From assembly GCF_000817735.3 (NCBI RefSeq), contig NZ_JTJC03000001.1, positions 62,001 to 126,000 of the forward strand: a DNA stretch of 64,000 nucleotides, given 5' to 3'. The translations under genes were made by a program, and so were the position numbers. The stretch's first letter is position 1. Every line of letters begins with the position of its first letter. The notes under the pieces are model-generated. The model made no database searches. It was given only the letters and a program-made list of their open reading frames with translations, and was not told where the DNA came from. This document shows, in pieces, positions 1 through 64,000 of the stretch. This stretch comes from Scytonema millei VB511283 (lineage in GTDB: Bacteria > Cyanobacteriota > Cyanobacteriia > Cyanobacteriales > Chroococcidiopsidaceae).

Positions 1-85
1 CTTCTCGTGCTGCTACCAAAATTTGCTTAGCATTTCCATTTAAGTCGCCAATTATAGGATTGAGTTGAGCGATCGCAATTTTCAT
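1..85 (-). CDS. nadE: NAD+ synthase (glutamine-hydrolysing), N-terminus only
   Basis: Only the first 28 codons lie in the window; the gene runs off the left edge. The visible N-terminus, MKIAIAQLNPIIGDLNGNAK, is the start of the nitrilase-like glutaminase domain of glutamine-dependent NAD synthetase, which makes the last step NaAD to NAD+. Family assignment rests on that short stretch and on context: it is the last gene of a minus-strand run that also contains pncB, nadD and nrtR. About 100 bp of heptamer repeats separate it from the gene before it. Confidence 0.72.
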   Translation of the reverse strand, partial: MKIAIAQLNPIIGDLNGNAKQILVAARE

Positions 86-178
86 AATAATCAGTTATCA
101 GTTATCAGTTATCAGTTATCAGTTATCAGTTATCAGTTATCAGGGAGCAGGGAGTAGGGAGCAGTGACCAATTAATTC
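86..178. repeat. TTATCAG / GGAGCAG heptamer array
   Basis: About eight tandem copies of TTATCAG are followed by GGAGCAG/GGAGTAG units and TTACGAC units. This resembles the short tandemly repeated repetitive (STRR) heptanucleotide arrays known in cyanobacteria. It sits in the gap between the oxidase gene and nadE. Confidence 0.85.
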
Positions 179-183
179 TCTAC

Positions 184-1275
184 TTACGACTTACGACTTA
201 CTAGTGAGGAGTCTATATCTATCAATTTCCTACAGCCACTTAATGCCATTGCTAAACTAAGTTCGTCGCGTAAAATTTCAATAACGTGCTGTACTCCTGT
301 CTCGCCAGCTACGGCTAAACCCCACAACACGGGACGACCGATCAAAACGGCTTTTGCTCCCAATGCTAGCGCCTTTAAAATGTCAGTACCACGTCTAATT
401 CCACCATCCATTAAAACCTCTGCACGATCGCCTACAGCCGCGACAATTTCAGACACAGCATCAATCGTGGCGATCGCGCCATCGAGTTGTCTGCCTCCAT
501 GATTTGAGATAATAATTGCATCAGCGCCAACTTCTACAGCACGTATTGCATCATCCGAACGTAAAATTCCTTTGACCACAAGTGGCAACGGTACGAGCGA
601 TCGCAACCATGCTAAGTCTTTCCAAGTTACGCCAGGATCGAGTTGTTCGGCAAAATAGGCAAATAAACCCGACTCGCCTTGACGGTAGGGAATATCTAAG
701 TCTTTGCCTTTTAAATGATTTAAATTGGCTAATTCCATGCCTGGAGGGAGGACAAATTGATTGCGCGTATCCCTCTCCCGTCTCCCTAGAAATGGCGCAT
801 CTACGGTGACGCACAGCGCCTTTGCACCACATTTATAGACATACTCTACTAAAGCGCGAGTTAAATTGCGATCGCGATGAATATACAATTGAAACCAAGT
901 ATAAGGATTGGCGATCGCAACTTCTGACATACTTTTTGTAGACAGCGTACTCAACACCATCCCAACACCTGAATGAGCCGCCGCCTTTGCTGTAGCAACT
1001 TCCCCTGCGGGATCGGCTAGACACTGAAAAGCCATTGGTGCAATCAGGATTGGCGCGTTCAAAGATTGCCCTAAAATTGTCGTACTCAAATCTCTTTGAC
1101 TCACATCTACCAACATGCGTGGATGCAGTCGGTAGCGATTGAAAGCAGCGCGATTCTCCTGCAATGTCACTTCATCCCAAGCACCGCTAGTATAGTAATC
1201 CCAAGCCATTTGAGATAGATGTTTGCGTGCCAGCGTTTCGTATTCAAATAGATTGATTGGTTTAGCTGGAATCAT
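184..1275 (-). CDS. FMN-dependent alpha-hydroxy-acid oxidase (lactate/glycolate oxidase family)
   Basis: A full-length (363 aa) FMN-dependent alpha-hydroxy-acid dehydrogenase that oxidises 2-hydroxy acids such as L-lactate or glycolate in the cytosol. Visible family marks are YYTSGAWDEVTLQEN near the N-terminus, the FMN-binding PILIAPMAF stretch, the TVDAP(F)LGRRERD segment, the catalytic-His motif SNHGGRQLD and the phosphate-binding DGGIRRGTD / GRPVLWG. The start at 1275 is preferred over an upstream one because ATGA there overlaps the stop of the preceding gene, implying translational coupling. Cyanobacterial members can be lactate oxidases (established for N2-fixing species) or glycolate oxidase-like; sequence inspection does not settle which. 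Its place inside an NAD operon is unusual. Confidence 0.88.
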   Translation of the reverse strand: MIPAKPINLFEYETLARKHLSQMAWDYYTSGAWDEVTLQENRAAFNRYRLHPRMLVDVSQRDLSTTILGQSLNAPILIAPMAFQCLADPAGEVATAKAAAHSGVGMVLSTLSTKSMSEVAIANPYTWFQLYIHRDRNLTRALVEYVYKCGAKALCVTVDAPFLGRRERDTRNQFVLPPGMELANLNHLKGKDLDIPYRQGESGLFAYFAEQLDPGVTWKDLAWLRSLVPLPLVVKGILRSDDAIRAVEVGADAIIISNHGGRQLDGAIATIDAVSEIVAAVGDRAEVLMDGGIRRGTDILKALALGAKAVLIGRPVLWGLAVAGETGVQHVIEILRDELSLAMALSGCRKLIDIDSSLVSRKS

Positions 1276-1571
1276 AATTCCTTCGATTCCCAATGCTTCA
1301 ATTCTTCTTCAATAAAATAACCAACTAAATCCCGATATAACTTCTCGATTGCATCAGGATTCAAACCAAATTCCTCCGCCCAAACTCGTCTTCGATCCAA
1401 CATGGTATTCAAGCGATCTATAGCTTTGACACCATCAGTATTTTTTTTGAATTGAGCCGCTGCTTTCACATAAGTAAATCGCTTACCCAGCAATTCTATA
1501 ACTTCGCGATCGATCGCATCAATCTCTTTCCGAATCTCCTCAATATCCAAACATTCTTCTGCGTCTTTCAT
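1272..1571 (-). CDS. Chorismate mutase type II / isochorismate-pyruvate lyase-like protein
   Basis: A 99-residue all-helical AroQ-fold protein. The pattern EIRKEIDAIDREVIELLGKR, YVKAA..FK, RR..WAEEFGLNPD and the end YFIEEELKHW looks closer to PchB (isochorismate pyruvate-lyase) than to ordinary chorismate mutases, but the substrate is not proved. A longer reading frame extends 13 codons upstream, but those codons are translated GGAGCAG repeats (SREQGAG-like). The Met at 1571 is therefore taken as start; the purine-rich repeat just before it (GGGAGCAGGGG) can act as Shine-Dalgarno. The stop overlaps the start of the oxidase gene (ATGA). Confidence 0.78.
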   Translation of the reverse strand: MKDAEECLDIEEIRKEIDAIDREVIELLGKRFTYVKAAAQFKKNTDGVKAIDRLNTMLDRRRVWAEEFGLNPDAIEKLYRDLVGYFIEEELKHWESKEL

Positions 1572-1606
1572 CCCCTGCTCCCTACTCCCTGCTCCCTGCT
1601 CCCTAT
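1572..1606. repeat. GGAGCAG heptamer array acting as ribosome-binding region
   Basis: Four to five GGGAGCA/GGGAGTA units (written as their complement on this strand) fill the 36-bp gap between nrtR and the chorismate-mutase-like gene. On the minus strand the array is a run of GGAG cores ending directly at the proposed ATG. Confidence 0.7.
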
Positions 1607-2353
1607 TCAAATAAACACCAAAGGTTTATCTTTAAAAGGGGCAAATGCTGTCGCGTCAAATCTGTATAAACTAGCCGGACGACCAGCACCCCGCGAGACT
1701 TTAATTCCCGTGTCGCATAAAAAACCTAGCTTTAATAACTTAGCCCGAAAGTTAGAATAATCAGAAAAGTTTTCACCTAAAACTGTTGTATAAAGCTGAT
1801 ATAAATCGCTTAAAGTAAACATTTCTGGTAACACTTCAAAGGCTACTGGGCTATATTCCAACTTATTTCGCAAACGTCGATGTCCGTATGTCAAAATCTC
1901 ATTGTGATCGAAAGCTAGTTGTGGCACTTCTTTGACAGGATACCAAGCAATCCCGCTGACTCCATCGGCAATCAGTTCTGCATCCTCAAATCTCACCAAG
2001 GCAAAATAGCTTACAGAAAGATATCGGATGCCAAAACTATTAGCTTCCTCGCGCGGATCGCGATGAGGTCCTCCAAATGTATATAACTGTTCTAAATAGA
2101 GGTTTTTGGCTCGAATTTTTTCTGCCAAAATTCGATCGGCAGCATTTTCTAATGATTCTCCTTGGCGCACTAAAGTACCAGGCAAACCCCAATAATTTAA
2201 AAAGGGTTCCTGATGGCGCATAACTAACAGTACCAACAGCCGATTTTGAGAAGTATCAACGGAGAAAATCACGCTATCAACTCCAACTTTAAAATCAGCT
2301 AAAGGTTGCGAACTTATCGGATCGATAACTTTTCTTTGGATGCGTCCTGGCAT
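1607..2353 (-). CDS. nrtR: NrtR-type Nudix-related transcriptional repressor of NAD metabolism
   Basis: 248 aa: an N-terminal Nudix fold (about residues 25-150) joined to a C-terminal winged-helix domain (about 165-248) that ends in the family-typical RGAGRPASLYRFD. The Nudix box is degenerate: where catalytic Nudix hydrolases have REUXEE, this protein reads RILAEK, so one of the metal-binding glutamates is Lys. That agrees with known NrtR proteins, which bind ADP-ribose and repress NAD genes rather than hydrolyse. The start overlaps the 3' end of nadD by 40 bp. It sits in the operon it probably controls, so autoregulation is likely. An active Nudix pyrophosphatase is the less likely alternative. 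Confidence 0.87.
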   Translation of the reverse strand: MPGRIQRKVIDPISSQPLADFKVGVDSVIFSVDTSQNRLLVLLVMRHQEPFLNYWGLPGTLVRQGESLENAADRILAEKIRAKNLYLEQLYTFGGPHRDPREEANSFGIRYLSVSYFALVRFEDAELIADGVSGIAWYPVKEVPQLAFDHNEILTYGHRRLRNKLEYSPVAFEVLPEMFTLSDLYQLYTTVLGENFSDYSNFRAKLLKLGFLCDTGIKVSRGAGRPASLYRFDATAFAPFKDKPLVFI

Positions 2354-2907
2354 TTGTACAAATGCTGTTGGTGAATGTATGCCTTGACTTGTGGGGTAAC
2401 GGCTTCTGGATCGCAGCGATCGCGATACGCTGTAGAAGAGACATCTAAACCAGTCAAATCGGCGATCGCAATGTTTGCCCCCAAGGAGCGCAAGCGTGCC
2501 AAATCCGATTCCTCTATCCCATATCCTGGGCGCGGTATGACTAGTAATTGTACCTGCTGTAATAAATCTTTAATTCGATACCAGCGCAGTAATTGTTCGA
2601 TTAAATCCGCACCAATAACTAACGTTAGTTCTACCTGTCCCCATTGTTGCGCCTTTTCAACTGTTTCCAATGTCCGATGGCTGCTTAATTCCTGATGAAA
2701 CCCAATATTTCGCCGTTGGGGTTCGATCTCGGCAATTAACAGCCGCAACATTTGAGCGCGATGGTGTAACGGCGTTTGCTGCGACTTAAACGGGTTATCT
2801 GCTGCCCAAACCGCTACGCGATCGTAACGTTCTGCCAGCCAACACAAAATTACTTGATGTCCTGCTGTCGGTGGATCGGCACTCGTACCAAATAAAGCAA
2901 TCCTCAT
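2314..2907 (-). CDS. nadD: Nicotinate-nucleotide adenylyltransferase
   Basis: 197 aa, normal length for NadD, which converts NaMN plus ATP to NaAD. The nucleotidyltransferase signature GTSADPPTAGH stands at residues 7-17, and the C-terminal VSSTAYRDR corresponds to the (I/V)SST.(I/A)R motif. Its ATG shares one base with the TAA stop of pncB (TAATG), so the two are translationally coupled. It supplies the product of PncB to NadE in the Preiss-Handler route. Confidence 0.93.
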   Translation of the reverse strand: MRIALFGTSADPPTAGHQVILCWLAERYDRVAVWAADNPFKSQQTPLHHRAQMLRLLIAEIEPQRRNIGFHQELSSHRTLETVEKAQQWGQVELTLVIGADLIEQLLRWYRIKDLLQQVQLLVIPRPGYGIEESDLARLRSLGANIAIADLTGLDVSSTAYRDRCDPEAVTPQVKAYIHQQHLYKCQDASKEKLSIR

Positions 2908-4340
2908 TATCTTCCTTCGCTAGCTACAATCCTGGGCGGTTGGTGTTTTGTTGTGTCTGTCAACTCCTGCAAAGCAGCAGAAATTTGTACCTCTACTGTT
3001 GTAGGATTGTCTAACTGCCTGCACTGAGTCGGCAAGCTTTCGACTGTCGCCGCCGTCCGTTGGCGGATCTGGGCGATCGCTTCTGGTGGCTGTATTATTT
3101 TCCCTCCTTGCATCACCATTTCTAGCAAAGGTTGTTCGCCTGGTTGCGGATCTTCTGTTATCAGTCCCAGGCGATCGCATTGCCCAGAAGTTTCATGTAA
3201 CGTCTCTACATGGCGAAAAATCTGCTTGCGACCAGGATAAGTCATTTTGCCACTCGATTCTTTCATGACTGGAATGCCATCTATTTCTACCAGCTTGTAG
3301 ACACCATTGACAGGCGCACCTGTAACCAATCGCGTTCCCAATCCGTAACCATCAATGCAAGCACCACTTGCTCTCAGTCTGGTAATTTCCCACTCGTCTA
3401 CATCACCACTGGCAAAGATTGGTACGCCAGGAAGGAGCGATCGCACTTGTTGCGATAGAGTCAGCAAATCTCCCGAATCGATTCTCACCCCAGCCAGCTG
3501 CATTTTGCCTGACCGAACTGATTCTGCCAAAGATTCAGCGGCGGCGATCGTATCGTAAGTATCGATCAATAGTGGTGAGCCAGGAAAATAGCGATGGAAA
3601 GCTGTAAATGCGTCAGCTTCGCTGCCTGCTGTAGCTGCAAGTGCCATTACTAGCGAATGTGCCATCGTCCCGCTGGGTTTTTGTCCCAGTCGCACCGCTG
3701 CTAGTACGTTCGACGTAGCATCTAGCCCTGCTGCTAAAGCGGCGCGAGCTGCCCACAGAGAAGCTTGAGGACTAAATGCCCTGCGCGTACCAAATTCTAA
3801 TAACGTTGCCTCCGCACCTGCAACATCCCGCATTCGAGCAGCGCGTGTAGCTATCAAAGTTTGGTAATTAATCGTATTGAGGAGGTATGTTTCTACTAAC
3901 TGCGCTTGCCACAAAGGGGCTTCCACTCGTAATAGTGGTTCGTGAGGAAATATTGCCGTTCCTTCCCGTACAGCCCATACATCGCCCGTAAATTCAGCCT
4001 CAGCCAGCAGCGACCAAAATTGTTTTGGTGCGTGGTGAAACAGTCCCGTAGCCTGCAAAGCGGCAATTTGTGCGGGGCTAAACTTCAACTTTTCCAAGTA
4101 TTCTAATGCTTGCGCTAAACCCATCGCAATTAAGTAACCGAATCCTTGGGGTAAGCGACGCACTGTTAATTCAAAACTTGCCTGAGATTGTTCCAACCCT
4201 TCGCCAACATAGCAAGCTGCCATTGTTAGCTGATAAAGATCGGTCAGCAGGCTGTAATCAACCTCTGTCAGCGTTAAGGCTCGATCTTCTCGTTCTTGGA
4301 GTATGGTGTTTTCCGCATCGTTCCAGCGTGAACTCATCAT
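2907..4340 (-). CDS. pncB: Nicotinate phosphoribosyltransferase
   Basis: 477 aa enzyme converting nicotinate plus PRPP to NaMN, the entry step of Preiss-Handler NAD salvage. Family marks: LLTDLYQLTMAACYV at the N-terminus, NYQTLIATRAARM, EFGTRRAFSPQASLWAARAALAAG, the GVRIDSGDL phosphate-binding segment and DGYGLGTRLVTG. Two Met codons lie at the start; either is possible. It is the first gene of the minus-strand NAD operon and is preceded by a palindrome with the NrtR pattern. Confidence 0.94.
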   Translation of the reverse strand: MMSSRWNDAENTILQEREDRALTLTEVDYSLLTDLYQLTMAACYVGEGLEQSQASFELTVRRLPQGFGYLIAMGLAQALEYLEKLKFSPAQIAALQATGLFHHAPKQFWSLLAEAEFTGDVWAVREGTAIFPHEPLLRVEAPLWQAQLVETYLLNTINYQTLIATRAARMRDVAGAEATLLEFGTRRAFSPQASLWAARAALAAGLDATSNVLAAVRLGQKPSGTMAHSLVMALAATAGSEADAFTAFHRYFPGSPLLIDTYDTIAAAESLAESVRSGKMQLAGVRIDSGDLLTLSQQVRSLLPGVPIFASGDVDEWEITRLRASGACIDGYGLGTRLVTGAPVNGVYKLVEIDGIPVMKESSGKMTYPGRKQIFRHVETLHETSGQCDRLGLITEDPQPGEQPLLEMVMQGGKIIQPPEAIAQIRQRTAATVESLPTQCRQLDNPTTVEVQISAALQELTDTTKHQPPRIVASEGR

Positions 4341-4377
4341 CTCATCGTTCTCTCATGGCAGCGTTGTTTTGATTATA

Positions 4378-4388
4378 GTAAATTTTAC
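4378..4388. promoter_or_regulatory. Candidate NrtR operator (GT-N7-AC palindrome)
   Basis: GTAAATTTTAC, a palindrome with a single central base, lies 38 bp upstream of pncB. NrtR operators are reported as AT-rich palindromes with a GT-N7-AC core, which this fits exactly. Being next to an operon that encodes NrtR makes chance less likely, though AT-rich 11-mers are not rare. Confidence 0.6.
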
Positions 4389-4424
4389 CAAAATTATGTC
4401 AAGTCTCTTTGGGTAGCGATCGGG

Positions 4425-4620
4425 TGTTAGGTAATGGGTGGTTGGTAATTGGTAGGTTGACAGTTGACAGTAAACGCTGCGCTACACCCCGTGAAGACAG
4501 TTAACGGTTGCTCCTCAGCTCCCTCAGCTCCCTCAGCTCTCTTCTCCCCCCTGCTCCCTGCTCCCTGCTCCCTGATAACTGATAACTGATAACTGATAAC
4601 TGATAACTGATAACTGACTA
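4425..4620. repeat. Mixed heptamer repeat region
   Basis: Runs of TTGGTAA/TTGACAG, CTCAGCTCC, CCCTGCT and seven copies of CTGATAA in series. No gene is visible between the pncB upstream region and this array. Confidence 0.8.
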
Positions 4621-4705
4621 AATATATACCTTTCTTAATAGTGATTTAAAAGTAAATTGAATGACAGAAGAAGCGATCGCAAAGATATTTACTCGAACAA
4701 GTCGA

Positions 4706-4735
4706 TTGCATGAAAACAAAATTACTTGTTACAAT
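4706..4735 (+). promoter_or_regulatory. Possible sigma-70 type promoter
   Basis: TTGCAT, an 18-bp spacer and TACAAT, about 190 bp before the small gene at 4926. Pattern match only. Confidence 0.3.
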
Positions 4736-4925
4736 ATCTAGCCAATGACCAATGACAGTCATAACCAACTATTTGAGTCGGCTGTATAACGAATTGCAAA
4801 CATCAACAAATAAGTATTGCGATCGATTGCAATAGATTGAGGAAGACTCATAATTAGCTGATGACAAACATAAAATAAGAATTCTACAGCTATCTCATTC
4901 ATCCTCACTTCTGGAGATGAACTAT

Positions 4926-5078
4926 ATGAATATTTCCAAAATGCTAGACAGCGCTGCTCAATATATTATTGAAGCCATGACACGGATTTTTGGTCCCACC
5001 GATGATGCCTATCCAGCTATTGGTACGCAGCCTTTTACAGGAGAACCCTATAAACATCGTCGTCACGCCGATTGGTAG
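4926..5078 (+). CDS. Small conserved-looking cyanobacterial protein (50 aa)
   Basis: Reads MNISKMLDSAAQYIIEAMTR and then IFGPTDDAYPAIGTQPFTGEP up to a basic end HRRHADW. GGAG at 4913-4916 stands nine bases before the ATG at 4926; a second in-frame ATG at 4917 is too close to that site. The DDAYP..G.QPF.G.P pattern is like small proteins I associate with other cyanobacteria, but no function is known to me. N-terminal half amphipathic helix, no signal peptide. Confidence 0.6.
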   Translation: MNISKMLDSAAQYIIEAMTRIFGPTDDAYPAIGTQPFTGEPYKHRRHADW

Positions 5079-5226
5079 ACAGCAGATTAGTAGACAACCA
5101 ATTGAAAGACAATTGTAGGGGCGTACTGAAGTGCGTCCCTATTTGTATTGTTTGCGCCAACTGTTTTAATTATGTAGTAGGTTGTAAACAACCTTGCGAA
5201 CTATCGTCGCGAACAAACGCTTTCAT

Positions 5227-5314
5227 AGCAATTTTCGATTGTGTGCGTGACACAGATAGGGGCGCACAGCTGTGCGCCCCTACAGACGTGTATTTTATCC
5301 AATTGAAAAACGCT
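5227..5314. mobile_element. 88-bp MITE-like palindromic element, copy 1
   Basis: Begins AGCAATTTTCGATTG and ends CAATTGAAAAACGCT, imperfect 15-bp terminal inverted repeats (12 of 15 match). It holds a central perfect palindrome TAGGGGCGCACAGC and its complement. A second full copy in opposite orientation lies at 60592-60679. This copy ends two bases from the radC stop. No clear target duplication is visible. Confidence 0.6.
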
Positions 5315-5315
5315 T

Positions 5316-6047
5316 TCAATCTCCTTGCGGGTATTCTTCCCACAAACCAGTTAGCTCTCGCAAACTTTGATGGTTGCCATTACCTAAAATTAGATGATCG
5401 AGTATGGGAATACCTAGTAACTGCGCTCCTGCCAGTAACTGGCGGGTTAATTCAATATCTTGCGAACTCGGTTCGACATTGCCTGAAGGATGATTGTGAG
5501 CCACAATGACTCGCGTTGCTCCTTGACGAATTACCTCGCGAAAAATTTCGCGGGGAGAAGCAAGAGTTTCCGTTGCCGTACCAATTGTTATCACCTTCGT
5601 CCCAATGAGACGATTTTTTACATCTAAAAGTAAGACGGCAAAACGCTCCTGCGGTTGCCACATTAAATCTTGACTCAACACCGCTGCCGCTACTGCGGGA
5701 CTTTCTATAGGTTGACGGTCTAAAGGACGCGATTGAAACACCCGCTTACCTAATTCAACAGCTGCCAAAATAGTCGTTGCTTTAGCAGGACCAATACCAT
5801 CGATTTGCATCAGTTCTTGAATGCTCACTTCTCGCAGCACCGCCAATGGTTCGCGTTGATTTTTACTCAATTCTTGTAAGATATATTGCCCTAATCCAAC
5901 AGCAGAAAGTTTTCCCGCTCCTTGTCCCGTACCGAGCAAAATAGCAATTAACTCGGCTGTAGCTAAAATTTGCGCTCCATGAGTTATTAGCCTCTCGCGA
6001 GGGCGCTCTGTAGTTGGTAAATCGGCAATTCTGAGGCAATAGGTCAT
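5316..6047 (-). CDS. radC: RadC/YicR family JAB-domain protein
   Basis: 243 aa from the Met at 6047 ([20 protein letters not shown], the usual RadC start; an upstream extension of 21 residues looks non-native). A helix-hairpin-helix ([21 protein letters not shown]) is followed by a JAMM/MPN+ metal site HNHPSGN...SSQD. RadC proteins are widely kept but their cellular role is unsettled; a direct repair function has been questioned. Confidence 0.9.
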
Positions 6048-6167
6048 AAAGAAAACGATCGCTTGAGCGATCGCTAGGCTAAAAAGTGCAAATCGGTAGT
6101 CTTTTGTCAACCACCGATCGCTACATTTTTATTTATCCCTATTTCGATCTCAAAAATCACAAATGAA

Positions 6168-6290
6168 ATCAGTTATCAGTTATCAGTTATCAGTTATCAG
6201 TTATCAGTTATCAGTTATCAGGGAGCAGAGGAGCAGCCGTTAACTGTCAACTGTCAACTGTCAACTGTCAACCTACCAATTACCAGCAAC
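6168..6290. repeat. TTATCAG / CTGTCAA heptamer arrays
   Basis: Seven TTATCAG units, then GGAGCAG, then CTGTCAA units and ACCAATT units, filling the gap between radC and the kinase gene. Confidence 0.85.
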
Positions 6291-6306
6291 AAATGACAAA
6301 TGACCG

Positions 6307-7251
6307 CTAAACAATCCGAGCGGCTTTGAGCATGTGATAGGAGATGAGGAGTTGAGTCAAGGCAAGCGGATAACTTTGCAGGATTTCTCCAGTTGTTCCC
6401 ACTAACTTACCCAGATCGGGGTTGCTATCCGTACTGCAAAATGGGATTAAAGAAGGAATCTCGCTACACAACATTCGTTCTAAGTGAATTACGTCTTCCT
6501 TGGTGGCATGACCGTCAATTTCGAGGACATCGACTGGCTTACCCATATCGCGATCGAGTTCTAGGCGAATTGGTGAGGTATAGTCAGCTCGATTCGATTG
6601 AATAATTTCAGTAAAATCTGGATGGGGGATGGTCGGACGCAACACTAGTCTGACATTCAAATTCTGTTGACTGTTGCTCTCTTCTGCATCTTCGCGCGGT
6701 GGATAGAAACTGACTACAATATCAGACCACTGGCGCTGGGGACGGATAAAAGCTTCAGAATCGGGTTCGCGCTTTTGTAATTCTCCCATGACTTGTTCTG
6801 GAGTATAACCGCGCTTCATGGTGTCGCGCTTAACTTTCCAAGTCGCCCGCAGCGATTCGGGTGGAGCGAGGTAAACTTTAACATCATAGCTTTCTCTCGC
6901 ACCCCGCGTAGAATAACCGAGCAAGCCTTCAATAATGACAAATTTACTCGGTTTAATGTACTGTGGTGGCTCAAACGTACCTGTATTGTGGCTGTAGATT
7001 GGTTTGAGAATTGGCTGTCCCGTTCGCAAGAGAGACAGGTGTTGTTGCATAATATCCAGATAGTTGCAGTCGGGATGTAATGCCGTAATTCCTAGCTCTT
7101 TGCGTTGGACGCGATCGTAGCGATGGTAATCATCCGTGCAAATTACCGTGACATTTTCTTCACCTAGCACCTGAGCAATTCCTTTAGTTAAAGTTGTTTT
7201 GCCAGCGGCACTATCACCAACAATACCTAGCACGATTGGACGATTGCTCAT
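6307..7251 (-). CDS. Phosphoribulokinase/uridine kinase family protein (second PRK type)
   Basis: 314 aa P-loop kinase of the PRK family. Walker A is GDSAAGKTT and the ICTDDYHRYDR and KPIYSHNTG segments match phosphoribulokinase. In the Calvin-cycle PRK of cyanobacteria the P loop reads GDSGCGKS and the Cys is part of the thioredoxin/CP12 switch; here that Cys is Ala, so this paralogue should not be controlled that way. The start at 7251 has TAGGAG seven bases upstream; the earlier Met does not. It may phosphorylate Ru5P or another sugar/nucleoside; I cannot tell. Confidence 0.82.
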   Translation of the reverse strand: MSNRPIVLGIVGDSAAGKTTLTKGIAQVLGEENVTVICTDDYHRYDRVQRKELGITALHPDCNYLDIMQQHLSLLRTGQPILKPIYSHNTGTFEPPQYIKPSKFVIIEGLLGYSTRGARESYDVKVYLAPPESLRATWKVKRDTMKRGYTPEQVMGELQKREPDSEAFIRPQRQWSDIVVSFYPPREDAEESNSQQNLNVRLVLRPTIPHPDFTEIIQSNRADYTSPIRLELDRDMGKPVDVLEIDGHATKEDVIHLERMLCSEIPSLIPFCSTDSNPDLGKLVGTTGEILQSYPLALTQLLISYHMLKAARIV

Positions 7252-7321
7252 GGTGACTCCTACGAAGCTAAAAAGGCTAGCCAAGGTAATTCTTGGATTG
7301 GCTTTATTCTAGGCAAGAATG

Positions 7322-7398
7322 CAGAGCAACTCAACAGCTAACAGTTATCAGTTAACAGTTATCAGTTATTAGGGAGCAGGGAGTAGGGAGCAATCTAT
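7322..7398. repeat. TTATCAG / GGAGCAG repeats
   Basis: Heptamer units between ftsI and the kinase gene. An adjoining array of AATTCCG units reaches into the end of ftsI (7404-7435). Confidence 0.75.
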
Positions 7399-7399
7399 A

Positions 7400-9313
7400 T
7401 TAATTCCGAATTCCGAATTCCGAATTCTGAATTCTTTGAGTGGGTTGATTTGGTGGAATTCGTTCCGTAGAGATTAGGGCATCTATGACAGATTTCACTA
7501 CGGGAACGGCTGTGGTAGAACCGCGAATTAGTTGACCTTTAGGTACTTTGGTCGGTTCGTCTATGACTGCTAGAATGACATAACGTGGGGCATCTACAGG
7601 TAAAATACTCACAAAACTGGTGATTTTGGCTGTACTGTCGTAGCCACCTCTAGCACTGGCTTTTTGAGCCGTACCCGTTTTACCCGCAATTCGATAACCG
7701 GGAATCCGAACACTTTTCCCCGATCCTTGTGTAACCACAGTCTCCATCATTTCTAGTACTGTTTTCGCAACTGAAGGAGAAAACACCTGCTGCGGTGTTG
7801 GTAAGGTGGGTTGCCATTGAGGATGACCATTGGAATCGAAGCGTCCTCTAACGACATGAGGCGTGACGAGTTTACCACCATTGGCTAAAGCGGCGTGCAA
7901 CTGTACGAGTTTAATCGGCGTAAGAGCAAAACCTTGACCAAATGAAGCGGTAGCTGGTTCAATTGGGTAAGTGACAAACTGCTTTTTACTTTTGATTTGA
8001 CTGGGAGCGACAGCAGCTAAATCTGTAGCGAGAGATTGCCCTAACCCCAATTTTTTCAACCAATCATAGTAGGTGGCTGGAGAAATTCGTTGTGCAATCT
8101 GTACCATTCCAACATTACTAGAATGTTGGAGGATGCCAGCGACGGAAAGCTCTTTGTAAGGTTCTGGATCGGCATTTTTAATTATCCTTCCACCTATTTT
8201 TATCGTGTCTGGATCGGGAAAGATTTCATTAGGATGAATTGCTTTTAGCTCCAGCGCGATCGCCACATTCAATGGCTTAAATGTCGAGCCTGGTTCGTAT
8301 AAATCTGAGATTGCCCAATTCCGAAACAACTCAAAATCATATTTGTAAAATTCATTTGGATCGTAAGATGGTTCGTCCACCATTGCCAAAATGCTGCCGT
8401 CTCGCGCATCCATGACAATAACGCTACCCCGCTTCGCCTGCACTGCCTTTAACTGCTTACTGAGAGCTGCTTGAGCTGCACGCTGCAAGCGCAGATCGAC
8501 CGTCAATTCCAAGCGTGTATCGTCAACCTCGGCAAAGTTATCGGGAACGGAATAACTCATAATTTCGTTATTTCCGTCCCTGGACAAAGATGGAATTGGT
8601 TTGACCAAGCTTTCTAGTTGCTGATTGTGACTCGCTTCTACCCCTGCCTTGCCTTCACGATCCGTATTGACATACCCCACTATGTCTGCTAGCAGAGTGT
8701 GTTGCGGATAGAAGCGCGAAAATTGTGGAACTAGCTCAAGACCTCTAACCTTCTTACCATCAATCGTCAAGCTATCGATCTGCGGGAACATTTCTTCAGG
8801 GACAACTGAAGTCAAGCGAATTGAATTACTAGGTTGATTGAACCGCTTGACAAGCTGAGTAGGAGAACTCTGAAGTAGGGGTGCTAGCCGAGCAGCAATT
8901 TTTTCTTTGGATAGATTAAATTGGCCGGGACGAGCATATAAGTGATAGACCAACCGATCCATCGCCAGTACATTTTGATTGCAATCTACCACTGGGCGAC
9001 GGATGACAAACCCAGGGATACTTGTCAACTGCTGTTTGCGTGCTTGTGCAAACAATTTTGGTGCGTGTATGACTTGCAGCCGATACAATTTTATTCCCAT
9101 TGCTACGCAAGTCCCCATCAGGACGCTCCATACAAGTAGCAGCCGCAATAAGGGCAAGCGGTTGCTCTTTTGTTGCTGATTTGAAACTGGCTTTTCTACT
9201 GTCCGAGGTTGCTTCAGCCGTTGGCGATGCTGAGGGCGGTTTGCTTGGCTGCGATCGCGGTTTTTAGCAGTACGACGCTGACGACGGGCATCAGAAGAAG
9301 GAAAGATAGACAT
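7400..9313 (-). CDS. ftsI: Penicillin-binding protein 2 / FtsI-type transpeptidase
   Basis: 637 aa class B PBP for septal peptidoglycan. A basic cytoplasmic tail is followed by one membrane segment (LLRLLLVWSVLMGTCVAMGI), a dimerisation domain and the transpeptidase with SxxK (EPGSTFKP), SxN (QHSSNVG) and KTGT (IAGKTGTAQ). The frame stays open for 41 codons upstream, but those translate a CTGAGGGAG repeat (PQLPQLPQ), so the Met at 9313 (MSIFPSSDARRQRR) is chosen. The last residues, IQNSEFGIRN, are encoded by an AATTCCG repeat and probably replace an older C-terminus. It follows an FtsL-like gene. Confidence 0.92.
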   Translation of the reverse strand: MSIFPSSDARRQRRTAKNRDRSQANRPQHRQRLKQPRTVEKPVSNQQQKSNRLPLLRLLLVWSVLMGTCVAMGIKLYRLQVIHAPKLFAQARKQQLTSIPGFVIRRPVVDCNQNVLAMDRLVYHLYARPGQFNLSKEKIAARLAPLLQSSPTQLVKRFNQPSNSIRLTSVVPEEMFPQIDSLTIDGKKVRGLELVPQFSRFYPQHTLLADIVGYVNTDREGKAGVEASHNQQLESLVKPIPSLSRDGNNEIMSYSVPDNFAEVDDTRLELTVDLRLQRAAQAALSKQLKAVQAKRGSVIVMDARDGSILAMVDEPSYDPNEFYKYDFELFRNWAISDLYEPGSTFKPLNVAIALELKAIHPNEIFPDPDTIKIGGRIIKNADPEPYKELSVAGILQHSSNVGMVQIAQRISPATYYDWLKKLGLGQSLATDLAAVAPSQIKSKKQFVTYPIEPATASFGQGFALTPIKLVQLHAALANGGKLVTPHVVRGRFDSNGHPQWQPTLPTPQQVFSPSVAKTVLEMMETVVTQGSGKSVRIPGYRIAGKTGTAQKASARGGYDSTAKITSFVSILPVDAPRYVILAVIDEPTKVPKGQLIRGSTTAVPVVKSVIDALISTERIPPNQPTQRIQNSEFGIRN

Positions 9314-9329
9314 TTTCAGTAATGCGTGG

Positions 9330-9458
9330 TGAGGGAGCTGAGGGAGCTGAGGGAGCTGAGGGAGCTGAGGGAGCAGGGAGCAGGGAGCAGGGGAGAATTC
9401 ATTACTCACGCACCACGCACCACTGACAACTGACAACTGATAACTGACAACTGTTAAC
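9330..9458. repeat. CTGAGGGAG, GGAGCAG and CTGATAA repeats
   Basis: Five CTGAGGGAG nonamers, GGAGCAG units and CTGACAA/CTGATAA units between ftsI and the FtsL-like gene. Confidence 0.85.
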
Positions 9459-9461
9459 TGT

Positions 9462-9920
9462 CTAATAACCTAGTGGCAAAGAAGTCAAACGAGGCGGTTG
9501 AGTTGCGGGTGAAACTGGCTTTGGCGCTCTGGTAGTCTGGCTGGCAGGCTCTAGAGCGATCGCTTCAGCAGGGCTAGGATACACCAGTCCCGTTTCTGGT
9601 TGCTGTGCTTGCGTTGCTAAATCGTTTTTTAGCACTTCATTTTTTTGCATCAATTGCCGTTCTTGTTTTTTTAAGTCTTCTAGTTGACTGTGCGCTTCTT
9701 GCCATGAGCTTTGGGAGTACGCCGACCAGCCATAAGCTACAAGTAATGCAGTCACTAATAGAGCAGTCACAGCTGCACAGCGATTTTGTAAGTGGCGCAA
9801 GTTAGTCAGCCATACAGGAGCCGAGCGCGAACTACTCAAAGATCTGACGCTCTTAGCATTAGCAGGCACTGGTTTTTGCCGCTGGCGATTGGAAACACGA
9901 GTTTTAGGAGCCTTAGCCAT
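9462..9920 (-). CDS. FtsL-like bitopic membrane protein
   Basis: 152 aa: a basic N-terminal tail (residues 1-45, many R/K), one membrane helix (about 50-67, AAVTALLVTALLVAYGWSAY), a short coiled coil (about 72-105, EAHSQLEDLKKQERQLMQKNEVLKNDL) and a Pro-rich end. Topology and position directly before ftsI match FtsL of the divisome, a protein with little sequence conservation. The assignment rests on architecture and synteny, not on residue identity. Confidence 0.65.
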   Translation of the reverse strand: MAKAPKTRVSNRQRQKPVPANAKSVRSLSSSRSAPVWLTNLRHLQNRCAAVTALLVTALLVAYGWSAYSQSSWQEAHSQLEDLKKQERQLMQKNEVLKNDLATQAQQPETGLVYPSPAEAIALEPASQTTRAPKPVSPATQPPRLTSLPLGY

Positions 9921-10325
<405 letters not shown>

Positions 10326-10375
10326 CAAATGCGGTATCGTGATCAAGAGCGGCTCGTTCATTTTTACCGCATTTG
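10326..10375 (+). promoter_or_regulatory. 5'-leader hairpin before the lipoprotein gene
   Basis: CAAATGCGGTA (10326-10336) and TACCGCATTTG (10365-10375) form a perfect 11-bp stem with a 28-nt loop, ending six bases before the AGAGGAG ribosome-binding site. It could regulate translation or be a protein-binding dyad. Confidence 0.5.
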
Positions 10376-10389
10376 GTGAAAGAGGAGTT

Positions 10390-10533
10390 ATGAACAAAAA
10401 ATTCATCGGTTTAGCTTTAGTTTTCAGCTTATTGGGCGGCTTTTTAGGAGCCTGTGGTGATGCTGGTGGTGGTGGCGGTACTGGTACTAGCCCCTCTCCT
10501 GCTGAATCCCCTTCTCCTGCTGCTACCCCCTAA
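10390..10533 (+). CDS. Small lipoprotein
   Basis: 47 aa with a type II signal peptide: MNKKFIGLALVFSLLGGFLG followed by the lipobox Cys (LGAC). After the Cys comes a low-complexity linker, Gly-rich then Ser-Pro-Ala-rich. Strong site AGAGGAG three bases before the ATG. No domain after the linker, so it may be a surface or periplasmic lipid-anchored peptide; function unknown. Confidence 0.72.
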   Translation: MNKKFIGLALVFSLLGGFLGACGDAGGGGGTGTSPSPAESPSPAATP

Positions 10534-10715
10534 TCGCAGCGATCGAGTTAAAAGCTCGCTCTCTATTGATTTTCAAAATCTCTTGCACAGCACCAATTCT
10601 CAGCCCGATCCCCCTGTGAAAGCTGCTGTTGCAGGAGAATTTTTTTCAGTTATCAGTGAAGAAAGGGTGTGGGGTGTGGGGTGTAGTGAATTGTCAACTG
10701 ATAACTGATAACTGG

Positions 10716-11288
10716 TCACTTAATCCTTATGCTCGTACTGCGATCGCCCAGGGAAGCAAAATCTAAAGTCTCTCCTGCTTCTAAGGCGGCGCGAATGGCA
10801 CTCGTGTTTGGTTCAATTGAAGTGGTTGTGAACCTTTCGGGGAGTTGCTGCGGTGAGAGATCTGGTTTAAGGATTAAGGGGGCTTTACCACCATTTTTGG
10901 ATAAAGACAGCCGATAACGGGTAGTTTCAATCGTTTTGAGTTGCTGCGACTCAAAAAACCATTTTAATCGCTCTTTTAAGAGTTGCGATCGCCTTTCGTC
11001 CGCTCTAGCTAGCTCCATTAGACGTTGCGCTTCTGCTTTTCTCGCCTCAGCACGCGCTTGCATTTCCGAGATCAAAGCCGCGTATCCATCCAACTTGCGA
11101 TCGCGTTCTGTTCCTAGCTGTTGCAACCATTCGCTGAGTATTTCTTGTTGTTGGGTGTCGTCTCCAGTTTCATCTAAAATTTCATTTAATCGCTCTAAAT
11201 CTTCACCAATACTAAAGAGCGATCGCGATCTAGATTGGGGCAAGTTATTTTCAGATGAATTATTTTCGACTGAATGAGATGGAGTCAC
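10716..11288 (-). CDS. Gp157-family phage-type protein
   Basis: 190 aa. The N-terminal half is a long charged coiled coil (ISEMQARAEARKAEAQRLMELARADERRSQLLKERL, described here by parts) followed by WFFESQQLKTIETTRYRLSLSKNGG, the arrangement of the Siphovirus Gp157 family. In phages Gp157 genes sit in early recombination/replication blocks; here it precedes nothing else phage-like except the ERF gene upstream on the same strand, which supports the assignment. Confidence 0.78.
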   Translation of the reverse strand: MTPSHSVENNSSENNLPQSRSRSLFSIGEDLERLNEILDETGDDTQQQEILSEWLQQLGTERDRKLDGYAALISEMQARAEARKAEAQRLMELARADERRSQLLKERLKWFFESQQLKTIETTRYRLSLSKNGGKAPLILKPDLSPQQLPERFTTTSIEPNTSAIRAALEAGETLDFASLGDRSTSIRIK

Positions 11289-11436
11289 CTTTCAAGTGTC
11301 CTAATTCAATTGATCGTGGGTAATTGGTAACGCTGGTGCAAATCAAAAGTTAAAAGTCAAAAGTCAAAAACTCTACACAAATGACAAATGACAAATGACT
11401 GACTACCAATTACCTCTCATCATAAGCAAATAATTA

Positions 11437-12150
11437 TCAGCTTTCTTGCAGAATCGGTTGGGCTTCTGGTTCTGGTAAGGAACGCAGATGATTTAGAAAT
11501 TGTTGTAGTTCCTGCTGGCTGAGTTGCTGACGGCTGGATTTGCCAAATTTATCTTGTAAGTATAGCCGTCCTTGGGTACTCGACCAACCAACCCGCTTTA
11601 ATTCTGCTGTGGTTTGTTCCAGCAATACCGAGTCTACTTTGCTAGGATTGACGACATATCGATTCATCGGCTGTCTGGTATTCAGCCTTTGTGGTGTCCG
11701 TTCTGGATCGTCATCTGATGGGAGACAAAAGCAAGAACGGACGGCGTATTTTGTGGCTCCTGTAATCGCTTTATATACAGCTTTATCGCCAGTAGGACGA
11801 CTATCTTTCCACGAATAGTCTTCGGCGTAACCTGGCGCGCTGACACTTAAAGACTCACCTGTTTCTGTATCTACAATCGTTAAGCGGACGACTACTGAAG
11901 CTCGTCCCGGCTCGATGTGAGATTCAATACAATCTGCGATCGCAATTAATCCTTGTTCGCTACAAGCTTTGTGGACTGGTAGAAGAACGTCGCCAGCAGT
12001 GGTGTAGCTATATTTCTGAAAGTCGTTCCAACCAGTTTTTTCTAAAGGTTGCAAATTCTTTTGTACGGCTAAGATCTTTTTATATAGCTGACTTTTAGTA
12101 TGATTCGCTGTTTCGCTGGTTGCTGTGGCACTAGTTAATGTTTCGCTCAT
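11437..12150 (-). CDS. ERF-family single-strand annealing protein
   Basis: 237 aa. The segment from about 20 to 150 carries the ERF signature: LQPLEKTGWNDFQKYSYTTA, DVLLPVHKACSEQGL, DEDYSW-like AEDYSWKDSRPTGDKAVYKAITGATKYA and CLPSDDDPE. ERF proteins anneal complementary single-stranded DNA during recombination, mostly in phages. AAGGA lies seven bases upstream of the ATG. The promoter region contains a LexA box abutting a TATAAT hexamer, so SOS induction is expected. With Gp157 it forms a two-gene phage-type recombination module with no capsid, integrase or lysis genes near. Confidence 0.85.
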   Translation of the reverse strand: MSETLTSATATSETANHTKSQLYKKILAVQKNLQPLEKTGWNDFQKYSYTTAGDVLLPVHKACSEQGLIAIADCIESHIEPGRASVVVRLTIVDTETGESLSVSAPGYAEDYSWKDSRPTGDKAVYKAITGATKYAVRSCFCLPSDDDPERTPQRLNTRQPMNRYVVNPSKVDSVLLEQTTAELKRVGWSSTQGRLYLQDKFGKSSRQQLSQQELQQFLNHLRSLPEPEAQPILQES

Positions 12151-12238
12151 AACGCTATCCTTGGTGGTGTTACCTCAAGCTGGCTTCAGAGGCGATCGAC
12201 TCCGTTCGAGCTGCGAGTGCAAATATCCCTCGCATATT

Positions 12239-12257
12239 ATTATAGTACACTTGTACT
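12239..12257 (-). promoter_or_regulatory. LexA (SOS) box with -10 element of the ERF gene
   Basis: AGTACACTTGTACT (12244-12257) is an exact fit to the cyanobacterial LexA consensus RGTACNNNDGTWCB. On the minus strand it is followed at once by TATAAT (12244-12239), so bound LexA would cover the -35/spacer region. It lies about 90 bp upstream of the ERF start. The divergent acetyltransferase could also be affected. Confidence 0.75.
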
Positions 12258-12333
12258 TAAGTCTGATTTCTCTAGCTCCTCTATTACCAAGCTAGCCTGG
12301 TAGTCTGGGAATAGAGCAAATTTCAAGCAGGCT

Positions 12334-12780
12334 ATGGAAGTTTTTCAGGCTAAAATCGAGCATCTTGAGCCGATAGCTATACTATTTGACCAATATCGCG
12401 TTTTTTATGGACAAGCATCGGACTTGGCAACTGCAAAGATTTTTCTGCAAGAACGATTGCAAAAACACGATTCTCTCATCTATGTTGCAAGTAATAGGCA
12501 AATCGTCGGATTTACTCAGCTTTACCCCAGTTTTTCTTCAGTATCGATGCAACGAATTTGGATTTTGAACGATCTATTCGTCGTCGCAACGCATCGTAGA
12601 CAAGGAATTGCCAAGTTATTGCTGACAGCAGCAAAGCAGTATGCTCAAGAAACTGGAGCAATCAGAATCACTCTCGCCACACAAATTTCTAATATCTCAG
12701 CCCAAACTTTGTATGAATCACTCGGATACACTAGGGATGAACAGTTTTATCACTATTCGCTGAGAGTGAGTGAATTTTGA
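12334..12780 (+). CDS. GNAT-family N-acetyltransferase
   Basis: 148 aa, complete GNAT fold. The acetyl-CoA pyrophosphate loop is RRQGIAKLLL (Q/RxxGxG/A type), preceded by LNDLFVVATH and followed by a C-terminal YESLGYTRDEQFYHYSL. Substrate unknown. Transcribed divergently from the ERF gene. Confidence 0.87.
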   Translation: MEVFQAKIEHLEPIAILFDQYRVFYGQASDLATAKIFLQERLQKHDSLIYVASNRQIVGFTQLYPSFSSVSMQRIWILNDLFVVATHRRQGIAKLLLTAAKQYAQETGAIRITLATQISNISAQTLYESLGYTRDEQFYHYSLRVSEF

Positions 12781-12809
12781 CTTTTGACTTTTGACTTTTG
12801 ACTTTTCCA

Positions 12810-13496
12810 TCATCTTTGCAACCAAATTGCCCTTAACCCAGCCGCTTTCGCGCCGTGATAATCTTCTTGTAAACTATCGCCTACATGCCAAGCCAAATCT
12901 GCCGAACATTGATGTTTGTCTAAAGCAGCAGCAAAAATTTGTGGATCGGGTTTAGCCGCTCCAACTTCGGTAGAAATTGTTACAGAAGTGAAAAACTTGG
13001 ATAAATCCAAAGCTTGTAAAACCGAATGCAGGCGCGAATCGAAATTAGATAGCACTCCTAACTCAATGCCTAGTTTCTGCCAAGATTGCAATGCTTGTAA
13101 CACGTCGGGATAAAGTACCCACGGTTCTGCTGTGGAAAAATGAGCATATAGTTGGCTGAAATAGCCAGAAAAATCGGTAAAACTATCTAAAAATCCAACT
13201 TTTTGAAAAGTATTTCGCGCGATCGCTTCCCACCATTCAAATTCGCATTGAGGAATTTCCTCTGGCTGCTTCCCAGGAAATACAGGTGGTGGTGCAGTTT
13301 TGAAACTTTGATAGAAAGCACTGTTGACACGATCTGCTGGTACGGTAACGCCAAATTGTTGTGCGATCTGAGCGTACACTTCACCAACACTACCTTTAAC
13401 TCCAAACATTGTCCCAACAGCATCGAGAAAAATAACTTTAGGTTGCTTGACATCACTCAGTTCGCTATCCATCGTGTTTCTTACGATTTGTGTCAT
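12810..13496 (-). CDS. HAD-superfamily hydrolase (HDHD3/REG-2-like)
   Basis: 228 aa. Motif I is FLDAVGTMFG, in which the second catalytic Asp of the usual DxDGT is Val, as in HDHD3-like members; motif II is LGVLSNFD, motif III the Lys in AAKPDPQIF and motif IV HVGDSLQEDYHGAKAAG. Probably a phosphatase-like enzyme of unknown substrate. The C-terminus abuts TTTTGAC heptamers shared with the convergent acetyltransferase. Confidence 0.84.
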   Translation of the reverse strand: MTQIVRNTMDSELSDVKQPKVIFLDAVGTMFGVKGSVGEVYAQIAQQFGVTVPADRVNSAFYQSFKTAPPPVFPGKQPEEIPQCEFEWWEAIARNTFQKVGFLDSFTDFSGYFSQLYAHFSTAEPWVLYPDVLQALQSWQKLGIELGVLSNFDSRLHSVLQALDLSKFFTSVTISTEVGAAKPDPQIFAAALDKHQCSADLAWHVGDSLQEDYHGAKAAGLRAIWLQR

Positions 13497-13570
13497 TTTG
13501 TAAAATTTATGAAATAATCTATCAATAGAGAGAGTTACAAATTGTAAAAATAACTAGCAGCAAAATATAA

Positions 13571-14275
13571 ATGAATCTGAGTAGCTTAGCGCAGCCATTG
13601 CTCAAAGAAAAGCAAGAAGAGTTAGATATTCAAGATTTACAAGGTTTATGGCGAATTAATTGGAAAATCGATCGCATTACACTTTACTCAGGAATTTACA
13701 CGCGAGTAGACCAAGTGTTTATTATTTGGGCTGTCATTGTTGGCGTTATGTTTGCCACAGCGCAGTTTTTACCAATTAGTTGGACGACACAAGCGATTTG
13801 GTGGTCGAGCTTGACTATGGTTGGTGCGATCGCCATGATGAGTCTAACTTGGTTTTGGGCAGGAGTAGAACGTCTGCGTTGGGTCGTCTGTGGTTGGGCA
13901 ACTTTAGTACTAACGGGTGTGGTTTTAACCGATTTGGGGATATTTCTTGGTTGGGGTGAGATTTTAATCCACCTATGCTCAATGTGGTTGAGTTTGAGTG
14001 CAATTGGTTATTTGTTTACGGGCATTGGTTTGCGATCGCGTGCTTTATTCCTGGCTGGATGTCTTCACCTTTTGGGCGTTAGTTTCTTATCTTATGTCGG
14101 CGGTTGGCAGTTTCTCACAACTGGTGCGGTCATGAGTTGTAGTTTACTACTGCTCGCTCAATTGCAATGGGATATGCGATCGCCGATTGAATATGCACTA
14201 CTGACTTCCACACAGCAACAGTTTAACCGCCAGCAGCACCAGCAAAGAATTCAGAATTTGGAAATAAAATCTTAA
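13571..14275 (+). CDS. Integral membrane protein of unknown function
   Basis: 234 aa with about six membrane segments (from residue 50 onward: VFIIWAVIVGVMFATAQF, IWWSSLTMVGAIAMMSLTWF, WVVCGWATLVLTGVVL, and three more) and a soluble, Gln-rich C-terminal tail. The N-terminal LQGLWRINWKIDRITLYSGIYTRVDQ is distinctive, but I do not recognise a named family. Likely a cyanobacterial lineage protein. Confidence 0.75.
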   Translation: MNLSSLAQPLLKEKQEELDIQDLQGLWRINWKIDRITLYSGIYTRVDQVFIIWAVIVGVMFATAQFLPISWTTQAIWWSSLTMVGAIAMMSLTWFWAGVERLRWVVCGWATLVLTGVVLTDLGIFLGWGEILIHLCSMWLSLSAIGYLFTGIGLRSRALFLAGCLHLLGVSFLSYVGGWQFLTTGAVMSCSLLLLAQLQWDMRSPIEYALLTSTQQQFNRQQHQQRIQNLEIKS

Positions 14276-14404
14276 AAGATTGTTTCAAACAATACAGAAT
14301 TTTCTGACATAGTTCATAATTAAAAGTACAAACTATTAGCGAACAAATCGCTAATGTTGTTCAACCAGAGCAGGAATTTTGCTGTTTAGTCTGCTAATTT
14401 CCGC

Positions 14405-14610
14405 CCGTAGGAGAACGATGTCAGGGTAGAAAATGGTTGCCCCAAACTCGCGAGCGTTTAATTGACCGTACAACTTAATTGTTGGTAGTGCTGGTATTGG
14501 TGTAGGGTTTTTATCGTTTCCCCTGCTTTACAGTCTTTAGAGGGATGTGAAACCATCCATACTAGAACAGCCTGACAAGACTGACAACTATAGCTATTGC
14601 CAACAAGCGA
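14405..14610 (+). ncRNA. Structured RNA, copy A of a two-copy family
   Basis: Shares with 53784-53925 the block GGAGAACGATGTCAGG (14410-14425), a 6-bp hairpin GTAGGG/CCCTGC with the 13-nt loop TTTTTATCGTTTC (14502-14526), a stem CAGTCTT/AAGACTG (14531-14537, 14577-14583) enclosing a 5-bp hairpin GGATG-TGAAAC-CATCC (14543-14558), and the motif AGAACAGCCTGA (14564-14575). The outer stem pairs 14479-14490 with 14595-14606. Several helices differ in sequence from copy B but keep pairing. G-U pairs fit only the plus strand. A terminator hairpin follows at 14701. I do not recognise the family; both ends are approximate. Confidence 0.72.
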
Positions 14611-14700
14611 AGCAAAAATTACCGTTACACACTTTAACAAGAATGTGTATCATGTGTCTCCGTCTGTAAATTCTGTATCCTTGATAATACTTTTCTATTT

Positions 14701-14730
14701 ACCTCAAGTGTTGTGAACTTGAGGTTTTTA
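14701..14730 (+). terminator. Rho-independent-type terminator
   Basis: ACCTCAAG (14701-14708) pairs perfectly with CTTGAGGT (14718-14725), followed by TTTTTA. It lies about 95 bases after the structured RNA and before the ndhF3 leader, so it probably ends the RNA transcript. Confidence 0.75.
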
Positions 14731-14953
14731 TTTTGGAAGCTTTTTATTTGGGATTTTTATTTAGGTAAAAATACTTTTATTTTTGATTTCTTGTTCTTGT
14801 CTTCTGTATCTCGTCTGAGGGCGATATCGCTCGTTCTGCTAATCGGTAGCTCTCGATACTAACCATTAGCAATTTCAATGTACGCTTTCAAACCATCAAC
14901 AGCAATCAATTTTAAGCATAGTTATTTTCAATGATTTTCCCTTTATAAGAAAA

Positions 14954-14989
14954 ATTTATCTAACTTATCGCATAGTTTATTAGATAAAT
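14954..14989. promoter_or_regulatory. 10-bp inverted repeat upstream of ndhF3
   Basis: ATTTATCTAA and TTAGATAAAT, a perfect 10-bp dyad with a 16-bp spacer, about 165 bp before ndhF3. In other cyanobacteria this operon is controlled by the LysR-type regulator NdhR/CcmR and related CmpR, which bind partly symmetric TA-rich sites. The site is a candidate operator; it does not match the published NdhR consensus exactly. Confidence 0.45.
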
Positions 14990-15151
14990 AAGTTCTTTGT
15001 AATCCATATAAGTGTAAGCTTTGATTAATCGAAAAATTAAAACATCATAAATCTGCTTGGTTTACATACTCTCAGCTACACCCGTAGCATTTCCAGGCAG
15101 ATTCGGTGTATTCAGAGTTTGAGTTGTTTTACGCAGTGAGTATTTATACCG

Positions 15152-17014
15152 ATGGCTGACACCTTCCTCCAAACCATCTGGTTAGTTCCCATTTATGCCT
15201 TGATAGGGGCAATTTCGACGATTCCTTGGTCGCCTGGAATTATTCGACGCACGGGACCCCGCCCAGCAGCATATATTAATTTGGTGACGACTGCTGTTGC
15301 CTTCACCCATGCTTTAATTGCCCTGAGCGCATCTTGGAACAAACCAGCTCAATATTTATATTTTTCCTGGTTGCACGTAGCCAATTTTGACTTCACGATC
15401 GCCGTAGAAGTTTCTTCACTTACGGTAGGTGCGATCGCTTTAGTTACAGGCTTAAACGTGCTAGCGATCGTCTTTGCGATCGGCTATTTAGAAATGGACT
15501 GGGGGTGGGCGCGTTTCCACGTGATGATGGCGCTGTTTGAAGCCGGGATGTGCGCCTTAGTACTATGTAACTCCCTGTTCTTCAGCTACTTTATTCTAGA
15601 AATTCTCACCCTGTGTACTTATTTGTTACTAGGCTTCTGGTTCAGTCAGCCATTGGTAGTCACGGGAGCAAGAGACGCTTTTTTAACCAAACGGGTAGGC
15701 GATTTGTTTCTATTGATGGGGGTACTTGCTCTATATCCCCTCGCTGGAACTTGGGATTTCTCAGAACTCGCACGGTGGGCGCAAACAGCTAACGTTAACC
15801 CCACAGCAATAACATTAGTGTGCTTGGCTCTGATTGCCGGTCCAATGGGTAAATGCGCCGTATTTCCACTGCACTTATGGCTGGACGAGGCAATGGAAGG
15901 TCCCGTACCAGCAACGATTTTGCGTAATTCAGTGGTTGTAGCAACAGGTGCTTGGGTACTCGTGAAACTTCAGCCAGTCCTGGCACTTTCGCCCTTTGCC
16001 CTATCTTTTGCCACATTCATCGGTGCGGTGACAGCCGTAGGTGCTTCTTTGATTGTCATCGCTCAAGTTGATGTCAAGCGCGCTTTGTCATATTCTGTCA
16101 GTGCTTACATGGGTTTAGTATTTGTGGCTGTAGGTACGGGACAAACTCAAGCCGCACTACTATTAGTATTTACCCATGCCGTAGCAATTTCACTGCTCGT
16201 CATGAGTACGGGTGGTGTAGTTTGGAATAGTATTACTCAGGATCTTCGTCTTTATGGAGGATTGTGGTCGCGCCGACCGATTTCAGCTATTGCCTTTATT
16301 GTTGGTGCAGCCGGATTAGTGGCTTTTCCACCCTTGGGCGGATTTTGGGCATTGCTGCAAATAGCCGATGGATTGTGGACAACTCAGCCTTTGTTAGTCG
16401 GAGTTATTTTAGTCACGAATGCGCTGACAGCTTTCAGCGTCACCAGGGTATTTTGTCTCATGTTTGGCAATAAACCCAAGCCAATGACCGTGCGATCGCC
16501 TGAAGTTCATTGGCCCATGATGTTGCCAATGACAATCTTAATGGGCTTTGTCATGCACGCTCCGTTAGTATTGCAAAGCTTGTCGTTACTGCCAGAATGG
16601 GCATACATCAACAAAGATGTAGCTTTGTTATTAATTTGGTCTACGATTTTTGGGTGCAGTATCTCAGCTGTAGTTTACCTCTCACCCTTGGTTCCAAAAC
16701 CAGTCACGCTACCTTGGAAACCACTGCAAGACTTTTTCGCCTACGACCTCTATACAGCTAACTTGTATCGGGTAACGATTGTATTTGGAGTAGCCGTAGT
16801 TTCTCGCCTAATTGCTCTGATCGATCGCTACTTAGTTGATGGCATTGTAAATTTAGTTGGCTTAGTCTCGATTTTCGGAGGTGAAACCCTCAAATACAGC
16901 ACTTCTGGACAATCGCAATTCTACGCCTTAACTATCTTGCTAGGCGTGTGTTTGTTAGGCACGATCGTCGGCTGGCCCCTGCTATCCCACATGGAACTCA
17001 GTTTTGCATTCTAG
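15152..17014 (+). CDS. ndhF3: NDH-1 subunit NdhF3 (CO2-uptake complex NDH-1MS)
   Basis: 620 aa, about 16 membrane helices. Proton-pumping NdhF/NuoL core visible: WARFHVMMALFEAGM, ARDAFLTKRVGDLFLL, GPMGKCAVFPLHLWLDEAMEGPVPATILRNSVVVATGAWVL (in parts) and DVKRALSYSVSAYMGL. Replacement of the usual LLHSATMV by LRNSVVVAT-like sequence and the downstream ndhD and cup genes mark it as the specialised NdhF3 (or F4) type. Works in the thylakoid NDH-1 complex that hydrates CO2 to bicarbonate using redox energy. Confidence 0.88.
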   Translation: MADTFLQTIWLVPIYALIGAISTIPWSPGIIRRTGPRPAAYINLVTTAVAFTHALIALSASWNKPAQYLYFSWLHVANFDFTIAVEVSSLTVGAIALVTGLNVLAIVFAIGYLEMDWGWARFHVMMALFEAGMCALVLCNSLFFSYFILEILTLCTYLLLGFWFSQPLVVTGARDAFLTKRVGDLFLLMGVLALYPLAGTWDFSELARWAQTANVNPTAITLVCLALIAGPMGKCAVFPLHLWLDEAMEGPVPATILRNSVVVATGAWVLVKLQPVLALSPFALSFATFIGAVTAVGASLIVIAQVDVKRALSYSVSAYMGLVFVAVGTGQTQAALLLVFTHAVAISLLVMSTGGVVWNSITQDLRLYGGLWSRRPISAIAFIVGAAGLVAFPPLGGFWALLQIADGLWTTQPLLVGVILVTNALTAFSVTRVFCLMFGNKPKPMTVRSPEVHWPMMLPMTILMGFVMHAPLVLQSLSLLPEWAYINKDVALLLIWSTIFGCSISAVVYLSPLVPKPVTLPWKPLQDFFAYDLYTANLYRVTIVFGVAVVSRLIALIDRYLVDGIVNLVGLVSIFGGETLKYSTSGQSQFYALTILLGVCLLGTIVGWPLLSHMELSFAF

Positions 17015-17118
17015 AAAGTGACTAGTGACTAGTGGCTGGTGACTGGACAAAGAATCTAGCTACTAGCCACTAGCTGCTCACCAACTACCAACTACCAACT
17101 ACCAATTTCAAAATCGTT

Positions 17119-18609
17119 ATGCTGAGTGCTTTGATCTGGATACCTGTCGTCGGTGCTGCTTGCATTGGATTTATACCAATGAAAGGCGATCGGGCGCGAT
17201 CGCTGGCTTTGGCGATCGCTACTGGCATCATTATTTGGACGCTGGTGTTACTGAGTCAATTTGACATCTCCTTAGCTGGGATGCAGTTTTCTGAATTGTT
17301 GCCTTGGATTGATACCCTGGGATTGAGCTATAGCCTGGGGGCAGATGGTTTGTCTATCCCTCTAGTCGCCTTAGCAGGGGTATTGACTTGGATTGCTATT
17401 TATAGTAGCAGCGAAAATATTACCCGTCCTCGGCTGTACTACGCTTTGTTGCTGCTGATCTATGCTGGGGTGGTGGGTGGATTCCTAGCACAAAACTTGC
17501 TGTTGTTCGTTCTATTTTACGAAGTCGAGCTGATTCCTTTCTATCTGCTGATCGCAATCTGGGGTGGAACGGCAAAGCGCGGCTACGCTGCGATGAAGTT
17601 TTTGATCTACACGGCAGTTTCGGGAATTTTGATTTTAGCTGGCTTTTTGGGAATTACTTGGCTGACAGGATCTTCTAGCTTCGATTACAACGCGATCGCC
17701 ACCACGGGATTACCCCTTCAAGCGCAATTGATCCTCCTAACCATCCTGTTAGTTGGATTTGGGATTAAAATTCCTTTGGTTCCCCTACATACTTGGTTGC
17801 CCGATGCTTACACGGAAGCTTCTCCACCCGTAGCGATTATGTTGGGGGGAATCCTGGCAAAGTTAGGAACCTATGGGATTATCCGATTTGGTCTAGGACT
17901 ATTTCCCGAAACTTGGGCTATAGTCGCGCCTGGTTTAGCAATTATTGGGGCAATTAGCGCGGTTTACGGTGCGGTAACGGCGATCGCGCAAAAAGATATC
18001 AAGCGCATGGTTGCCTATAGTTCGATCGGACACATGGGATATGTCATGCTGGCTGCGGCTGCTGCTACTGAGTTGAGTACGGTCGGCGCAGTGGCGCAAA
18101 TGGTTGCCCACGGTCTAATTTTGGCAATTCTGTTTAATTTAATTGGTGTCATTGAAACTAAAGTCGGGACTCGCGAACTTGATGTCTTGAATGGATTGAT
18201 GAGTCCGATTCGCGGATTACCCTACATTAGCGCCCTTCTAGTGATGGGAGGCATGGCAAGCGCGGGAATTCCAGGCATGACTGGTTTTATTGCCGAATTT
18301 TTAGTCCTGCAAGGTAGTTATGCTAGGTTTCCCTTACCTACCCTCGTTTGCGTTCTCTGTACAGGCTTGACAGCGGTATATTTTGTGATTTTGCTCAACC
18401 GGACTTGCTTTGGCAAGCTAGATAACAAGACAGCTTACTATCCCGTCGTCACCTGGTCGGAAAAAATTCCCGCCCTCGTTCTCACAGTCTTGATCCTATT
18501 TCTAGGCATTCAACCCACTTGGTTAGTCCGTTGGAGTGAAACCACCAGCGCCGCTATGGTTGCTACGGTTCGCGTCAACACTACACAGCAAATCGCCATT
18601 AAAAATTAG
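17119..18609 (+). CDS. ndhD3: NDH-1 subunit NdhD3
   Basis: 496 aa, about 14 membrane helices; NuoM-type antiporter-like subunit. Marks: FYEVELIPFYLLIAIWGG, GFGIKIPLVPLHTWLPDAYTEASPP, ILAKLGTYGIIRFG and AQKDIKRMVAYSSIGHMGYV. Second gene of the CO2-uptake operon, 104 bp after ndhF3; the gap is made of TAGTGAC and CAACTAC heptamers. D3 versus D4 is judged from the gene order F-D-cupA. Confidence 0.88.
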   Translation: MLSALIWIPVVGAACIGFIPMKGDRARSLALAIATGIIIWTLVLLSQFDISLAGMQFSELLPWIDTLGLSYSLGADGLSIPLVALAGVLTWIAIYSSSENITRPRLYYALLLLIYAGVVGGFLAQNLLLFVLFYEVELIPFYLLIAIWGGTAKRGYAAMKFLIYTAVSGILILAGFLGITWLTGSSSFDYNAIATTGLPLQAQLILLTILLVGFGIKIPLVPLHTWLPDAYTEASPPVAIMLGGILAKLGTYGIIRFGLGLFPETWAIVAPGLAIIGAISAVYGAVTAIAQKDIKRMVAYSSIGHMGYVMLAAAAATELSTVGAVAQMVAHGLILAILFNLIGVIETKVGTRELDVLNGLMSPIRGLPYISALLVMGGMASAGIPGMTGFIAEFLVLQGSYARFPLPTLVCVLCTGLTAVYFVILLNRTCFGKLDNKTAYYPVVTWSEKIPALVLTVLILFLGIQPTWLVRWSETTSAAMVATVRVNTTQQIAIKN

Positions 18610-18611
18610 AA

Positions 18612-18636
18612 TAGGGCGCACAGCCGTGCGCCCCTA
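18612..18636. repeat. REP-like palindrome (TAGGGCGCACAGCC type)
   Basis: TAGGGCGCACAGCCGTGCGC... nearly perfect palindrome right after the ndhD3 stop, the core of a dispersed family also at 5257, 35083, 54108 and 60623. A second inverted pair GGGCGGGTTT (18659-18668) / AAACCCGCCC (18708-18717) follows. Both lie between ndhD3 and cupA and could attenuate or stabilise the operon mRNA. Confidence 0.7.
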
Positions 18637-18745
18637 CGACTCTCCAATAATTCTGTACGGGCGGGTTTAACCACAGAATTTTTTGTTCTTTAACCAAAAC
18701 TCTCAAAAAACCCGCCCCTACCACTACTCACTACTCACTCCCGTC

Positions 18746-20065
18746 ATGGTACTTGCTCAAGAAAAATCTACAGCGAAATTGCCCCCATCCAAACATGAAT
18801 TTGCCGATATCATTCATCGCTTAGAAGCAGGTGGGGCGATGCTACCAGATACGCCAGAAAATCTGATGCAAATCATCGGTATTTATAAAGCTTATGCCGT
18901 ACCGATGGATTTCTACTGGCGCGACTTATTGTATATTGGCGAACGAGTCTTCCTCGAACCGCTACCCTTTTTCAAATACTTCATTCCCCAGGAGTATTTA
19001 GACCTGCACAATCATTATGCAGGCGACGATGCCGATTTGCGGATTTGGCGGGGACCAGCCACAGCGCATCCCGAACTACTTGCCTTTATGGAAAAAGGTG
19101 AAACCCGCAAGATGCCTAGATTGTTGCATCACTGGTTCCACGATCGCATCAACATGGAATTTGCCGAAGAATGTATGCGGGCAATGCTGTGGCACGGTAG
19201 AGACATGGGCTATGGCAAGTTCGATGCCTATCTCGACTCGGATGAATACAAAGCTAACGCCGATCGCGCCATTAAAGCTTATTTCAAGTACAATCCAGCC
19301 ATGCTGGGGCTGTATAAGTTATTTCCAGAAATGTTCTTGGAACAGTGCCGTCAGGCTTCTTATTACGCCAACTTGGGCTTATTCTGGGAAGTGATGGCTC
19401 CAGTATTTTTTGAGATGTCCGACATTTACGACGAAGGCGGATTTAAGGGAGTCCCCGACGCGATGAACTTCTTGGTGAATGGAATTTTTGCGATCGCGGG
19501 TCGTCCAATTTACCACCACGTTTATATTCGCGGCGAACGCTACGAAATTATTCCTAAATCGAAAGGGTTTACCTGGCTTTATGAAGCGGCGTTACCATAT
19601 GTCGAAGCTGTTTTCTACCGCACCTCTCCTTTCCGGGGGACGAAATCATATAATGCTCAAGCCGGACAAATTCCTACCGAACAAAAAGATTTCCACTATG
19701 GCGTTTTATATGCCGATAAATTTCCTGTAGGTACGGCTGGTATTCCACCTACATTGTTGGCACAAGATATGTATCATTTCTTGCCTCAATATTTGAGAGA
19801 TTATTACCAGCAGCACTGTCGCGGTGAAGATGATATTTTAGTGCAATTGGGTATTACGTTCCAGCGATCGATGTACTGCGTAACTTCTGCGGTTATTCAA
19901 GCGTTGAGGACTGCATTGTTATATCCGTTAGATGACCCCAATCCAAGACATTTGCAAGCAAATCGGGAGTTTTTTGAAAAGCAAATTAATCGCTTCTGTC
20001 GTCCAGAATTTGGTATGAAAGATGCGGCACGTTTGAGGCAAATTCAGACTGCGGATTATCGTTAG
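18746..20065 (+). CDS. cupA: CO2 hydration protein CupA (ChpY)
   Basis: 439 aa from the Met at 18746 (MVLAQEKSTAKLPPSKHEFAD). The whole protein matches the CO2 hydration (Chp/Cup) family: HRLEAGGAMLPDTPENLMQIIGIYK, YWRDLLYIGERVFL, HNHYAGDDADLRIWRG, HHWFHDRINMEFAEECMRAMLWHGR. It docks at the distal end of the NDH-1MS membrane arm and carries out CO2 to bicarbonate conversion. N-terminal length and ndhF3-ndhD3 linkage favour CupA over CupB. No clear Shine-Dalgarno stands before the chosen start. Confidence 0.9.
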   Translation: MVLAQEKSTAKLPPSKHEFADIIHRLEAGGAMLPDTPENLMQIIGIYKAYAVPMDFYWRDLLYIGERVFLEPLPFFKYFIPQEYLDLHNHYAGDDADLRIWRGPATAHPELLAFMEKGETRKMPRLLHHWFHDRINMEFAEECMRAMLWHGRDMGYGKFDAYLDSDEYKANADRAIKAYFKYNPAMLGLYKLFPEMFLEQCRQASYYANLGLFWEVMAPVFFEMSDIYDEGGFKGVPDAMNFLVNGIFAIAGRPIYHHVYIRGERYEIIPKSKGFTWLYEAALPYVEAVFYRTSPFRGTKSYNAQAGQIPTEQKDFHYGVLYADKFPVGTAGIPPTLLAQDMYHFLPQYLRDYYQQHCRGEDDILVQLGITFQRSMYCVTSAVIQALRTALLYPLDDPNPRHLQANREFFEKQINRFCRPEFGMKDAARLRQIQTADYR

Positions 20066-20070
20066 AAGAT

Positions 20071-20170
20071 CCCCCCAACCCCCCTTAAAAAGGGGGGGCT
20101 TTTGTGTTCTCTCAATCTTCGTTTCTAGTTAAAGAGAGCCCCCCAACCCCCCTTAAAAAGGGGGGCTTTT
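20071..20170. repeat. Two CCCCCCTTAAAAAGGGGGG palindromes
   Basis: Two copies of a dispersed C6/G6 hairpin (20079-20098 and 20148-20166) downstream of cupA; both have a T-rich follow-up (CTTTTGT) and may work as terminators. More copies of this family are at 20633-20666, 21072-21106 and, inside the NRPS gene, 44410-44486. Confidence 0.8.
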
Positions 20171-20393
20171 GTATTTTGGGCGATTTCAAGGTGTTTCAGT
20201 ACATAAGCAAATATATTTCAGTATGTACACAGAGGGAATTAGCTAAAGTTCGTGTTTTTATGGACTAAAATGTAGATTTATTTCTATTATGGCTTCTACT
20301 GCAACATTAGATCTCTTCATTTTGCTCGGTTAAGTACAAAGTATAGGTGCTTGTTCAAGTCCGAATCCTTTCCAATGGGTAGCTATAGTTGCT

Positions 20394-20597
20394 ATGGTTA
20401 GCACAGCAGGAGTTTTTGCAGTTAGTACTGGAGTGGGTACAATAGCTGTTGCTAGTACACTAGTTACTCTTATTACTACAGGAGCTTCCATAGCTGTTAT
20501 AGCTGCTGAAATATCGACATCAGCAGGTGCAACTGCTAGCTCATTAGGAGTATTGTCCCAACTAGTGTATGAAATTCAAAGTATTTTAGGATGCTAG
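20394..20597 (+). CDS. Short hydrophobic Ala/Thr/Ser/Val-rich peptide
   Basis: 67 aa, MVSTAGVFAVSTGVGTIAVA..., almost no charge, with one or two possible membrane helices and a C-terminal SILGC. No Shine-Dalgarno is obvious. It could be a pore-forming or bacteriocin-like peptide, a small membrane protein, or a fortuitous frame. The neighbouring graspetide locus makes a peptide product conceivable, but nothing links them directly. Confidence 0.35.
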   Translation: MVSTAGVFAVSTGVGTIAVASTLVTLITTGASIAVIAAEISTSAGATASSLGVLSQLVYEIQSILGC

Positions 20598-20678
20598 CCT
20601 AAGCAAAAGTCGAAAATAATTCAATCTCCAATTCCCCCCTTTTTAAGGGGGGTTAGGGGGGATCTCCGAGGACTCAGA

Positions 20679-21068
20679 ATGAACCGCGAAAACCTACTCA
20701 ACACAGACTTTCACCTACCCTATAATCCGCAACTTGTAGAAAGAGCAAAAGAATTCCGAAAAAACATGACTCCAGCCGAAAAGCTACTCTGGAATCATTA
20801 TCTCAGAAAGTTCAAATATCGAGTTTTAAGACAAAGACCTATCGATAATTTTATTGTTGATTTTTATTGTGCAGAATTAAGGCTAGTAATTGAAGTTGAT
20901 GGAGATAGCCACTTTACAGATGATGGCAAAATTTACGATTTAGAAAGAACTGCAAAATTAGAATGCTACGGACTAAATGTTATGAGATTTAACAATAATG
21001 AAGTATTGAACAATATAGAGGGAGTTTGTCATGAGATTGAGGAAGCGATCGCACTTCGTTCTGAGTGA
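20679..21068 (+). CDS. DUF559 (Vsr-like endonuclease fold) protein
   Basis: 129 aa. Marks of DUF559: FRKNMTPAEKLLWNHYLRKFKYRVLRQRPIDNFIVDFYC..LRLVIEVDGDSHF (in parts), with the catalytic-type DFYC..L.IEVDG arrangement of the restriction-endonuclease-like fold. Such genes are common, short and often solitary in cyanobacteria; function is unproved. Both flanks carry the C6/G6 palindromes, so the block may have moved with them. Confidence 0.8.
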   Translation: MNRENLLNTDFHLPYNPQLVERAKEFRKNMTPAEKLLWNHYLRKFKYRVLRQRPIDNFIVDFYCAELRLVIEVDGDSHFTDDGKIYDLERTAKLECYGLNVMRFNNNEVLNNIEGVCHEIEEAIALRSE

Positions 21069-21071
21069 AGA

Positions 21072-21106
21072 GATCCCCCCAACCCCCCTTTTTAAGGGGG
21101 GTTTTT
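21072..21106. repeat. C6/G6 palindrome between convergent genes
   Basis: CCCCCCAACCCCCCTTTTTAAGGGGGG with a following T6 run on the plus strand. It overlaps the last codons of the ATP-grasp gene, whose C-terminal residues (KNPP) are encoded by it. Confidence 0.75.
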
Positions 21107-22066
21107 TATGAGAAGAGCTGCGATCGCCTGCGAGATTGGTAAACCAGCATGTTTTTCTAACCAATAGAACTCCCCTACAGGGTTAATTTCTAAAAATATA
21201 TAACGCCCGTCTGGAGTCAAAATGAGGTCGAATGCCCCATAATTTAACTGAAAATATGTCATGATCTGTCGCAATTTTATAGCAAGATCTTGGGGAAGAT
21301 GGTAGGGTCGCCAAGCATCAATCAAAGTCAATCCTTGTCGCCGCCAATCATGACTTGCTGCAGGCGAAATCTGAGAGTCAATTGCAGCTGTAAATACCTG
21401 CTGTCCAACAATTGTCGTCCTCAGTTCTAATGCTTTGGGAATGTTTTCTTGAAAGCACATCGGACAAAAGCGCAGTCCCTCTAACTTTTCTAAATCCTCC
21501 GGTTTAACGGAATTGGTGAAAACAACTTGCTCTTGTCCTCGATCGTAAATTGCAAAGGTAGTGAGCATTTTCGTCACCATACCCGAACTGCACTCTCGCG
21601 CAAATTCCAACACTGCTTGGGGATTGTTTGTAATCAGAGTGCGTGGAGTTTCTAAACCGAGCGATCGCGCAACTTGTAATTGTAACTGCTTGTGTTCAGC
21701 ACGACGAATATTAGACACGGAATCGAGATGGAAAACATTGAGACTAGCGATCGCCCCGAGAATCGTAGCTTGCGACTCTTGAACCGAGGCTTGGCGTAGT
21801 TGCGCATCCATCGTTGTCGGAATCCTTGCACCCATGCGAATGCGCCGATACCAAACTGCGGATACATTTTGTAAATTGAGTTGGTTTGCACCATCAATCA
21901 GCACGAACCGTTCTGTTCCCAGTCCAAAATAGACTTCTAAATGTGTCTGAGTCGGAAAGCGATCGGTATCAAAGCGAAATGCCTTTCCACCTTGAGCTGC
22001 GATCGCCTGAATCACTAAGGAAATCCCCTCATGATCTCGACTATGAGTCACGATCAAAACTGTCAT
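21092..22066 (-). CDS. MvdD/MdnC-type ATP-grasp peptide ligase (graspetide maturase)
   Basis: 324 aa from the Met at 22066, which has TTGGAG nine bases upstream. The N-terminus MTVLIVTHSRDHEGISLVIQ, RFDTDRFPT, VSAVWYRRIRMG, HKQLQLQVARSLGLETPRTL, FQENIPKALELRTTIVG and FLEINPVGEFYWLE match the ATP-grasp ligases that cyclise microviridins. These enzymes activate side-chain carboxylates of a precursor peptide and form esters (MvdD/MdnC) or amides (MvdC/MdnB). From memory of the two classes this looks more like the ester-forming one. The precursor gene is 150 bp upstream on the same strand. No second ligase, GNAT or transporter is adjacent. Confidence 0.88.
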   Translation of the reverse strand: MTVLIVTHSRDHEGISLVIQAIAAQGGKAFRFDTDRFPTQTHLEVYFGLGTERFVLIDGANQLNLQNVSAVWYRRIRMGARIPTTMDAQLRQASVQESQATILGAIASLNVFHLDSVSNIRRAEHKQLQLQVARSLGLETPRTLITNNPQAVLEFARECSSGMVTKMLTTFAIYDRGQEQVVFTNSVKPEDLEKLEGLRFCPMCFQENIPKALELRTTIVGQQVFTAAIDSQISPAASHDWRRQGLTLIDAWRPYHLPQDLAIKLRQIMTYFQLNYGAFDLILTPDGRYIFLEINPVGEFYWLEKHAGLPISQAIAALLIKNPP

Positions 22067-22215
22067 ATCGTTGTACTCCAATTTGCGATCGCTAACTCGT
22101 AATTCGTAGCTATTATTCTCTACATTATTGCTATAAGATTATTTTTCATCATCAAGCTAGGAGCTTGTACCCAGAGTTAATAAATTACGACTTACGAATT
22201 ACGACTTACAAATTA

Positions 22216-22482
22216 TTATTTGTAATAATCAGAAATTGATGGAAACTTGGGAAAATCAGGCATAGATGGCATCTTGGGCATCTCCATCGAGGGGAATTCA
22301 TAACCTTTATTCCCACCGTCAACGTCAACGTCAGATGGATATGCTAGCGTTGTTGCATATACGCTACCACCACTCACAGATGCCATTTCTGCTTCCGAAA
22401 GTTCTGCTCCAAATTGCCCTTCTAGAAAGTGGGCGAAAAAAGGAATTGGTGAATTTAAATTTCGTGAGTTCATGTCAGACAT
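22216..22482 (-). CDS. Graspetide (microviridin-like) precursor peptide
   Basis: 88 aa. Leader residues 1-39 contain PFFAHFLE (14-21), the ligase-recognition motif (PFFARFLE) of microviridin precursors, and end with SVSGGS (36-40), a double-Gly type processing site. The core has TTLAYPSDVDVD (44-55), resembling the microviridin TxKxPSDxxE/D core, but the Lys that forms the lactam is Ala. The tail (60-88) is rich in Pro, Met, Phe and acidic/basic residues (FPSMEMPKMPSMPDFPKFPS) and has no counterpart in known microviridins. GGAGG stands 12 bases before the first ATG. Confidence 0.85.
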   Translation of the reverse strand: MSDMNSRNLNSPIPFFAHFLEGQFGAELSEAEMASVSGGSVYATTLAYPSDVDVDGGNKGYEFPSMEMPKMPSMPDFPKFPSISDYYK

Positions 22483-22962
22483 AGATTTTATTTACCTCCG
22501 ATTGGTTAATTCAGGTTGCAGCAATAACTTAGCAAACTCTTATTAAAAGAATTTAGAATTCTAGTCGTAGAACTATGAATGACAAACCCCACAGACAAAT
22601 CTACGGGGCTGAAAACAGAAAAATCTAATTTTTTCACGCCTTATATGGGCTTGAAAACATTCAACTAATTCCGAATTTCAAATTCCAAATTCTAAATTTT
22701 TAAGTTGTATTGCTAAGCTTTAGTTAGCAACCTATACTCACCACTTCATCCAGCAGTATAGAGGTTACGCATGATTTTACAAAAATTTATTTTCAGGGAT
22801 ATACAAAAGCAAAAAGATGTGTTTTTTTCGTCGTAGGGGCGGGTTTAGCAAAAGAGCCGCGGCTAGTCACAAGAAATCTTGGTTCAAAATCCGCCCATAT
22901 AAGAGTCAGGAGCCGATTGGTAATTGCCCCCTCAGCTCCCTCAGCTTCCCCAGCTCTCTTCT
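22483..22962. other. Intergenic region upstream of the graspetide operon
   Basis: No gene seen. It contains a possible hairpin CCCCACAGA...TCTACGGGG near 22587, an AATTCCA-type repeat (22668-22700) and a REP-related GGGCGG...CCGCCC pair (about 22843-22896). The graspetide promoter must lie in the first 200 bp. Confidence 0.45.
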
Positions 22963-25212
22963 CTAGGGTACTTCAATCGGAATCAAAGCATTCTCAGGCA
23001 AATACTGCTGGAATCTGCCCTCGTCTGCCAAGACCAAAACCAAGCGCAAAGGATAATCTGGTGGCATTTGCAAGTCAGCCCAAGGAACTGCTACTTCTAG
23101 GCAACGCTCTAGCGCTACTTGAGCGCGACTGGCGCGGGGATGCCATTGATAGTGTTCTCCCGCCTCTTGAAAGTGAACCGATTGTGTAAGTAAATTAACT
23201 TCCAAGCGATGGTGAAACATATAGTTCATCGGCGCTTGCTCTGGCAAGTCTACCAAAGGCGGGGGGCTGTTATGCATGGTGCGATCGGGATAGAACCAGA
23301 GCAAATTGAGTTCTGGTGGCAAGTCCTGACCTGGCTTTGCTCCTGTTTTGAAATCTAATCTGAGATAGAAATTTAAGTGATCTACCCCGTACCAAATGCG
23401 CTGTACCGTGCTGCTTTGATGCATCGTTCCCCGCGCTCCACCAACTTCTAAGCGTCCGGCTTTGTCCCAGTCCTGCTCGTCGCCCATACCGTCAATGTTG
23501 GGGTGAATGAAGCTTTGGGGGCGATGGTCGGCGGGAGCGGCATGAATTTCCACCGGACGCAGCAGCACTGGAGGAACGGGTTGATTCAAGGCTTGATAAA
23601 TGCCACACAAATGCTCTCGAAATAACTGGTCGAAGATAGCATCGTGATTGGAGGAATGACCTTCACCAAACCACCAAAACCAATCGGAACCCTCGGCGGC
23701 GTATAAAGCTTCCCACACTTCGGGGTTATTCTCTTCTGTCGCCTCTGGATGCTGTGCTAACACATCTCTCGCTGCTGCTAGCAAGTCCCAAGCTCGATTT
23801 TTTGCCGGATCGCCAATCCAAGTGGTAAAGCTGCCATCTACCCAAGAACCACTGTGTAATTTCTCACCTGGAATTGTTGCAGTTGGGGGAAAAGCATCGA
23901 TAAATTCCGAGACGGTGACGAGTTTGATATGAGGATGGTTGCTGAGAGTTTGATATAAGTTTTCTAAAAAGGGTTTGCCATCTTGAGGATAATATTCCCA
24001 GCAGTTTTCGCCATCTAAGGCAATTGTGACCAGCCAAGGTTGTTCTAAGCTAGTCCGATCGCCTTCTTGGTGCTGTTTGAGCTGATGGGCGATCGACTCT
24101 AAATGTCCCACCAAATCTGCGGCGGCGCGTTTGGGTGGCATCGACCCATATGTAAAACCAATTAAATCAGACAATCTATGATCGCGAAAGACAATAGATA
24201 AATCTCCCGCTGCTGTCTGCAAGCGATAGGGACGGTATAACAATTCTGGTTCGATGACATTTCCCGCCCCGTCGCGGTGGAAAAAGTGCTTGAGCGTCCA
24301 CCCTAAAACGGCTTCATCAGAAACAATCCAATTAAATCCTTGCTTGATAATATAAGGAAGAATTTCAGGACTGACAGACTGTTCGGAGGGCCACAAACCC
24401 CTGGGTATTTGTCCAAAGCGGTCTTCGTATAACTCCCATGCTTTTTGCAAGTGACGCGGAATATCTTCTGCCCATTGGAATCGGTAATTGGGCAGGTTCA
24501 TATTCGGTACGGCAACCCGACCGGAGTTTGTATCGGCAAGTAAAGGCAGAATTGGATGAGTGTAAGGTGAGGTAGTAACTTCTAGTTGCCCCGTTTCCTG
24601 CATGTGCCGATGTTGAGGGACAATCCGACTAATAATTTCCCTTTGTTTAGAATAAATCCGCTGGCGATCGCTTAAAGTAAAACCCCGACCTTGTTGCAAC
24701 CATTGGGCAATTTCGGAGTCGTCCCAAAAAATCGGATCGATCCAAACTAAATTATGCCAAGCCAGTAGATCGCCATAATCTTCCTTCTGCCAGTTGTCCA
24801 AACACCAAGCTGCACCGCGTTCCTGCCGTTGATGGTACAACTCTGCATAACGGGGATGGGGATCGATCAGCGTATGGTGGTTGGCATCAAAAAAGTTCGC
24901 GATGATAAATTGTTGCTGCTCCCTTTGCAGTTGCTCTGTAGGTGTCAAGCTAACTGTGAGATAGGGATCGAAAGCAGTCCCAGCAATGTAATCTTCTAGT
25001 TGCAGAATCAGAGAAGGAACGAGGTTAACCGTTTGATGTAACTTAGGATAACGCTCTAGAATTAACACCAAATCTAGATAGTCTTTTGTCCCGTGCAACC
25101 TAACCCACGGCAAGCGATACTGATTGGATGTAGAAGCAGAACTGCGATCGCGACTTTTATACAGTGGTTGGTGCTGATGCCAGACGAATGCAACGTATAA
25201 AGGATGGGGCAT
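22963..25212 (-). CDS. Glycoside hydrolase family 57 protein
   Basis: 749 aa. GH57 motifs are visible: HQHQPLY near the N-terminus, the nucleophile region GLWPSEQSVS, WIVSDEAVLGW, and the acid/base region VTIALDGENCWEYYPQDG. GH57 enzymes act on alpha-glucans (amylase, branching, amylopullulanase). The C-terminal 180 residues form a beta-rich domain as in long GH57 proteins. Likely works on glycogen or maltodextrin in the cytosol; exact activity not readable. Confidence 0.9.
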   Translation of the reverse strand: MPHPLYVAFVWHQHQPLYKSRDRSSASTSNQYRLPWVRLHGTKDYLDLVLILERYPKLHQTVNLVPSLILQLEDYIAGTAFDPYLTVSLTPTEQLQREQQQFIIANFFDANHHTLIDPHPRYAELYHQRQERGAAWCLDNWQKEDYGDLLAWHNLVWIDPIFWDDSEIAQWLQQGRGFTLSDRQRIYSKQREIISRIVPQHRHMQETGQLEVTTSPYTHPILPLLADTNSGRVAVPNMNLPNYRFQWAEDIPRHLQKAWELYEDRFGQIPRGLWPSEQSVSPEILPYIIKQGFNWIVSDEAVLGWTLKHFFHRDGAGNVIEPELLYRPYRLQTAAGDLSIVFRDHRLSDLIGFTYGSMPPKRAAADLVGHLESIAHQLKQHQEGDRTSLEQPWLVTIALDGENCWEYYPQDGKPFLENLYQTLSNHPHIKLVTVSEFIDAFPPTATIPGEKLHSGSWVDGSFTTWIGDPAKNRAWDLLAAARDVLAQHPEATEENNPEVWEALYAAEGSDWFWWFGEGHSSNHDAIFDQLFREHLCGIYQALNQPVPPVLLRPVEIHAAPADHRPQSFIHPNIDGMGDEQDWDKAGRLEVGGARGTMHQSSTVQRIWYGVDHLNFYLRLDFKTGAKPGQDLPPELNLLWFYPDRTMHNSPPPLVDLPEQAPMNYMFHHRLEVNLLTQSVHFQEAGEHYQWHPRASRAQVALERCLEVAVPWADLQMPPDYPLRLVLVLADEGRFQQYLPENALIPIEVP

Positions 25213-25362
25213 AGGTATCGATCGGTAGTTGGTAGTTGGTAGTTGGTAATGGTAATTGGTAATCGGTGGTAGACGCTACACGGAGTGAAGACAGTCAACC
25301 GTCAACCGCGAACTGTCAACCATTAACCCATTACCCATTACCCATTACTCATTACCTCATCG

Positions 25363-25593
25363 CTAGATCACTTGTTCGACTTCGGCGATTTCGGGGATCA
25401 TTTCCCGCAAACGGCGCTCGATTCCCATTCTCAGAGTCATGGTAGAACTAGGGCAAGAACCACAAGCTCCTTGTAACCGCAACCGCACGATTGGACCGTC
25501 GAGTTCGACTAGTTCTACGTTGCCACCATCTGACATCAGATAGGGGCGCATTTCATCCAAAACTGTTTCTACATTATCTGTTGTGAGTTCCAT
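25363..25593 (-). CDS. nfu: NifU-like iron-sulfur scaffold (Nfu, C-terminal domain type)
   Basis: 76 aa, the whole Nfu domain: [20 protein letters not shown] then [23 protein letters not shown]. The CGSCPSS motif holds the Fe-S cluster. Cyanobacteria use this short Nfu as the main scaffold for photosystem I and other clusters. Confidence 0.93.
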
Positions 25594-25702
25594 AGAATTA
25601 GACCTTTGTTTAACAAACTTGCTAAAACGATCCTAGCTCTAGTCAGTTATCAGTTGTCAGTTATGAGTGACTAGTGGCTAGTGACTAGCCACTAGTCACT
25701 AA

Positions 25703-26353
25703 CTAAACAACAGCAGGCTCTAGTAGTTTGATGTTAGAGAAGTTGAATTCAGTTTTGATTCGCTCTTGTTGCTGATAGTCTTCTACAATTTGCTTGGTCA
25801 TGACGTAATAGTTACCAAATTTTTCGTAAAAGTCTTGAAACTTTAATACCTTGATGACTTCGTTGGTTTGTGGATTGCGAAAAACCGCATCGTAGCGACT
25901 AGCTACATAACCCCCGCCTGTATCTAAGCTATCGTGGGTATCGATGACAAAAGCCATGCGACCCATAACGCGGCTGACTTGGCAAATTTCCGTACCGCGC
26001 ACTTTGTAGTTAGAACCCATAGCATCGCCTTTGACCAGGATTTCTACTGCGCCACTGTCATCGAGTTTACCGAGGCTAAACTCATTTTTGCCGTGAGACT
26101 GCTCGAATTGCGATCGCTTGCGGTGAGTAACAATGTCTCGCAATTGGGTATAGACGCTTTCTTGTACTTTTTCGTCTTCTATACCCGTAACTTCTACGCT
26201 CAAATCGCGATTTATCCGAATTCTACCCGTGTAGACTTCATCACCTTGTGTCAATTGCACGTCTGCACTGTAACCGGGAAAGTTTTCATCCCAGGTGTAG
26301 CGATTTTCGTAAGCCGTCTTGAATAAGTCCCGCGCACTTGTTTGCTCTGTCAT
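25703..26353 (-). CDS. DUF3386 family protein
   Basis: 216 aa. Matches the cyanobacterial DUF3386 family (ARDLFKTAYENRYTWDENFPGYSADV, GRIRINRDLSVEV). No membrane segment or signal. Function unknown; the fold is likely beta-rich. A TAGTGAC heptamer block lies at its 3' end. Confidence 0.8.
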   Translation of the reverse strand: MTEQTSARDLFKTAYENRYTWDENFPGYSADVQLTQGDEVYTGRIRINRDLSVEVTGIEDEKVQESVYTQLRDIVTHRKRSQFEQSHGKNEFSLGKLDDSGAVEILVKGDAMGSNYKVRGTEICQVSRVMGRMAFVIDTHDSLDTGGGYVASRYDAVFRNPQTNEVIKVLKFQDFYEKFGNYYVMTKQIVEDYQQQERIKTEFNFSNIKLLEPAVV

Positions 26354-26504
26354 AGCACTGTTGTGACTTCACCTTTTACAGTTTAGTCTGAACGAGGGGT
26401 GAGGAGCGAGGAGTGAGGAGCGAGGGGTCATTTGTCATTTGTCACTGGTAAAAAAGTGGTGCGTCGTAATTGGTAATTAGTTGCTAGTCACTAATAACTG
26501 GTTA

Positions 26505-26545
26505 CTGGTCACTGATAACTGATAACTGATAACTGATAACTGATT
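26505..26545. repeat. CTGATAA heptamer array
   Basis: Five CTGATAA units at the 3' end of the histidine kinase gene, ending at its stop codon. Confidence 0.8.
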
Positions 26546-28376
26546 ACTCCCCATCTCCCAGTCCTAATACCATCAACGGCTCTTGATACAGGGGGACAGT
26601 GAAGGTGACTGTGGAGCCAAGTCCCTCACCCATGCTATAAAAATTGACTGTTCCCCCCATAGCTTCGACTAGTTTTTGGGAAATTGTTAATCCCAGACCA
26701 GTACCACCATACTGCCGCGTGCGAGAGCCGTCTACTTGGCTAAAAGATTGAAATAGTTTATCTTGCTTGTCTAAGGAAACACCGATGCCCGTATCGGCAA
26801 CGCGAACTTTCACCATTCCCGGTAGGACTTGATTTTGAAAGATGGTTTTTTTCCGGGTGATATCCGCACTAATAGTGACTCCGCCTTCATGGGTAAATTT
26901 GATCGCATTCCCGACCAAATTGAGCATCACTTGCAATAGCCGTTGGTAATTCCCTAAGACAATTATTTCATCTGCCGTAGGTGGTAATTGGATTTGCAAA
27001 CTTAAATTTTTCTGCTCGGCTTGGGTTCTGGTAAAGTCTTCGAGATCGCTAAATAGTTCGTTGAGTCTAACTTGACCTAACTCCAAATCCATTTTGCCTG
27101 CTTCAATTTTGGCAATATCTAGAATGTCGTTGATGATATTGAGCAGGTGCAAGCCGGAGCGATAGGCTTCTTGGATAAATTCTTCCTGTTCTTCAGGATC
27201 GTCCGCCATTCCCTCAAGCACTAACTTTAAAAATCCCAGCATTCCATTCAGCGGCGTGCGGAGTTCGTGAGAAGTGTTAGCGAGAAATTCGCTTTTGAGG
27301 CGGGAGGCTTCTTCTGCTTGTTGACGAGCTTCTTCTAGCTGTCTGTATAGAGTAGCATGGGCGATCGCCGTACCAATTTGATCGGCTAAGTCTCGGACTA
27401 ACTCAATTTCTTCCGTCGTCCACTGGCGTAAGCGCGAGATCGGATGCAACATCGAACTACTGTGAGTCTGTGGTTGAAGGCTGCGTTCGCAATGCTGCAA
27501 GCAAATTAAGCCGTTAGGCTTGTCGCGATCGACCGTTGCTAATAGTAAAATTGATTGTTGAAACTGGGGATTTTCTGTCTTCTCGATCGCCACAGGTGCA
27601 AGAGTCTCTAAAGCCTGACAGTAACCTGGTTCGTGCATAATATCAATTGATTGACCCAGCATCGATCGCACTGCCATTTGGCGATACTCGGCTACCACTT
27701 GCAAATGGAGATCTTCCGGTCTGTACGAGCAAATAATACAATGACTGACACCCAAGGCTTGACCCAAACTTTCTACAGTTTGCTGCCAAATTGTATTTAG
27801 ATCTAACGTACGGCGAATGTTACGCGCAATTTGACTGAGAAGCTTTTTAGACGAGACTGAACCGAGCGATCCCATTGCGCTAGTCGCCAATTCTGAATAG
27901 ACATCCGCTACCACTTCGTTGTCTATTTCTTCTAAGTGTCGCCCTATGACTAAAACTGAAGTAGCCGATCCCGTTGCGGGTAAAATTGGGCTAATTGCCA
28001 ACTCAAATCCAAACAATTTTTGTCCGTAGCGAAATACGCAGTGACAGCGTTCGGGAACAAGACTTTCCAAAATCCTTTGCACCCGTCTTAAGTACGCAGT
28101 TGGATCTAAAGGTCCAAATGTCTGTTCTAAAGATTGTCCTACAATCCGCTCTTGCTGCAAACCAACGCTATCAGCTTGTTGCCATGAAAAACAAAGATAG
28201 CAACCCGAGCTATCCTGCACGTAGGCTAATTCAGCTCCTATAGAAGACAGAGAGCCGTTGGAATTCATACCAAATGACTCAAATGAGGATGTGAAAGCTG
28301 GCTGGTGGGAATCTGTATCAGCACTCATTACTAAAGATAGTTCGACACAGCGCAAGTCGAATGACTCGACAAACAT
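26544..28376 (-). CDS. Hybrid-less sensor histidine kinase (PAS-like, GAF, HisKA, HATPase)
   Basis: About 610 aa. Order: a PAS-like N-terminal region (about 45-145, YVQDSSGCYLCFSW...), a GAF domain (about 185-335), HisKA with SHELRTPLNGMLGF (phospho-acceptor His), and HATPase with N box LVGNAIKFTH, G1 DTGIG and G2 GGTGLGL. No membrane segment, so cytosolic. The start is uncertain: a longer frame begins with TTG at 28472; Met at 28376 or 28328 are the ATG choices and neither has a strong ribosome site. No response regulator is adjacent. Confidence 0.87.
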   Translation of the reverse strand: MFVESFDLRCVELSLVMSADTDSHQPAFTSSFESFGMNSNGSLSSIGAELAYVQDSSGCYLCFSWQQADSVGLQQERIVGQSLEQTFGPLDPTAYLRRVQRILESLVPERCHCVFRYGQKLFGFELAISPILPATGSATSVLVIGRHLEEIDNEVVADVYSELATSAMGSLGSVSSKKLLSQIARNIRRTLDLNTIWQQTVESLGQALGVSHCIICSYRPEDLHLQVVAEYRQMAVRSMLGQSIDIMHEPGYCQALETLAPVAIEKTENPQFQQSILLLATVDRDKPNGLICLQHCERSLQPQTHSSSMLHPISRLRQWTTEEIELVRDLADQIGTAIAHATLYRQLEEARQQAEEASRLKSEFLANTSHELRTPLNGMLGFLKLVLEGMADDPEEQEEFIQEAYRSGLHLLNIINDILDIAKIEAGKMDLELGQVRLNELFSDLEDFTRTQAEQKNLSLQIQLPPTADEIIVLGNYQRLLQVMLNLVGNAIKFTHEGGVTISADITRKKTIFQNQVLPGMVKVRVADTGIGVSLDKQDKLFQSFSQVDGSRTRQYGGTGLGLTISQKLVEAMGGTVNFYSMGEGLGSTVTFTVPLYQEPLMVLGLGDGE

Positions 28377-28487
28377 TTGCTTCGAGTTTGGCACAAAACC
28401 TGATAAATTGGGAATTTTGCTTGGTGTCGCCAGCAATTTACCAAGCGGTCTAGTAAAGAGAGCGTTTACCAAGTCAGATGAAAACTG

Positions 28488-28715
28488 TTAATCGTTCCAC
28501 TCACCTCGCGGTGGTACGGGTGTACGAGGGATCGTACGGGTTAGTTCATCATCTCGCTGCGTTTCACCGCGCAGCCATTGACGGATAGCGACTTCAATCA
28601 CTTTACTCGGATCGTTAGTTAAATGCTGAATTTGATCGACGAGTTCCGAATCTAAATGAATCGAGAGTTTTATCTTGTCGAGGTTTGCGTCTGATGTATC
28701 GATGTTGTCATTCAT
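28488..28715 (-). CDS. Small ribbon-helix-helix-like protein
   Basis: 75 aa. KIKLSIHLDSELVDQIQHLTNDPSKVIEVAIRQWLRGE has the strand-helix-helix pattern of MetJ/Arc-type DNA-binding or antitoxin proteins. No toxin gene lies beside it. Just upstream of, and co-directional with, the histidine kinase. Confidence 0.6.
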   Translation of the reverse strand: MNDNIDTSDANLDKIKLSIHLDSELVDQIQHLTNDPSKVIEVAIRQWLRGETQRDDELTRTIPRTPVPPRGEWND

Positions 28716-28861
28716 AAGCGCTAAACGGTAATTGATTTAGCAAACGTACCTTTTGCCATACCTGGCTTGCAGTTCTTCCTGCGCAGCTATCTAAACTAGA
28801 ACAGGACTTTTCCGACGCTACTCAAGGGCGATCGCGTCCGAATAGGTCTATTGTAAGCTTT

Positions 28862-28975
28862 ATCAGTTGTCAGTTATCAGTTATCAGTTATTAGGAAACG
28901 GGGAACAGGAAAGAAAAAAGTTTCTTATTTCCGCCTTACGACTTACGACTTACGACTTACGGCTTACGACTTACC
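28862..28975. repeat. TTATCAG and TTACGAC heptamer arrays
   Basis: TTATCAG units (28862-28893) and five TTACGAC/TTACGGC units (about 28934-28972) upstream of lepA. Confidence 0.8.
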
Positions 28976-29049
28976 TTCCTACTCCCTCAATAAAAGATTA
29001 AAATGCGTTAAGTACGATCGCTATTTGCTTGCTACTAAATCGTAAAAAT

Positions 29050-30864
29050 ATGACAGATGTTTCCGCCGAGCGTATTCGTAATTTTTCAATTATCGCTCAC
29101 ATTGACCACGGGAAATCAACTCTAGCCGATCGCCTGTTGCTGACAACTGGTACGGTTGCAGAACGGGTGATGAAGCAGCAGTTTCTCGACAATATGGAGT
29201 TGGAACGAGAGCGCGGCATTACGATTAAGTTACAAGCGGCTCGGATGAACTATCAGGCAAAGGACGGAGAAGCTTACGTCCTCAATTTAATTGATACCCC
29301 AGGACATGTTGACTTTTCTTATGAAGTGTCTCGCTCTTTAGCAGCTTGCGAGGGAGCATTATTAGTTGTCGATGCTTCCCAAGGAGTAGAAGCACAAACT
29401 CTAGCAAATGTCTACTTAGCCTTGGAGCATGACTTAGAAATCATTCCCGTACTGAATAAAATTGACTTGCCAGGGGCAGAACCAGAACGGGTGATTGAAG
29501 AAATCGAACAAATTATTGGCTTAGATTGCAGCAATGCAATTTTAGCATCGGCAAAAGAGGGAATCGGCATTGACGAGATTTTAGAGGCGATCGTCCAGCG
29601 CGTCCCACCTCCAAGTAACACGATTGACGATCCCTTACGAGCATTGATTTTTGATAGCTACTACGATAGCTATAGAGGGGTCATCGTCTATTTTCGCGTC
29701 ATGGATGGTACGGTGAAAAAAGGCGATCGCGTTCGTTTGATGGCATCGAAAAAAGAATACGAAATTGACGAATTAGGTGTCCTCTCTCCAAATCAAAAGC
29801 AAGTCGAAGAACTCCACGCCGGAGAAGTCGGTTATCTCGCCGCCGCCATTAAAGCTGTAGCAGACGCGCGGGTGGGCGATACAATTACCCTAGCAGCAAA
29901 ACCAGCAGCTCAGGCTTTACCAGGTTACACCGAAGCAAAGCCGATGGTATTTTGTGGGATGTTTCCCACTGACTCAGACGAGTTTGAAAATCTGCGTGAT
30001 GCTCTGGAAAAGCTGAGGCTCAACGATGCAGCCTTGCAATACGAACCGGAAACCTCAAGCGCGATGGGGTTTGGTTTCCGCTGCGGTTTCTTGGGATTGT
30101 TACACATGGAAATCGTCCAAGAACGTTTAGAACGCGAATACGATTTAGATTTGGTAATTACAGCTCCATCGGTAGTTTACAAAGTAGTTACCAACAATGG
30201 CGAAGAAATTTATGTTGATAATCCCAGCAAGTTACCAGCACCCAACGAACGGGAAAGCATTGCTGAACCCTACGCTCAAGTAGAAATGATTACGCCAGAA
30301 TCTTTTGTTGGCACGTTGATGGAGTTGTGTCAAAATCGGCGGGGAATCTTCAAAGATATGAAGTATCTTACCCAGGGGCGCACGACATTAACTTATGAAT
30401 TGCCTTTGGCAGAGGTAGTCACAGACTTTTTCGATCAAATGAAGTCGCGATCGCGCGGATATGCCAGCATGGAGTATCATCTCATCGGCTACCGCGAAAA
30501 TCCCCTAGTCCGCCTAGATTTGATGATCAACGGCGATCCGGTAGACTCATTAGCAATGATCGTCCATCGTGACAAAGCCTATGGTGTCGGACGAGCGATG
30601 GCAGAAAAACTTAAAGAATTAATCCCGCGCCATCAATTTAAAGTCCCCATCCAAGCCGCCATCGGTAGCAAAGTCATCGCCAGCGAACACATTCCCGCCT
30701 TGCGTAAAGACGTACTTGCCAAATGCTACGGTGGTGACATCAGCCGCAAGAAAAAACTCTTGCAAAAACAAGCTAAAGGTAAAAAGCGGATGAAAGCCGT
30801 CGGTACGGTAGACGTACCCCAAGAAGCATTTATGGCTGTACTAAAATTGGATGGTTCGCAGTAG
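29050..30864 (+). CDS. lepA: Elongation factor 4 (LepA)
   Basis: 604 aa ribosomal back-translocase GTPase. G1 [10 protein letters not shown]2/G3 ERERGITIK and DTPGHVDF, G4 NKIDLPGA, and the LepA-specific C-terminal domain ([23 protein letters not shown]) that is basic and contacts tRNA. Met at 29050 ([15 protein letters not shown]) preferred. Confidence 0.97.
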
Positions 30865-30865
30865 T

Positions 30866-31020
30866 GAGTGGCTGGTGGCTAGTGGCTAGTGGCTAGTAAA
30901 TAGGGTGTGGGGTGTGGGGTGTAGGGAATTTTGAATTGCTTCCCCAGCCTCCCCAGCTCCCTCAGCTCTCTTCCCCCCGACTCCCGACTCCCAATTCCCG
31001 ACTCCCGGCTCTTCCAGCAG
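30866..31020. repeat. TGGCTAG, CTCAGCTC and CGACTCC repeats
   Basis: Heptamer-like runs fill the gap from lepA to mnmA. No gene seen. Confidence 0.7.
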
Positions 31021-31075
31021 GCGATCGCCAAGAAGATCTAAATTAGTATCAGTATCTCGCCATTTTCCCAGAACC

Positions 31076-32137
31076 ATGAATAAAATCGTCGTCGGTCTTT
31101 CTGGTGGAGTTGATAGTTCCACCGCCGCCGCCATTCTACATAACCAAGGATATGATGTCGTTGGTCTCACCCTTTGGCTGATGAAAGGCAAAGGACAATG
31201 CTGTTCGGAGGGAATGGTAGATGCTGCATATATCTGCGAACAATTAGGTATTTCCCATCACATTGTCGATATGCGGGAAGTTTTTCAAACCCACATCATC
31301 GATTATTTAGTCTCTGGGTATAGCGACGGTATCACCCCTCTACCCTGTTCGCAGTGCAACAGAACGGTAAAATTCAGTCCCATGTTGCAGTATGCCAGGG
31401 AAAAATTGGGTGTAGACAAAATTGCGACGGGACACTACGCTCGAATTACCCACGATCCTACGTCGGGACGCTACCAATTGCGACGCGCTGTAGACCGCAA
31501 TAAAGATCAGTCGTACTTTTTATACGATTTGACCCAAAATGTTTTAGCAGGTGTCGTGTTTCCACTCGGCGAAAAACTGAAAGTCGAAACGCGACAAATC
31601 GCCTCTGAATACAATTTGAAAACAGCCGATAAGCCAGAAAGCCAAGACTTGTGCTTAATTGAAAGCCACGGTTCGATGCGGGAGTTTTTGGATAAATACA
31701 TTGCTCCCAAAAAAGGCGAAATTATCGATGCTGCTGGCAAGGTACTGGGACAGCATGATGGTGTCCATCATTACACGATCGGGCAGCGCAAAGGTTTGGG
31801 AATTGCCGCAGCCGAGCCGCTGTACGTGATTGGCTTAGATCCGGTAATGAATCGGGTAATTGTGGGCGATCGCACTACTGCTAACCAGCTAGAATGTACC
31901 GTGGGGCGGGTTAACTGGGTTTCTATATTGGAACCAAATGCACCCATTCGCGCTCAAGTCCAAGTGCGATATCGTTCGACTGCGGTGGATGTAACGGTGG
32001 TTCCTTTAGCAATTTCTCGCGTTAAGTTGGTATTTGACGAACCCCAATTTAGCATTACACCCGGACAAGCCGCTGTTTGGTACGATGGCGATATGGTTTT
32101 GGGTGGCGGGATTATTGAAAAGCCTGCCAATAGTTGA
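31076..32137 (+). CDS. mnmA: tRNA-specific 2-thiouridylase
   Basis: 353 aa. P loop SGGVDSST, the first catalytic Cys in [11 protein letters not shown], and the second in SQDLCLI. It thiolates U34 of tRNA-Lys, -Glu and -Gln. Normal length and intact. Confidence 0.96.
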
Positions 32138-32191
32138 TACATACACGTAGGGGCGCACAATTGAACAGCCCGCACCGTATACATACACGTA

Positions 32192-32218
32192 GGAGAGCGA
32201 AAAATTTCGGGGGAGATG
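32192..32218. repeat. Left terminal inverted repeat of the IS
   Basis: Starts GGAGAGCGAAAAATTTCGGG and ends GGAGATG. Pairs with 35054-35080, with one mismatch. Confidence 0.92.
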
Positions 32219-32245
32219 AGGGACACAACGCGGTAAGATGACCCC

Positions 32246-32839
32246 ATGTCCGATTCTTCCGAACCCGTTATCTACCAATTAAAGATAGTGTTGCTTGGCA
32301 TCAGTCCCATGATCTGGCGACGCATACTTGTCAGCAGCGACAGCACGATAGAAGACTTGCATTACACGCTCCAGCTGGCAATGGGCTGGTCAGACATCCA
32401 CCTGCACCATTTCATCATTCATGGTAAGCAGTATGGAATTACCCAACCAGGGGGAACGGTATTTAGTGACTGCGCCAGCGAAGTGAAGTTAGGTTCGTTT
32501 GGATTAAGACTAAAAGAAAAATTTCTCTACGAATATGACTTCAGCATATGTCCATCAATGGGTACATGGCGTTACTGGTGGCGGCATCAAATTCGAGTAG
32601 AAGCTATTTTGACTCCAGACCAAAAACAAGTTTACCCAATCTGTACTGCTGGTAAGGGTATTTGTCCCCCAGAGAACTGTGGTGGTCCTTGGGGCTTTAT
32701 GAAAGCGAGGGAAGAGTTTTTTATTTGGGACGTGTTAGAGCGTTTTGCTTCAATGTTGAGAAACAAGAATTTTGACATGGATAGAGAAGAAGCCAGCGAG
32801 CTACGCGCCTTGGCTATTAGTTTATCAAAACCGCTTTGA
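32246..32839 (+). CDS. pRiA4b ORF-3-like (IS1096 TnpR-like) passenger protein
   Basis: 197 aa. QLKIVLLGISPMIWRRILV, LHYTLQLAMGWSDIHLHHF, FLYEYDF and the Cys-containing CTAGKGICPPENCGGPWGF are the PRiA4_ORF3 pattern. The family occurs on plasmids and as the second gene of IS1096-like elements, where it is called TnpR, but a resolvase activity has not been shown to my knowledge. First gene of the element. Confidence 0.85.
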   Translation: MSDSSEPVIYQLKIVLLGISPMIWRRILVSSDSTIEDLHYTLQLAMGWSDIHLHHFIIHGKQYGITQPGGTVFSDCASEVKLGSFGLRLKEKFLYEYDFSICPSMGTWRYWWRHQIRVEAILTPDQKQVYPICTAGKGICPPENCGGPWGFMKAREEFFIWDVLERFASMLRNKNFDMDREEASELRALAISLSKPL

Positions 32840-32917
32840 CCGTCAAGAAGTCAACAAGCATTTACGGCAATACACCACGGGAGATAGAAAGTCGTTGTTA
32901 TTTGAGCAGGGAATAGT

Positions 32918-34321
32918 GTGAAATTTAAAGTTCAACTAGTTATTGAATCAGAATCGGGCGATACCCAGTTAATTCAAGAAGTTGCCCAAATCGAAAAAGA
33001 TAGTCTAAAACCTGAAAATTTGGGATTAACTTTAGCCCAAGCCAAAGAATTATTGCTTCAGACCCAACGCAGCATAGCTTCTCAACAAATAGCCGAATAC
33101 CAAAGACAGCAAGCTGCTTGTTCCCATTGCAATCAAAAGCTGTGCCACAAAGATAAACGTACCATTGTATATAGGACACCATTTGGCAAGTTACAACTAC
33201 AAAGCCAACGATTGTTTCACTGTGCTTGTACCGAGCAACCAACCCGCACCTTCAGCCCAGTAGCAAATCTATTAAAAGAGCGCACATCGCCAGAATTGCT
33301 CTACCTAGAATCAAAATTTGCTTCTTTAATGTCTTATGGGCTGTCCACCAAACTATTACAAGAATTACTACCAATAGAAGGAGAAATAAACGCTGCATCT
33401 ATACGCAACAATCTACACGCATTAGGTCAACGCTTAGAATTAGAGTTACCGGAAGAAGCAGGAATATTATTCGAGGGTTGCCAAAGAGATTGGGAGAAGC
33501 TCCCCAGGCCAGGTTTACCCTTGGTAGTGGGTATGGATGGAGGATATGTTCGTTTCTATGAGAGGAAATCTAAAAAAGCCGGAAATTTTGAAGTTATCGC
33601 TGGCAAGAGTATAAAAGCAGACGGCGCATCAAAATGTTTTGGCATGGTTTATTGCTACGATACCAAACCCCAACGTCGAGTATTTGAGGTGTTAAAATCT
33701 CAAGGGATGCAAATGAACCAGCAGGTCACATTTTTATCAGATGGAGAAGAGATTATACGTGACCTACAATATTATCTCAACCCCAATGCCGAACATATCC
33801 TCGACTGGTTTCACATCACCATGCGGATAACTGTGATGAAACAAATTGCTAAGGGTATAAGTAAAGAAGATTTAGAAGCAGGTATAAACAGCGAATCCAT
33901 CCTCAAAGATTTGACTTCATTAAAGTGGTATTTATGGCACGGCAATGTCTTTAAAGGCTTATCAGAAATTGAAGATTTAATCGATAGTGCCTTTGTCTTA
34001 GGTTCGGATGATGACGAGCGAGAACCAAGCCTTGAAGCACAAAAACTCTGCTCTCATTTGGAAGAGTTTGAAACCTATATTTCAAACAATGGACAGTATA
34101 TTCCCAATTATGGCGAACGCTACCGCAACGGCGAACCGATTTCCAGCTCCTTTGTAGAATCTGCCGTCAATCAAGTTATTAGCAAGCGATTCGTGAAAAA
34201 GCAACAAATGCGTTGGACTCCTGAAGGGGCGCATCTTCTTCTCCAAATGCGCTTGCTAGTCTTGAACGGAGAGTTAAAGAGTAAATTCCAGCAGTGGTAT
34301 CCCGAATTGACCGTCAATTGA
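32918..34321 (+). CDS. ISKra4-family transposase
   Basis: 467 aa with a GTG start preceded by GCAGGGA. N-terminal zinc-ribbon-like part (CSHCNQKLCHKDKR and FHCACTEQ), then the DDE core: VGMDGGYVRFYE (first Asp), TFLSDGEEIIRDL (second Asp), HILDWFHITMR, and the C-terminal SSSFVESAVNQVISKRF (Glu). Complete and probably active. Confidence 0.87.
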   Translation: MKFKVQLVIESESGDTQLIQEVAQIEKDSLKPENLGLTLAQAKELLLQTQRSIASQQIAEYQRQQAACSHCNQKLCHKDKRTIVYRTPFGKLQLQSQRLFHCACTEQPTRTFSPVANLLKERTSPELLYLESKFASLMSYGLSTKLLQELLPIEGEINAASIRNNLHALGQRLELELPEEAGILFEGCQRDWEKLPRPGLPLVVGMDGGYVRFYERKSKKAGNFEVIAGKSIKADGASKCFGMVYCYDTKPQRRVFEVLKSQGMQMNQQVTFLSDGEEIIRDLQYYLNPNAEHILDWFHITMRITVMKQIAKGISKEDLEAGINSESILKDLTSLKWYLWHGNVFKGLSEIEDLIDSAFVLGSDDDEREPSLEAQKLCSHLEEFETYISNNGQYIPNYGERYRNGEPISSSFVESAVNQVISKRFVKKQQMRWTPEGAHLLLQMRLLVLNGELKSKFQQWYPELTVN

Positions 34322-34322
34322 T

Positions 34323-34354
34323 TTATACCAACTTTGGAGTCAAAGTAGGTAAGA
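34323..34354. promoter_or_regulatory. Candidate tyrosine-recombinase core site
   Basis: TTATACCAACTTT (34323-34335), a 6-bp spacer GGAGTC, and AAAGTAGGTAAGA (34342-34354), inverted arms matching at 10 of 13 positions. A perfect third arm AAAGTTGGTATAA lies at 34420-34432 inside the start of the recombinase gene. The layout (two arms, 6-8 bp crossover region, extra accessory arm, next to the recombinase gene) is that of XerC/D, Cre and TnpI sites. Confidence 0.5.
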
Positions 34355-34392
34355 TCAATTTATATACCCCAAGCTTTGTAGCGGTTTGGGTC

Positions 34393-35025
34393 ATGACTAA
34401 ACAACTCATTCAAACACCGAAAGTTGGTATAACGAAAAAACTAAAACGTTTTTCTCCTAATTCTCGCAAGTACGCTGAAGTTAGAACTAGAGAGCATCTG
34501 TTGCCAGACGAAGTTGAGGCAATGCGCTCTGCACTAAAGAAATCAAATGGTCGTCATGCCCATCGAGACTCAACCCTGATTTTACTTATCTATCGTCACG
34601 GACTGCGAGTAACTGAAGCATCAACTTTACGGTGGGAGCAGGTAGATTTTAGCGGTGGAACGATTTACGTAAAGCGGGTCAAGAAGGGAATTCCTTCTGT
34701 GCAACCACTTTATGGTGATGAAATTCGCTCTCTCCGTAAACTGCAAAGAGATTACCCTGCTAGTCCTTATGTTTTCCAGTCTTCTCGACTTGGACCATTA
34801 GCACCCGATACTGTAGGTGGAATTGTTGAGCGAGCTGGGGAGTTAGCAGATTTGTCTTTTCCTGTTCATGCCCATATGCTACGGCATGGAACAGGTTACT
34901 ACTTGGCGAATCGAGGTACTGACACTCGGACAATTCAAAGCTACTTGGGGCATAAAAATATTCAGCACACTGTTCGTTACACCGAGCTTGCGTCTACCAA
35001 GTTTCAGGGGCTTTGGGATGATTAA
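34393..35025 (+). CDS. Tyrosine-type recombinase
   Basis: 210 aa from the Met at 34393; an upstream in-frame start at 34294 would overlap the transposase. Catalytic residues visible: Arg in HGLRVTEA, Lys in KRVKKG, His-x-x-Arg in AHMLRHGTG, His in LGHKNIQ and Tyr in TVRYTEL. Short, FimB/FimE/XerC-like, with only a brief N-terminal arm. Likely resolves cointegrates of the element or was captured as cargo. Confidence 0.88.
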   Translation: MTKQLIQTPKVGITKKLKRFSPNSRKYAEVRTREHLLPDEVEAMRSALKKSNGRHAHRDSTLILLIYRHGLRVTEASTLRWEQVDFSGGTIYVKRVKKGIPSVQPLYGDEIRSLRKLQRDYPASPYVFQSSRLGPLAPDTVGGIVERAGELADLSFPVHAHMLRHGTGYYLANRGTDTRTIQSYLGHKNIQHTVRYTELASTKFQGLWDD

Positions 35026-35053
35026 TGTTTAGAACGCCTGCTGAATTATTACC

Positions 35054-35080
35054 CATCTCCCCCAAAATTTTTCGCTCTCC
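35054..35080. repeat. Right terminal inverted repeat of the IS
   Basis: Complement of the left repeat, ending CGCTCTCC; followed by the ACGTA duplication. Confidence 0.92.
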
Positions 35081-35082
35081 AC

Positions 35083-35110
35083 GTAGGGGCGCACAGCTGT
35101 GCGCCCCTAC
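35083..35110. repeat. REP-like palindrome (GTAGGGGCGCACAGC type)
   Basis: Perfect 28-bp palindrome directly beside the right end of the IS. The left flank (32146-32160) has the first half of another copy, and ATACATACACGTAGG is repeated at 32137 and 32179, so the element entered a repeat-rich spot between mnmA and typA. Confidence 0.8.
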
Positions 35111-35151
35111 AGATTTTTATTTCATCCGATGTAGAAACATCTCTACACGAA

Positions 35152-36942
35152 TCATCGCTTAGCCAACTTTTTCGATAGCTTCCGCAGTCGAATTGATTTG
35201 GGGGTGACTTCCACTAGCTCGTCGGGTCCAATGTACTCTAGAGCGCGTTCTAGGCTCATATCTACAGGTGCTTGCAACTGCACTAGTTCGTCGCCGCTAG
35301 CAGCGCGGTGATTGGTTAGCTGTTTGGTTTTGCAAACATTCAGTTCTAAGTCTTGCGGACGGTTGTGTTCGCCGACAATCATACCTTTGTAGACTTTAGT
35401 ACCAGGAGTGATAAAGAATACGCCTCGGTCTTCGGCGTTCTTCATGGCGTAGAAGGTGGCTACTCCCTCTTCAAAAGAAATCAGTACGCCGTTGCGACGG
35501 GCTTCGATTTCCCCAGAAATGGCGCGGTATTCGAGGAAGCTATGATTCATGATCCCTTCGCCACGAGTCATCCGCATGAATTCGCCTCGGAAACCAACCA
35601 AACCACGGGCAGGAATGACGAAATCGAGTTGAGTGCGTCCGTTACCCCCAACTTGCATATCCTGCATTTCGCCCCGTCGCTGTCCCAGGCGTTCGATACA
35701 ACTACCTACAGCTTCTTCTGGTACGTCTAACACCAGATATTCAAACGGTTCGCAGGGTTGCCCGCTGACTTCGCGATAAATGACTTGTGGCTGAGAAACT
35801 TGAAATTCGTAGCCTTCGCGTCGCATGGTTTCAATTAAGATTCCCAAGTGGAGTTCGCCGCGTCCCGAAACCAGGAATTTATCGGGGGAGTCGGTTTCTT
35901 CTACGCGCAGGGCGACGTTAGTTTCCAATTCTCGCATCAGGCGATCGCGTACCTGTCTAGAAGTAACGAAGTTCCCTTCTTGTCCGGCAAAGGGCGAATC
36001 GTTAACGGAAAATGTCATTTGTAAGGTCGGCTCGTCTACCTTAATTAGCGGTAGTGCCTGGGGTTCGTTGGGACAAGTTATCGTTTCGCCAATATTAGCA
36101 TCGGCAAATCCGGCGATCGCAATAATGTTACCCGCAGATGCTTCTTCTTGGTCGATTCGTTTTAAACCCTCAAAGCCCATCAATTTTGTGACTTTGCCTT
36201 TAACGATTTCCCCGGTGTCGCGGATCAAAGCGGCTTGCTGTCCGACGCGGATCGTCCCGTTGTGAATTTTACCGATCGCAATTCGTCCTACATATTCCGA
36301 GTAGTCTAGAGTTGTGACTTGTAATTGCAGTGGCTTTGCTGGATCGCCTACAGGTGGTGGAACGTGACGTAAAATCGCGTCAAATAGGGGCTGCATGTCT
36401 ACCCCTTCGGCTTCTAAATCTTCTTTGGCATAGCCGCTTAAACCAGAAGCAAATAAATAGGGGAAATCGCACTGGTCATCGTCTGCACCCAGTTCCAAAA
36501 ACAGATCCAACACTTTATCAACTGCACCGTGGGGATCTGCCTGGGGTCGGTCAATTTTATTAACCACAACAATCGGGCGCAGTCCCTTTTCTAGGGCTTT
36601 CTTCAGCACGAAGCGCGTCTGAGGCATCGGTCCTTCGTTGGCATCTACAATCAAGATACAACCGTCAACCATGCCCAAAACTCGTTCGACTTCGCCGCCA
36701 AAGTCAGCGTGACCGGGAGTATCGACAATATTGATCAGCGTCTCTTTGTAGCGCACTGCTGTGTTTTTTGACAAGATGGTAATGCCTCGCTCTCGTTCCA
36801 AGGCATTCGAGTCCATCACGCAATCAGGTACGTCTTCCCCTTCGCGGAAGATGCCAGATTGTCTCAGGAGGGCATCAACGAGAGTAGTTTTGCCGTGATC
36901 GACGTGGGCGATAATGGCGACGTTGCGAATGGGGAGCGTCAT
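35152..36942 (-). CDS. typA: Ribosome-associated GTPase TypA/BipA
   Basis: 596 aa. G1 [10 protein letters not shown]2/G3 ERERGITI and [16 protein letters not shown]4 NKIDRP, then EF-G-like domains and the TypA-specific C-terminus ([19 protein letters not shown]). Translation/ribosome-assembly factor, important in stress or cold. Confidence 0.96.
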
Positions 36943-37130
36943 AAGGGCGTTCCAGAGTTTTGTATAGGATAATTAAGCTGATACGGTGTTAGCAGCCTTT
37001 AGCAGAATTGAGTCAATAATAGCAATTCTGTAAATATGCCTTAATAATTGTAGCTCAGTTAGGGAGTCGGGAGTTGGGAGTCGGGAGTCGGGAAGTCAAA
37101 AGTCAAAAGTCAAAATTAATCGGTTGCTAG

Positions 37131-37550
37131 TCACTGATAACTGATTACAGTGCGTAATGCGGCTAAAGCATCTGGGGGAAGGATTGGCTCGATCGTCCCG
37201 ATAATTTGTTCCCAGCTGTCTAACTCGTCCTGAGAGGCTGCTTGCTGTAATTTTTGCTGATAGAATTCTTGCCAAAATTGGGGTGCTTGTTTGTTCTGCT
37301 TGGCAAACCGCTTGCGCCATCGCCAGAAATCTTTGTTTGTTGGCGGTTCGACTCCGAGGATCGGAGGTAAATCGGCATAGCTGACAAACGTACTCACGCC
37401 TTTACCTACAACGTGAATGACGTAGCGCCAGCAGTCAATTTTGTAGATTTGCTCTGGTTGAAGGTTGAGGCAAAAAGCGATCGCGTCTTTGGTGACAAAT
37501 CGCGCCAGAGGATGAATATACTTTGCTGAAACGTTTTCTGTTGCTATCAT
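37131..37550 (-). CDS. Hypothetical protein, cyanobacterial type
   Basis: 139 aa from the Met at 37550 (GGGAAG eight bases upstream); the frame can be extended to 37676 but would then overlap the divergent Xre gene. Contains KDAIAFCLNLQPEQIYKIDCWRYVIHVVGKGVSTFVSYADLPPIL, and a Trp/Lys-rich C-terminal half (FWRWRKRFAKQNKQAPQFWQEFYQ). No family recognised; last residues may come from CTGATAA repeats. Confidence 0.6.
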   Translation of the reverse strand: MIATENVSAKYIHPLARFVTKDAIAFCLNLQPEQIYKIDCWRYVIHVVGKGVSTFVSYADLPPILGVEPPTNKDFWRWRKRFAKQNKQAPQFWQEFYQQKLQQAASQDELDSWEQIIGTIEPILPPDALAALRTVISYQ

Positions 37551-37674
37551 ATGAGTGACTTCCCACGTTGTGGGTTGTATTTTGACAAAGCGATCGTCAC
37601 AGTTTGCCAGACCAAGGCGATCGCTTTTAATAGGTTTGAGTATTATAGAACGCTTCAGCTGACAAGTCAACGGC

Positions 37675-37896
37675 ATGTCAACAAACGGATTAGTACGATT
37701 AAAAATTAGAGAATTTGCAGCGAAAGAAGGGTGGACGTTAAAAGAGGTTTCCGACCGATCGGGAGTAGCTTACGGTACAGTTAAAACTTATGCTGCTTCC
37801 CCTGGAATGGCAATGGCAGATATTAACGCACTGCGTAAATTAGCGCAGACTTTCGACGTAATTATAGAAGACTTATTAGAAGTCGTAAAAGAATAG
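37675..37896 (+). CDS. Xre-family helix-turn-helix regulator
   Basis: 73 aa, one HTH_3 domain (KIREFAAKEGWTLKEVSDRSGVAYGTVKTYA...). Resembles small Cro/CI-like regulators of plasmid or mobile modules. Divergent from the hypothetical gene before it. Confidence 0.8.
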   Translation: MSTNGLVRLKIREFAAKEGWTLKEVSDRSGVAYGTVKTYAASPGMAMADINALRKLAQTFDVIIEDLLEVVKE

Positions 37897-37956
37897 GCGA
37901 TCGCTTTTGAGAAGAGGAGCGATCGGATTAACAATATAATTATTAGGTCAAATATT

Positions 37957-38064
37957 ATGTCAAATCTCAGTTTAGAAGAAATCAAAGCTATGCTCTTTCA
38001 GTTATCAGAACAAGAGCTAGTGGCGTTAGTTACCGATTACAGAACTCACATCTACAAAAGTTAG
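37957..38064 (+). CDS. Possible 35-residue peptide
   Basis: MSNLSLEEIKAMLFQLSEQE... acidic helix-forming sequence ending HIYKS. Lies between the Xre gene and the HD gene on the same strand; AGG nine bases before ATG. Weak evidence. Confidence 0.35.
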   Translation: MSNLSLEEIKAMLFQLSEQELVALVTDYRTHIYKS

Positions 38065-38088
38065 ACCTGTTCTTGTTTTAATAGCAAC

Positions 38089-38664
38089 ATGCTATCCAGC
38101 CGCTTTACCGAAGCACTGACTTACGCCACAGAACTCCATGCAAACCAAGTGCGGAAAAGTTCCGGCGTACCTTATATTTCTCATTTACTCGGCGTGACCA
38201 GTATTGCTCTAGAATATGGAGCAAATGAAGATGAAGCGATCGCAGCTTTACTCCATGATGCAATTGAAGACCAAGGAGGTGCGGCGACACGGGAAGAAAT
38301 TCGCCGTCGTTTTGGCAATACAGTCACCGACATTGTGGACGCTTGTACCGATGCAGAAATAATTCCCAAACCACCTTGGAAACAGCGCAAGGAGGCTTAT
38401 ATCGCTACCATTCCCCAAGCTTCTCCATCAATAATTTTAGTCTCAGCTGCCGACAAACTACACAACGCCAGGTCAATTTTAAAAGACTATCGAACTCTAG
38501 GCGAAACAGTTTGGCAACGGTTTAAAGGTGGTAAAGACGGTACATTGTGGTACTATCGCGCCGTTGTAGAAGCCTTTATTGCCAAAGGAAAGACACCAAT
38601 AGTCACAGAATTAGAACGAGTAGTTGCAGAATTAGAACAATTAGTCAAGGATGATAATGGGTAA
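38089..38664 (+). CDS. Stand-alone HD-domain hydrolase (ppGpp hydrolase-like)
   Basis: 191 aa. Pattern of the RelA/SpoT hydrolase domain: YISHLLGVTSIALEYGANEDEAIAALLHDAIEDQGG and FGNTVTDIVDACTDA, SAADKLHNARSILKDY. Metal ligands His, HD and Asp are present. No synthetase, TGS or ACT domain, so it fits small alarmone hydrolases or related HD phosphohydrolases. Confidence 0.82.
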   Translation: MLSSRFTEALTYATELHANQVRKSSGVPYISHLLGVTSIALEYGANEDEAIAALLHDAIEDQGGAATREEIRRRFGNTVTDIVDACTDAEIIPKPPWKQRKEAYIATIPQASPSIILVSAADKLHNARSILKDYRTLGETVWQRFKGGKDGTLWYYRAVVEAFIAKGKTPIVTELERVVAELEQLVKDDNG

Positions 38665-38733
38665 TTGGTAGTTGGTAGTTGGTAGTTGCAACTTACCCCT
38701 TACCCCTTACCCTTTACCCCTTACCCCTCTAAA

Positions 38734-39861
38734 ATGGCAAACGTCCGTCTAGAAGATATTAAACGTAGATTTAACAACGTCACTGCGATCGAAGATATTA
38801 CATTTGAGGTTCCTGACGGAGAATTTTGGGTACTAGTGGGACCATCAGGATGCGGTAAGTCCACGATTTTAAGAACGATCGCAGGTTTGGAAACAGCGAC
38901 ATCTGGCAAACTTTATATTGGGGACACGCTGATGAATGAGATCCCCGCCAGACAGCGCGATGTCGCGATGGTATTTCAAAATTACGCCCTCTACCCTCAC
39001 ATGACGGTAGCAGAAAATATCGCCTTTGGATTGCAAATGCGACAAGTCGATCGCAAAATAATTCGAGAAAGGGTAGAAACAGTAGCGCGATCGCTTTCTT
39101 TAGATAATTTACTCGATCGCAAACCCAAACAGCTATCAGGAGGACAGCAACAACGGGTCGCATTAGGTAGGGCAATCGCGCGTCAACCTCAAGTATTTTT
39201 ATTAGATGAACCTTTGTCGAATTTAGATGCTCAATTAAGGGACGATACGCGGGCAGAATTAAAACAGTTACACGCACAATTAGGTGTAACAACTGTGTAT
39301 GTCACTCACGATCAAGTTGAAGCGATGACATTAGCCGATAAAATTGTGGTATTGAATCGCGGCAAGATTCAGCAAATTGGCGCACCACAAGAAATTTATG
39401 CCCATCCAGCTAACCGAATGGTAGCAACTTTTATGGGCAACCCTCCAATGAATATTTTGCCTGCCATTTATGCTAATAAAGGTTTTCAGGTAGGAGAACA
39501 GTACATTTCTTGTCTGACAGAAATACAACAGGAATTGAACTTAACACAGGGAAAACCTGTAGATTTAGGAATTCGTCCAGAATATGTATATCTGCAAAAG
39601 ACAGAAGATAAAAATACTCAATTCCCGACTCCCGACTCCCAACTCCCAACTCCCGCTTTAACAGTTGCTCTAAAAGTAGTAGAACCGTTGGGCAGAGAGA
39701 TTTTAATTAGAGGAAACATACCAGGAACGAGCGTGTTATTAAATGCACAAGTGAGTCCTGATGTCAATGTAAGAGTAGGCGATCGCTTATCTCTGGAATT
39801 AGATCTAGATCGTTTATTTGTCTTTGAGCCTGCCACAGGCGATCGGTTGTATCCACAGTAG
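38734..39861 (+). CDS. ABC transporter ATPase of the MalK/UgpC type
   Basis: 375 aa from the Met at 38734 (upstream extension is repeat-derived). Walker A GPSGCGKST, signature LSGGQQQRVALGRAIA, Walker B VFLLDEPLSN, H-loop VTHDQVEAM, and a TOBE/MOI C-terminal domain typical of sugar or polyol importers. Residues encoded at 39617-39655 (QFPTPDSQLPTP) come from a CCCAACT heptamer run inside the TOBE part. No permease genes beside it, so it may be a shared ATPase. Confidence 0.9.
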   Translation: MANVRLEDIKRRFNNVTAIEDITFEVPDGEFWVLVGPSGCGKSTILRTIAGLETATSGKLYIGDTLMNEIPARQRDVAMVFQNYALYPHMTVAENIAFGLQMRQVDRKIIRERVETVARSLSLDNLLDRKPKQLSGGQQQRVALGRAIARQPQVFLLDEPLSNLDAQLRDDTRAELKQLHAQLGVTTVYVTHDQVEAMTLADKIVVLNRGKIQQIGAPQEIYAHPANRMVATFMGNPPMNILPAIYANKGFQVGEQYISCLTEIQQELNLTQGKPVDLGIRPEYVYLQKTEDKNTQFPTPDSQLPTPALTVALKVVEPLGREILIRGNIPGTSVLLNAQVSPDVNVRVGDRLSLELDLDRLFVFEPATGDRLYPQ

Positions 39862-39888
39862 GGTGTGTTAGTAACTAACACACCCTAC
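39858..39888. terminator. Perfect 15-bp palindrome, possible terminator
   Basis: GTAGGGTGTGTTAGT, one central base, then its exact complement; it includes the stop codon of the ABC gene. A related palindrome (TGATAGGGTG...) lies at 58867-58899 between two convergent genes, so this is also a dispersed repeat family. Confidence 0.6.
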
Positions 39889-40006
39889 AGCACAAATTAC
39901 CCCTCAGATAGAGCTATCAAGGCGATCGCGTATGTTACAATTCTTAATAATTGACAAGGAAACAGAGCAGGGGGGGCTTTCAGTATTCCTCTGCCCTTTT
40001 ATTTGG

Positions 40007-41941
40007 TTATGTACCTAACATCTGCAACTGGTGCAAACCTGCGTACAACCCACCAAGCTGTAACAACTCATTATGAGTCCCAGACTCTACTAATTCGCCC
40101 CGCTTCAAGACAAAAATTCGATCCACATTCCGAATTGTTGAAAGACGGTGAGCAATAATAATCGCCGTTCGCCCCTCTAGCAAGCGTTCTAAGGCATCTT
40201 GAATATATGCTTCCGTACCCACATCCAAACTAGCCGTAGCTTCATCTAGTACGAGGATATGAGGATTACGAATTGCCGCACGAGCAAACGCCAACAATTG
40301 CTTTTGTCCGCTAGAAAGATTCGTACCGCGCTCGCGCAACTGAGTATCGTACCCTTGGGGTAACTGCTCGATAAACTGTGCCACATTCGTATTTTCTGCG
40401 GCGGCGCGAATTTCATCAAAAGTGTAAGTATCCCCCAGCGTAATGTTACTTTTCACGTCTCCCGCAAAGATAAAACCTTCTTGTAGAATCACACCCATCC
40501 GACAGCGTAATTCTGCCTGCGAAATATCTCGAATATCAACTCCATCCACTAATATGCGTCCTTTTGATGGTTCGTAGAGACGACACAGCAACCGAATAAT
40601 CGAACTTTTTCCCGCACCTGTGGGACCAACTAAAGCAATTTTTTCCCCTGGACGAATCGTAAAATCTAGATCTTTAATTACGTAATCGTCATTTTTATAA
40701 GCAAACCAAACGTGTTCAAAACGGATTTCTCCTACTTGGGTAGTTGGTAATTGGTTGACGGTAGACGCTGGCGCTACACTGCGTGAAGACGGTTGACTGT
40801 TGACAGTTAACAGTTTGCTCCCTTGTCCCCCTTGTCCCCCTTGTCTTTCCCTGCTCCCTGCTCCCTGCTCCCTGCTCCCTACCCACACAGGATCGCGAAT
40901 CTCAATCGGTTCGTCTAAAATATCGCTGATGCGCTCAACAGCTGTAAATCCAGCTTGAATAGCAGTAAATTTTTCAGCAAACTGGCGTAAAGGATCGAAT
41001 AAGCGTTGGGCAAACAGAATAAAAGCAGCAAGAACCCCAAACTCTAATTTTTCTTGCAAGACAAAAATACCACCCAGCCAGAGAACCCCTGCAACTGCTA
41101 CTAAAGCCACCCATTCTAAAGTTGCCGATACCGCTGAATCGTGAAAAATCGTTCTATCTACCTCACGAATATAGTTTAAATTCGTAGCGCGAAATAGTTC
41201 GGCGTTGAATTGTTCGCGGCGAAACATCTGTACGACGTTAATCCCAGAAATATTCTCTTGTAAGGTGGAATTGAGTAAAGACAGTTCTTCTCTAGCTTTG
41301 TAATTAGCTTTACGATATTGCTGCTGGAAGAAAATAATTAATCCCGTGACTGGAAATAGCATCAACAACAGCATTAAGGCAAGTTGCCACTGTTGCTGAA
41401 ACATGAGAACTAAAATTACCAACATAGAGAATAGATCGCTGATAATACCTATTGCTCCAGTTGTGAAGACATCTCCCAATGCTTCCACATCGCTTGTTAA
41501 GCGAGTAATTAATTTTCCCACAGGAGTACGATCGAAAAAGCGAACTGCTAAAGATGTAACGTGTGCAAATAGATCGTTACGAATATCCGCTGTCATTTGT
41601 TGCCCGACTTTTTGCACTAAGTAACCTTGCACTCCTGTAAAGATAAGACGAACTACCACTGTTAACAGCAACAAACCTTCTAGAATTTGTAAACCCTGCC
41701 CCAGAGGTAGATTTTTGAGAAAATCGTAGGTATTTGGTTCTTTACGAATGAGGGAGATCGCTTGACCGATCAAAATTGGTTGAACGGCATTGGCGATCGC
41801 AACTGGAACTAGCAAAATCGTAGAAACCAACAATAACCGACCGTGACGGCGACCGTAAGAAACTAATCTTAGGAACAATCGCCAATCATTTTGGCGGCGG
41901 CGATGTCGTATGGGTTGGTTTCCTGGGGCTGATATCGTCAT
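40007..41941 (-). CDS. ABC-type exporter (fused permease-ATPase)
   Basis: 644 aa from the Met at 41941 (AAGG seven bases upstream). Six membrane helices in the first 340 residues, then an NBD with GPTGAGKSS, LSSGQKQ and ILVLDEATASLD. MsbA-like lipid or multidrug exporter family. The linker between the two domains is encoded by several repeat types (40738-40884, SREQGAGSRE, GGQGGQG, NQLPTT). Transcribed divergently from the NRPS; it may export the product, but this is inference. Confidence 0.9.
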   Translation of the reverse strand: MTISAPGNQPIRHRRRQNDWRLFLRLVSYGRRHGRLLLVSTILLVPVAIANAVQPILIGQAISLIRKEPNTYDFLKNLPLGQGLQILEGLLLLTVVVRLIFTGVQGYLVQKVGQQMTADIRNDLFAHVTSLAVRFFDRTPVGKLITRLTSDVEALGDVFTTGAIGIISDLFSMLVILVLMFQQQWQLALMLLLMLFPVTGLIIFFQQQYRKANYKAREELSLLNSTLQENISGINVVQMFRREQFNAELFRATNLNYIREVDRTIFHDSAVSATLEWVALVAVAGVLWLGGIFVLQEKLEFGVLAAFILFAQRLFDPLRQFAEKFTAIQAGFTAVERISDILDEPIEIRDPVWVGSREQGAGSRERQGGQGGQGSKLLTVNSQPSSRSVAPASTVNQLPTTQVGEIRFEHVWFAYKNDDYVIKDLDFTIRPGEKIALVGPTGAGKSSIIRLLCRLYEPSKGRILVDGVDIRDISQAELRCRMGVILQEGFIFAGDVKSNITLGDTYTFDEIRAAAENTNVAQFIEQLPQGYDTQLRERGTNLSSGQKQLLAFARAAIRNPHILVLDEATASLDVGTEAYIQDALERLLEGRTAIIIAHRLSTIRNVDRIFVLKRGELVESGTHNELLQLGGLYAGLHQLQMLGT

Positions 41942-41971
41942 GCTGCAACCTTGAGTGGGCGGATTGGTCAA

Positions 41972-42598
41972 ACTAGATACGTTTCTTAATTTAGCGCTAG
42001 TACTGACCCCAGATCGCTCTCATTCTGGCTAGATTTTTGCAGGCGATCGCTCAATTTTTCTATTTCTCATGCAGCAAGGAACTTAGTTTGCTTGAAATGG
42101 AGCGATTCAATGCCTACTGTCCGTCTGCTACTACTCTTAATCAAAAAAATATGAAAACTACATATTACATTCACCGTTTTTCAGTATTATTATCAGTAAT
42201 TCCTGTATCAATCTTTATCTGAAACCATTGCGATCGCTACGATTTTCTAGCAATCCTTTATATCAGATATATTATTTTGCATATTTATATGATTTAAACA
42301 TTGAATTTTTCATAAATTACGCGCTTAGATTTCATCTTTTAATCTCCTTTAGATTCTTTCCAAAGGAGAAACCTTCTTGTTTAACTTATTTAAATTTACA
42401 ACTACCTTATAAAAGTGTTTAGAAAATATTGCACGGCAAATTCGAGATGAAATAGCATACGTTTTGTAGAAACTTTATGATTAATTTTCGGCAATTTTCT
42501 GTTTTTGTCTAACAAGTCATATCTAGTAAAACTTAACTCTGAGTTTGAGGTTTAATCCAAACTCACTAGTAAACCAAACTATTAAGAATTGAATTCAA
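41972..42598. other. Intergenic region upstream of the NRPS
   Basis: 630 bp, AT-rich. Contains two short frames without support and a leader hairpin GAGTTTG/CAAACTC (42541-42564) 35 bp before the NRPS start. Probably the NRPS and exporter control region. Confidence 0.5.
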
Positions 42599-45500
42599 AT
42601 GAAAGTAACAACTATAGAAACTGCATACCCACTTTCAGCTATGCAGCAGGGAATGCTATTTCATAGCCTCCACGCTCAACAATCTGGAGTCGATATCGAG
42701 CAGGTAATTTGTTCGATCCGCGATCGCCTCAATATTTCTGCTTTTATTCAAGCAGGGCAGCGAGTTGTGGAACGCCACCCAGTTTTAAGAACGAGCTTTG
42801 ATTGGAAAAGCGATCGCCAACCATTACAATGCGTCCACCTACAACCCGCTATTGAAATAGAACGAGAAGATTGGCGCAGCTTGTCAGCTATAGAACAAGA
42901 ACAACAGTTGCAAGTCTATCTTCAGCGCGATCGCGCCTCTGGCTTTCAGATGGATCGCTTGCCATTAATGCGTTTCGCTCTGATTCAGCTCGGCGATTGT
43001 GACTACCGCTTGATTTGGACTTTTCATCATGCCATATTAGACGGTCGGTCTTTACATATAGTTCTCAAAGAAATTTTTGCTTTTTACGATGCTTTTTGCC
43101 TGGGAGAGGACTTAGAACTACCACAACCTCGTCCTTATCAAGACTACATCCAATGGTTGCAGCAAGATTGGTCAGAAACTGCAAACTTCTGGCAACACTT
43201 ACTCAAAGGCTTTACCGCACCAACTCCATTAATAGCTAACTCAACATTAGCCAAATCGACTTTACATGCAGACTTAGAAATCGTCGATCGCAGTTTTGGC
43301 GATCGCGAACTGCGACTGTCAGAGCAAACGACAGCGATGTTAAAATCTTTGGCACAACAACACCAACTCACGCTCAACACTTTGGTACAGGGAGCTTGGG
43401 CTATACTACTGAGCCGCTATAGTCGCGAAACCGATATTGTTTTTGGAGCCACTAGAGCTTGCCGTCACTCATCTGTAGTTGGTGCTGAGTCTATGGTAGG
43501 ACTGCTGATTAATACCCTACCAGTGCGGGTAGACGTATCGCCACAGCCGCTTTTACCGTGGTTGAAAGAATTGCGATCGCAGTGGGTGACTTTGCGCGAC
43601 TACGAACATACTCCTTTAGTCAAGATTCAAGGATGGAGCGACGTTCCAAGCAGTACGCCTCTATTTAATAGCCTTTTAGTATTTGAAAACTACGAATTGA
43701 ATTCGGCTTTACGCGCTCAAGGTAGTCGATGGCAAAATCTAGAATTCCGATTAGAAGAACAAACGAATTATCCGCTCACCTTAGTTAGCTGTGCTGGATC
43801 GGAGCTTTCACTAAAACTCAAGTACGATCGACAAAGATTCGACGATGCGATAATCGAGCGAATGCTAGGACATCTACAAACCTTGCTGTCAAGCATGGCA
43901 ACAAACCCCGAGCAGTGCATCGGACAATTGCCAATGTTGACAACGGCAGAACGCGATCGCATCGTGCGGGAATGGAACGACACTGAGACAGATTTTTCCC
44001 AAGATCTTTGTCTCCATCAACTATTTGAAGCACAGGTAGAACTGACACCCGAAGCTGTTGCCGTTGTTTTTGAAGATCGACAACTCACTTACAGAGAACT
44101 GAACTGGAGAGCCAATCAGCTAGCACGGCATCTACAGCGATTAGGCGTGAAGCCAGGAGTTTTGGTTGCCGTATATTTAGAGCGATCGCTAGAGACAGTT
44201 GTAGCCGTCATGGGGATTTTGAAAGCAGGGGGTGCATACGTACCGCTCGAACCCAGTTTTCCCAAAGCACGGATTCAACTAATACTTTCTTCACTGGCGA
44301 TCGATTGTCTGGTAACGCAAACTTCGCTGCTGCGAAATATTGACGAGATTCAATCTCAACTTCCGGCGCTACAACACTTAATTTGTTTGGATGCTGGAGA
44401 TTCGCAAGCGATCCCCCCTCGCCCCCCTTCACAAGGGGGGTTAGCAGAATTTAGCCCCCCTTCACAAGGGGGGTTGGAGGGATCTGAGAAAACATTCGAT
44501 CGCCAAATTTGGCTGCGTGCAGATCTCGATCGACTCCCTACAGACAATTTACCTTTATCTGCCAGCTCAGACGATCTTGCCTACGTCATTTTTACCTCCG
44601 GTTCTACCGGAACGCCTAAAGGAGTCGTAGTTCGCCATCAACCCGTCATCAACTTGATTCAGTGGGTCAACAAAACTTTCGCTGTCAACTCTTCCGACAG
44701 AGTTTTATTCGTCACATCTTTGTGCTTCGACCTGTCAGTTTATGACATCTTTGGGCTTTTAGCCGCAGGTGGATCGATTCGAGTTGTGTCTAACCGTGAC
44801 GTACAAGATCCAGAAGCTTTGTTGCGCATATTGCGTGACGAACCAATTACTTTCTGGGACTCTGCACCACCTGCACTGCAACAACTTGCTACTTTTTTCC
44901 CCAAGATCGAATGGGGCGATCGCCAGCCACAACTACGGCTAGTATTTATGAGCGGTGACTGGATACCAGTGAAATTACCGGATGCACTCAAAGCTACGTT
45001 CCCAGGAGTTGAAGTCATTAGTCTCGGTGGAGCAACCGAAGCCACAATCTGGTCTAATTATTATCCAATTCAAACAGTCGAGCCGCATTGGGTGAGCATT
45101 CCCTATGGCAAACCAATTCAAAATGCTCGCTATCATATTCTCGATTCTTATCTCAACCCCTGTCCGGTTGGCGTGGCTGGAGAGTTACATATTGGTGGCA
45201 AATGTCTTGCCTCTGGCTATTTGAATCAGCCCGAACTCACCGCCCAAAAATTCATTCCCGACCCCTTTAGTGACAATCCAACAGCACGACTCTACAAGAC
45301 AGGAGACTTAGCCCGCTATCTACCAGACGGCAACATTGAATTTCTCGGTCGCATCGACCATCAAGTCAAAATTCGCGGTTTTCGGATCGAGTTGGGAGAA
45401 ATTGAAACCGTACTGGCACAACACCCGCAAGTGAGAGAAACTGTCATCTTAGTACGGGAAGATGAGCCAGGACATAAGCGACTAGTAGCGTATGTCGTAG

Positions 45501-46795
45501 GACATCAACCTGCGCCTGCTACGAGCGAACTGCGACGTTTCCTTCAGGAAAGATTACCAGAGTACATGATTCCTGCTGCTTTCGTGGCGATCGCCGAAAT
45601 CCCGCTCACCTCTAACGGTAAAGTAGACCGTCGCGCTTTGCCAATTCCCGATCGCGATCGACCCGATCTAGAAAAGGCTTTTGCTGCTCCTAGCAACGCC
45701 GTGGAACTCCAGTTAACTCAAATTTGGTCGGAGATTTTAGGCATTCAATCAATTGGAGTCAGCGATAATTTCTTCGAGCTAGGGGGACATTCGCTGTTAG
45801 CCGTACAATTATTTACCCAAATCGAAAGCAAGTTTGGGATAAAACTCCCACTAGCAACTTTGTTTCAAGCGCCAACAATCGAGCAGCTAGCAAATATAAT
45901 CGGTCAACCGGAACAGTTGGTTTCTTGGTCTTCATTAGTGGCAATTCAGCCTCACGGAGATCGATCTCCTTTATTCTGCATCCACGCGCTGGGTGGTAAC
46001 GTTCTCGGCTACCAAAAGCTAATTCGTCATCTGGGTTCGGAACAACCTGTTTATGGGTTGCAAGCACGGGGGTTAGATGGTAAACAAAACCCTCACACCA
46101 AAGTTGAAGATATGGCAGCCGATTACATTCAAGAAATGCGGACGGTTCAGCCCAATGGTCCTTATTTGTTATGTGGCTTTTCCAGTGGAGGTACGGTAGC
46201 TTTTGAGATGGCGCGACAGTTACAAGCGCAGGGTGAGGAAGTGGCTTTACTAGCCATGTTCGACACTTACAGCCCCCGTTTATTTATTCACAATCCCTCA
46301 CTATTTCGCACAATTTATACTTACTTGCGTACTCTTTGGCGGTTGCCGCTACCAGAAAAACAAACTTATTTTCTACAAAAGTTAGATTGGATACACTCGC
46401 TGTTGACTGGCAAACAAAGCAGCAAATATGACCTCTGGAACAACTACGCTTTATCTGAAAATGCCAATCCTTACGATATGGTGCTAATTGAGGCGCTAAA
46501 GCAGGCAACAATGGTAGATTACGTTCCGCAAAGTTACTCCGGTCGAGTGGCTCTGTTTACGAGTAAAGAAGTTTTGAGATGGTGTTACTCTACACCCGAT
46601 CGCGGTTGGAATAGTTTCGTCGAGCCAGGAGTCGAGATCTATGAGATTCCAGGTACGCATTTGGGTTTGTTGGACGAACCAAACGTGCAAGTTTTAGCTT
46701 CTAAACTCAAGAATTGCTTGGAGCAAGCACAAGTTGGCGATCGCACGTTAAGCTTAGTCGATAACAGTTGTATCATGGAGCTTTCAATCGGCTGA
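42599..46795 (+). CDS. Single-module non-ribosomal peptide synthetase (C-A-T-TE)
   Basis: 1398 aa. Condensation domain (about 1-440) with HHAILDG near 143; adenylation domain (about 455-970) with TSGSTGTPKG near 666, FDLSVYDIFG, LGGATEATIWS, YKTGDLARYLPDG and NGKVDRRALP; carrier domain with LGGHSLL near 1061; thioesterase with GFSSGG near 1192. Reading the binding-pocket positions by eye gives D-L-Y-D-(F/M)-S-L-I-W-K, close to the Cys-type code DLYNLSLIWK. A C6/G6 repeat pair is inserted between A2 and A3. It stands alone apart from the divergent exporter. Product unknown. Confidence 0.92.
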   Translation: MKVTTIETAYPLSAMQQGMLFHSLHAQQSGVDIEQVICSIRDRLNISAFIQAGQRVVERHPVLRTSFDWKSDRQPLQCVHLQPAIEIEREDWRSLSAIEQEQQLQVYLQRDRASGFQMDRLPLMRFALIQLGDCDYRLIWTFHHAILDGRSLHIVLKEIFAFYDAFCLGEDLELPQPRPYQDYIQWLQQDWSETANFWQHLLKGFTAPTPLIANSTLAKSTLHADLEIVDRSFGDRELRLSEQTTAMLKSLAQQHQLTLNTLVQGAWAILLSRYSRETDIVFGATRACRHSSVVGAESMVGLLINTLPVRVDVSPQPLLPWLKELRSQWVTLRDYEHTPLVKIQGWSDVPSSTPLFNSLLVFENYELNSALRAQGSRWQNLEFRLEEQTNYPLTLVSCAGSELSLKLKYDRQRFDDAIIERMLGHLQTLLSSMATNPEQCIGQLPMLTTAERDRIVREWNDTETDFSQDLCLHQLFEAQVELTPEAVAVVFEDRQLTYRELNWRANQLARHLQRLGVKPGVLVAVYLERSLETVVAVMGILKAGGAYVPLEPSFPKARIQLILSSLAIDCLVTQTSLLRNIDEIQSQLPALQHLICLDAGDSQAIPPRPPSQGGLAEFSPPSQGGLEGSEKTFDRQIWLRADLDRLPTDNLPLSASSDDLAYVIFTSGSTGTPKGVVVRHQPVINLIQWVNKTFAVNSSDRVLFVTSLCFDLSVYDIFGLLAAGGSIRVVSNRDVQDPEALLRILRDEPITFWDSAPPALQQLATFFPKIEWGDRQPQLRLVFMSGDWIPVKLPDALKATFPGVEVISLGGATEATIWSNYYPIQTVEPHWVSIPYGKPIQNARYHILDSYLNPCPVGVAGELHIGGKCLASGYLNQPELTAQKFIPDPFSDNPTARLYKTGDLARYLPDGNIEFLGRIDHQVKIRGFRIELGEIETVLAQHPQVRETVILVREDEPGHKRLVAYVVGHQPAPATSELRRFLQERLPEYMIPAAFVAIAEIPLTSNGKVDRRALPIPDRDRPDLEKAFAAPSNAVELQLTQIWSEILGIQSIGVSDNFFELGGHSLLAVQLFTQIESKFGIKLPLATLFQAPTIEQLANIIGQPEQLVSWSSLVAIQPHGDRSPLFCIHALGGNVLGYQKLIRHLGSEQPVYGLQARGLDGKQNPHTKVEDMAADYIQEMRTVQPNGPYLLCGFSSGGTVAFEMARQLQAQGEEVALLAMFDTYSPRLFIHNPSLFRTIYTYLRTLWRLPLPEKQTYFLQKLDWIHSLLTGKQSSKYDLWNNYALSENANPYDMVLIEALKQATMVDYVPQSYSGRVALFTSKEVLRWCYSTPDRGWNSFVEPGVEIYEIPGTHLGLLDEPNVQVLASKLKNCLEQAQVGDRTLSLVDNSCIMELSIG
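44410..44486. repeat. C6/G6 palindrome pair inside the NRPS adenylation domain
   Basis: Two CCCCCCTTCACAAGGGGGG palindromes 12 bp apart, in frame, encoding a PPSQGG-type insert (IPPRPPSQGGLAEFSPPSQGG). The reading frame is kept. Family members elsewhere are intergenic. Confidence 0.85.
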
Positions 46796-46911
46796 GGTCT
46801 TACACGATCCTCATTTGCAGTTCTACATCGCGAGCGATCGCATTCTTGCTAGAGAGACTTCGCTAAAATGCAAACAAGCGCGATCGCTCGTTGTTTATCT
46901 CTAGCTTGCAG

Positions 46912-47415
46912 ATGTCTACAGAAGTTTACCTCCTGTTCGAGAACCTGCTGTTTTTTGCGATCGCCACGTCCTTTTTTGCCCTCGTTGGCTGGGCGTGGAG
47001 ACACTCAAAACCTTTTTATCTTCCCGAACCACTGCCTGAATGGTTCAAAATCTGGTTTGGTACGGTGCAGGTTGTTGGATTATTACTACCAATAGCTGCT
47101 TTGCTGTGGGGAATTTGGCAGGGTTACACCAGTGTTTTAACTATACTCATACCGTACTTAGTCATGCTGGGTTTGCAAATTCTTTCCGAAATTGTCACCC
47201 TCAAATATTTTCACACTGTGGTGTGGGTCATGGTTCCTTACCTTTACTTGCCTTACCGTATCTGGCAGCTATATGAAGGCATGTTACTACTAAGCCCAAC
47301 TGATGACCTACTTTGGATAAAAAATTTATTACTTGTCAATATTGTGTTGTGGACTTTGAACTACGCCCTCGATTTGTCCCAACTCCCAAGACTATTACGA
47401 TGGGAAAGTGAATAG
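46912..47415 (+). CDS. Membrane protein of unknown function
   Basis: 167 aa with four to five membrane helices (NLLFFAIATSFFALVGWAW, VGLLLPIAALLWGIW, LTILIPYLVMLGLQIL, and one near the end). The start at 46912 (ATG) is taken over a TTG at 46891. No family recognised. Confidence 0.68.
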   Translation: MSTEVYLLFENLLFFAIATSFFALVGWAWRHSKPFYLPEPLPEWFKIWFGTVQVVGLLLPIAALLWGIWQGYTSVLTILIPYLVMLGLQILSEIVTLKYFHTVVWVMVPYLYLPYRIWQLYEGMLLLSPTDDLLWIKNLLLVNIVLWTLNYALDLSQLPRLLRWESE

Positions 47416-47456
47416 TTAGCTGTTAGTTATTAATTGTTGGTTGCTGGTAATACCGA

Positions 47457-47807
47457 TCATCCGTTGCCCAATAACGCTTCAAATTCTGCCTTTAAACCAT
47501 CAACATCTGCTACTCTTGCCACTAATAAATTATCTCCACCACCTGCATCATCAAAACGAGATTTCCAATACTGAACCGTGTCTGAGTTCCGCATCCAAAA
47601 ACTAACAACGGTATCGATAACTTGTTCTAGATTCCAATGTTGTTTGCAAGGAATAGTTTCTATTGATTTCAAAAAAGCATCCAAGGTACACTTGTAAGCT
47701 CCTAAATACTCTACTCCTCGCCACTGAGGAACTTGTACGACTTGTTGTTGATGCTCAAAAAAATAGAGAATTGATGAAACTCCGACAATTTCAAAAGTAT
47801 ATTCCAT
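47457..47807 (-). CDS. Hypothetical protein
   Basis: 116 aa, MEYTFEIVGVSSILYFFEHQQQVVQVPQWRGVEYLG... acidic, mixed alpha/beta, ending GLKAEFEALLGNG. Not recognised. Followed upstream by TTATCAG repeats (47821-47850). Confidence 0.65.
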   Translation of the reverse strand: MEYTFEIVGVSSILYFFEHQQQVVQVPQWRGVEYLGAYKCTLDAFLKSIETIPCKQHWNLEQVIDTVVSFWMRNSDTVQYWKSRFDDAGGGDNLLVARVADVDGLKAEFEALLGNG

Positions 47808-47820
47808 CTCGCTCTCCTAA

Positions 47821-47908
47821 TATCAGTTATCAGTTATCAGTTGTCAGTTGTCAGTAACTAAGCTCTTGTCTAATCACTAGTCACCAGCCACTAGCCACTA
47901 GCCACTTA
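47821..47908. repeat. TTATCAG, TTGTCAG and CTAGCCA heptamers
   Basis: Short arrays in the region before the CIRCE elements. Confidence 0.75.
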
Positions 47909-48003
47909 TTATTAGCAATTGTTATAGCTGTAATCATGGTGTAATGACATCCGAAAAAAGGCGGAGAATCAGCTATGTCGTGAGAGTTATTGAGTTGAAA
48001 AAA

Positions 48004-48030
48004 TTAGCACTGTTAGCTCTTGAGTGCTAA
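48004..48030. promoter_or_regulatory. CIRCE element 1 (HrcA operator)
   Basis: TTAGCACTG, nine bases, GAGTGCTAA: 17 of 18 arm positions of the CIRCE consensus TTAGCACTC-N9-GAGTGCTAA. Confidence 0.88.
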
Positions 48031-48047
48031 AAAATAGCGAACAAGGA

Positions 48048-48074
48048 TTAGCACTAAACTATTCTGAGTGCTAA
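48048..48074. promoter_or_regulatory. CIRCE element 2 (HrcA operator)
   Basis: TTAGCACTA, nine bases, GAGTGCTAA: 17 of 18 arm positions. Only 17 bp after element 1 and 45 bp before the transporter frame. Confidence 0.88.
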
Positions 48075-48119
48075 CCTAAAATAGACGTTATAGTATTTTA
48101 TTTAAAGCGTTAAAAAGAG

Positions 48120-49049
48120 TTGTTCAGTATTTTTAATAACTTTTTTGCAATCTTGCAGGCAGATTTCTCAGGTGAGCTAGCAGCGTTAACAGCGGCTTGT
48201 TTGTGGGCAATATCTTCAGTCATCTACGGAAGCATCGGACAACGCATTCCACCACTAGAATTAAACATCCTCAAAGGCACGATCGCGATCGCCTTACTTG
48301 TTTGTACGTTATTGTTACAAAATGCAATATTTGCAACTGTTACCCCTAGCACTTTCGGTTTACTTCTACTCAGCGGGGTTTTAGGAATTGGTATTGGAGA
48401 TACAGCGTTCTTTTTTGCTTTAAATTACTTGGGTGCTAGGCGTGCCTTGTTAATGGAGACTTTATCGCCTCCTCTTGCAGCAATTTTGGCATTAGTTTTT
48501 CTACAAGAACAGCTCCGTTTTAGTGATTGGTGCGGCATACTACTAACTATTCTAGGCGTGGCTTGGGTTATTACAGAGCAAGCCCCCAATCTATCAGAAA
48601 GCTCCACTCATATACTACATGGTGTTGGTTTTGGGATTTTAGCCGCGATCGCCCTTGCTAGTGGTGCTGTCATTTCCCGAATTGTACTAACTACTAGTGA
48701 TATTAGTCCGTTGTGGGCAGCTTTATTACGCTTGTGTGGCGGCGTATTGGTTTTGCTACCCTGGAGATGGCGCAGGCAGCACCAAAGGCACTTTGAGTTC
48801 AAAAGTTTAAATGCAAAGACTGTGGTAGCAATTTGCATTGCTGCTTTTGCTGGCACTTACTTAGGAATCTGGCTGCAACAAGTAGCAGTCAAGTTTGCAG
48901 TTGTAGGAATTGCGCTCACGCTGAGTAATACCAGTCCTTTATTTGTCATTCCTATAGCTGTGTGCTTGGGAGAAAGAATCAGTTTCAGAGCAATTTTAGG
49001 GGTTTTCGTAGCCCTGAGTGGTATAGCTGTACTGTTATTGCCGCGTTGA
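48120..49049 (+). CDS. EamA/DMT-superfamily transporter
   Basis: Up to 309 aa, ten membrane helices in two EamA repeats (first from LTAACLWAISSVIYG, second from GILAAIALASGAVISRI). The first repeat has GIGDTAFFFALNYLGARRALLMETLSPPLAAILALVFLQE. Start uncertain: no ATG; TTG at 48120 or 48153 (before LQADFSGELAALTAA) are the options. Such proteins export metabolites or amino acids. The two CIRCE operators just upstream imply heat-shock control. Confidence 0.86.
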   Translation: MFSIFNNFFAILQADFSGELAALTAACLWAISSVIYGSIGQRIPPLELNILKGTIAIALLVCTLLLQNAIFATVTPSTFGLLLLSGVLGIGIGDTAFFFALNYLGARRALLMETLSPPLAAILALVFLQEQLRFSDWCGILLTILGVAWVITEQAPNLSESSTHILHGVGFGILAAIALASGAVISRIVLTTSDISPLWAALLRLCGGVLVLLPWRWRRQHQRHFEFKSLNAKTVVAICIAAFAGTYLGIWLQQVAVKFAVVGIALTLSNTSPLFVIPIAVCLGERISFRAILGVFVALSGIAVLLLPR

Positions 49050-49752
49050 ACAATGCAGGCTATATTTCATTTCTCCTGTTGCGGATCGAGTCTTGAGTAT
49101 TTCTGCTATGGTTATTGAGATACAACTATGAATTTTCGATAAAGGTTGCCTCTACCTAGAAGATTGTACTTTTCGCAAAAATGGCTGCAATAAACCTACA
49201 ATAAAACTGCACCAAATCTGCATAATTGCGGCATAATAATAAATGGAGTGCGGCTAAGTTCTTCTCCGCTTTATAAAGAAATAGACAAAGTTAATAAAAA
49301 ACTGTAAGATAATATCACTATTTGGTATTCAGCTCAAATATAAAAACATTATTAAAAGATTATTAATAATATATTTTTAATATTCTTCGAGCAAGAAACT
49401 TAATCATAACGATAGTAGTTACAGCTAAATTCGCTTTTTAATTGAAATTTTATTCAAATAAGCTTGCTATTTAAATACAAGCTTCGGTAAGGTTTTGAGC
49501 TGTTAGAACGAACAATATTTAATGAAAACAGCTGCAATAAGTACCATTTGAGACTGCGATCGCTACGAGAGTTTCAAAGTAGCTTTTTTTACTAAGCAGC
49601 GCAGTAATCCTTCTCAAGACAGCGGTAAGCTGCAAAGTTAGGTTGTAATTATTGGATTGAACTTCTCTGTTCTCTGTTCGTCAGTCCAACAGAGAAACTT
49701 TGTCAACCAATCTACAAATAGTTAAACAAACCTGGTACGAGGAGCAAAGAAC
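49050..49752. other. AT-rich intergenic region before the RTX gene
   Basis: 700 bp without a supported gene. Near its end is a 9-bp hairpin TTCTCTGTT/AACAGAGAA (49670-49696), 57 bp before the RTX start, likely in the leader. Confidence 0.55.
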
Positions 49753-50517
49753 ATGGCAACTATTGAAGGAACGTTTTCTGATGACAAACTTTCCGGCAAT
49801 ATCGATACTGCTGAAAGCGATTTTATTTACGGATACGATGGCAACGATAAACTTTACGGTAGAGATGGAGATGACTCTCTATGGGGTGGCAACGGCAACG
49901 ATAGATTGAAAGGTGACAACGGCAACGACCTACTAGATGGCGGTTACGGAGACGATACTGTATACGGCGGAACAGGTAACGACACTCTATACGGCTTCAA
50001 CGGTAACGATATCTTATTTGGAGATGGAAACAACGATAACTTAATTGGGGGATTTGGCAACGACGTTTTAGATGGAGGAGAAGGAAACGACATCATCGAT
50101 GGTGCTGGAGGAGGTGCGTACATCGGTAGTTCAGTTAGTCGTGGTGCTAATGAAATAGATGTCTTGACTGGAGGTGCAGGAGCAGATACATTCAGGCTTG
50201 AAGGTGGTGCTGGGCGTGATGGCGCAGGTACATCCTACAGATTTGCTGGCAATAACGATTACGCTCTCATAACAGACTTCAATCCCCTTGAAGATACGAT
50301 CGTTTTAAGAAGTATTGACACATCTGGACCATCATTCATGCAAACACAAGTCACCTACAGCTTAGGTGCAGCACCAAGCGATTTACTCTTACAAGGAACG
50401 GGAATTTATGCTGAATTTGCTAACAATCCTGGCACGCAAGAACTAATCGCTATTTTGCACGGAACTACACCAGAGTCAGTTAATATTGGTGGAAGCTACT
50501 TCAAATACGTCAGCTAA
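49753..50517 (+). CDS. RTX-type calcium-binding protein
   Basis: 254 aa. About ten GGxGxDxLx nonapeptides from residue 25 to 120 ([25 protein letters not shown]...), forming a calcium beta-roll, then a C-terminal domain with ADTFRLEGG and [14 protein letters not shown], the usual end of RTX proteins secreted by type I systems. GAGGAG lies ten bases before the ATG. No secretion genes nearby. Confidence 0.88.
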
Positions 50518-50658
50518 CAACGTATTTCAAAATAAGCTTAAGCTGAAAAATTAATTGCTATTTTGCCAGCTATTTCACTAGATTTTTTAAGTCTTAACTA
50601 CGGAATAGAACTATTTAACCTACTGAGAAACGCTGACCGAATTTAAATAAATAAGCCT

Positions 50659-50690
50659 AGAGCTGTCCGTATTAACGGCAGCTCTTTTTT
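50659..50690 (+). terminator. Rho-independent-type terminator of the RTX gene
   Basis: AGAGCTG-T-CCGT-ATTA-ACGG-CAGCTCT followed by T6. One bulged T; otherwise a strong 11-bp stem. Confidence 0.88.
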
Positions 50691-50924
50691 ATAAATCTAG
50701 TTCCTAGTCATTTTTCTAGGTCTTCCTCTCCCCATTTTTCTGATGTCATCCATAGTATAAGTTCGGCAAGATGATGAGTAATCAGTTATCAGGGAGCAGG
50801 GAGCAGAGGGAACAGGGGAGAACCAACTACCAACTACCAACTACCTATCACCAATGACCAGTGACCAGTTGTCAGTTAACAAATGACCAATGACCAATGA
50901 CCACTTCCTAAAAGGAAAAATGAT

Positions 50925-51845
50925 ATGGAGTCACCATCAATTGAAAGTAACACTTTGCTAGCACTTTCCAATAATTTAGCTGATGCAGTCGAACGGGCAG
51001 GTCGTGCTGTTGTTGCTGTAAATGCACGTCACCGTATTCCTTCAACTGGCGTTCACTGGCGTAATGGTATCATTGTTACTGCCGAACACACGGTGAGGCG
51101 GGATGAGGAGATTGCTGTCAGGCTACCAGACGATCGCACTGTAGCGGCAACTTTAATCGGTCGAGATTCCAGTACGGATTTAGCTGTACTCAAAATACCA
51201 GATACCCAGTTACCTATAGCAGAAATTGGCGATACCAGTACTTTACAAGTTGGAAATCTAGTGTTGGCTGTAGCACGTCCTGGTGAGAGCGGGTTGAGTG
51301 CTAGCTGGGGAGTAGTCAGCGCCAAAGGTATTGGTGTTACACAACGCGATTGGTGTGGCAGGCAAACTGAAGGATTGCTCAAATTAGATTTATCACTTTA
51401 TCCTGGTTTTTCTGGCAGTCCATTAGTAGATGCGAAAGGTAGTGTTGTCGGTATTAATACTGTTGGTCCTCGTAATATGGTGCTAGCTATACCTGTTGCG
51501 ACTGTTAACCGCGTTATTGACACCTTACTGGAAAAAGGCAAGATTGCCAGAGGCTATTTGGGGTTGGGAATGCAGCCCGTATTACTACCCGACAATCTGA
51601 AAAATGCGTTGAATCTATCCAGCAACGGGGGTGTAATTGTCGTCAGTATCGAATCCGCAGGTCCCGCCGATCGCGCTGGCGTGTTGATTGGCGACGTACT
51701 CATTTCTCTTGATGGTAGAGCGATCGCCGATACCGGAGACGTACAGGCAATGCTCGGTTCGGAGTCTGTAGGCAAAACCCTCAACGCACAAGTTATTCGA
51801 GGCGGCGCGTTACTAACAATAGCGATCGCGATTGGAGAACGGTAA
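50925..51845 (+). CDS. S1C trypsin-like protease with PDZ domain (Deg/HtrA type), 1
   Basis: 306 aa with His (TAEHTV), Asp (SSTDLAVLKI) and Ser (YPGFSGSPLVD) of the triad and a C-terminal PDZ (RGYLGLGMQPV...). No signal peptide, so cytosolic. First of three genes ordered protease-protease-regulator. Confidence 0.87.
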   Translation: MESPSIESNTLLALSNNLADAVERAGRAVVAVNARHRIPSTGVHWRNGIIVTAEHTVRRDEEIAVRLPDDRTVAATLIGRDSSTDLAVLKIPDTQLPIAEIGDTSTLQVGNLVLAVARPGESGLSASWGVVSAKGIGVTQRDWCGRQTEGLLKLDLSLYPGFSGSPLVDAKGSVVGINTVGPRNMVLAIPVATVNRVIDTLLEKGKIARGYLGLGMQPVLLPDNLKNALNLSSNGGVIVVSIESAGPADRAGVLIGDVLISLDGRAIADTGDVQAMLGSESVGKTLNAQVIRGGALLTIAIAIGER

Positions 51846-51957
51846 TCAGTTATCAGTTATCAGTTATCAGTTATCAGTTGACTACTCCTCACTCCTCACT
51901 CCTCACTCCTCACTCCTCACTCCTCACCCCTCACTCCTCACTCCTCACTCCTCACTT
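51846..51957. repeat. TTATCAG and CTCCTCA heptamer arrays
   Basis: Four TTATCAG and about eleven CTCCTCA/CCTCACT units; ends directly before the start of the second protease. The frame is open through it (LLTPHSSLLTPHPS) but the ATG at 51958 is preferred. Confidence 0.88.
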
Positions 51958-52809
51958 ATGACTACACTCAATGACGAACTAGCAAGTGTTGCCGCAGCTT
52001 TGAGCCGTTCTACCGTACAGATACAAGACCGGAGATTTGGCGGCGATTCTGGTGTGATTTGGCAAGCTGACGGTGTTATTATTACGAACGCTCATGTCGT
52101 TAGGAGCGATCGCCCTACAGTTAAACTTGCAGATAATCGGGTACTCGACGCTGTCTGTACTAACCGCGATCGCCTACAAGATTTAGCTGTATTGAAGGTT
52201 GATGCTACCGATCTACCAGCTGCTCCCATTGGAGATTCTGACACGTTGCGAGTCGGTCAGATGGTATTTGCAGTTGGTAATCCTCTAGGTATAACAAATG
52301 CTTTAACAACTGGGATTATTCACGCTGTCAATCCCAAGAAGCAATCTGGAACCTGGATACAAGCAGATATTCGCTTGAATGCTGGGAATTCTGGCGGCGC
52401 TCTTGCCGATACTCAAGGTAAAGTAATTGGTATTAACACGGCGATCGCGGGTGGTTTGGGCTTAGCTATACCCAGCAACATAGTAGAGCGTTTCTTACAG
52501 CGTGGTACAGTTAAACCTTATTTAGGAGTGACGCTTCAGCCTGTGGCAATTGGACGGAGATACAGGCGCAGGTTAGGTTTATTAATCTTGGAAGTACAAG
52601 CAGGTAGTTTAGCTGAATCCGCTGGATTATTAACTGGCGATGTATTGACAGGAGTAGCCGGACGAGGTTTCGCTGACATTTCAGATTTAGCTGAAGCTCT
52701 TTGGCAGTTTTCCCCAGGAGATTTACTACAACTCAATTTGATTCGTGCTGGCAAATCGGCGATCGCTCAAATCCAAATTCCAGATAAGTCGGGAGCAGCG
52801 GCAGCGTGA
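51958..52809 (+). CDS. S1C trypsin-like protease with PDZ domain, 2
   Basis: 283 aa. Triad His in ITNAHVV, Asp in RLQDLAVLKV, Ser in LNAGNSGGALAD; PDZ follows (KPYLGVTLQPV). No signal peptide. Stop overlaps the start of the response regulator (TGATG), showing an operon. Confidence 0.9.
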   Translation: MTTLNDELASVAAALSRSTVQIQDRRFGGDSGVIWQADGVIITNAHVVRSDRPTVKLADNRVLDAVCTNRDRLQDLAVLKVDATDLPAAPIGDSDTLRVGQMVFAVGNPLGITNALTTGIIHAVNPKKQSGTWIQADIRLNAGNSGGALADTQGKVIGINTAIAGGLGLAIPSNIVERFLQRGTVKPYLGVTLQPVAIGRRYRRRLGLLILEVQAGSLAESAGLLTGDVLTGVAGRGFADISDLAEALWQFSPGDLLQLNLIRAGKSAIAQIQIPDKSGAAAA

Positions 52810-53453
52810 TGCGGGTTCTGGTTGCTGCCACTAATTCAATTGTCCGCGCGGGTTTAGAGAGTATCGTGCGGACAAATCCCGATCTACTGGCAATTGGTAG
52901 TTCTGCCGACTCAGTTACCTTAGCTGCGGCGATCGCAACTCATAACCCTGATGTAGTCCTAATCGAGCTGAGTTTACCAGAAGGAGAATCTGTCAGTGAA
53001 AAATTAGTTGCATTATCAGAAGTAGGAGAATTACCAATCGCCATTCTCTCTGACACTGAGGAGCGCGATCGCCTACCCGAACTACTTCGTTCTGGTGTCA
53101 AAGCCATCTTACCGCGATCGGCATCAGCAGAAGAAATTCTACAAGCTGTAGAAGCTGTTGCAACTGGATTAGTCGTATTGCACCCCGATGCGATCGATGC
53201 TTTACTGACTCTTATGCCAACTAGCGAACGAGTTGTAGAAGCAACGACACCACTACAAGCATTAACTTCCCGCGAAATTGAAGTTTTGGGAATGCTCGCT
53301 GAGGGATTGGGTAACAAGGCGATCGCCAAGCGTTTAGGTATCTCGGAGCATACAGTTAAGTTTCATGTTTCCTCTATTTTTAGCAAACTCAACGCCAGCA
53401 GCCGTACAGAAGCCGTGACTTTGGGAGCCAGACAAGGATTGATTATGTTGTAA
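52809..53453 (+). CDS. NarL/LuxR-type response regulator with a degenerate receiver
   Basis: 214 aa. Receiver domain (1-120) in which the usual DD pair near the N-terminus is AT (LVAATNSIVRAGL) and the phospho-acceptor Asp is Glu (VVLIELSLP), so it is unlikely to be phosphorylated; Glu may mimic the active state. C-terminal LuxR HTH is intact (TSREIEVLGMLAEGLGNKAIAKRLGISEHTVKFHVSSIF). ATG at 52809 or GTG at 52806. Confidence 0.88.
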   Translation: MRVLVAATNSIVRAGLESIVRTNPDLLAIGSSADSVTLAAAIATHNPDVVLIELSLPEGESVSEKLVALSEVGELPIAILSDTEERDRLPELLRSGVKAILPRSASAEEILQAVEAVATGLVVLHPDAIDALLTLMPTSERVVEATTPLQALTSREIEVLGMLAEGLGNKAIAKRLGISEHTVKFHVSSIFSKLNASSRTEAVTLGARQGLIML

Positions 53454-53702
53454 TTGGTCATTTGTTGACGGTTGACGGTTGACGGTTGACACTAATTATT
53501 CTCCCTTGTCCCCCTTGTCCCCCTTGTCCCCCTTGTCTCCCTGCTCCCTATTCCCCGTTCTTGAATTACTAAAAATACTTAACTATTGACACCTAGCCAA
53601 GCATATCTATCTGCTTTTAGGTAGAAAAAAGTGAATGAATAAGCTCTAACTTTCTAGTGAGTAGAAACTCTTACTGTGGTGCGATCGCTACTCTTTCTGG
53701 AA

Positions 53703-53730
53703 TTGCTATTCTAATAACTGTAGATAATAA
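53703..53730 (+). promoter_or_regulatory. Possible promoter of structured RNA copy B
   Basis: TTGCTA, 16 bp, TAATAA, about five bases before the proposed RNA start. Pattern match only. Confidence 0.35.
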
Positions 53731-53734
53731 AAGA

Positions 53735-53925
53735 ACGCACTGGATGGGGGTTACGCCGTTGTGACCCAGAACCATTAGCTGAAGGAGAGCGATGTCAGGC
53801 AAATGGACAGTGCAAATATCGGTTCTAAACGGTGTGGAGTTTTTATCGCTTCCTCCACTTCGTTACTACCAAGGGGAGGCGAAACCCTCCAGCAGAACGG
53901 TCTGAGGTAGTTCACGTTTAGAGTT
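53735..53925 (+). ncRNA. Structured RNA, copy B of a two-copy family
   Basis: A 5' hairpin GGGTTAC...GTGACCC is followed by GGAGAGCGATGTCAGG (53784-53799), an outer stem TCTAAACG/CGTTTAGA (53824-53831, 53915-53922), a hairpin GTGGAG/CTCCAC with loop TTTTTATCGCTTC (53834-53858), a stem ACTACC/GGTAGT (53865-53870, 53906-53911) and inside it GGAGG-CGAAAC-CCTCC (53875-53890), then AGAACGGTCTGA (53894-53905). Same order and loop sizes as copy A at 14405. Ends estimated. Confidence 0.75.
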
Positions 53926-53957
53926 GGCTTTTATATCTAACTATATGTTAATCATTC

Positions 53958-53991
53958 AGCCGCTTAGAATGCGATTGTATTCTGAGCGGCT
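53958..53991 (+). terminator. Strong hairpin after structured RNA copy B
   Basis: AGCCGCTTAGAAT (53958-53970) pairs with ATTCTGAGCGGCT (53979-53991) over 13 bp with one G-U. No long T run follows directly, though a T-rich stretch begins 17 bases later. Confidence 0.65.
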
Positions 53992-54107
53992 TGATATTAT
54001 GCACTATATTTTTTATTTGTAGTTACTGTTTGCGTATCTACTTTAGATTATTTTATTTTTAGAAATTAGATATAGCTATTCTCCATTCGATGGGGTACAT
54101 ACGAGCT

Positions 54108-54135
54108 GTAGGGGCGCACAGATGTGCGCCCCTAC
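54108..54135. repeat. REP-like palindrome (GTAGGGGCGCACAGA type)
   Basis: Core palindrome of the family also seen at 5257, 18612, 35083 and 60623. Confidence 0.85.
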
Positions 54136-54392
54136 GAATGTATTTCAAACGATTGATTTACATTAGTGTTATGCTAGCTACAAAATAAGTAGGCTGACAG
54201 TCCTATTAATTTTGAGCATCTTCTAAGGCAAACACTATAATTCAGCAGAAATTGTAAATATTTTTTTAAGTTATAAGAACATTCGATCAAATGTTTAAAA
54301 TATTAGAAGTCTCAGATTAATGTACGAAAAACTAAACTAAAAAATTATAAGCAAAACCGCAGCATCTAGAGAAATCGGTCTAAGATATAGGC

Positions 54393-54426
54393 AGTAAAAA
54401 CCGATGCTTAAAATTACGGTTTTACT
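54393..54426. promoter_or_regulatory. Inverted repeat upstream of cp12
   Basis: AGTAAAAACCG and CGGTTTTACT, 10 bp with one bulge, about 125 bp before the cp12 start. Operator or leader hairpin. Confidence 0.4.
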
Positions 54427-54549
54427 TACTGGCAGCTGGTCTTCTCATGCCTAAATTAGAAAAGGAAATACTCAGAGTTACCAACTTTGAGGGAGCGAGA
54501 AAGACAAGTACAGTGGAATCAAGGCTGAAAAGCTAAACAGGAGATTTTT

Positions 54550-54840
54550 ATGACTCAGGCAACAGATCGTCCCTCCCAAGTCACTAAAATGGCTACTGCG
54601 ATCGCGGGAAACGAAATTAGTAATTCTTTAGAAAAAGCGATCGTGCAAGCTTTAGAAGAAGCGCGTGCTGCGTGCCAAACTTCAGGTGACGGTTCTAGCG
54701 AATGCGCGGTAGCGTGGGACATTGTGGAAGAATTACAAGCAGAAAGAAGCCATCGTGAAGCTGCTCAACAAAGAAATAGTCTCGATCTCTACTGTATAGA
54801 GCATCCAGAAGCAATTGAATGTCTAATTTACGATGTGTAG
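54550..54840 (+). CDS. cp12: CP12 Calvin-cycle regulatory protein
   Basis: 96 aa. N-terminal Cys pair in RAACQTSGDGSSECA, the core AVAWDIVEELQAERSH, and C-terminal Cys pair in DLYCIEHPEAIECLIYD. It joins PRK and GAPDH in an inactive complex in the dark, using these disulfides. A 20-residue N-terminal extension precedes the domain. AGGAG lies 6-7 bases before the ATG. Confidence 0.93.
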   Translation: MTQATDRPSQVTKMATAIAGNEISNSLEKAIVQALEEARAACQTSGDGSSECAVAWDIVEELQAERSHREAAQQRNSLDLYCIEHPEAIECLIYDV

Positions 54841-54873
54841 TCATCTTGAGACGTTCCGGGGAACGTCTCTACA

Positions 54874-55746
54874 TTAGCTTGTAGCACGATCGATCTGCCC
54901 TACTTCCTCCGAAGATAGTTGAAGTTGGGTAGATTTGACTGAATCCTCAATACTACTAACTTTACTTGCACCAGGAATAGGCACGATATAAGGCGACTTT
55001 GCCCGCAGCCATGCTAAAACGATCGCGTAGACAGAGACACCTTTTGCTTTCGCTAATTGCGCGATCGCGGGGATGTCTGGTAAGCTGGCAACGCGGCGGC
55101 TACCCCCTAAAGGACTCCACGGCAGGAAGGTTAAACCTTCACGTTCGCAATATTCTAATACTCCATCTGTCTCTGGTTGTCGCTGCCAGGGATTATACTG
55201 GTTTTGGACGGAGACGATATCAACTACATCGCGAGCGCGTTTAATCTGTTCTACAGAGAAATTAGAAACACCAACATACCGGATCGTTCCTGCTGCAACG
55301 GCTTCTTTAGCAGGTGTGAGAGATTCCTCAATTGTATAGTTTGGATCTGGGGCGTGATATTGCCACAGATCGATTGGTTTTTCTCCCCCGAAAGCCTCAA
55401 AGCTAATCTGAATCGTCTCCCGCAAGTGGTCTGGATTGCCATTGCGCGTCCAACTTCCACCAGGACGCATTAAACCGCCTTTGGTAGCAACAACTACGTT
55501 ACTCGCATCACCCTGATATTGTTGCAACGCTTGATGAATTAAACGCTCGTTATGGTGTTTATCTGACTCATCTTTGCAATAGGAGTCAGCCGTATCAATT
55601 AGAGTTACACCCAAATCCAAAGCGCGATGAATAGTCTCAATTGCTTGTGTTTCTGGTGGTCTGCTACTCAATGACATTGGCATTCCACCTAGACCGATAG
55701 CGCTGATGGTGACACCAGTATTCCCTAGCTGTTTTGTTTCCATCAC
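54874..55746 (-). CDS. Aldo/keto reductase
   Basis: 290 aa. Tetrad residues Asp (LIDTADSY), Tyr (DSYCKD), Lys (VVATKGG) and His (LWQYHAPD). NADPH-dependent TIM barrel reductase or oxidoreductase of unknown substrate. Confidence 0.9.
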   Translation of the reverse strand: MMETKQLGNTGVTISAIGLGGMPMSLSSRPPETQAIETIHRALDLGVTLIDTADSYCKDESDKHHNERLIHQALQQYQGDASNVVVATKGGLMRPGGSWTRNGNPDHLRETIQISFEAFGGEKPIDLWQYHAPDPNYTIEESLTPAKEAVAAGTIRYVGVSNFSVEQIKRARDVVDIVSVQNQYNPWQRQPETDGVLEYCEREGLTFLPWSPLGGSRRVASLPDIPAIAQLAKAKGVSVYAIVLAWLRAKSPYIVPIPGASKVSSIEDSVKSTQLQLSSEEVGQIDRATS

Positions 55747-55846
55747 TTGAGATTCCGTGACTTGTTCCTCTCGCCCATTCTATCTTTCTGGACAGAAGTT
55801 GGCACAATCGAGCTTAAACAGTCAACAGCGTAGAATTACCAGTTAT

Positions 55847-56701
55847 TTAGCCACGGCTATATCTGTATAGCGAATGTCGCCTACCACTTGGAGTGATAGT
55901 TTCAATTGCAGTCGGTACATGAGCCTTTACCCACCAATGAAAATCCCAAACACCTATACTTGAAGGAACTCGGATTGAGATGTCTCGATAACCACTCTTC
56001 GTTCTTGTTTCCTTTACTCGAATCTTGAAAAGCTTGCTGACTTTATTGGGAAAGCCCAAATTATTGAGTCTTTCAATTTCAGAAGGTTCCAACTCAGGAA
56101 TTCCCAACTTATGAGCATTCTTGACAAGCACATAATAAGATAAAATGTTATCTATAGCTCTAGTATAAGTAGCAGTGCCACTGCTCTCAGTAATTACTAA
56201 GGTTTGAGGCTGTGAAACTTTTGTTTTTTGTATAAGCGATCCATTCAAAACTGTTGTTTGAATATTTTCCTTTGTATCTAAATTTTGTAACTGCAAATAC
56301 ACCTCGTTCTGTTGTTGGCTAAGTGTAAAAGTCATAAATTCAAAACTTAGTTGATGATATTTCTTATCTATCCAGTTATGGTAATGAAAGCTGGGAGCAA
56401 CCGCTATCAGTCGGATTGGCAATTCGTAATTCACTTGCTGCTGAAAAGGCTTTTCATCTAACAAGCTGTGATAGTAACGGGTAAGTTGCTGAACTATGTA
56501 TCGATCTTCAACATTTTTTAGTTCCAATATTACCAATCTGCTATTTTCATCTAGTGCCAAGATATCGCAGGTATCACCGTATACTCTGTACTGTCGTTTT
56601 AAACCAGAGAGTCCAAGCAGGCTATTAAGTCTACTCCAAACAAAATCTTCTAGATTATTTTCACTGGCAAACTGCCATTTGTTATCTACCTTTTTCAGCA
56701 T
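55847..56701 (-). CDS. PD-(D/E)XK-like nuclease-fold protein
   Basis: 284 aa. GDTCDILALDENSRLVILELKN (residues about 43-63) has the Asp...Glu-x-Lys arrangement of the PD-(D/E)XK superfamily, as in DUF91/NucS-type domains, and EDRYIVQQLTRYYHSLLDEKPF follows. The C-terminal half is not recognised (Lys/Arg-rich; RVPSSIGVWDFHWWVKAHVP). Possibly a DNA-binding nuclease; no partner genes. Composition is more AT-rich than the flanks. Confidence 0.65.
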   Translation of the reverse strand: MLKKVDNKWQFASENNLEDFVWSRLNSLLGLSGLKRQYRVYGDTCDILALDENSRLVILELKNVEDRYIVQQLTRYYHSLLDEKPFQQQVNYELPIRLIAVAPSFHYHNWIDKKYHQLSFEFMTFTLSQQQNEVYLQLQNLDTKENIQTTVLNGSLIQKTKVSQPQTLVITESSGTATYTRAIDNILSYYVLVKNAHKLGIPELEPSEIERLNNLGFPNKVSKLFKIRVKETRTKSGYRDISIRVPSSIGVWDFHWWVKAHVPTAIETITPSGRRHSLYRYSRG

Positions 56702-56832
56702 GAACTCCGAACACGCTAATAAGTTGGATGATTTGTCAACCTAAGTTAGTGTGCTATATTATACAAAAAATGTGGTATAAACTCAGTAATAATAGCAGGA
56801 TAGGCAGCGATCGCCTATATCAAAACCAAATC

Positions 56833-57465
56833 TTAGCTTGGTTTGACTCCAACTAATAAAGCTAATTCCAACCATTTCCAATAACAATCAACATCTGTGA
56901 AACCAATTTCCCGCAACCATTTGAGTTGAGTTTCAACATCTAATAATATATTTGATGGATCGTCCGGCTCATCTGCAATTCCGATCGCCTGACGAAAGCG
57001 ATCGTGCAAATTTTGAGTTGGAGAAGCAACATGTTCTAAATTGCAAAAAACTCCACCTGGGACTAGGAGAGAAAAAATTTCCTCATATAAAGATCGTTTG
57101 CGATCGTGCGTTAAATGATGAATCGCAAAGCTAGAAACAACAGCATCAAATTGACCTAAAGCTGGTAAAGGTTCATCTAAATTATGAGCTATGATTTCTA
57201 CTGTTTCATCTCCAGCGAAACGCTGACGCACTGCTTCTAGCATGGTAGGAGAAAAGTCGATCGCCACGCTTTGAACTTGCGGACGATCGATTTTTAACAA
57301 ACCTAGTAAACGACCATCCCCCGTCCCTAAATCGAGAATTCGCTCTACAGTTTTTGGCACTTGTTCCAACAACACGCCTTCTCCCTCAGTCCGATGGGGA
57401 ATTTTATCTGCCTTGGCAAGGTACCACAAAACGTGGTCAGCATTAGTCCAGAGATTGGTCTGCAT
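56833..57465 (-). CDS. Class I SAM-dependent methyltransferase
   Basis: 210 aa. Motif I ILDLGTGDGRLL, motif II VAIDFSPTML and FDAVVSSFAIHHL. Substrate unknown. Confidence 0.87.
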   Translation of the reverse strand: MQTNLWTNADHVLWYLAKADKIPHRTEGEGVLLEQVPKTVERILDLGTGDGRLLGLLKIDRPQVQSVAIDFSPTMLEAVRQRFAGDETVEIIAHNLDEPLPALGQFDAVVSSFAIHHLTHDRKRSLYEEIFSLLVPGGVFCNLEHVASPTQNLHDRFRQAIGIADEPDDPSNILLDVETQLKWLREIGFTDVDCYWKWLELALLVGVKPS

Positions 57466-57677
57466 TGTAGGGATTGAGGATTAGGGACAAGGGAGAAGGG
57501 GAAGTGTGGGAAGCGTGAGAAGTGTGGGGGAGAAAAAACAACACTCAAAAAACAACACTCAACTGTCAACTGTCAACCAATAACTACCAACTACCATTCA
57601 ACCTAATCCCCCACCAATAATTCAATAGCTGATAGATTATAAACAAATATGAACATTTCTCAGATAGGACAATATTC

Positions 57678-58865
57678 ATGCGTCTAATCCTCATGACTGG
57701 TAAAGGAGGAGTTGGGAAAACCTCTGTGGCGGCGGCTACTGGACTGCGCTGCGCCGAACTCGGCTATCGCACGCTGGTTCTCAGCACTGACCCCGCACAC
57801 TCCCTAGCAGATAGCTTTGACTTAGAATTAGGACACGAACCTCGCCTAGTGCGCCAAAATCTCTGGGGTGCAGAATTAGACGCGCTGCTGGAATTAGAAG
57901 GAAACTGGGGTGCAGTCAAACGCTATATCACCCAAGTTCTGCAAGCACGGGGATTAGATGGAGTTCAAGCTGAAGAATTAGCCATCTTACCAGGTATGGA
58001 TGAAATTTTCGGTCTGGTACGGATGAAACGCCACTACGACGAAGGCGAATACGATGTCTTAATTATCGATTCTGCGCCTACGGGTACGGCTTTAAGGTTG
58101 CTTAGCTTACCTGAAGTCAGTGGATGGTATATGCGCCGCTTTTACAAGCCACTGCAAAAAATGTCTGTAGCGCTTAGACCTTTGGTAGAGCCTTTATTTA
58201 AACCTATTGCAGGTTTCTCGCTTCCAGATAAAGAAGTGATGGACGCTCCCTATGAATTTTACGAGCAAATTGAGGCATTGGAAAAAGTTTTAACCGACAA
58301 CACGAAAACTTCCGTGCGCCTAGTCACCAATCCTGAAAAAATGGTGATTAAAGAGTCTCTCCGCGCTCATGCTTATCTCAGTTTATATAATGTTTCCACA
58401 GATTTAGTTGTTGCCAATCGAATCATTCCCGAACAAGTAACCGATCCTTTCTTCCAAAAGTGGAAAGAAAATCAACAGCAATATCGTCAGGAAATTCACG
58501 AAAACTTCCGTCCTTTACCCGTGAAAGAAGTTCCTCTTTATTCTGAGGAAATGTGTGGTTTAGCAGCTTTGGAAAGATTGAAAGCGACGTTATATCAAGA
58601 AGAAGACCCCGCGCAAGTTTATTACAAAGAAACTACGCTCAAAGTCGTACAAGAACACAATCAGTACAGTTTAGAGCTGTATTTACCAGGGATTCCCAAA
58701 GATAAAATTCAGTTGAGTAAAACCGGGGATGAACTGAACATTACCATTGGCAACCATCGCCGCAATTTGGTTTTACCTCAAGCTTTAGCAGCATTACAAC
58801 CATCTGGGGCAAAAATGGACGAGGATTATCTCAAAATTCGTTTTGCTGATATTGCTAAGGTTTAA
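57678..58865 (+). CDS. ArsA/GET3-family ATPase with Hsp20-like tail
   Basis: 395 aa. P loop [10 protein letters not shown], switch [14 protein letters not shown], switch [14 protein letters not shown]. The C-terminal 85 residues (from about 310) form an alpha-crystallin-like domain as in cyanobacterial and plastid ArsA proteins. Probably a targeting or chaperone ATPase for membrane proteins rather than an arsenite pump. Confidence 0.9.
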
Positions 58866-58866
58866 T

Positions 58867-58899
58867 TTGATAGGGTGTGTTAATAACGCACCCTATCAA
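58867..58899. terminator. Palindrome between convergent arsA-like and dnaN genes
   Basis: TTGATAGGGTGTGTTAATAA and its imperfect complement; it can serve as a terminator in both directions. Related to 39858-39888. Confidence 0.65.
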
Positions 58900-60041
58900 T
58901 TTCTAATCTGTACGGGCATAATCAAATAAGTCATCTGCAACCCACCAATGGGAGTCAAAACCACTGGAGTGACTGCCGTATTCAAATGCATTTCGATTTC
59001 CCCTGAAGGTAATGCTTTGACTCCATCCATCAAATAAGCAATATTAAAAGCGATATCGAGATTGCCCCCACCAGAAATTTCAGCAGGTAGAAATTCTTTC
59101 CCGCTACCTACATCTTGCGCGTCAACTGATAAGGCTAATTCTTGTTTGTCGGTATCAATGTGAAACTTGACAATATTATTTTTCTGGTCGGCAATAATCG
59201 CAATTCGTTCTAACGCACCCAGTAATTGTTTGCGATCGATCGCAATTTGGCGCTCGAATTGACGCGGAATTAACTGACGATAGGCAGGATACTGACCTTC
59301 TAGGGTGCGACACGTCAACCGTTGCTCTGACCATTCAAACACGATTTGACCGCGATCGCAATTCAAGGCAATTGGTTCGCTAGCTTGTAACTTCCCCAGC
59401 ATCCGTTCCAGTTCTCGAAACGCTTTAGCGGGTACGGTGACTTCAAGTTGTCTAGACTCTTCGCCGTCTGAAGTGTCATTTGCAGTTTGCACGACTGCCA
59501 AGCGATGACCGTCCGTTGCTGCAAATTCTAGCGTGTCTTGCTGGACTGTCAAATGCAATCCTTTCAAAATTTGCTTGCTTTCGTCAGCACTTGTCGCAAA
59601 TAGCGAGCCTTTCAAACCCTCCATCAAAGCCTCTGCTTGCAAATGCACGAATTCACCCTTTTCTAGCACGGGTAATTCAGGAAATTCTTCCACTCCCATA
59701 CCGCGAATTTGGTAGCGTCCATGCTGAGAAGCGATCGCAGCAATAAATGGGACTTCTCCTTCCTCTTCTTCCAGCGTAATTTCTCCTTCTGGAAGCCTTG
59801 CCACAATGTCATTTAACAACTTAGCAGGCAAAGTCATCGCACCGCTTACCGTCACCGTAGCAGCAAACGTGGTGCGAATTCCCAGTTCGAGATCGAAAGC
59901 TGTCAAGCTTACCTGCTGCGTATCTGCGTCGGCTTGCAGCAATACGTTAGCCAAAACCGGATGAGTCGGACGCGAGGGAACGGCGCGACTGACAAGAGAA
60001 AGGTTTGTACTAAGGTCGTTTTGAGTACAGACGAGTTTCAT
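58896..60041 (-). CDS. dnaN: DNA polymerase III beta sliding clamp
   Basis: 381 aa, normal length. MKLVCTQNDLSTNLSLVSRAV, HPVLANVLL, ATDGHRLAVV and the C-terminal VTPIGGLQMTYLIMPVQ mark DnaN. It points away from the DnaA-box cluster, the arrangement at several cyanobacterial origins. Confidence 0.97.
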   Translation of the reverse strand: MKLVCTQNDLSTNLSLVSRAVPSRPTHPVLANVLLQADADTQQVSLTAFDLELGIRTTFAATVTVSGAMTLPAKLLNDIVARLPEGEITLEEEEGEVPFIAAIASQHGRYQIRGMGVEEFPELPVLEKGEFVHLQAEALMEGLKGSLFATSADESKQILKGLHLTVQQDTLEFAATDGHRLAVVQTANDTSDGEESRQLEVTVPAKAFRELERMLGKLQASEPIALNCDRGQIVFEWSEQRLTCRTLEGQYPAYRQLIPRQFERQIAIDRKQLLGALERIAIIADQKNNIVKFHIDTDKQELALSVDAQDVGSGKEFLPAEISGGGNLDIAFNIAYLMDGVKALPSGEIEMHLNTAVTPVVLTPIGGLQMTYLIMPVQIRN

Positions 60042-60119
60042 GGACAGCTAACAGATGGCACTGGGCTAGGACAGATTTGCTCCAGAATAGACATGGTATC
60101 ACTCTTGTCAAGGTTGTTG

Positions 60120-60435
60120 TAAGAGTAGACCAACAAACTTCTGTGCGAATAGATCCGACTTAAAGATATATTTTTTTATTAGTAGTAGTAGGTGCTGTGG
60201 AAACTGTGAAAAAAAATGGCTCTTGCTGCTTCTGTGGCGATCCTAGAGATTAAAACTTGTGGAAAACTTGTGGAAAAAAGCCTTAAGTTTTCCACAGGGT
60301 ATTTATACTTACTGTAATTTTTCCACGTAAAATCAATAGTTTTCCACAAATTGTCCCCGGGTTTTCCACAGAAAACCCGAAGTTTTCCACAGGTAGAAGT
60401 GAATCTTAATTTTTATTTATACTCGCTTTAAGCTT
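60120..60435. other. Probable chromosomal origin (oriC): DnaA-box cluster beside dnaN
   Basis: Eight DnaA boxes (TTTTCCACA): plus strand 60288-60296, 60319-60327 (one mismatch), 60340-60348, 60362-60370, 60383-60391; minus strand 60196-60204 (one mismatch), 60258-60266, 60269-60277. Six are perfect. AT-rich stretches at 60163-60180 and 60405-60422 could unwind. The setting next to dnaN is the known place of oriC in several cyanobacteria. Confidence 0.85.
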
Positions 60436-60591
60436 GAGTTGTGGAGAGCGATCGCGATCGCCAACTCAATTAGCTAAAGCTCCAACAAGCCTAATTCGAC
60501 TTACTGGCTGTAAACTTAGTACTTTTGATTTTACTATGCTTGATGATAATATATTAGATTTTCCAAATTCATCCGTTCTATTTGAATTTAT

Positions 60592-60679
60592 AGCGGTTTT
60601 CAATTGGGTAAAATACACGTTCGTAGGGGCGCACAGCCGTGCGCCCCTACCTGTGACACGCATACAATCGAAAATTGCT
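60592..60679. mobile_element. 88-bp MITE-like palindromic element, copy 2
   Basis: Reverse-complement of copy 1 (5227-5314) with few differences, same 88-bp length, same terminal AGC...GCT and TIR-like ends. Lies between oriC and ilvE. Confidence 0.65.
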
Positions 60680-60756
60680 ATTAGTTCAAATCGTACTGGG
60701 ATTAGAGCTGTAAAATCGTCTATAGTGAAATATCTCACCTCTGTTTAAGTTTGCCC

Positions 60757-61671
60757 GTGCAAAGCTTCCTACCGATCGCCTACTTTCAAAATCAGTTTGT
60801 TCCGTTTGGCGAGGCTAAGATCTCCATTGCTACCCATGCCTTACACTACGGAACGGGAGCCTTAGGTGGTTTACGCGGAATCCCTCACCCGCAGGATTCC
60901 CAGCAAATTTTGTTGTTTCGGCTCGATCGCCATTGCCAGAGATTGAGTCATAGTGCTAGATTTTTGCATTACGATTTACCAGCAGATAAAATTCAAAGCG
61001 TCATTGTTGAGTTTGTCAAACGCAATCAGCCTACAGCATCTTTCTACATTCGTCCTTTTGTTTACACTTCTGGCTTAGGAATCGCACCGCGGCTGCATTC
61101 GATCGAAAAGGATCTTTTTGTTTACGGATTAGAGTTACAAGACTATTTATCTGCTGAAGGTGTTAGCTGTCGCATCAGCTCCTGGTATCGACAAGAAGAT
61201 CGCAGTATGCCACTACGGGGTAAAATTAGTGCTGCTTACATCACTTCTGCTTTAGCAAAAACAGAAGCAGTTGAATCGGGTTTTGATGAGGCAATTTTAT
61301 TGAATTCTCAAGGCAAAGTTAGCGAAGCTTCGGGAATGAATATATTCATTGTTAGAAACGAAAGACTGATAACTCCTGGTTTCGATCAAGATATTTTAGA
61401 AGGAATTACTAGAGATAGCGTCATTAAAATTGCCCGAGATTTGGGAATTGAAACAATAGAAAGACCAGTCGATCGAACCGAACTTTTGATTGCCGATGAA
61501 GTGTTCTTATGCGGTACAGCGGCTAAAATTGTTCCAGTAAAAAGATTAGAAAATTATCAATTATCGCCACAAAATACGATTACGCAAAAACTCCAAGAAA
61601 AACTGATTGCCATTACCGAAGGTAGAGAACCAAAATATCAAGATTGGGTATATTCGATCGCAATTAGTTAA
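60757..61671 (+). CDS. ilvE: Branched-chain amino acid aminotransferase
   Basis: 304 aa from the GTG at 60757 (then QSFLPIAYF, the usual start). HALHYGTGALGGLRGI, the PLP lysine in LRGKISAAYITS, and SEASGMNIFIV. Fold-type IV transaminase for Leu, Ile and Val. Confidence 0.93.
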   Translation: MQSFLPIAYFQNQFVPFGEAKISIATHALHYGTGALGGLRGIPHPQDSQQILLFRLDRHCQRLSHSARFLHYDLPADKIQSVIVEFVKRNQPTASFYIRPFVYTSGLGIAPRLHSIEKDLFVYGLELQDYLSAEGVSCRISSWYRQEDRSMPLRGKISAAYITSALAKTEAVESGFDEAILLNSQGKVSEASGMNIFIVRNERLITPGFDQDILEGITRDSVIKIARDLGIETIERPVDRTELLIADEVFLCGTAAKIVPVKRLENYQLSPQNTITQKLQEKLIAITEGREPKYQDWVYSIAIS

Positions 61672-61689
61672 ATAAAGAGTAGTGAGATC

Positions 61690-63291
61690 GTGAGTTTAAC
61701 AGAAGATATTCTGACTCAATTACCAGGCAATGTTCTGAGTGGCTTGCGACAAGCCGATCGCTTACTCGCGTCGATGAGAACGGAGACGACAGCCGTACCG
61801 ACAGTCGTGACTCAAAGCGAGACTCTTTTGGAAACCGTTGACTGGGATGCCGTAATTTGCGGTGGTACGCTGGGAATTTTAATTGGTAGTGCTTTGGTAC
61901 AGCGGGGATGGCGAGTCGCTTTGCTCGAACGCGGAATTTTGCGGGGTAGACAGCAAGAGTGGAATATTTCTCGCCAAGAACTGGCAGTTTTTTTGCGACT
62001 GAACTTGTTAACTGAAGCAGAATTAGAACAAGCGATCGCTACTGAGTATAACCCCGCCCGCGTCAGCTTTCACAATAGTGGCGAAAATTGGGGCGGCGAA
62101 ATCTGGGTGAAAGACGTACTCAATCTTGGTGTAGATCCAATTTATTTGCTAGAAACCTTAAAGCAAAAATTTCTAGCAGCAGGTGGCGTGTTATTAGAAA
62201 ATACTCCCTTTGTGAGTGCGATCGTTCATCCTAATGGTGTGCTTGTGGAGCAGGGAGCAGGGGAGAAGAGAGCTGAGGAGCAATTACCAATTACCAATTA
62301 CCAATTACCAATTACAACTCGCCTCCTCATCGATGCAATGGGGCATTTGTCTCCGATGACAAAACAAGCACGCCAGGGACAGAAACCCGATAGTATTTGT
62401 TTGGTTGTTGGTAGTTGCGCTCAAGGGTTTCCCCAGAATCAAACTGGCGATTTAATTGCCACTTTTACGCCGATTCAAAATCGCTGTCAGTATTTCTGGG
62501 AAGCTTTTCCTGCTAGAGATGGTAGGACGACGTATTTATTTACTTACATGGATGCTAGTCCAGAACATTTGGGTTTAGAAGCGTTATTTGAAGAGTATTT
62601 GCGATTGCTGCCACAGTATCAGGCTGTAAATTTAGATAAGCTGCATTTTCAACGAGCCTTATTTGGCTTTTTTCCTGCCTATCGCCAAAGTCCTTTACAC
62701 ACTCCTTGGAATCGGATTTTACCAGTAGGAGATAGTAGTGGCAACCAATCACCACTAAGCTTTGGGGGGTTTGGAGCAATGGTACGCCATTTAGAACGTC
62801 TAACGCTTGGCATTCATGCAGCACTTTCTAGCGAGCAGTTATCTGCGTCGTCTCTGTCATTACTAGCCTCTTATCAACCAAATCTCAGCGTTACATGGCT
62901 GTTTCAAAAAGCGATGAGGGCAGATATTGGGGGAAATATTCCGCCCGATCGCATTAATCGGTTGCTAGCAGTTGTATTTCTCACCATGCAACAATTGGGC
63001 GATCGCGTCCTCAGACCGTTTCTACAAGACGTAGTACAGTTTTTGCCCCTGACACAAACTTTGTTGAAAACTGCGATCGCGCATCCTTTGTTAATCGCCC
63101 AAATCATCCCTCACGTAGGTTTGGGGGCTTTAATAGATTGGACGATCCATTACACTAACCTGGGAATCTACTCAGTTCTCAACAAATTCAGTCCAATTAT
63201 TCAACCTTGGTTAAAAAATCTACCCGCACCACAACAGTACCAATACCACCGCTGGATTGACGCTTGGCGCTATGGATCAGGTGCAGAGTAG
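61690..63291 (+). CDS. FAD-dependent oxidoreductase, lycopene-cyclase-like
   Basis: 533 aa with a GTG start. Rossmann GxGxxG-type segment DAVICGGTLGILIGSALVQRGWRVALLERG (by parts) binds FAD; later PVGDSSGNQSPLSFGGFGAM resembles the GD motif and cyclase-like region of plant/cyanobacterial homologues. Substrate unknown. A stretch at 62247-62315 (GAGEKRAEEQLPITNYQLPIT) is translated GGAGCAG and TTACCAA repeats, in frame. Confidence 0.82.
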   Translation: MSLTEDILTQLPGNVLSGLRQADRLLASMRTETTAVPTVVTQSETLLETVDWDAVICGGTLGILIGSALVQRGWRVALLERGILRGRQQEWNISRQELAVFLRLNLLTEAELEQAIATEYNPARVSFHNSGENWGGEIWVKDVLNLGVDPIYLLETLKQKFLAAGGVLLENTPFVSAIVHPNGVLVEQGAGEKRAEEQLPITNYQLPITTRLLIDAMGHLSPMTKQARQGQKPDSICLVVGSCAQGFPQNQTGDLIATFTPIQNRCQYFWEAFPARDGRTTYLFTYMDASPEHLGLEALFEEYLRLLPQYQAVNLDKLHFQRALFGFFPAYRQSPLHTPWNRILPVGDSSGNQSPLSFGGFGAMVRHLERLTLGIHAALSSEQLSASSLSLLASYQPNLSVTWLFQKAMRADIGGNIPPDRINRLLAVVFLTMQQLGDRVLRPFLQDVVQFLPLTQTLLKTAIAHPLLIAQIIPHVGLGALIDWTIHYTNLGIYSVLNKFSPIIQPWLKNLPAPQQYQYHRWIDAWRYGSGAE

Positions 63292-63379
63292 TTTTCGGAA
63301 GCGAGTAGTGAGTGTGGCTAGTGGCTAGTGACTAGTGGCTGGTAACAAGAATTGAGTCTAGTCACTGATAACTGATAAC

Positions 63380-63400
63380 TGATAACTGATAACTGATTAC
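63380..63400. repeat. CTGATAA repeats near the end of the GAF gene
   Basis: Part of a short TAGTGAC and CTGATAA array (63300-63400) between the convergent FAD and GAF genes. Confidence 0.7.
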
Positions 63401-64000
63401 CCATTCACATAATCAGGCATCTGCCACAAACGCAAGACTGGTTCGATCGCTTCTCCAATGCGATCGGCAACGTAGCGAACTGTTTGTGCTTCTTTGTTGG
63501 TAAAGTGGCGCGGGTGCAAGCTACCAATATGAAATACACCAATGACTCGATTGCTAGCAAATAGAGGAACGCCCAGCATAGAATGCAGTCCCTTTTGTCG
63601 CAGTACGGGGCTGTAGACTTCTATTGTCGATAAGTCATCAACAATTGTTAACTCTGGTTGAGCGGCAATTTTACCTGCAAATCCCTGTCCGATGGGAATT
63701 CTGACTCCAGTTTCGATTTCCTCTTCCAAACCTAAGGTCGCATGAACTGCTAGTTGTTCTCCGTTTTCTGTTTGTAATAAGACTGCGACAGTATCAACTT
63801 CTAGGATGTGGCGAATACATTCTAAAGTTGCTTGGAGTAAATTTTCTAGTGGTCTATGGGCAAGTTCGTTTTTTCTAGCAGTGCGATCGCGGGATGGATT
63901 TGCTGGAACGCGATCGCCCTGAGCGATTGGGTTATATTGTTGTTGGTAAGCCACTTTTTCTTGAATTTGCAGGCGGCTATCAACTGCCCTGGCTGGTATG
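63397..64000 (-). CDS. GAF-domain protein, 5' end beyond the window
   Basis: At least 200 aa; the frame stays open to the right edge (upstream residues read IPARAVDSRLQIQEK before VAYQQQYNPI), so the gene probably starts outside. A GAF domain fills about the last 150 residues: LLQATLECIRHILEVDTVAVLLQ and GQGFAGKIAAQPELTIVDDL, GLHSMLGVPLFASNRVIGVFHIGS. A signalling protein; other domains may lie outside. Confidence 0.8.
   Translation of the reverse strand, partial: IPARAVDSRLQIQEKVAYQQQYNPIAQGDRVPANPSRDRTARKNELAHRPLENLLQATLECIRHILEVDTVAVLLQTENGEQLAVHATLGLEEEIETGVRIPIGQGFAGKIAAQPELTIVDDLSTIEVYSPVLRQKGLHSMLGVPLFASNRVIGVFHIGSLHPRHFTNKEAQTVRYVADRIGEAIEPVLRLWQMPDYVNG

Follow-up and report, generated by a model that had tools for sequence, protein, structure and literature searches.

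Covariation links two homologous modules of the cyanobacterial CyVA-1 RNA through reciprocal loop-loop pairings: a possible fused dimer

The window, the whole 64,000-nucleotide stretch of Scytonema millei VB511283 DNA analysed here, contains two segments (copies A and B) whose hairpin stems differ in sequence and still pair. Which RNA do these segments encode, how are its parts held together, and what might it do? An initial annotation had described them as an unnamed family with two copies, distinguished by helix pairs with compensatory changes: GTAGGG/CCCTGC (14502-14507/14521-14526, copy A) and GTGGAG/CTCCAC (53834-53839/53853-53858, copy B), both closing 13-nt loops; GGATG/CATCC (14543-14547/14554-14558) and GGAGG/CCTCC (53875-53879/53886-53890), both closing 6-nt loops; and CAGTCTT/AAGACTG (14531-14537/14577-14583) and an ACTACC/GGTAGT core (53865-53870/53906-53911). 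All six helices are present as placed, as are the conserved blocks that the two copies share. The limits of the RNA had to be redrawn: the elements begin earlier, at 14362 (A) and 53737 (B), and the region originally marked starts inside the first module, denoted D1, and for the most part covers what lies 3' of it. The first three-way junction and both of the inter-module pairings described below had been missed.

The CyVA-1 family and its second module

To the 5' part of the elements Rfam gives a name. In a cmscan comparison, D1 matched CyVA-1 (RF02965) with 74.4 bits in copy A and 80.5 bits in copy B, and D1 of the third copy in the genome, C, reached 78.6 bits, all above the gathering cut-off of 41.4. 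The genome carries three copies rather than two (two of them within the window), every one with both modules, and the family has many more members among relatives in the phylum and in Acidobacteria. Because the Rfam comparison named the 5' part CyVA-1, novelty at the level of the family, which the initial annotation had itself said an Rfam match would remove, is gone. CyVA-1 was reportedly described by Weinberg et al. in 2017. Although the family itself was already known, three features are new here, namely a second module, loop-loop pairings that run reciprocally between the modules, and loops that are self-complementary in relatives with a single module; in the literature searched, which did not cover the original CyVA-1 paper, we found no description of the second module, of reciprocal kissing helices or of the contrast between single and tandem forms.

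In copy A, D1 spans 14362-14439 on the plus strand and consists of the helices P1 (14362-14367/14434-14439), P2 (14370-14373/14391-14394) and P3 (14399-14406/14424-14431); in copy B it spans 53737-53813 on the same strand. The RF02965 model has the same P1/P2/P3 structure as D1 of both copies. However, it comprises 77 positions and a single module, with no loop-loop pairing in the cmscan structure line, whereas in the cyanobacterial RNA D1 is followed by a further module, D2, to which two reciprocal pairings connect it. The cyanobacterial CyVA-1 RNA is about twice the catalogued length.

D2 occupies 14498-14595 in copy A and 53830-53925 in copy B, both on the plus strand, and scored 85.3 and 100.8 bits, respectively, with R1, a D2 model built from members that include these two copies. 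Its plan is like that of D1: an outer helix (P1'), a P2' hairpin whose 13-nt loop is rich in T, and a P3' hairpin carrying a small inserted hairpin (P4'). The helices of the initial annotation listed above are P2', P4' and P3' of this module, in that order, the full P3' of copy B extending over 53863-53870/53906-53913. Single-sequence folding predicts P1' at 14479-14606 in copy A (14479-14499 with 14585-14606, bulged) and at 53819-53927 in copy B (53819-53831 with 53915-53927), on the plus strand in both. Compared alone with RF02965, D2 stayed below the cut-off, with 17.3 bits (E 0.31, over 14494-14536) in copy A and 28.8 bits (E 9.2e-5) in copy B. Because it shares the structure of D1 and because R1 matches single modules (see below), D2 is read as a divergent homologue of the CyVA-1 module lying directly 3' of D1, although by score it is not a member of RF02965.

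To define the spread of the tandem form, two surveys were combined. RF02965 matched 34 of 60 relatives and 29 of 386 genomes across the window's phylum (28 of the 29 above the cut-off). D2 followed on the same strand after each of the 66 distinct above-cut-off matches from both surveys and after two of the five weaker ones; where measured, P2' started 16-79 nt after D1. Of 40 relatives searched with R1, precisely the 29 with RF02965 gave matches, 39 in total; these matches are not blind, since R1 was built from 46 tandem elements. Two tandem loci were found in Acidobacteria, and the 70 tandem elements counted below comprise these two and 68 from the window's phylum. From the 71 survey matches, three without D2 (g300, g013b and g017b, all below the Rfam cut-off) were dropped. 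D2 of g012 and g043b was anchored by hand, and the automatic finder left seven others without P3' and placed P3' in a wrong register in some rows; for the counts, its P3' register was replaced by a MAFFT alignment. Two further tandem elements of one genome (L169 and L172 in G429), with D2 confirmed, lie outside all counts.

The name CyVA-1 suggests that the family occurs in Verrucomicrobia. In the phylum of a genome labelled Spartobacteria, RF02965 gave no match above the cut-off in 288 genomes, and R2, a model of single modules introduced below, gave one weak match in 387, both under strict filters with few candidates scored per genome; neither search pointed convincingly to verrucomicrobial hosts. 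A DNA pattern gave 95 matches; 19 of the 80 that were listed, mainly those with non-cyanobacterial labels, and two matches on viral contigs were inspected by eye, and only L089, L104 and L138 were CyVA-1. RF02965 agreed with these calls in the 11 genomes searched, three with matches and eight without. L104 and L138 are cyanobacterial-type tandem elements on contigs labelled Gracilibacteria and Tatlockia, which are probably mislabelled or mixed assemblies; the coordinates of L138 are identical to those of a genome (G017) grouped with the window's family. Adjacent whole tandem elements were seen in G416 (L036), G137 (L035/L055) and G043 (L026), with starts 240, 726 and 230 nt apart. Two degenerate CyVA-1 loci, L067 (G013:C1:49305-49377) and L068 (G017:C100:6259-6330), lack D2, and their D1-P3 loop is damaged.

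Across the 70 elements, 43 pairs in seven helices were 92.8% paired, compared with 74.1 +/- 0.5% after shuffling (0 of 500 shuffles as high) and only 36.7-47.1% in slid structures, and two-sided changes occurred in 39 of the pairs. As pairing exceeds both the shuffled and the slid controls, the helices are real and selected. The earlier proposal of a plus-strand structured RNA with selected base pairing was right. In D1, P2 and P3 were paired in 81.1% and 89.4% of cells, with two-sided changes in all 12 pairs; D1 P1 was left out of the pair count because the alignment breaks it, and both window copies match P1 in the RF02965 comparison. Folding energies of four stretches were unimpressive (z between -0.80 and -1.94), so that the structural case depends on covariation.

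Loop-loop pairings between D1 and D2

The loops of the two modules are complementary in a reciprocal manner. In the pairing denoted K1, the D1-P3 loop faces the D2-P2 loop; in K2, the D1-P2 loop faces the D2-P3 loop. In copy A, K1 joins AACGAT (14414-14419) to ATCGTT (14513-14518), and K2 joins GCTGTT (14381-14386) to AACAGC (14566-14571). The corresponding partners in copy B are AGCGAT (53788-53793) and ATCGCT (53845-53850) for K1, and GCCGTT (53755-53760) and AACGGT (53896-53901), with one G-U pair, for K2; all eight segments are on the plus strand. Six pairs of K1 were found in 64 of the 70 elements and at least five in 67, and the corresponding numbers for K2 were 49 and 66. With each distinct loop combination taken once, none of 20000 shuffles matched either K1, which is realised by 19 combinations, or K2, with 30. 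Loops of the same module could pair at six positions in 13 (D1) and 19 (D2) of the 70 elements, and P2-P2 or P3-P3 pairing was possible in none. Summed per element, cross pairing exceeded within-module pairing in 67 elements and equalled it in three.

K1 and K2 together were paired in 95.9% of cells (84.8% in shuffles; 26.8-53.3% when slid), had 9 of their 12 pairs changed on both sides and gave a covariation score of 0.519, compared with 0.060-0.205 for slid structures. Further standard pair types numbered 16, with no excess over the 16.9 found in shuffles, and the outermost K2 pair is weak, being unpaired in 11 of 70 elements with one side invariant. Because shuffles ignore relatedness, which inflates shuffle tests, state changes were counted on a tree made without the loop columns. 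This yielded ∼22 changes for K1 pair 6, ∼8 for K1 pair 5 and ∼12 for K2 pair 5; at these three pairs, 2, 1 and 1 of the 70 elements, respectively, are unpaired. A decoy, AACGGT near P1', was tried as a partner for K2. Its pairing was matched by 19891 of 20000 shuffles and is thus unsupported, which makes it an unplanned negative control.

Collectively, covariation shows each copy as one predicted RNA with two homologous three-way-junction modules, in which six bases in the P2 loop of each module pair with six in the P3 loop of its partner. Through these pairings the modules are held in a reciprocal clasp.

Single modules in Acidobacteria

In a search of 297 genomes across Acidobacteria, RF02965 matched 3. 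Relatives of two positive genomes were then searched in overlapping sets of 41, and 14 matched in each set. Twenty distinct loci were kept, the two tandem ones and 18 single modules. R2, built from these 18, was run on 298 genomes belonging to one order and matched in 71. The final set of 73 single modules excludes G827 (28.6 bits) and the four weakest R2 places, and one exact duplicate was removed (74 to 73). R1, the D2 model, matched 17 of the 18 single loci at the place found by RF02965, 8 at E < 0.001 and the others at E up to 0.024; no second place in these loci matched up to E 0.1. Since a model of D2 recognises them where RF02965 does, the single module appears to be related to both D1 and D2.

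The P2 loop of these modules is complementary to their own P3 loop, with six pairs in 67 of 73 and at least five in 72. Thirteen loop combinations were seen, for example AATCGC/GCGATT, AACGGC/GCCGTT, AACGAT/ATCGTT and AAGGGT/ACCCTT, and 0 of 20000 shuffles matched this complementarity. The loops were paired in 98.4% of cells, compared with 79.3% in shuffles and 25.5-65.0% in slid structures, and the covariation score was 0.612, compared with at most 0.087 when slid. Two-sided changes affected five of the six pairs, a number reached by 6 of 500 shuffles; further pair types (7, compared with 8.0 in shuffles) showed no excess, and the pair that matches the outermost one of K2 was unpaired in 5 of 73 modules and showed no two-sided change. 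The loop pair AATCGC/GCGATT is common to 26 of the 73 (most of L261-L288), where the pair as a whole has switched relative to the other types. Thus, as shown by covariation in these alignments, the acidobacterial module occurs mostly alone and has a P2 loop complementary to its own P3 loop. A separate idea, that the AAGGAG present in most D1 loops mimics a Shine-Dalgarno sequence, was rejected: some single modules have AAGGAG, but many have GAAGCGG, GAAGCAC, GAAGTCC or similar there, and AAGGAG is therefore not the conserved point.

Both forms are most simply explained together by a two-fold dimer of modules, whose halves would be separate chains in Acidobacteria and parts of the same chain in Cyanobacteria. 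A lone module would form a homodimer through two reciprocal P2-P3 kissing helices, and the tandem form would be this dimer fused into one chain. Upon duplication, the two loop contacts could become distinct; the two kissing helices would then diverge so that each loop finds its own partner. In single modules, covariation cannot separate a loop-loop contact in cis from a homodimer. The proposal that CyVA-1 would be an RNA homodimer in Acidobacteria, with two identical reciprocal kissing helices, and a fused dimer in Cyanobacteria stands in our judgement at an even balance.

The single module could instead be a monomer in which the P2 and P3 loops kiss in cis, the partners having been swapped after tandem duplication with no RNA dimer at any stage, a scheme to which we give somewhat under an even chance. 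The loop complementarity of single modules fits it equally well, local concentration would favour a contact in cis, and the tandem modules that can still pair six bases in cis (13 of 70 for D1, 19 of 70 for D2) agree with it. It is opposed by the tandem elements, 67 of which (of 70) pair better across modules than in cis, with three ties, and by the lengths of P2 (∼5-6 bp) and P3 (∼8 bp), which would suit two equal P2-kiss-P3 rods running between modules better than loops lying side by side in one module.

The fused dimer may be compared with known RNAs. The tandem glycine riboswitch, like tandem CyVA-1, is a single RNA in which two homologous domains contact each other; unlike CyVA-1, it is a cis-regulatory leader, and we know of no reciprocal P2-P3 loop pairing in it. 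In the guanidine-II riboswitch (PMC7544219 and other reports), two hairpins are joined by a loop-loop interaction as in CyVA-1, but this is a small ligand-dependent riboswitch, whereas CyVA-1 does not occupy the position of a leader and would form kissing helices of six base pairs. OLE, ROOL and GOLLD are likewise natural bacterial RNAs whose chains are joined by kissing loops, among other contacts, with intermolecular covariation; they are large and their assemblies are shown by cryo-EM (PMC12286853), whereas the CyVA-1 contact comes from covariation and, in Cyanobacteria, lies within one chain. Functional RNA oligomers have so far been rarely observed in nature, according to PMC7357161.

Transcription, neighbouring genes and possible role

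Promoters, terminators and neighbours were counted in 51 of the 70 tandem elements, 19 near-copies having been set aside by hand, and genes were called with a crude ORF caller. Of the 51 elements, 11 have the sequence TATTCT, resembling a -10 box, at 12-36 nt ahead of D1, and 40 lack it; of 204 control windows placed farther upstream, 1 has it; in copy B the box is found at 53707-53712 on the plus strand, starting 30 nt before D1. A terminator-like hairpin within 220 nt on the 3' side was found in 25 of 51 elements, compared with 5.8 expected from shuffles, and upstream stretches also scored in 10 of 51. The initial annotation had placed a terminator hairpin after each copy. In copy A this is a good one, with a T-run (14701-14733, plus strand); in copy B the hairpin (53959-53990, plus strand) is strong and terminator-like, but its T-run is weak. 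The CyVA-1 element may be its own transcription unit. Two further features were seen around copy B. By eye, short tandem repeats at 53465-53550, upstream of the copy, consist of TTGACGG units and then CCCTTGTC units. Between the copy and cp12, at 54108-54135, lies the palindrome GTAGGGGCGCACAGATGTGCGCCCCTAC, which is of a kind dispersed in cyanobacterial genomes.

Of 50 genes upstream of the elements, 39 have the orientation of the element; of 49 downstream genes, 28 have the reverse orientation. The largest cluster of genes found downstream only comprises eight loci of the same family, with the genes facing the element. Another cluster lies upstream: homologues of a 234-aa gene occur at 16 loci in several families, with CyVA-1 85-229 nt downstream, and include 14 of the 21 elements with a long linker, the kind to which copy A belongs. 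In the window this membrane-protein-like gene, assigned by BLAST clustering, lies at 13571-14275 on the plus strand and has no Pfam or NCBIfam match. Among 36 acidobacterial loci (34 single, 2 tandem), no ORF cluster was common to more than four.

Long-linker copies like A are often preceded closely by one gene in the same orientation, so that co-transcription with this upstream gene is possible. CyVA-1 might then be an sRNA derived from the 3'-UTR of that gene, which in copy A would be the 234-aa gene. Both the 16 loci of this gene and the prevalence of same-strand upstream genes fit such an origin, which we nevertheless regard as unlikely, since most short-linker copies, including B, have other genes upstream, 11 of 51 elements have the -10-like box ahead of them, and the 36 acidobacterial loci have no gene so widely shared.

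The downstream genes had been named as ndhF3 (A) and cp12 (B), and both names hold, with matches to TIGR01960 (NdhF3) and PF02672 (CP12); a CO2 hydration protein (TIGR01964) was also matched. As all of these belong to carbon metabolism, the element could be a cis-acting riboswitch or leader through which copy A controls ndhF3 and copy B controls cp12, both being inorganic-carbon or Calvin-cycle genes. This is highly improbable: the elements end ∼545-625 nt before the start codons, with hairpins intervening; among the clustered neighbour genes, those downstream of A and B recur only in the two genomes of the same genus; with 28 of 49 downstream genes reversed in the crude ORF calls, a conserved same-strand downstream gene was not found; and the acidobacterial loci lack a common ORF cluster. 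Orientation and distance of the neighbours thus disfavour a riboswitch for carbon genes, and the initial view that the RNA is not a simple riboswitch is probably correct. Scarcely credible is a palindromic or mobile element acting as DNA, despite the inverted repeats, the presence of as many as three elements in a genome, and the adjacent whole-element repeats in three genomes, because 45 cells of the plus-strand loop-loop pairs are G-U, the upstream gene of copy A-like elements is conserved, neither copy matches plasmids at E 1e-5 (which also disposes of a plasmid element) and CyVA-1 has been detected elsewhere as RNA, in halite cyanobacteria as an sRNA of low abundance (PMC7002113).

We therefore return to an RNA that works away from its neighbours. 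The tandem RNA would have its own promoter and would act in trans; its most likely task would be that of a rigid protein-binding scaffold, not the control of neighbouring genes; from the comparative evidence, CyVA-1 is probably a trans-acting structural RNA of this kind. The explanation as a whole, a trans-acting RNA of two reciprocally kissing modules whose tandem form would be a fused pseudo-dimer of a module that probably homodimerises when alone, we consider likely.

RF02965 covers about half of the cyanobacterial RNA and omits the pairings between loops. Work based on the 77-nt model, be it on structure, on targets or by knock-out, would therefore deal with a truncated molecule. For a small RNA with living single and tandem forms, comparative sequence alone yields predictions at the level of nucleotides. 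If the fused-dimer proposal is true, CyVA-1 would provide a gene-fusion route by which quaternary structure of an RNA becomes tertiary structure, as is known for proteins.
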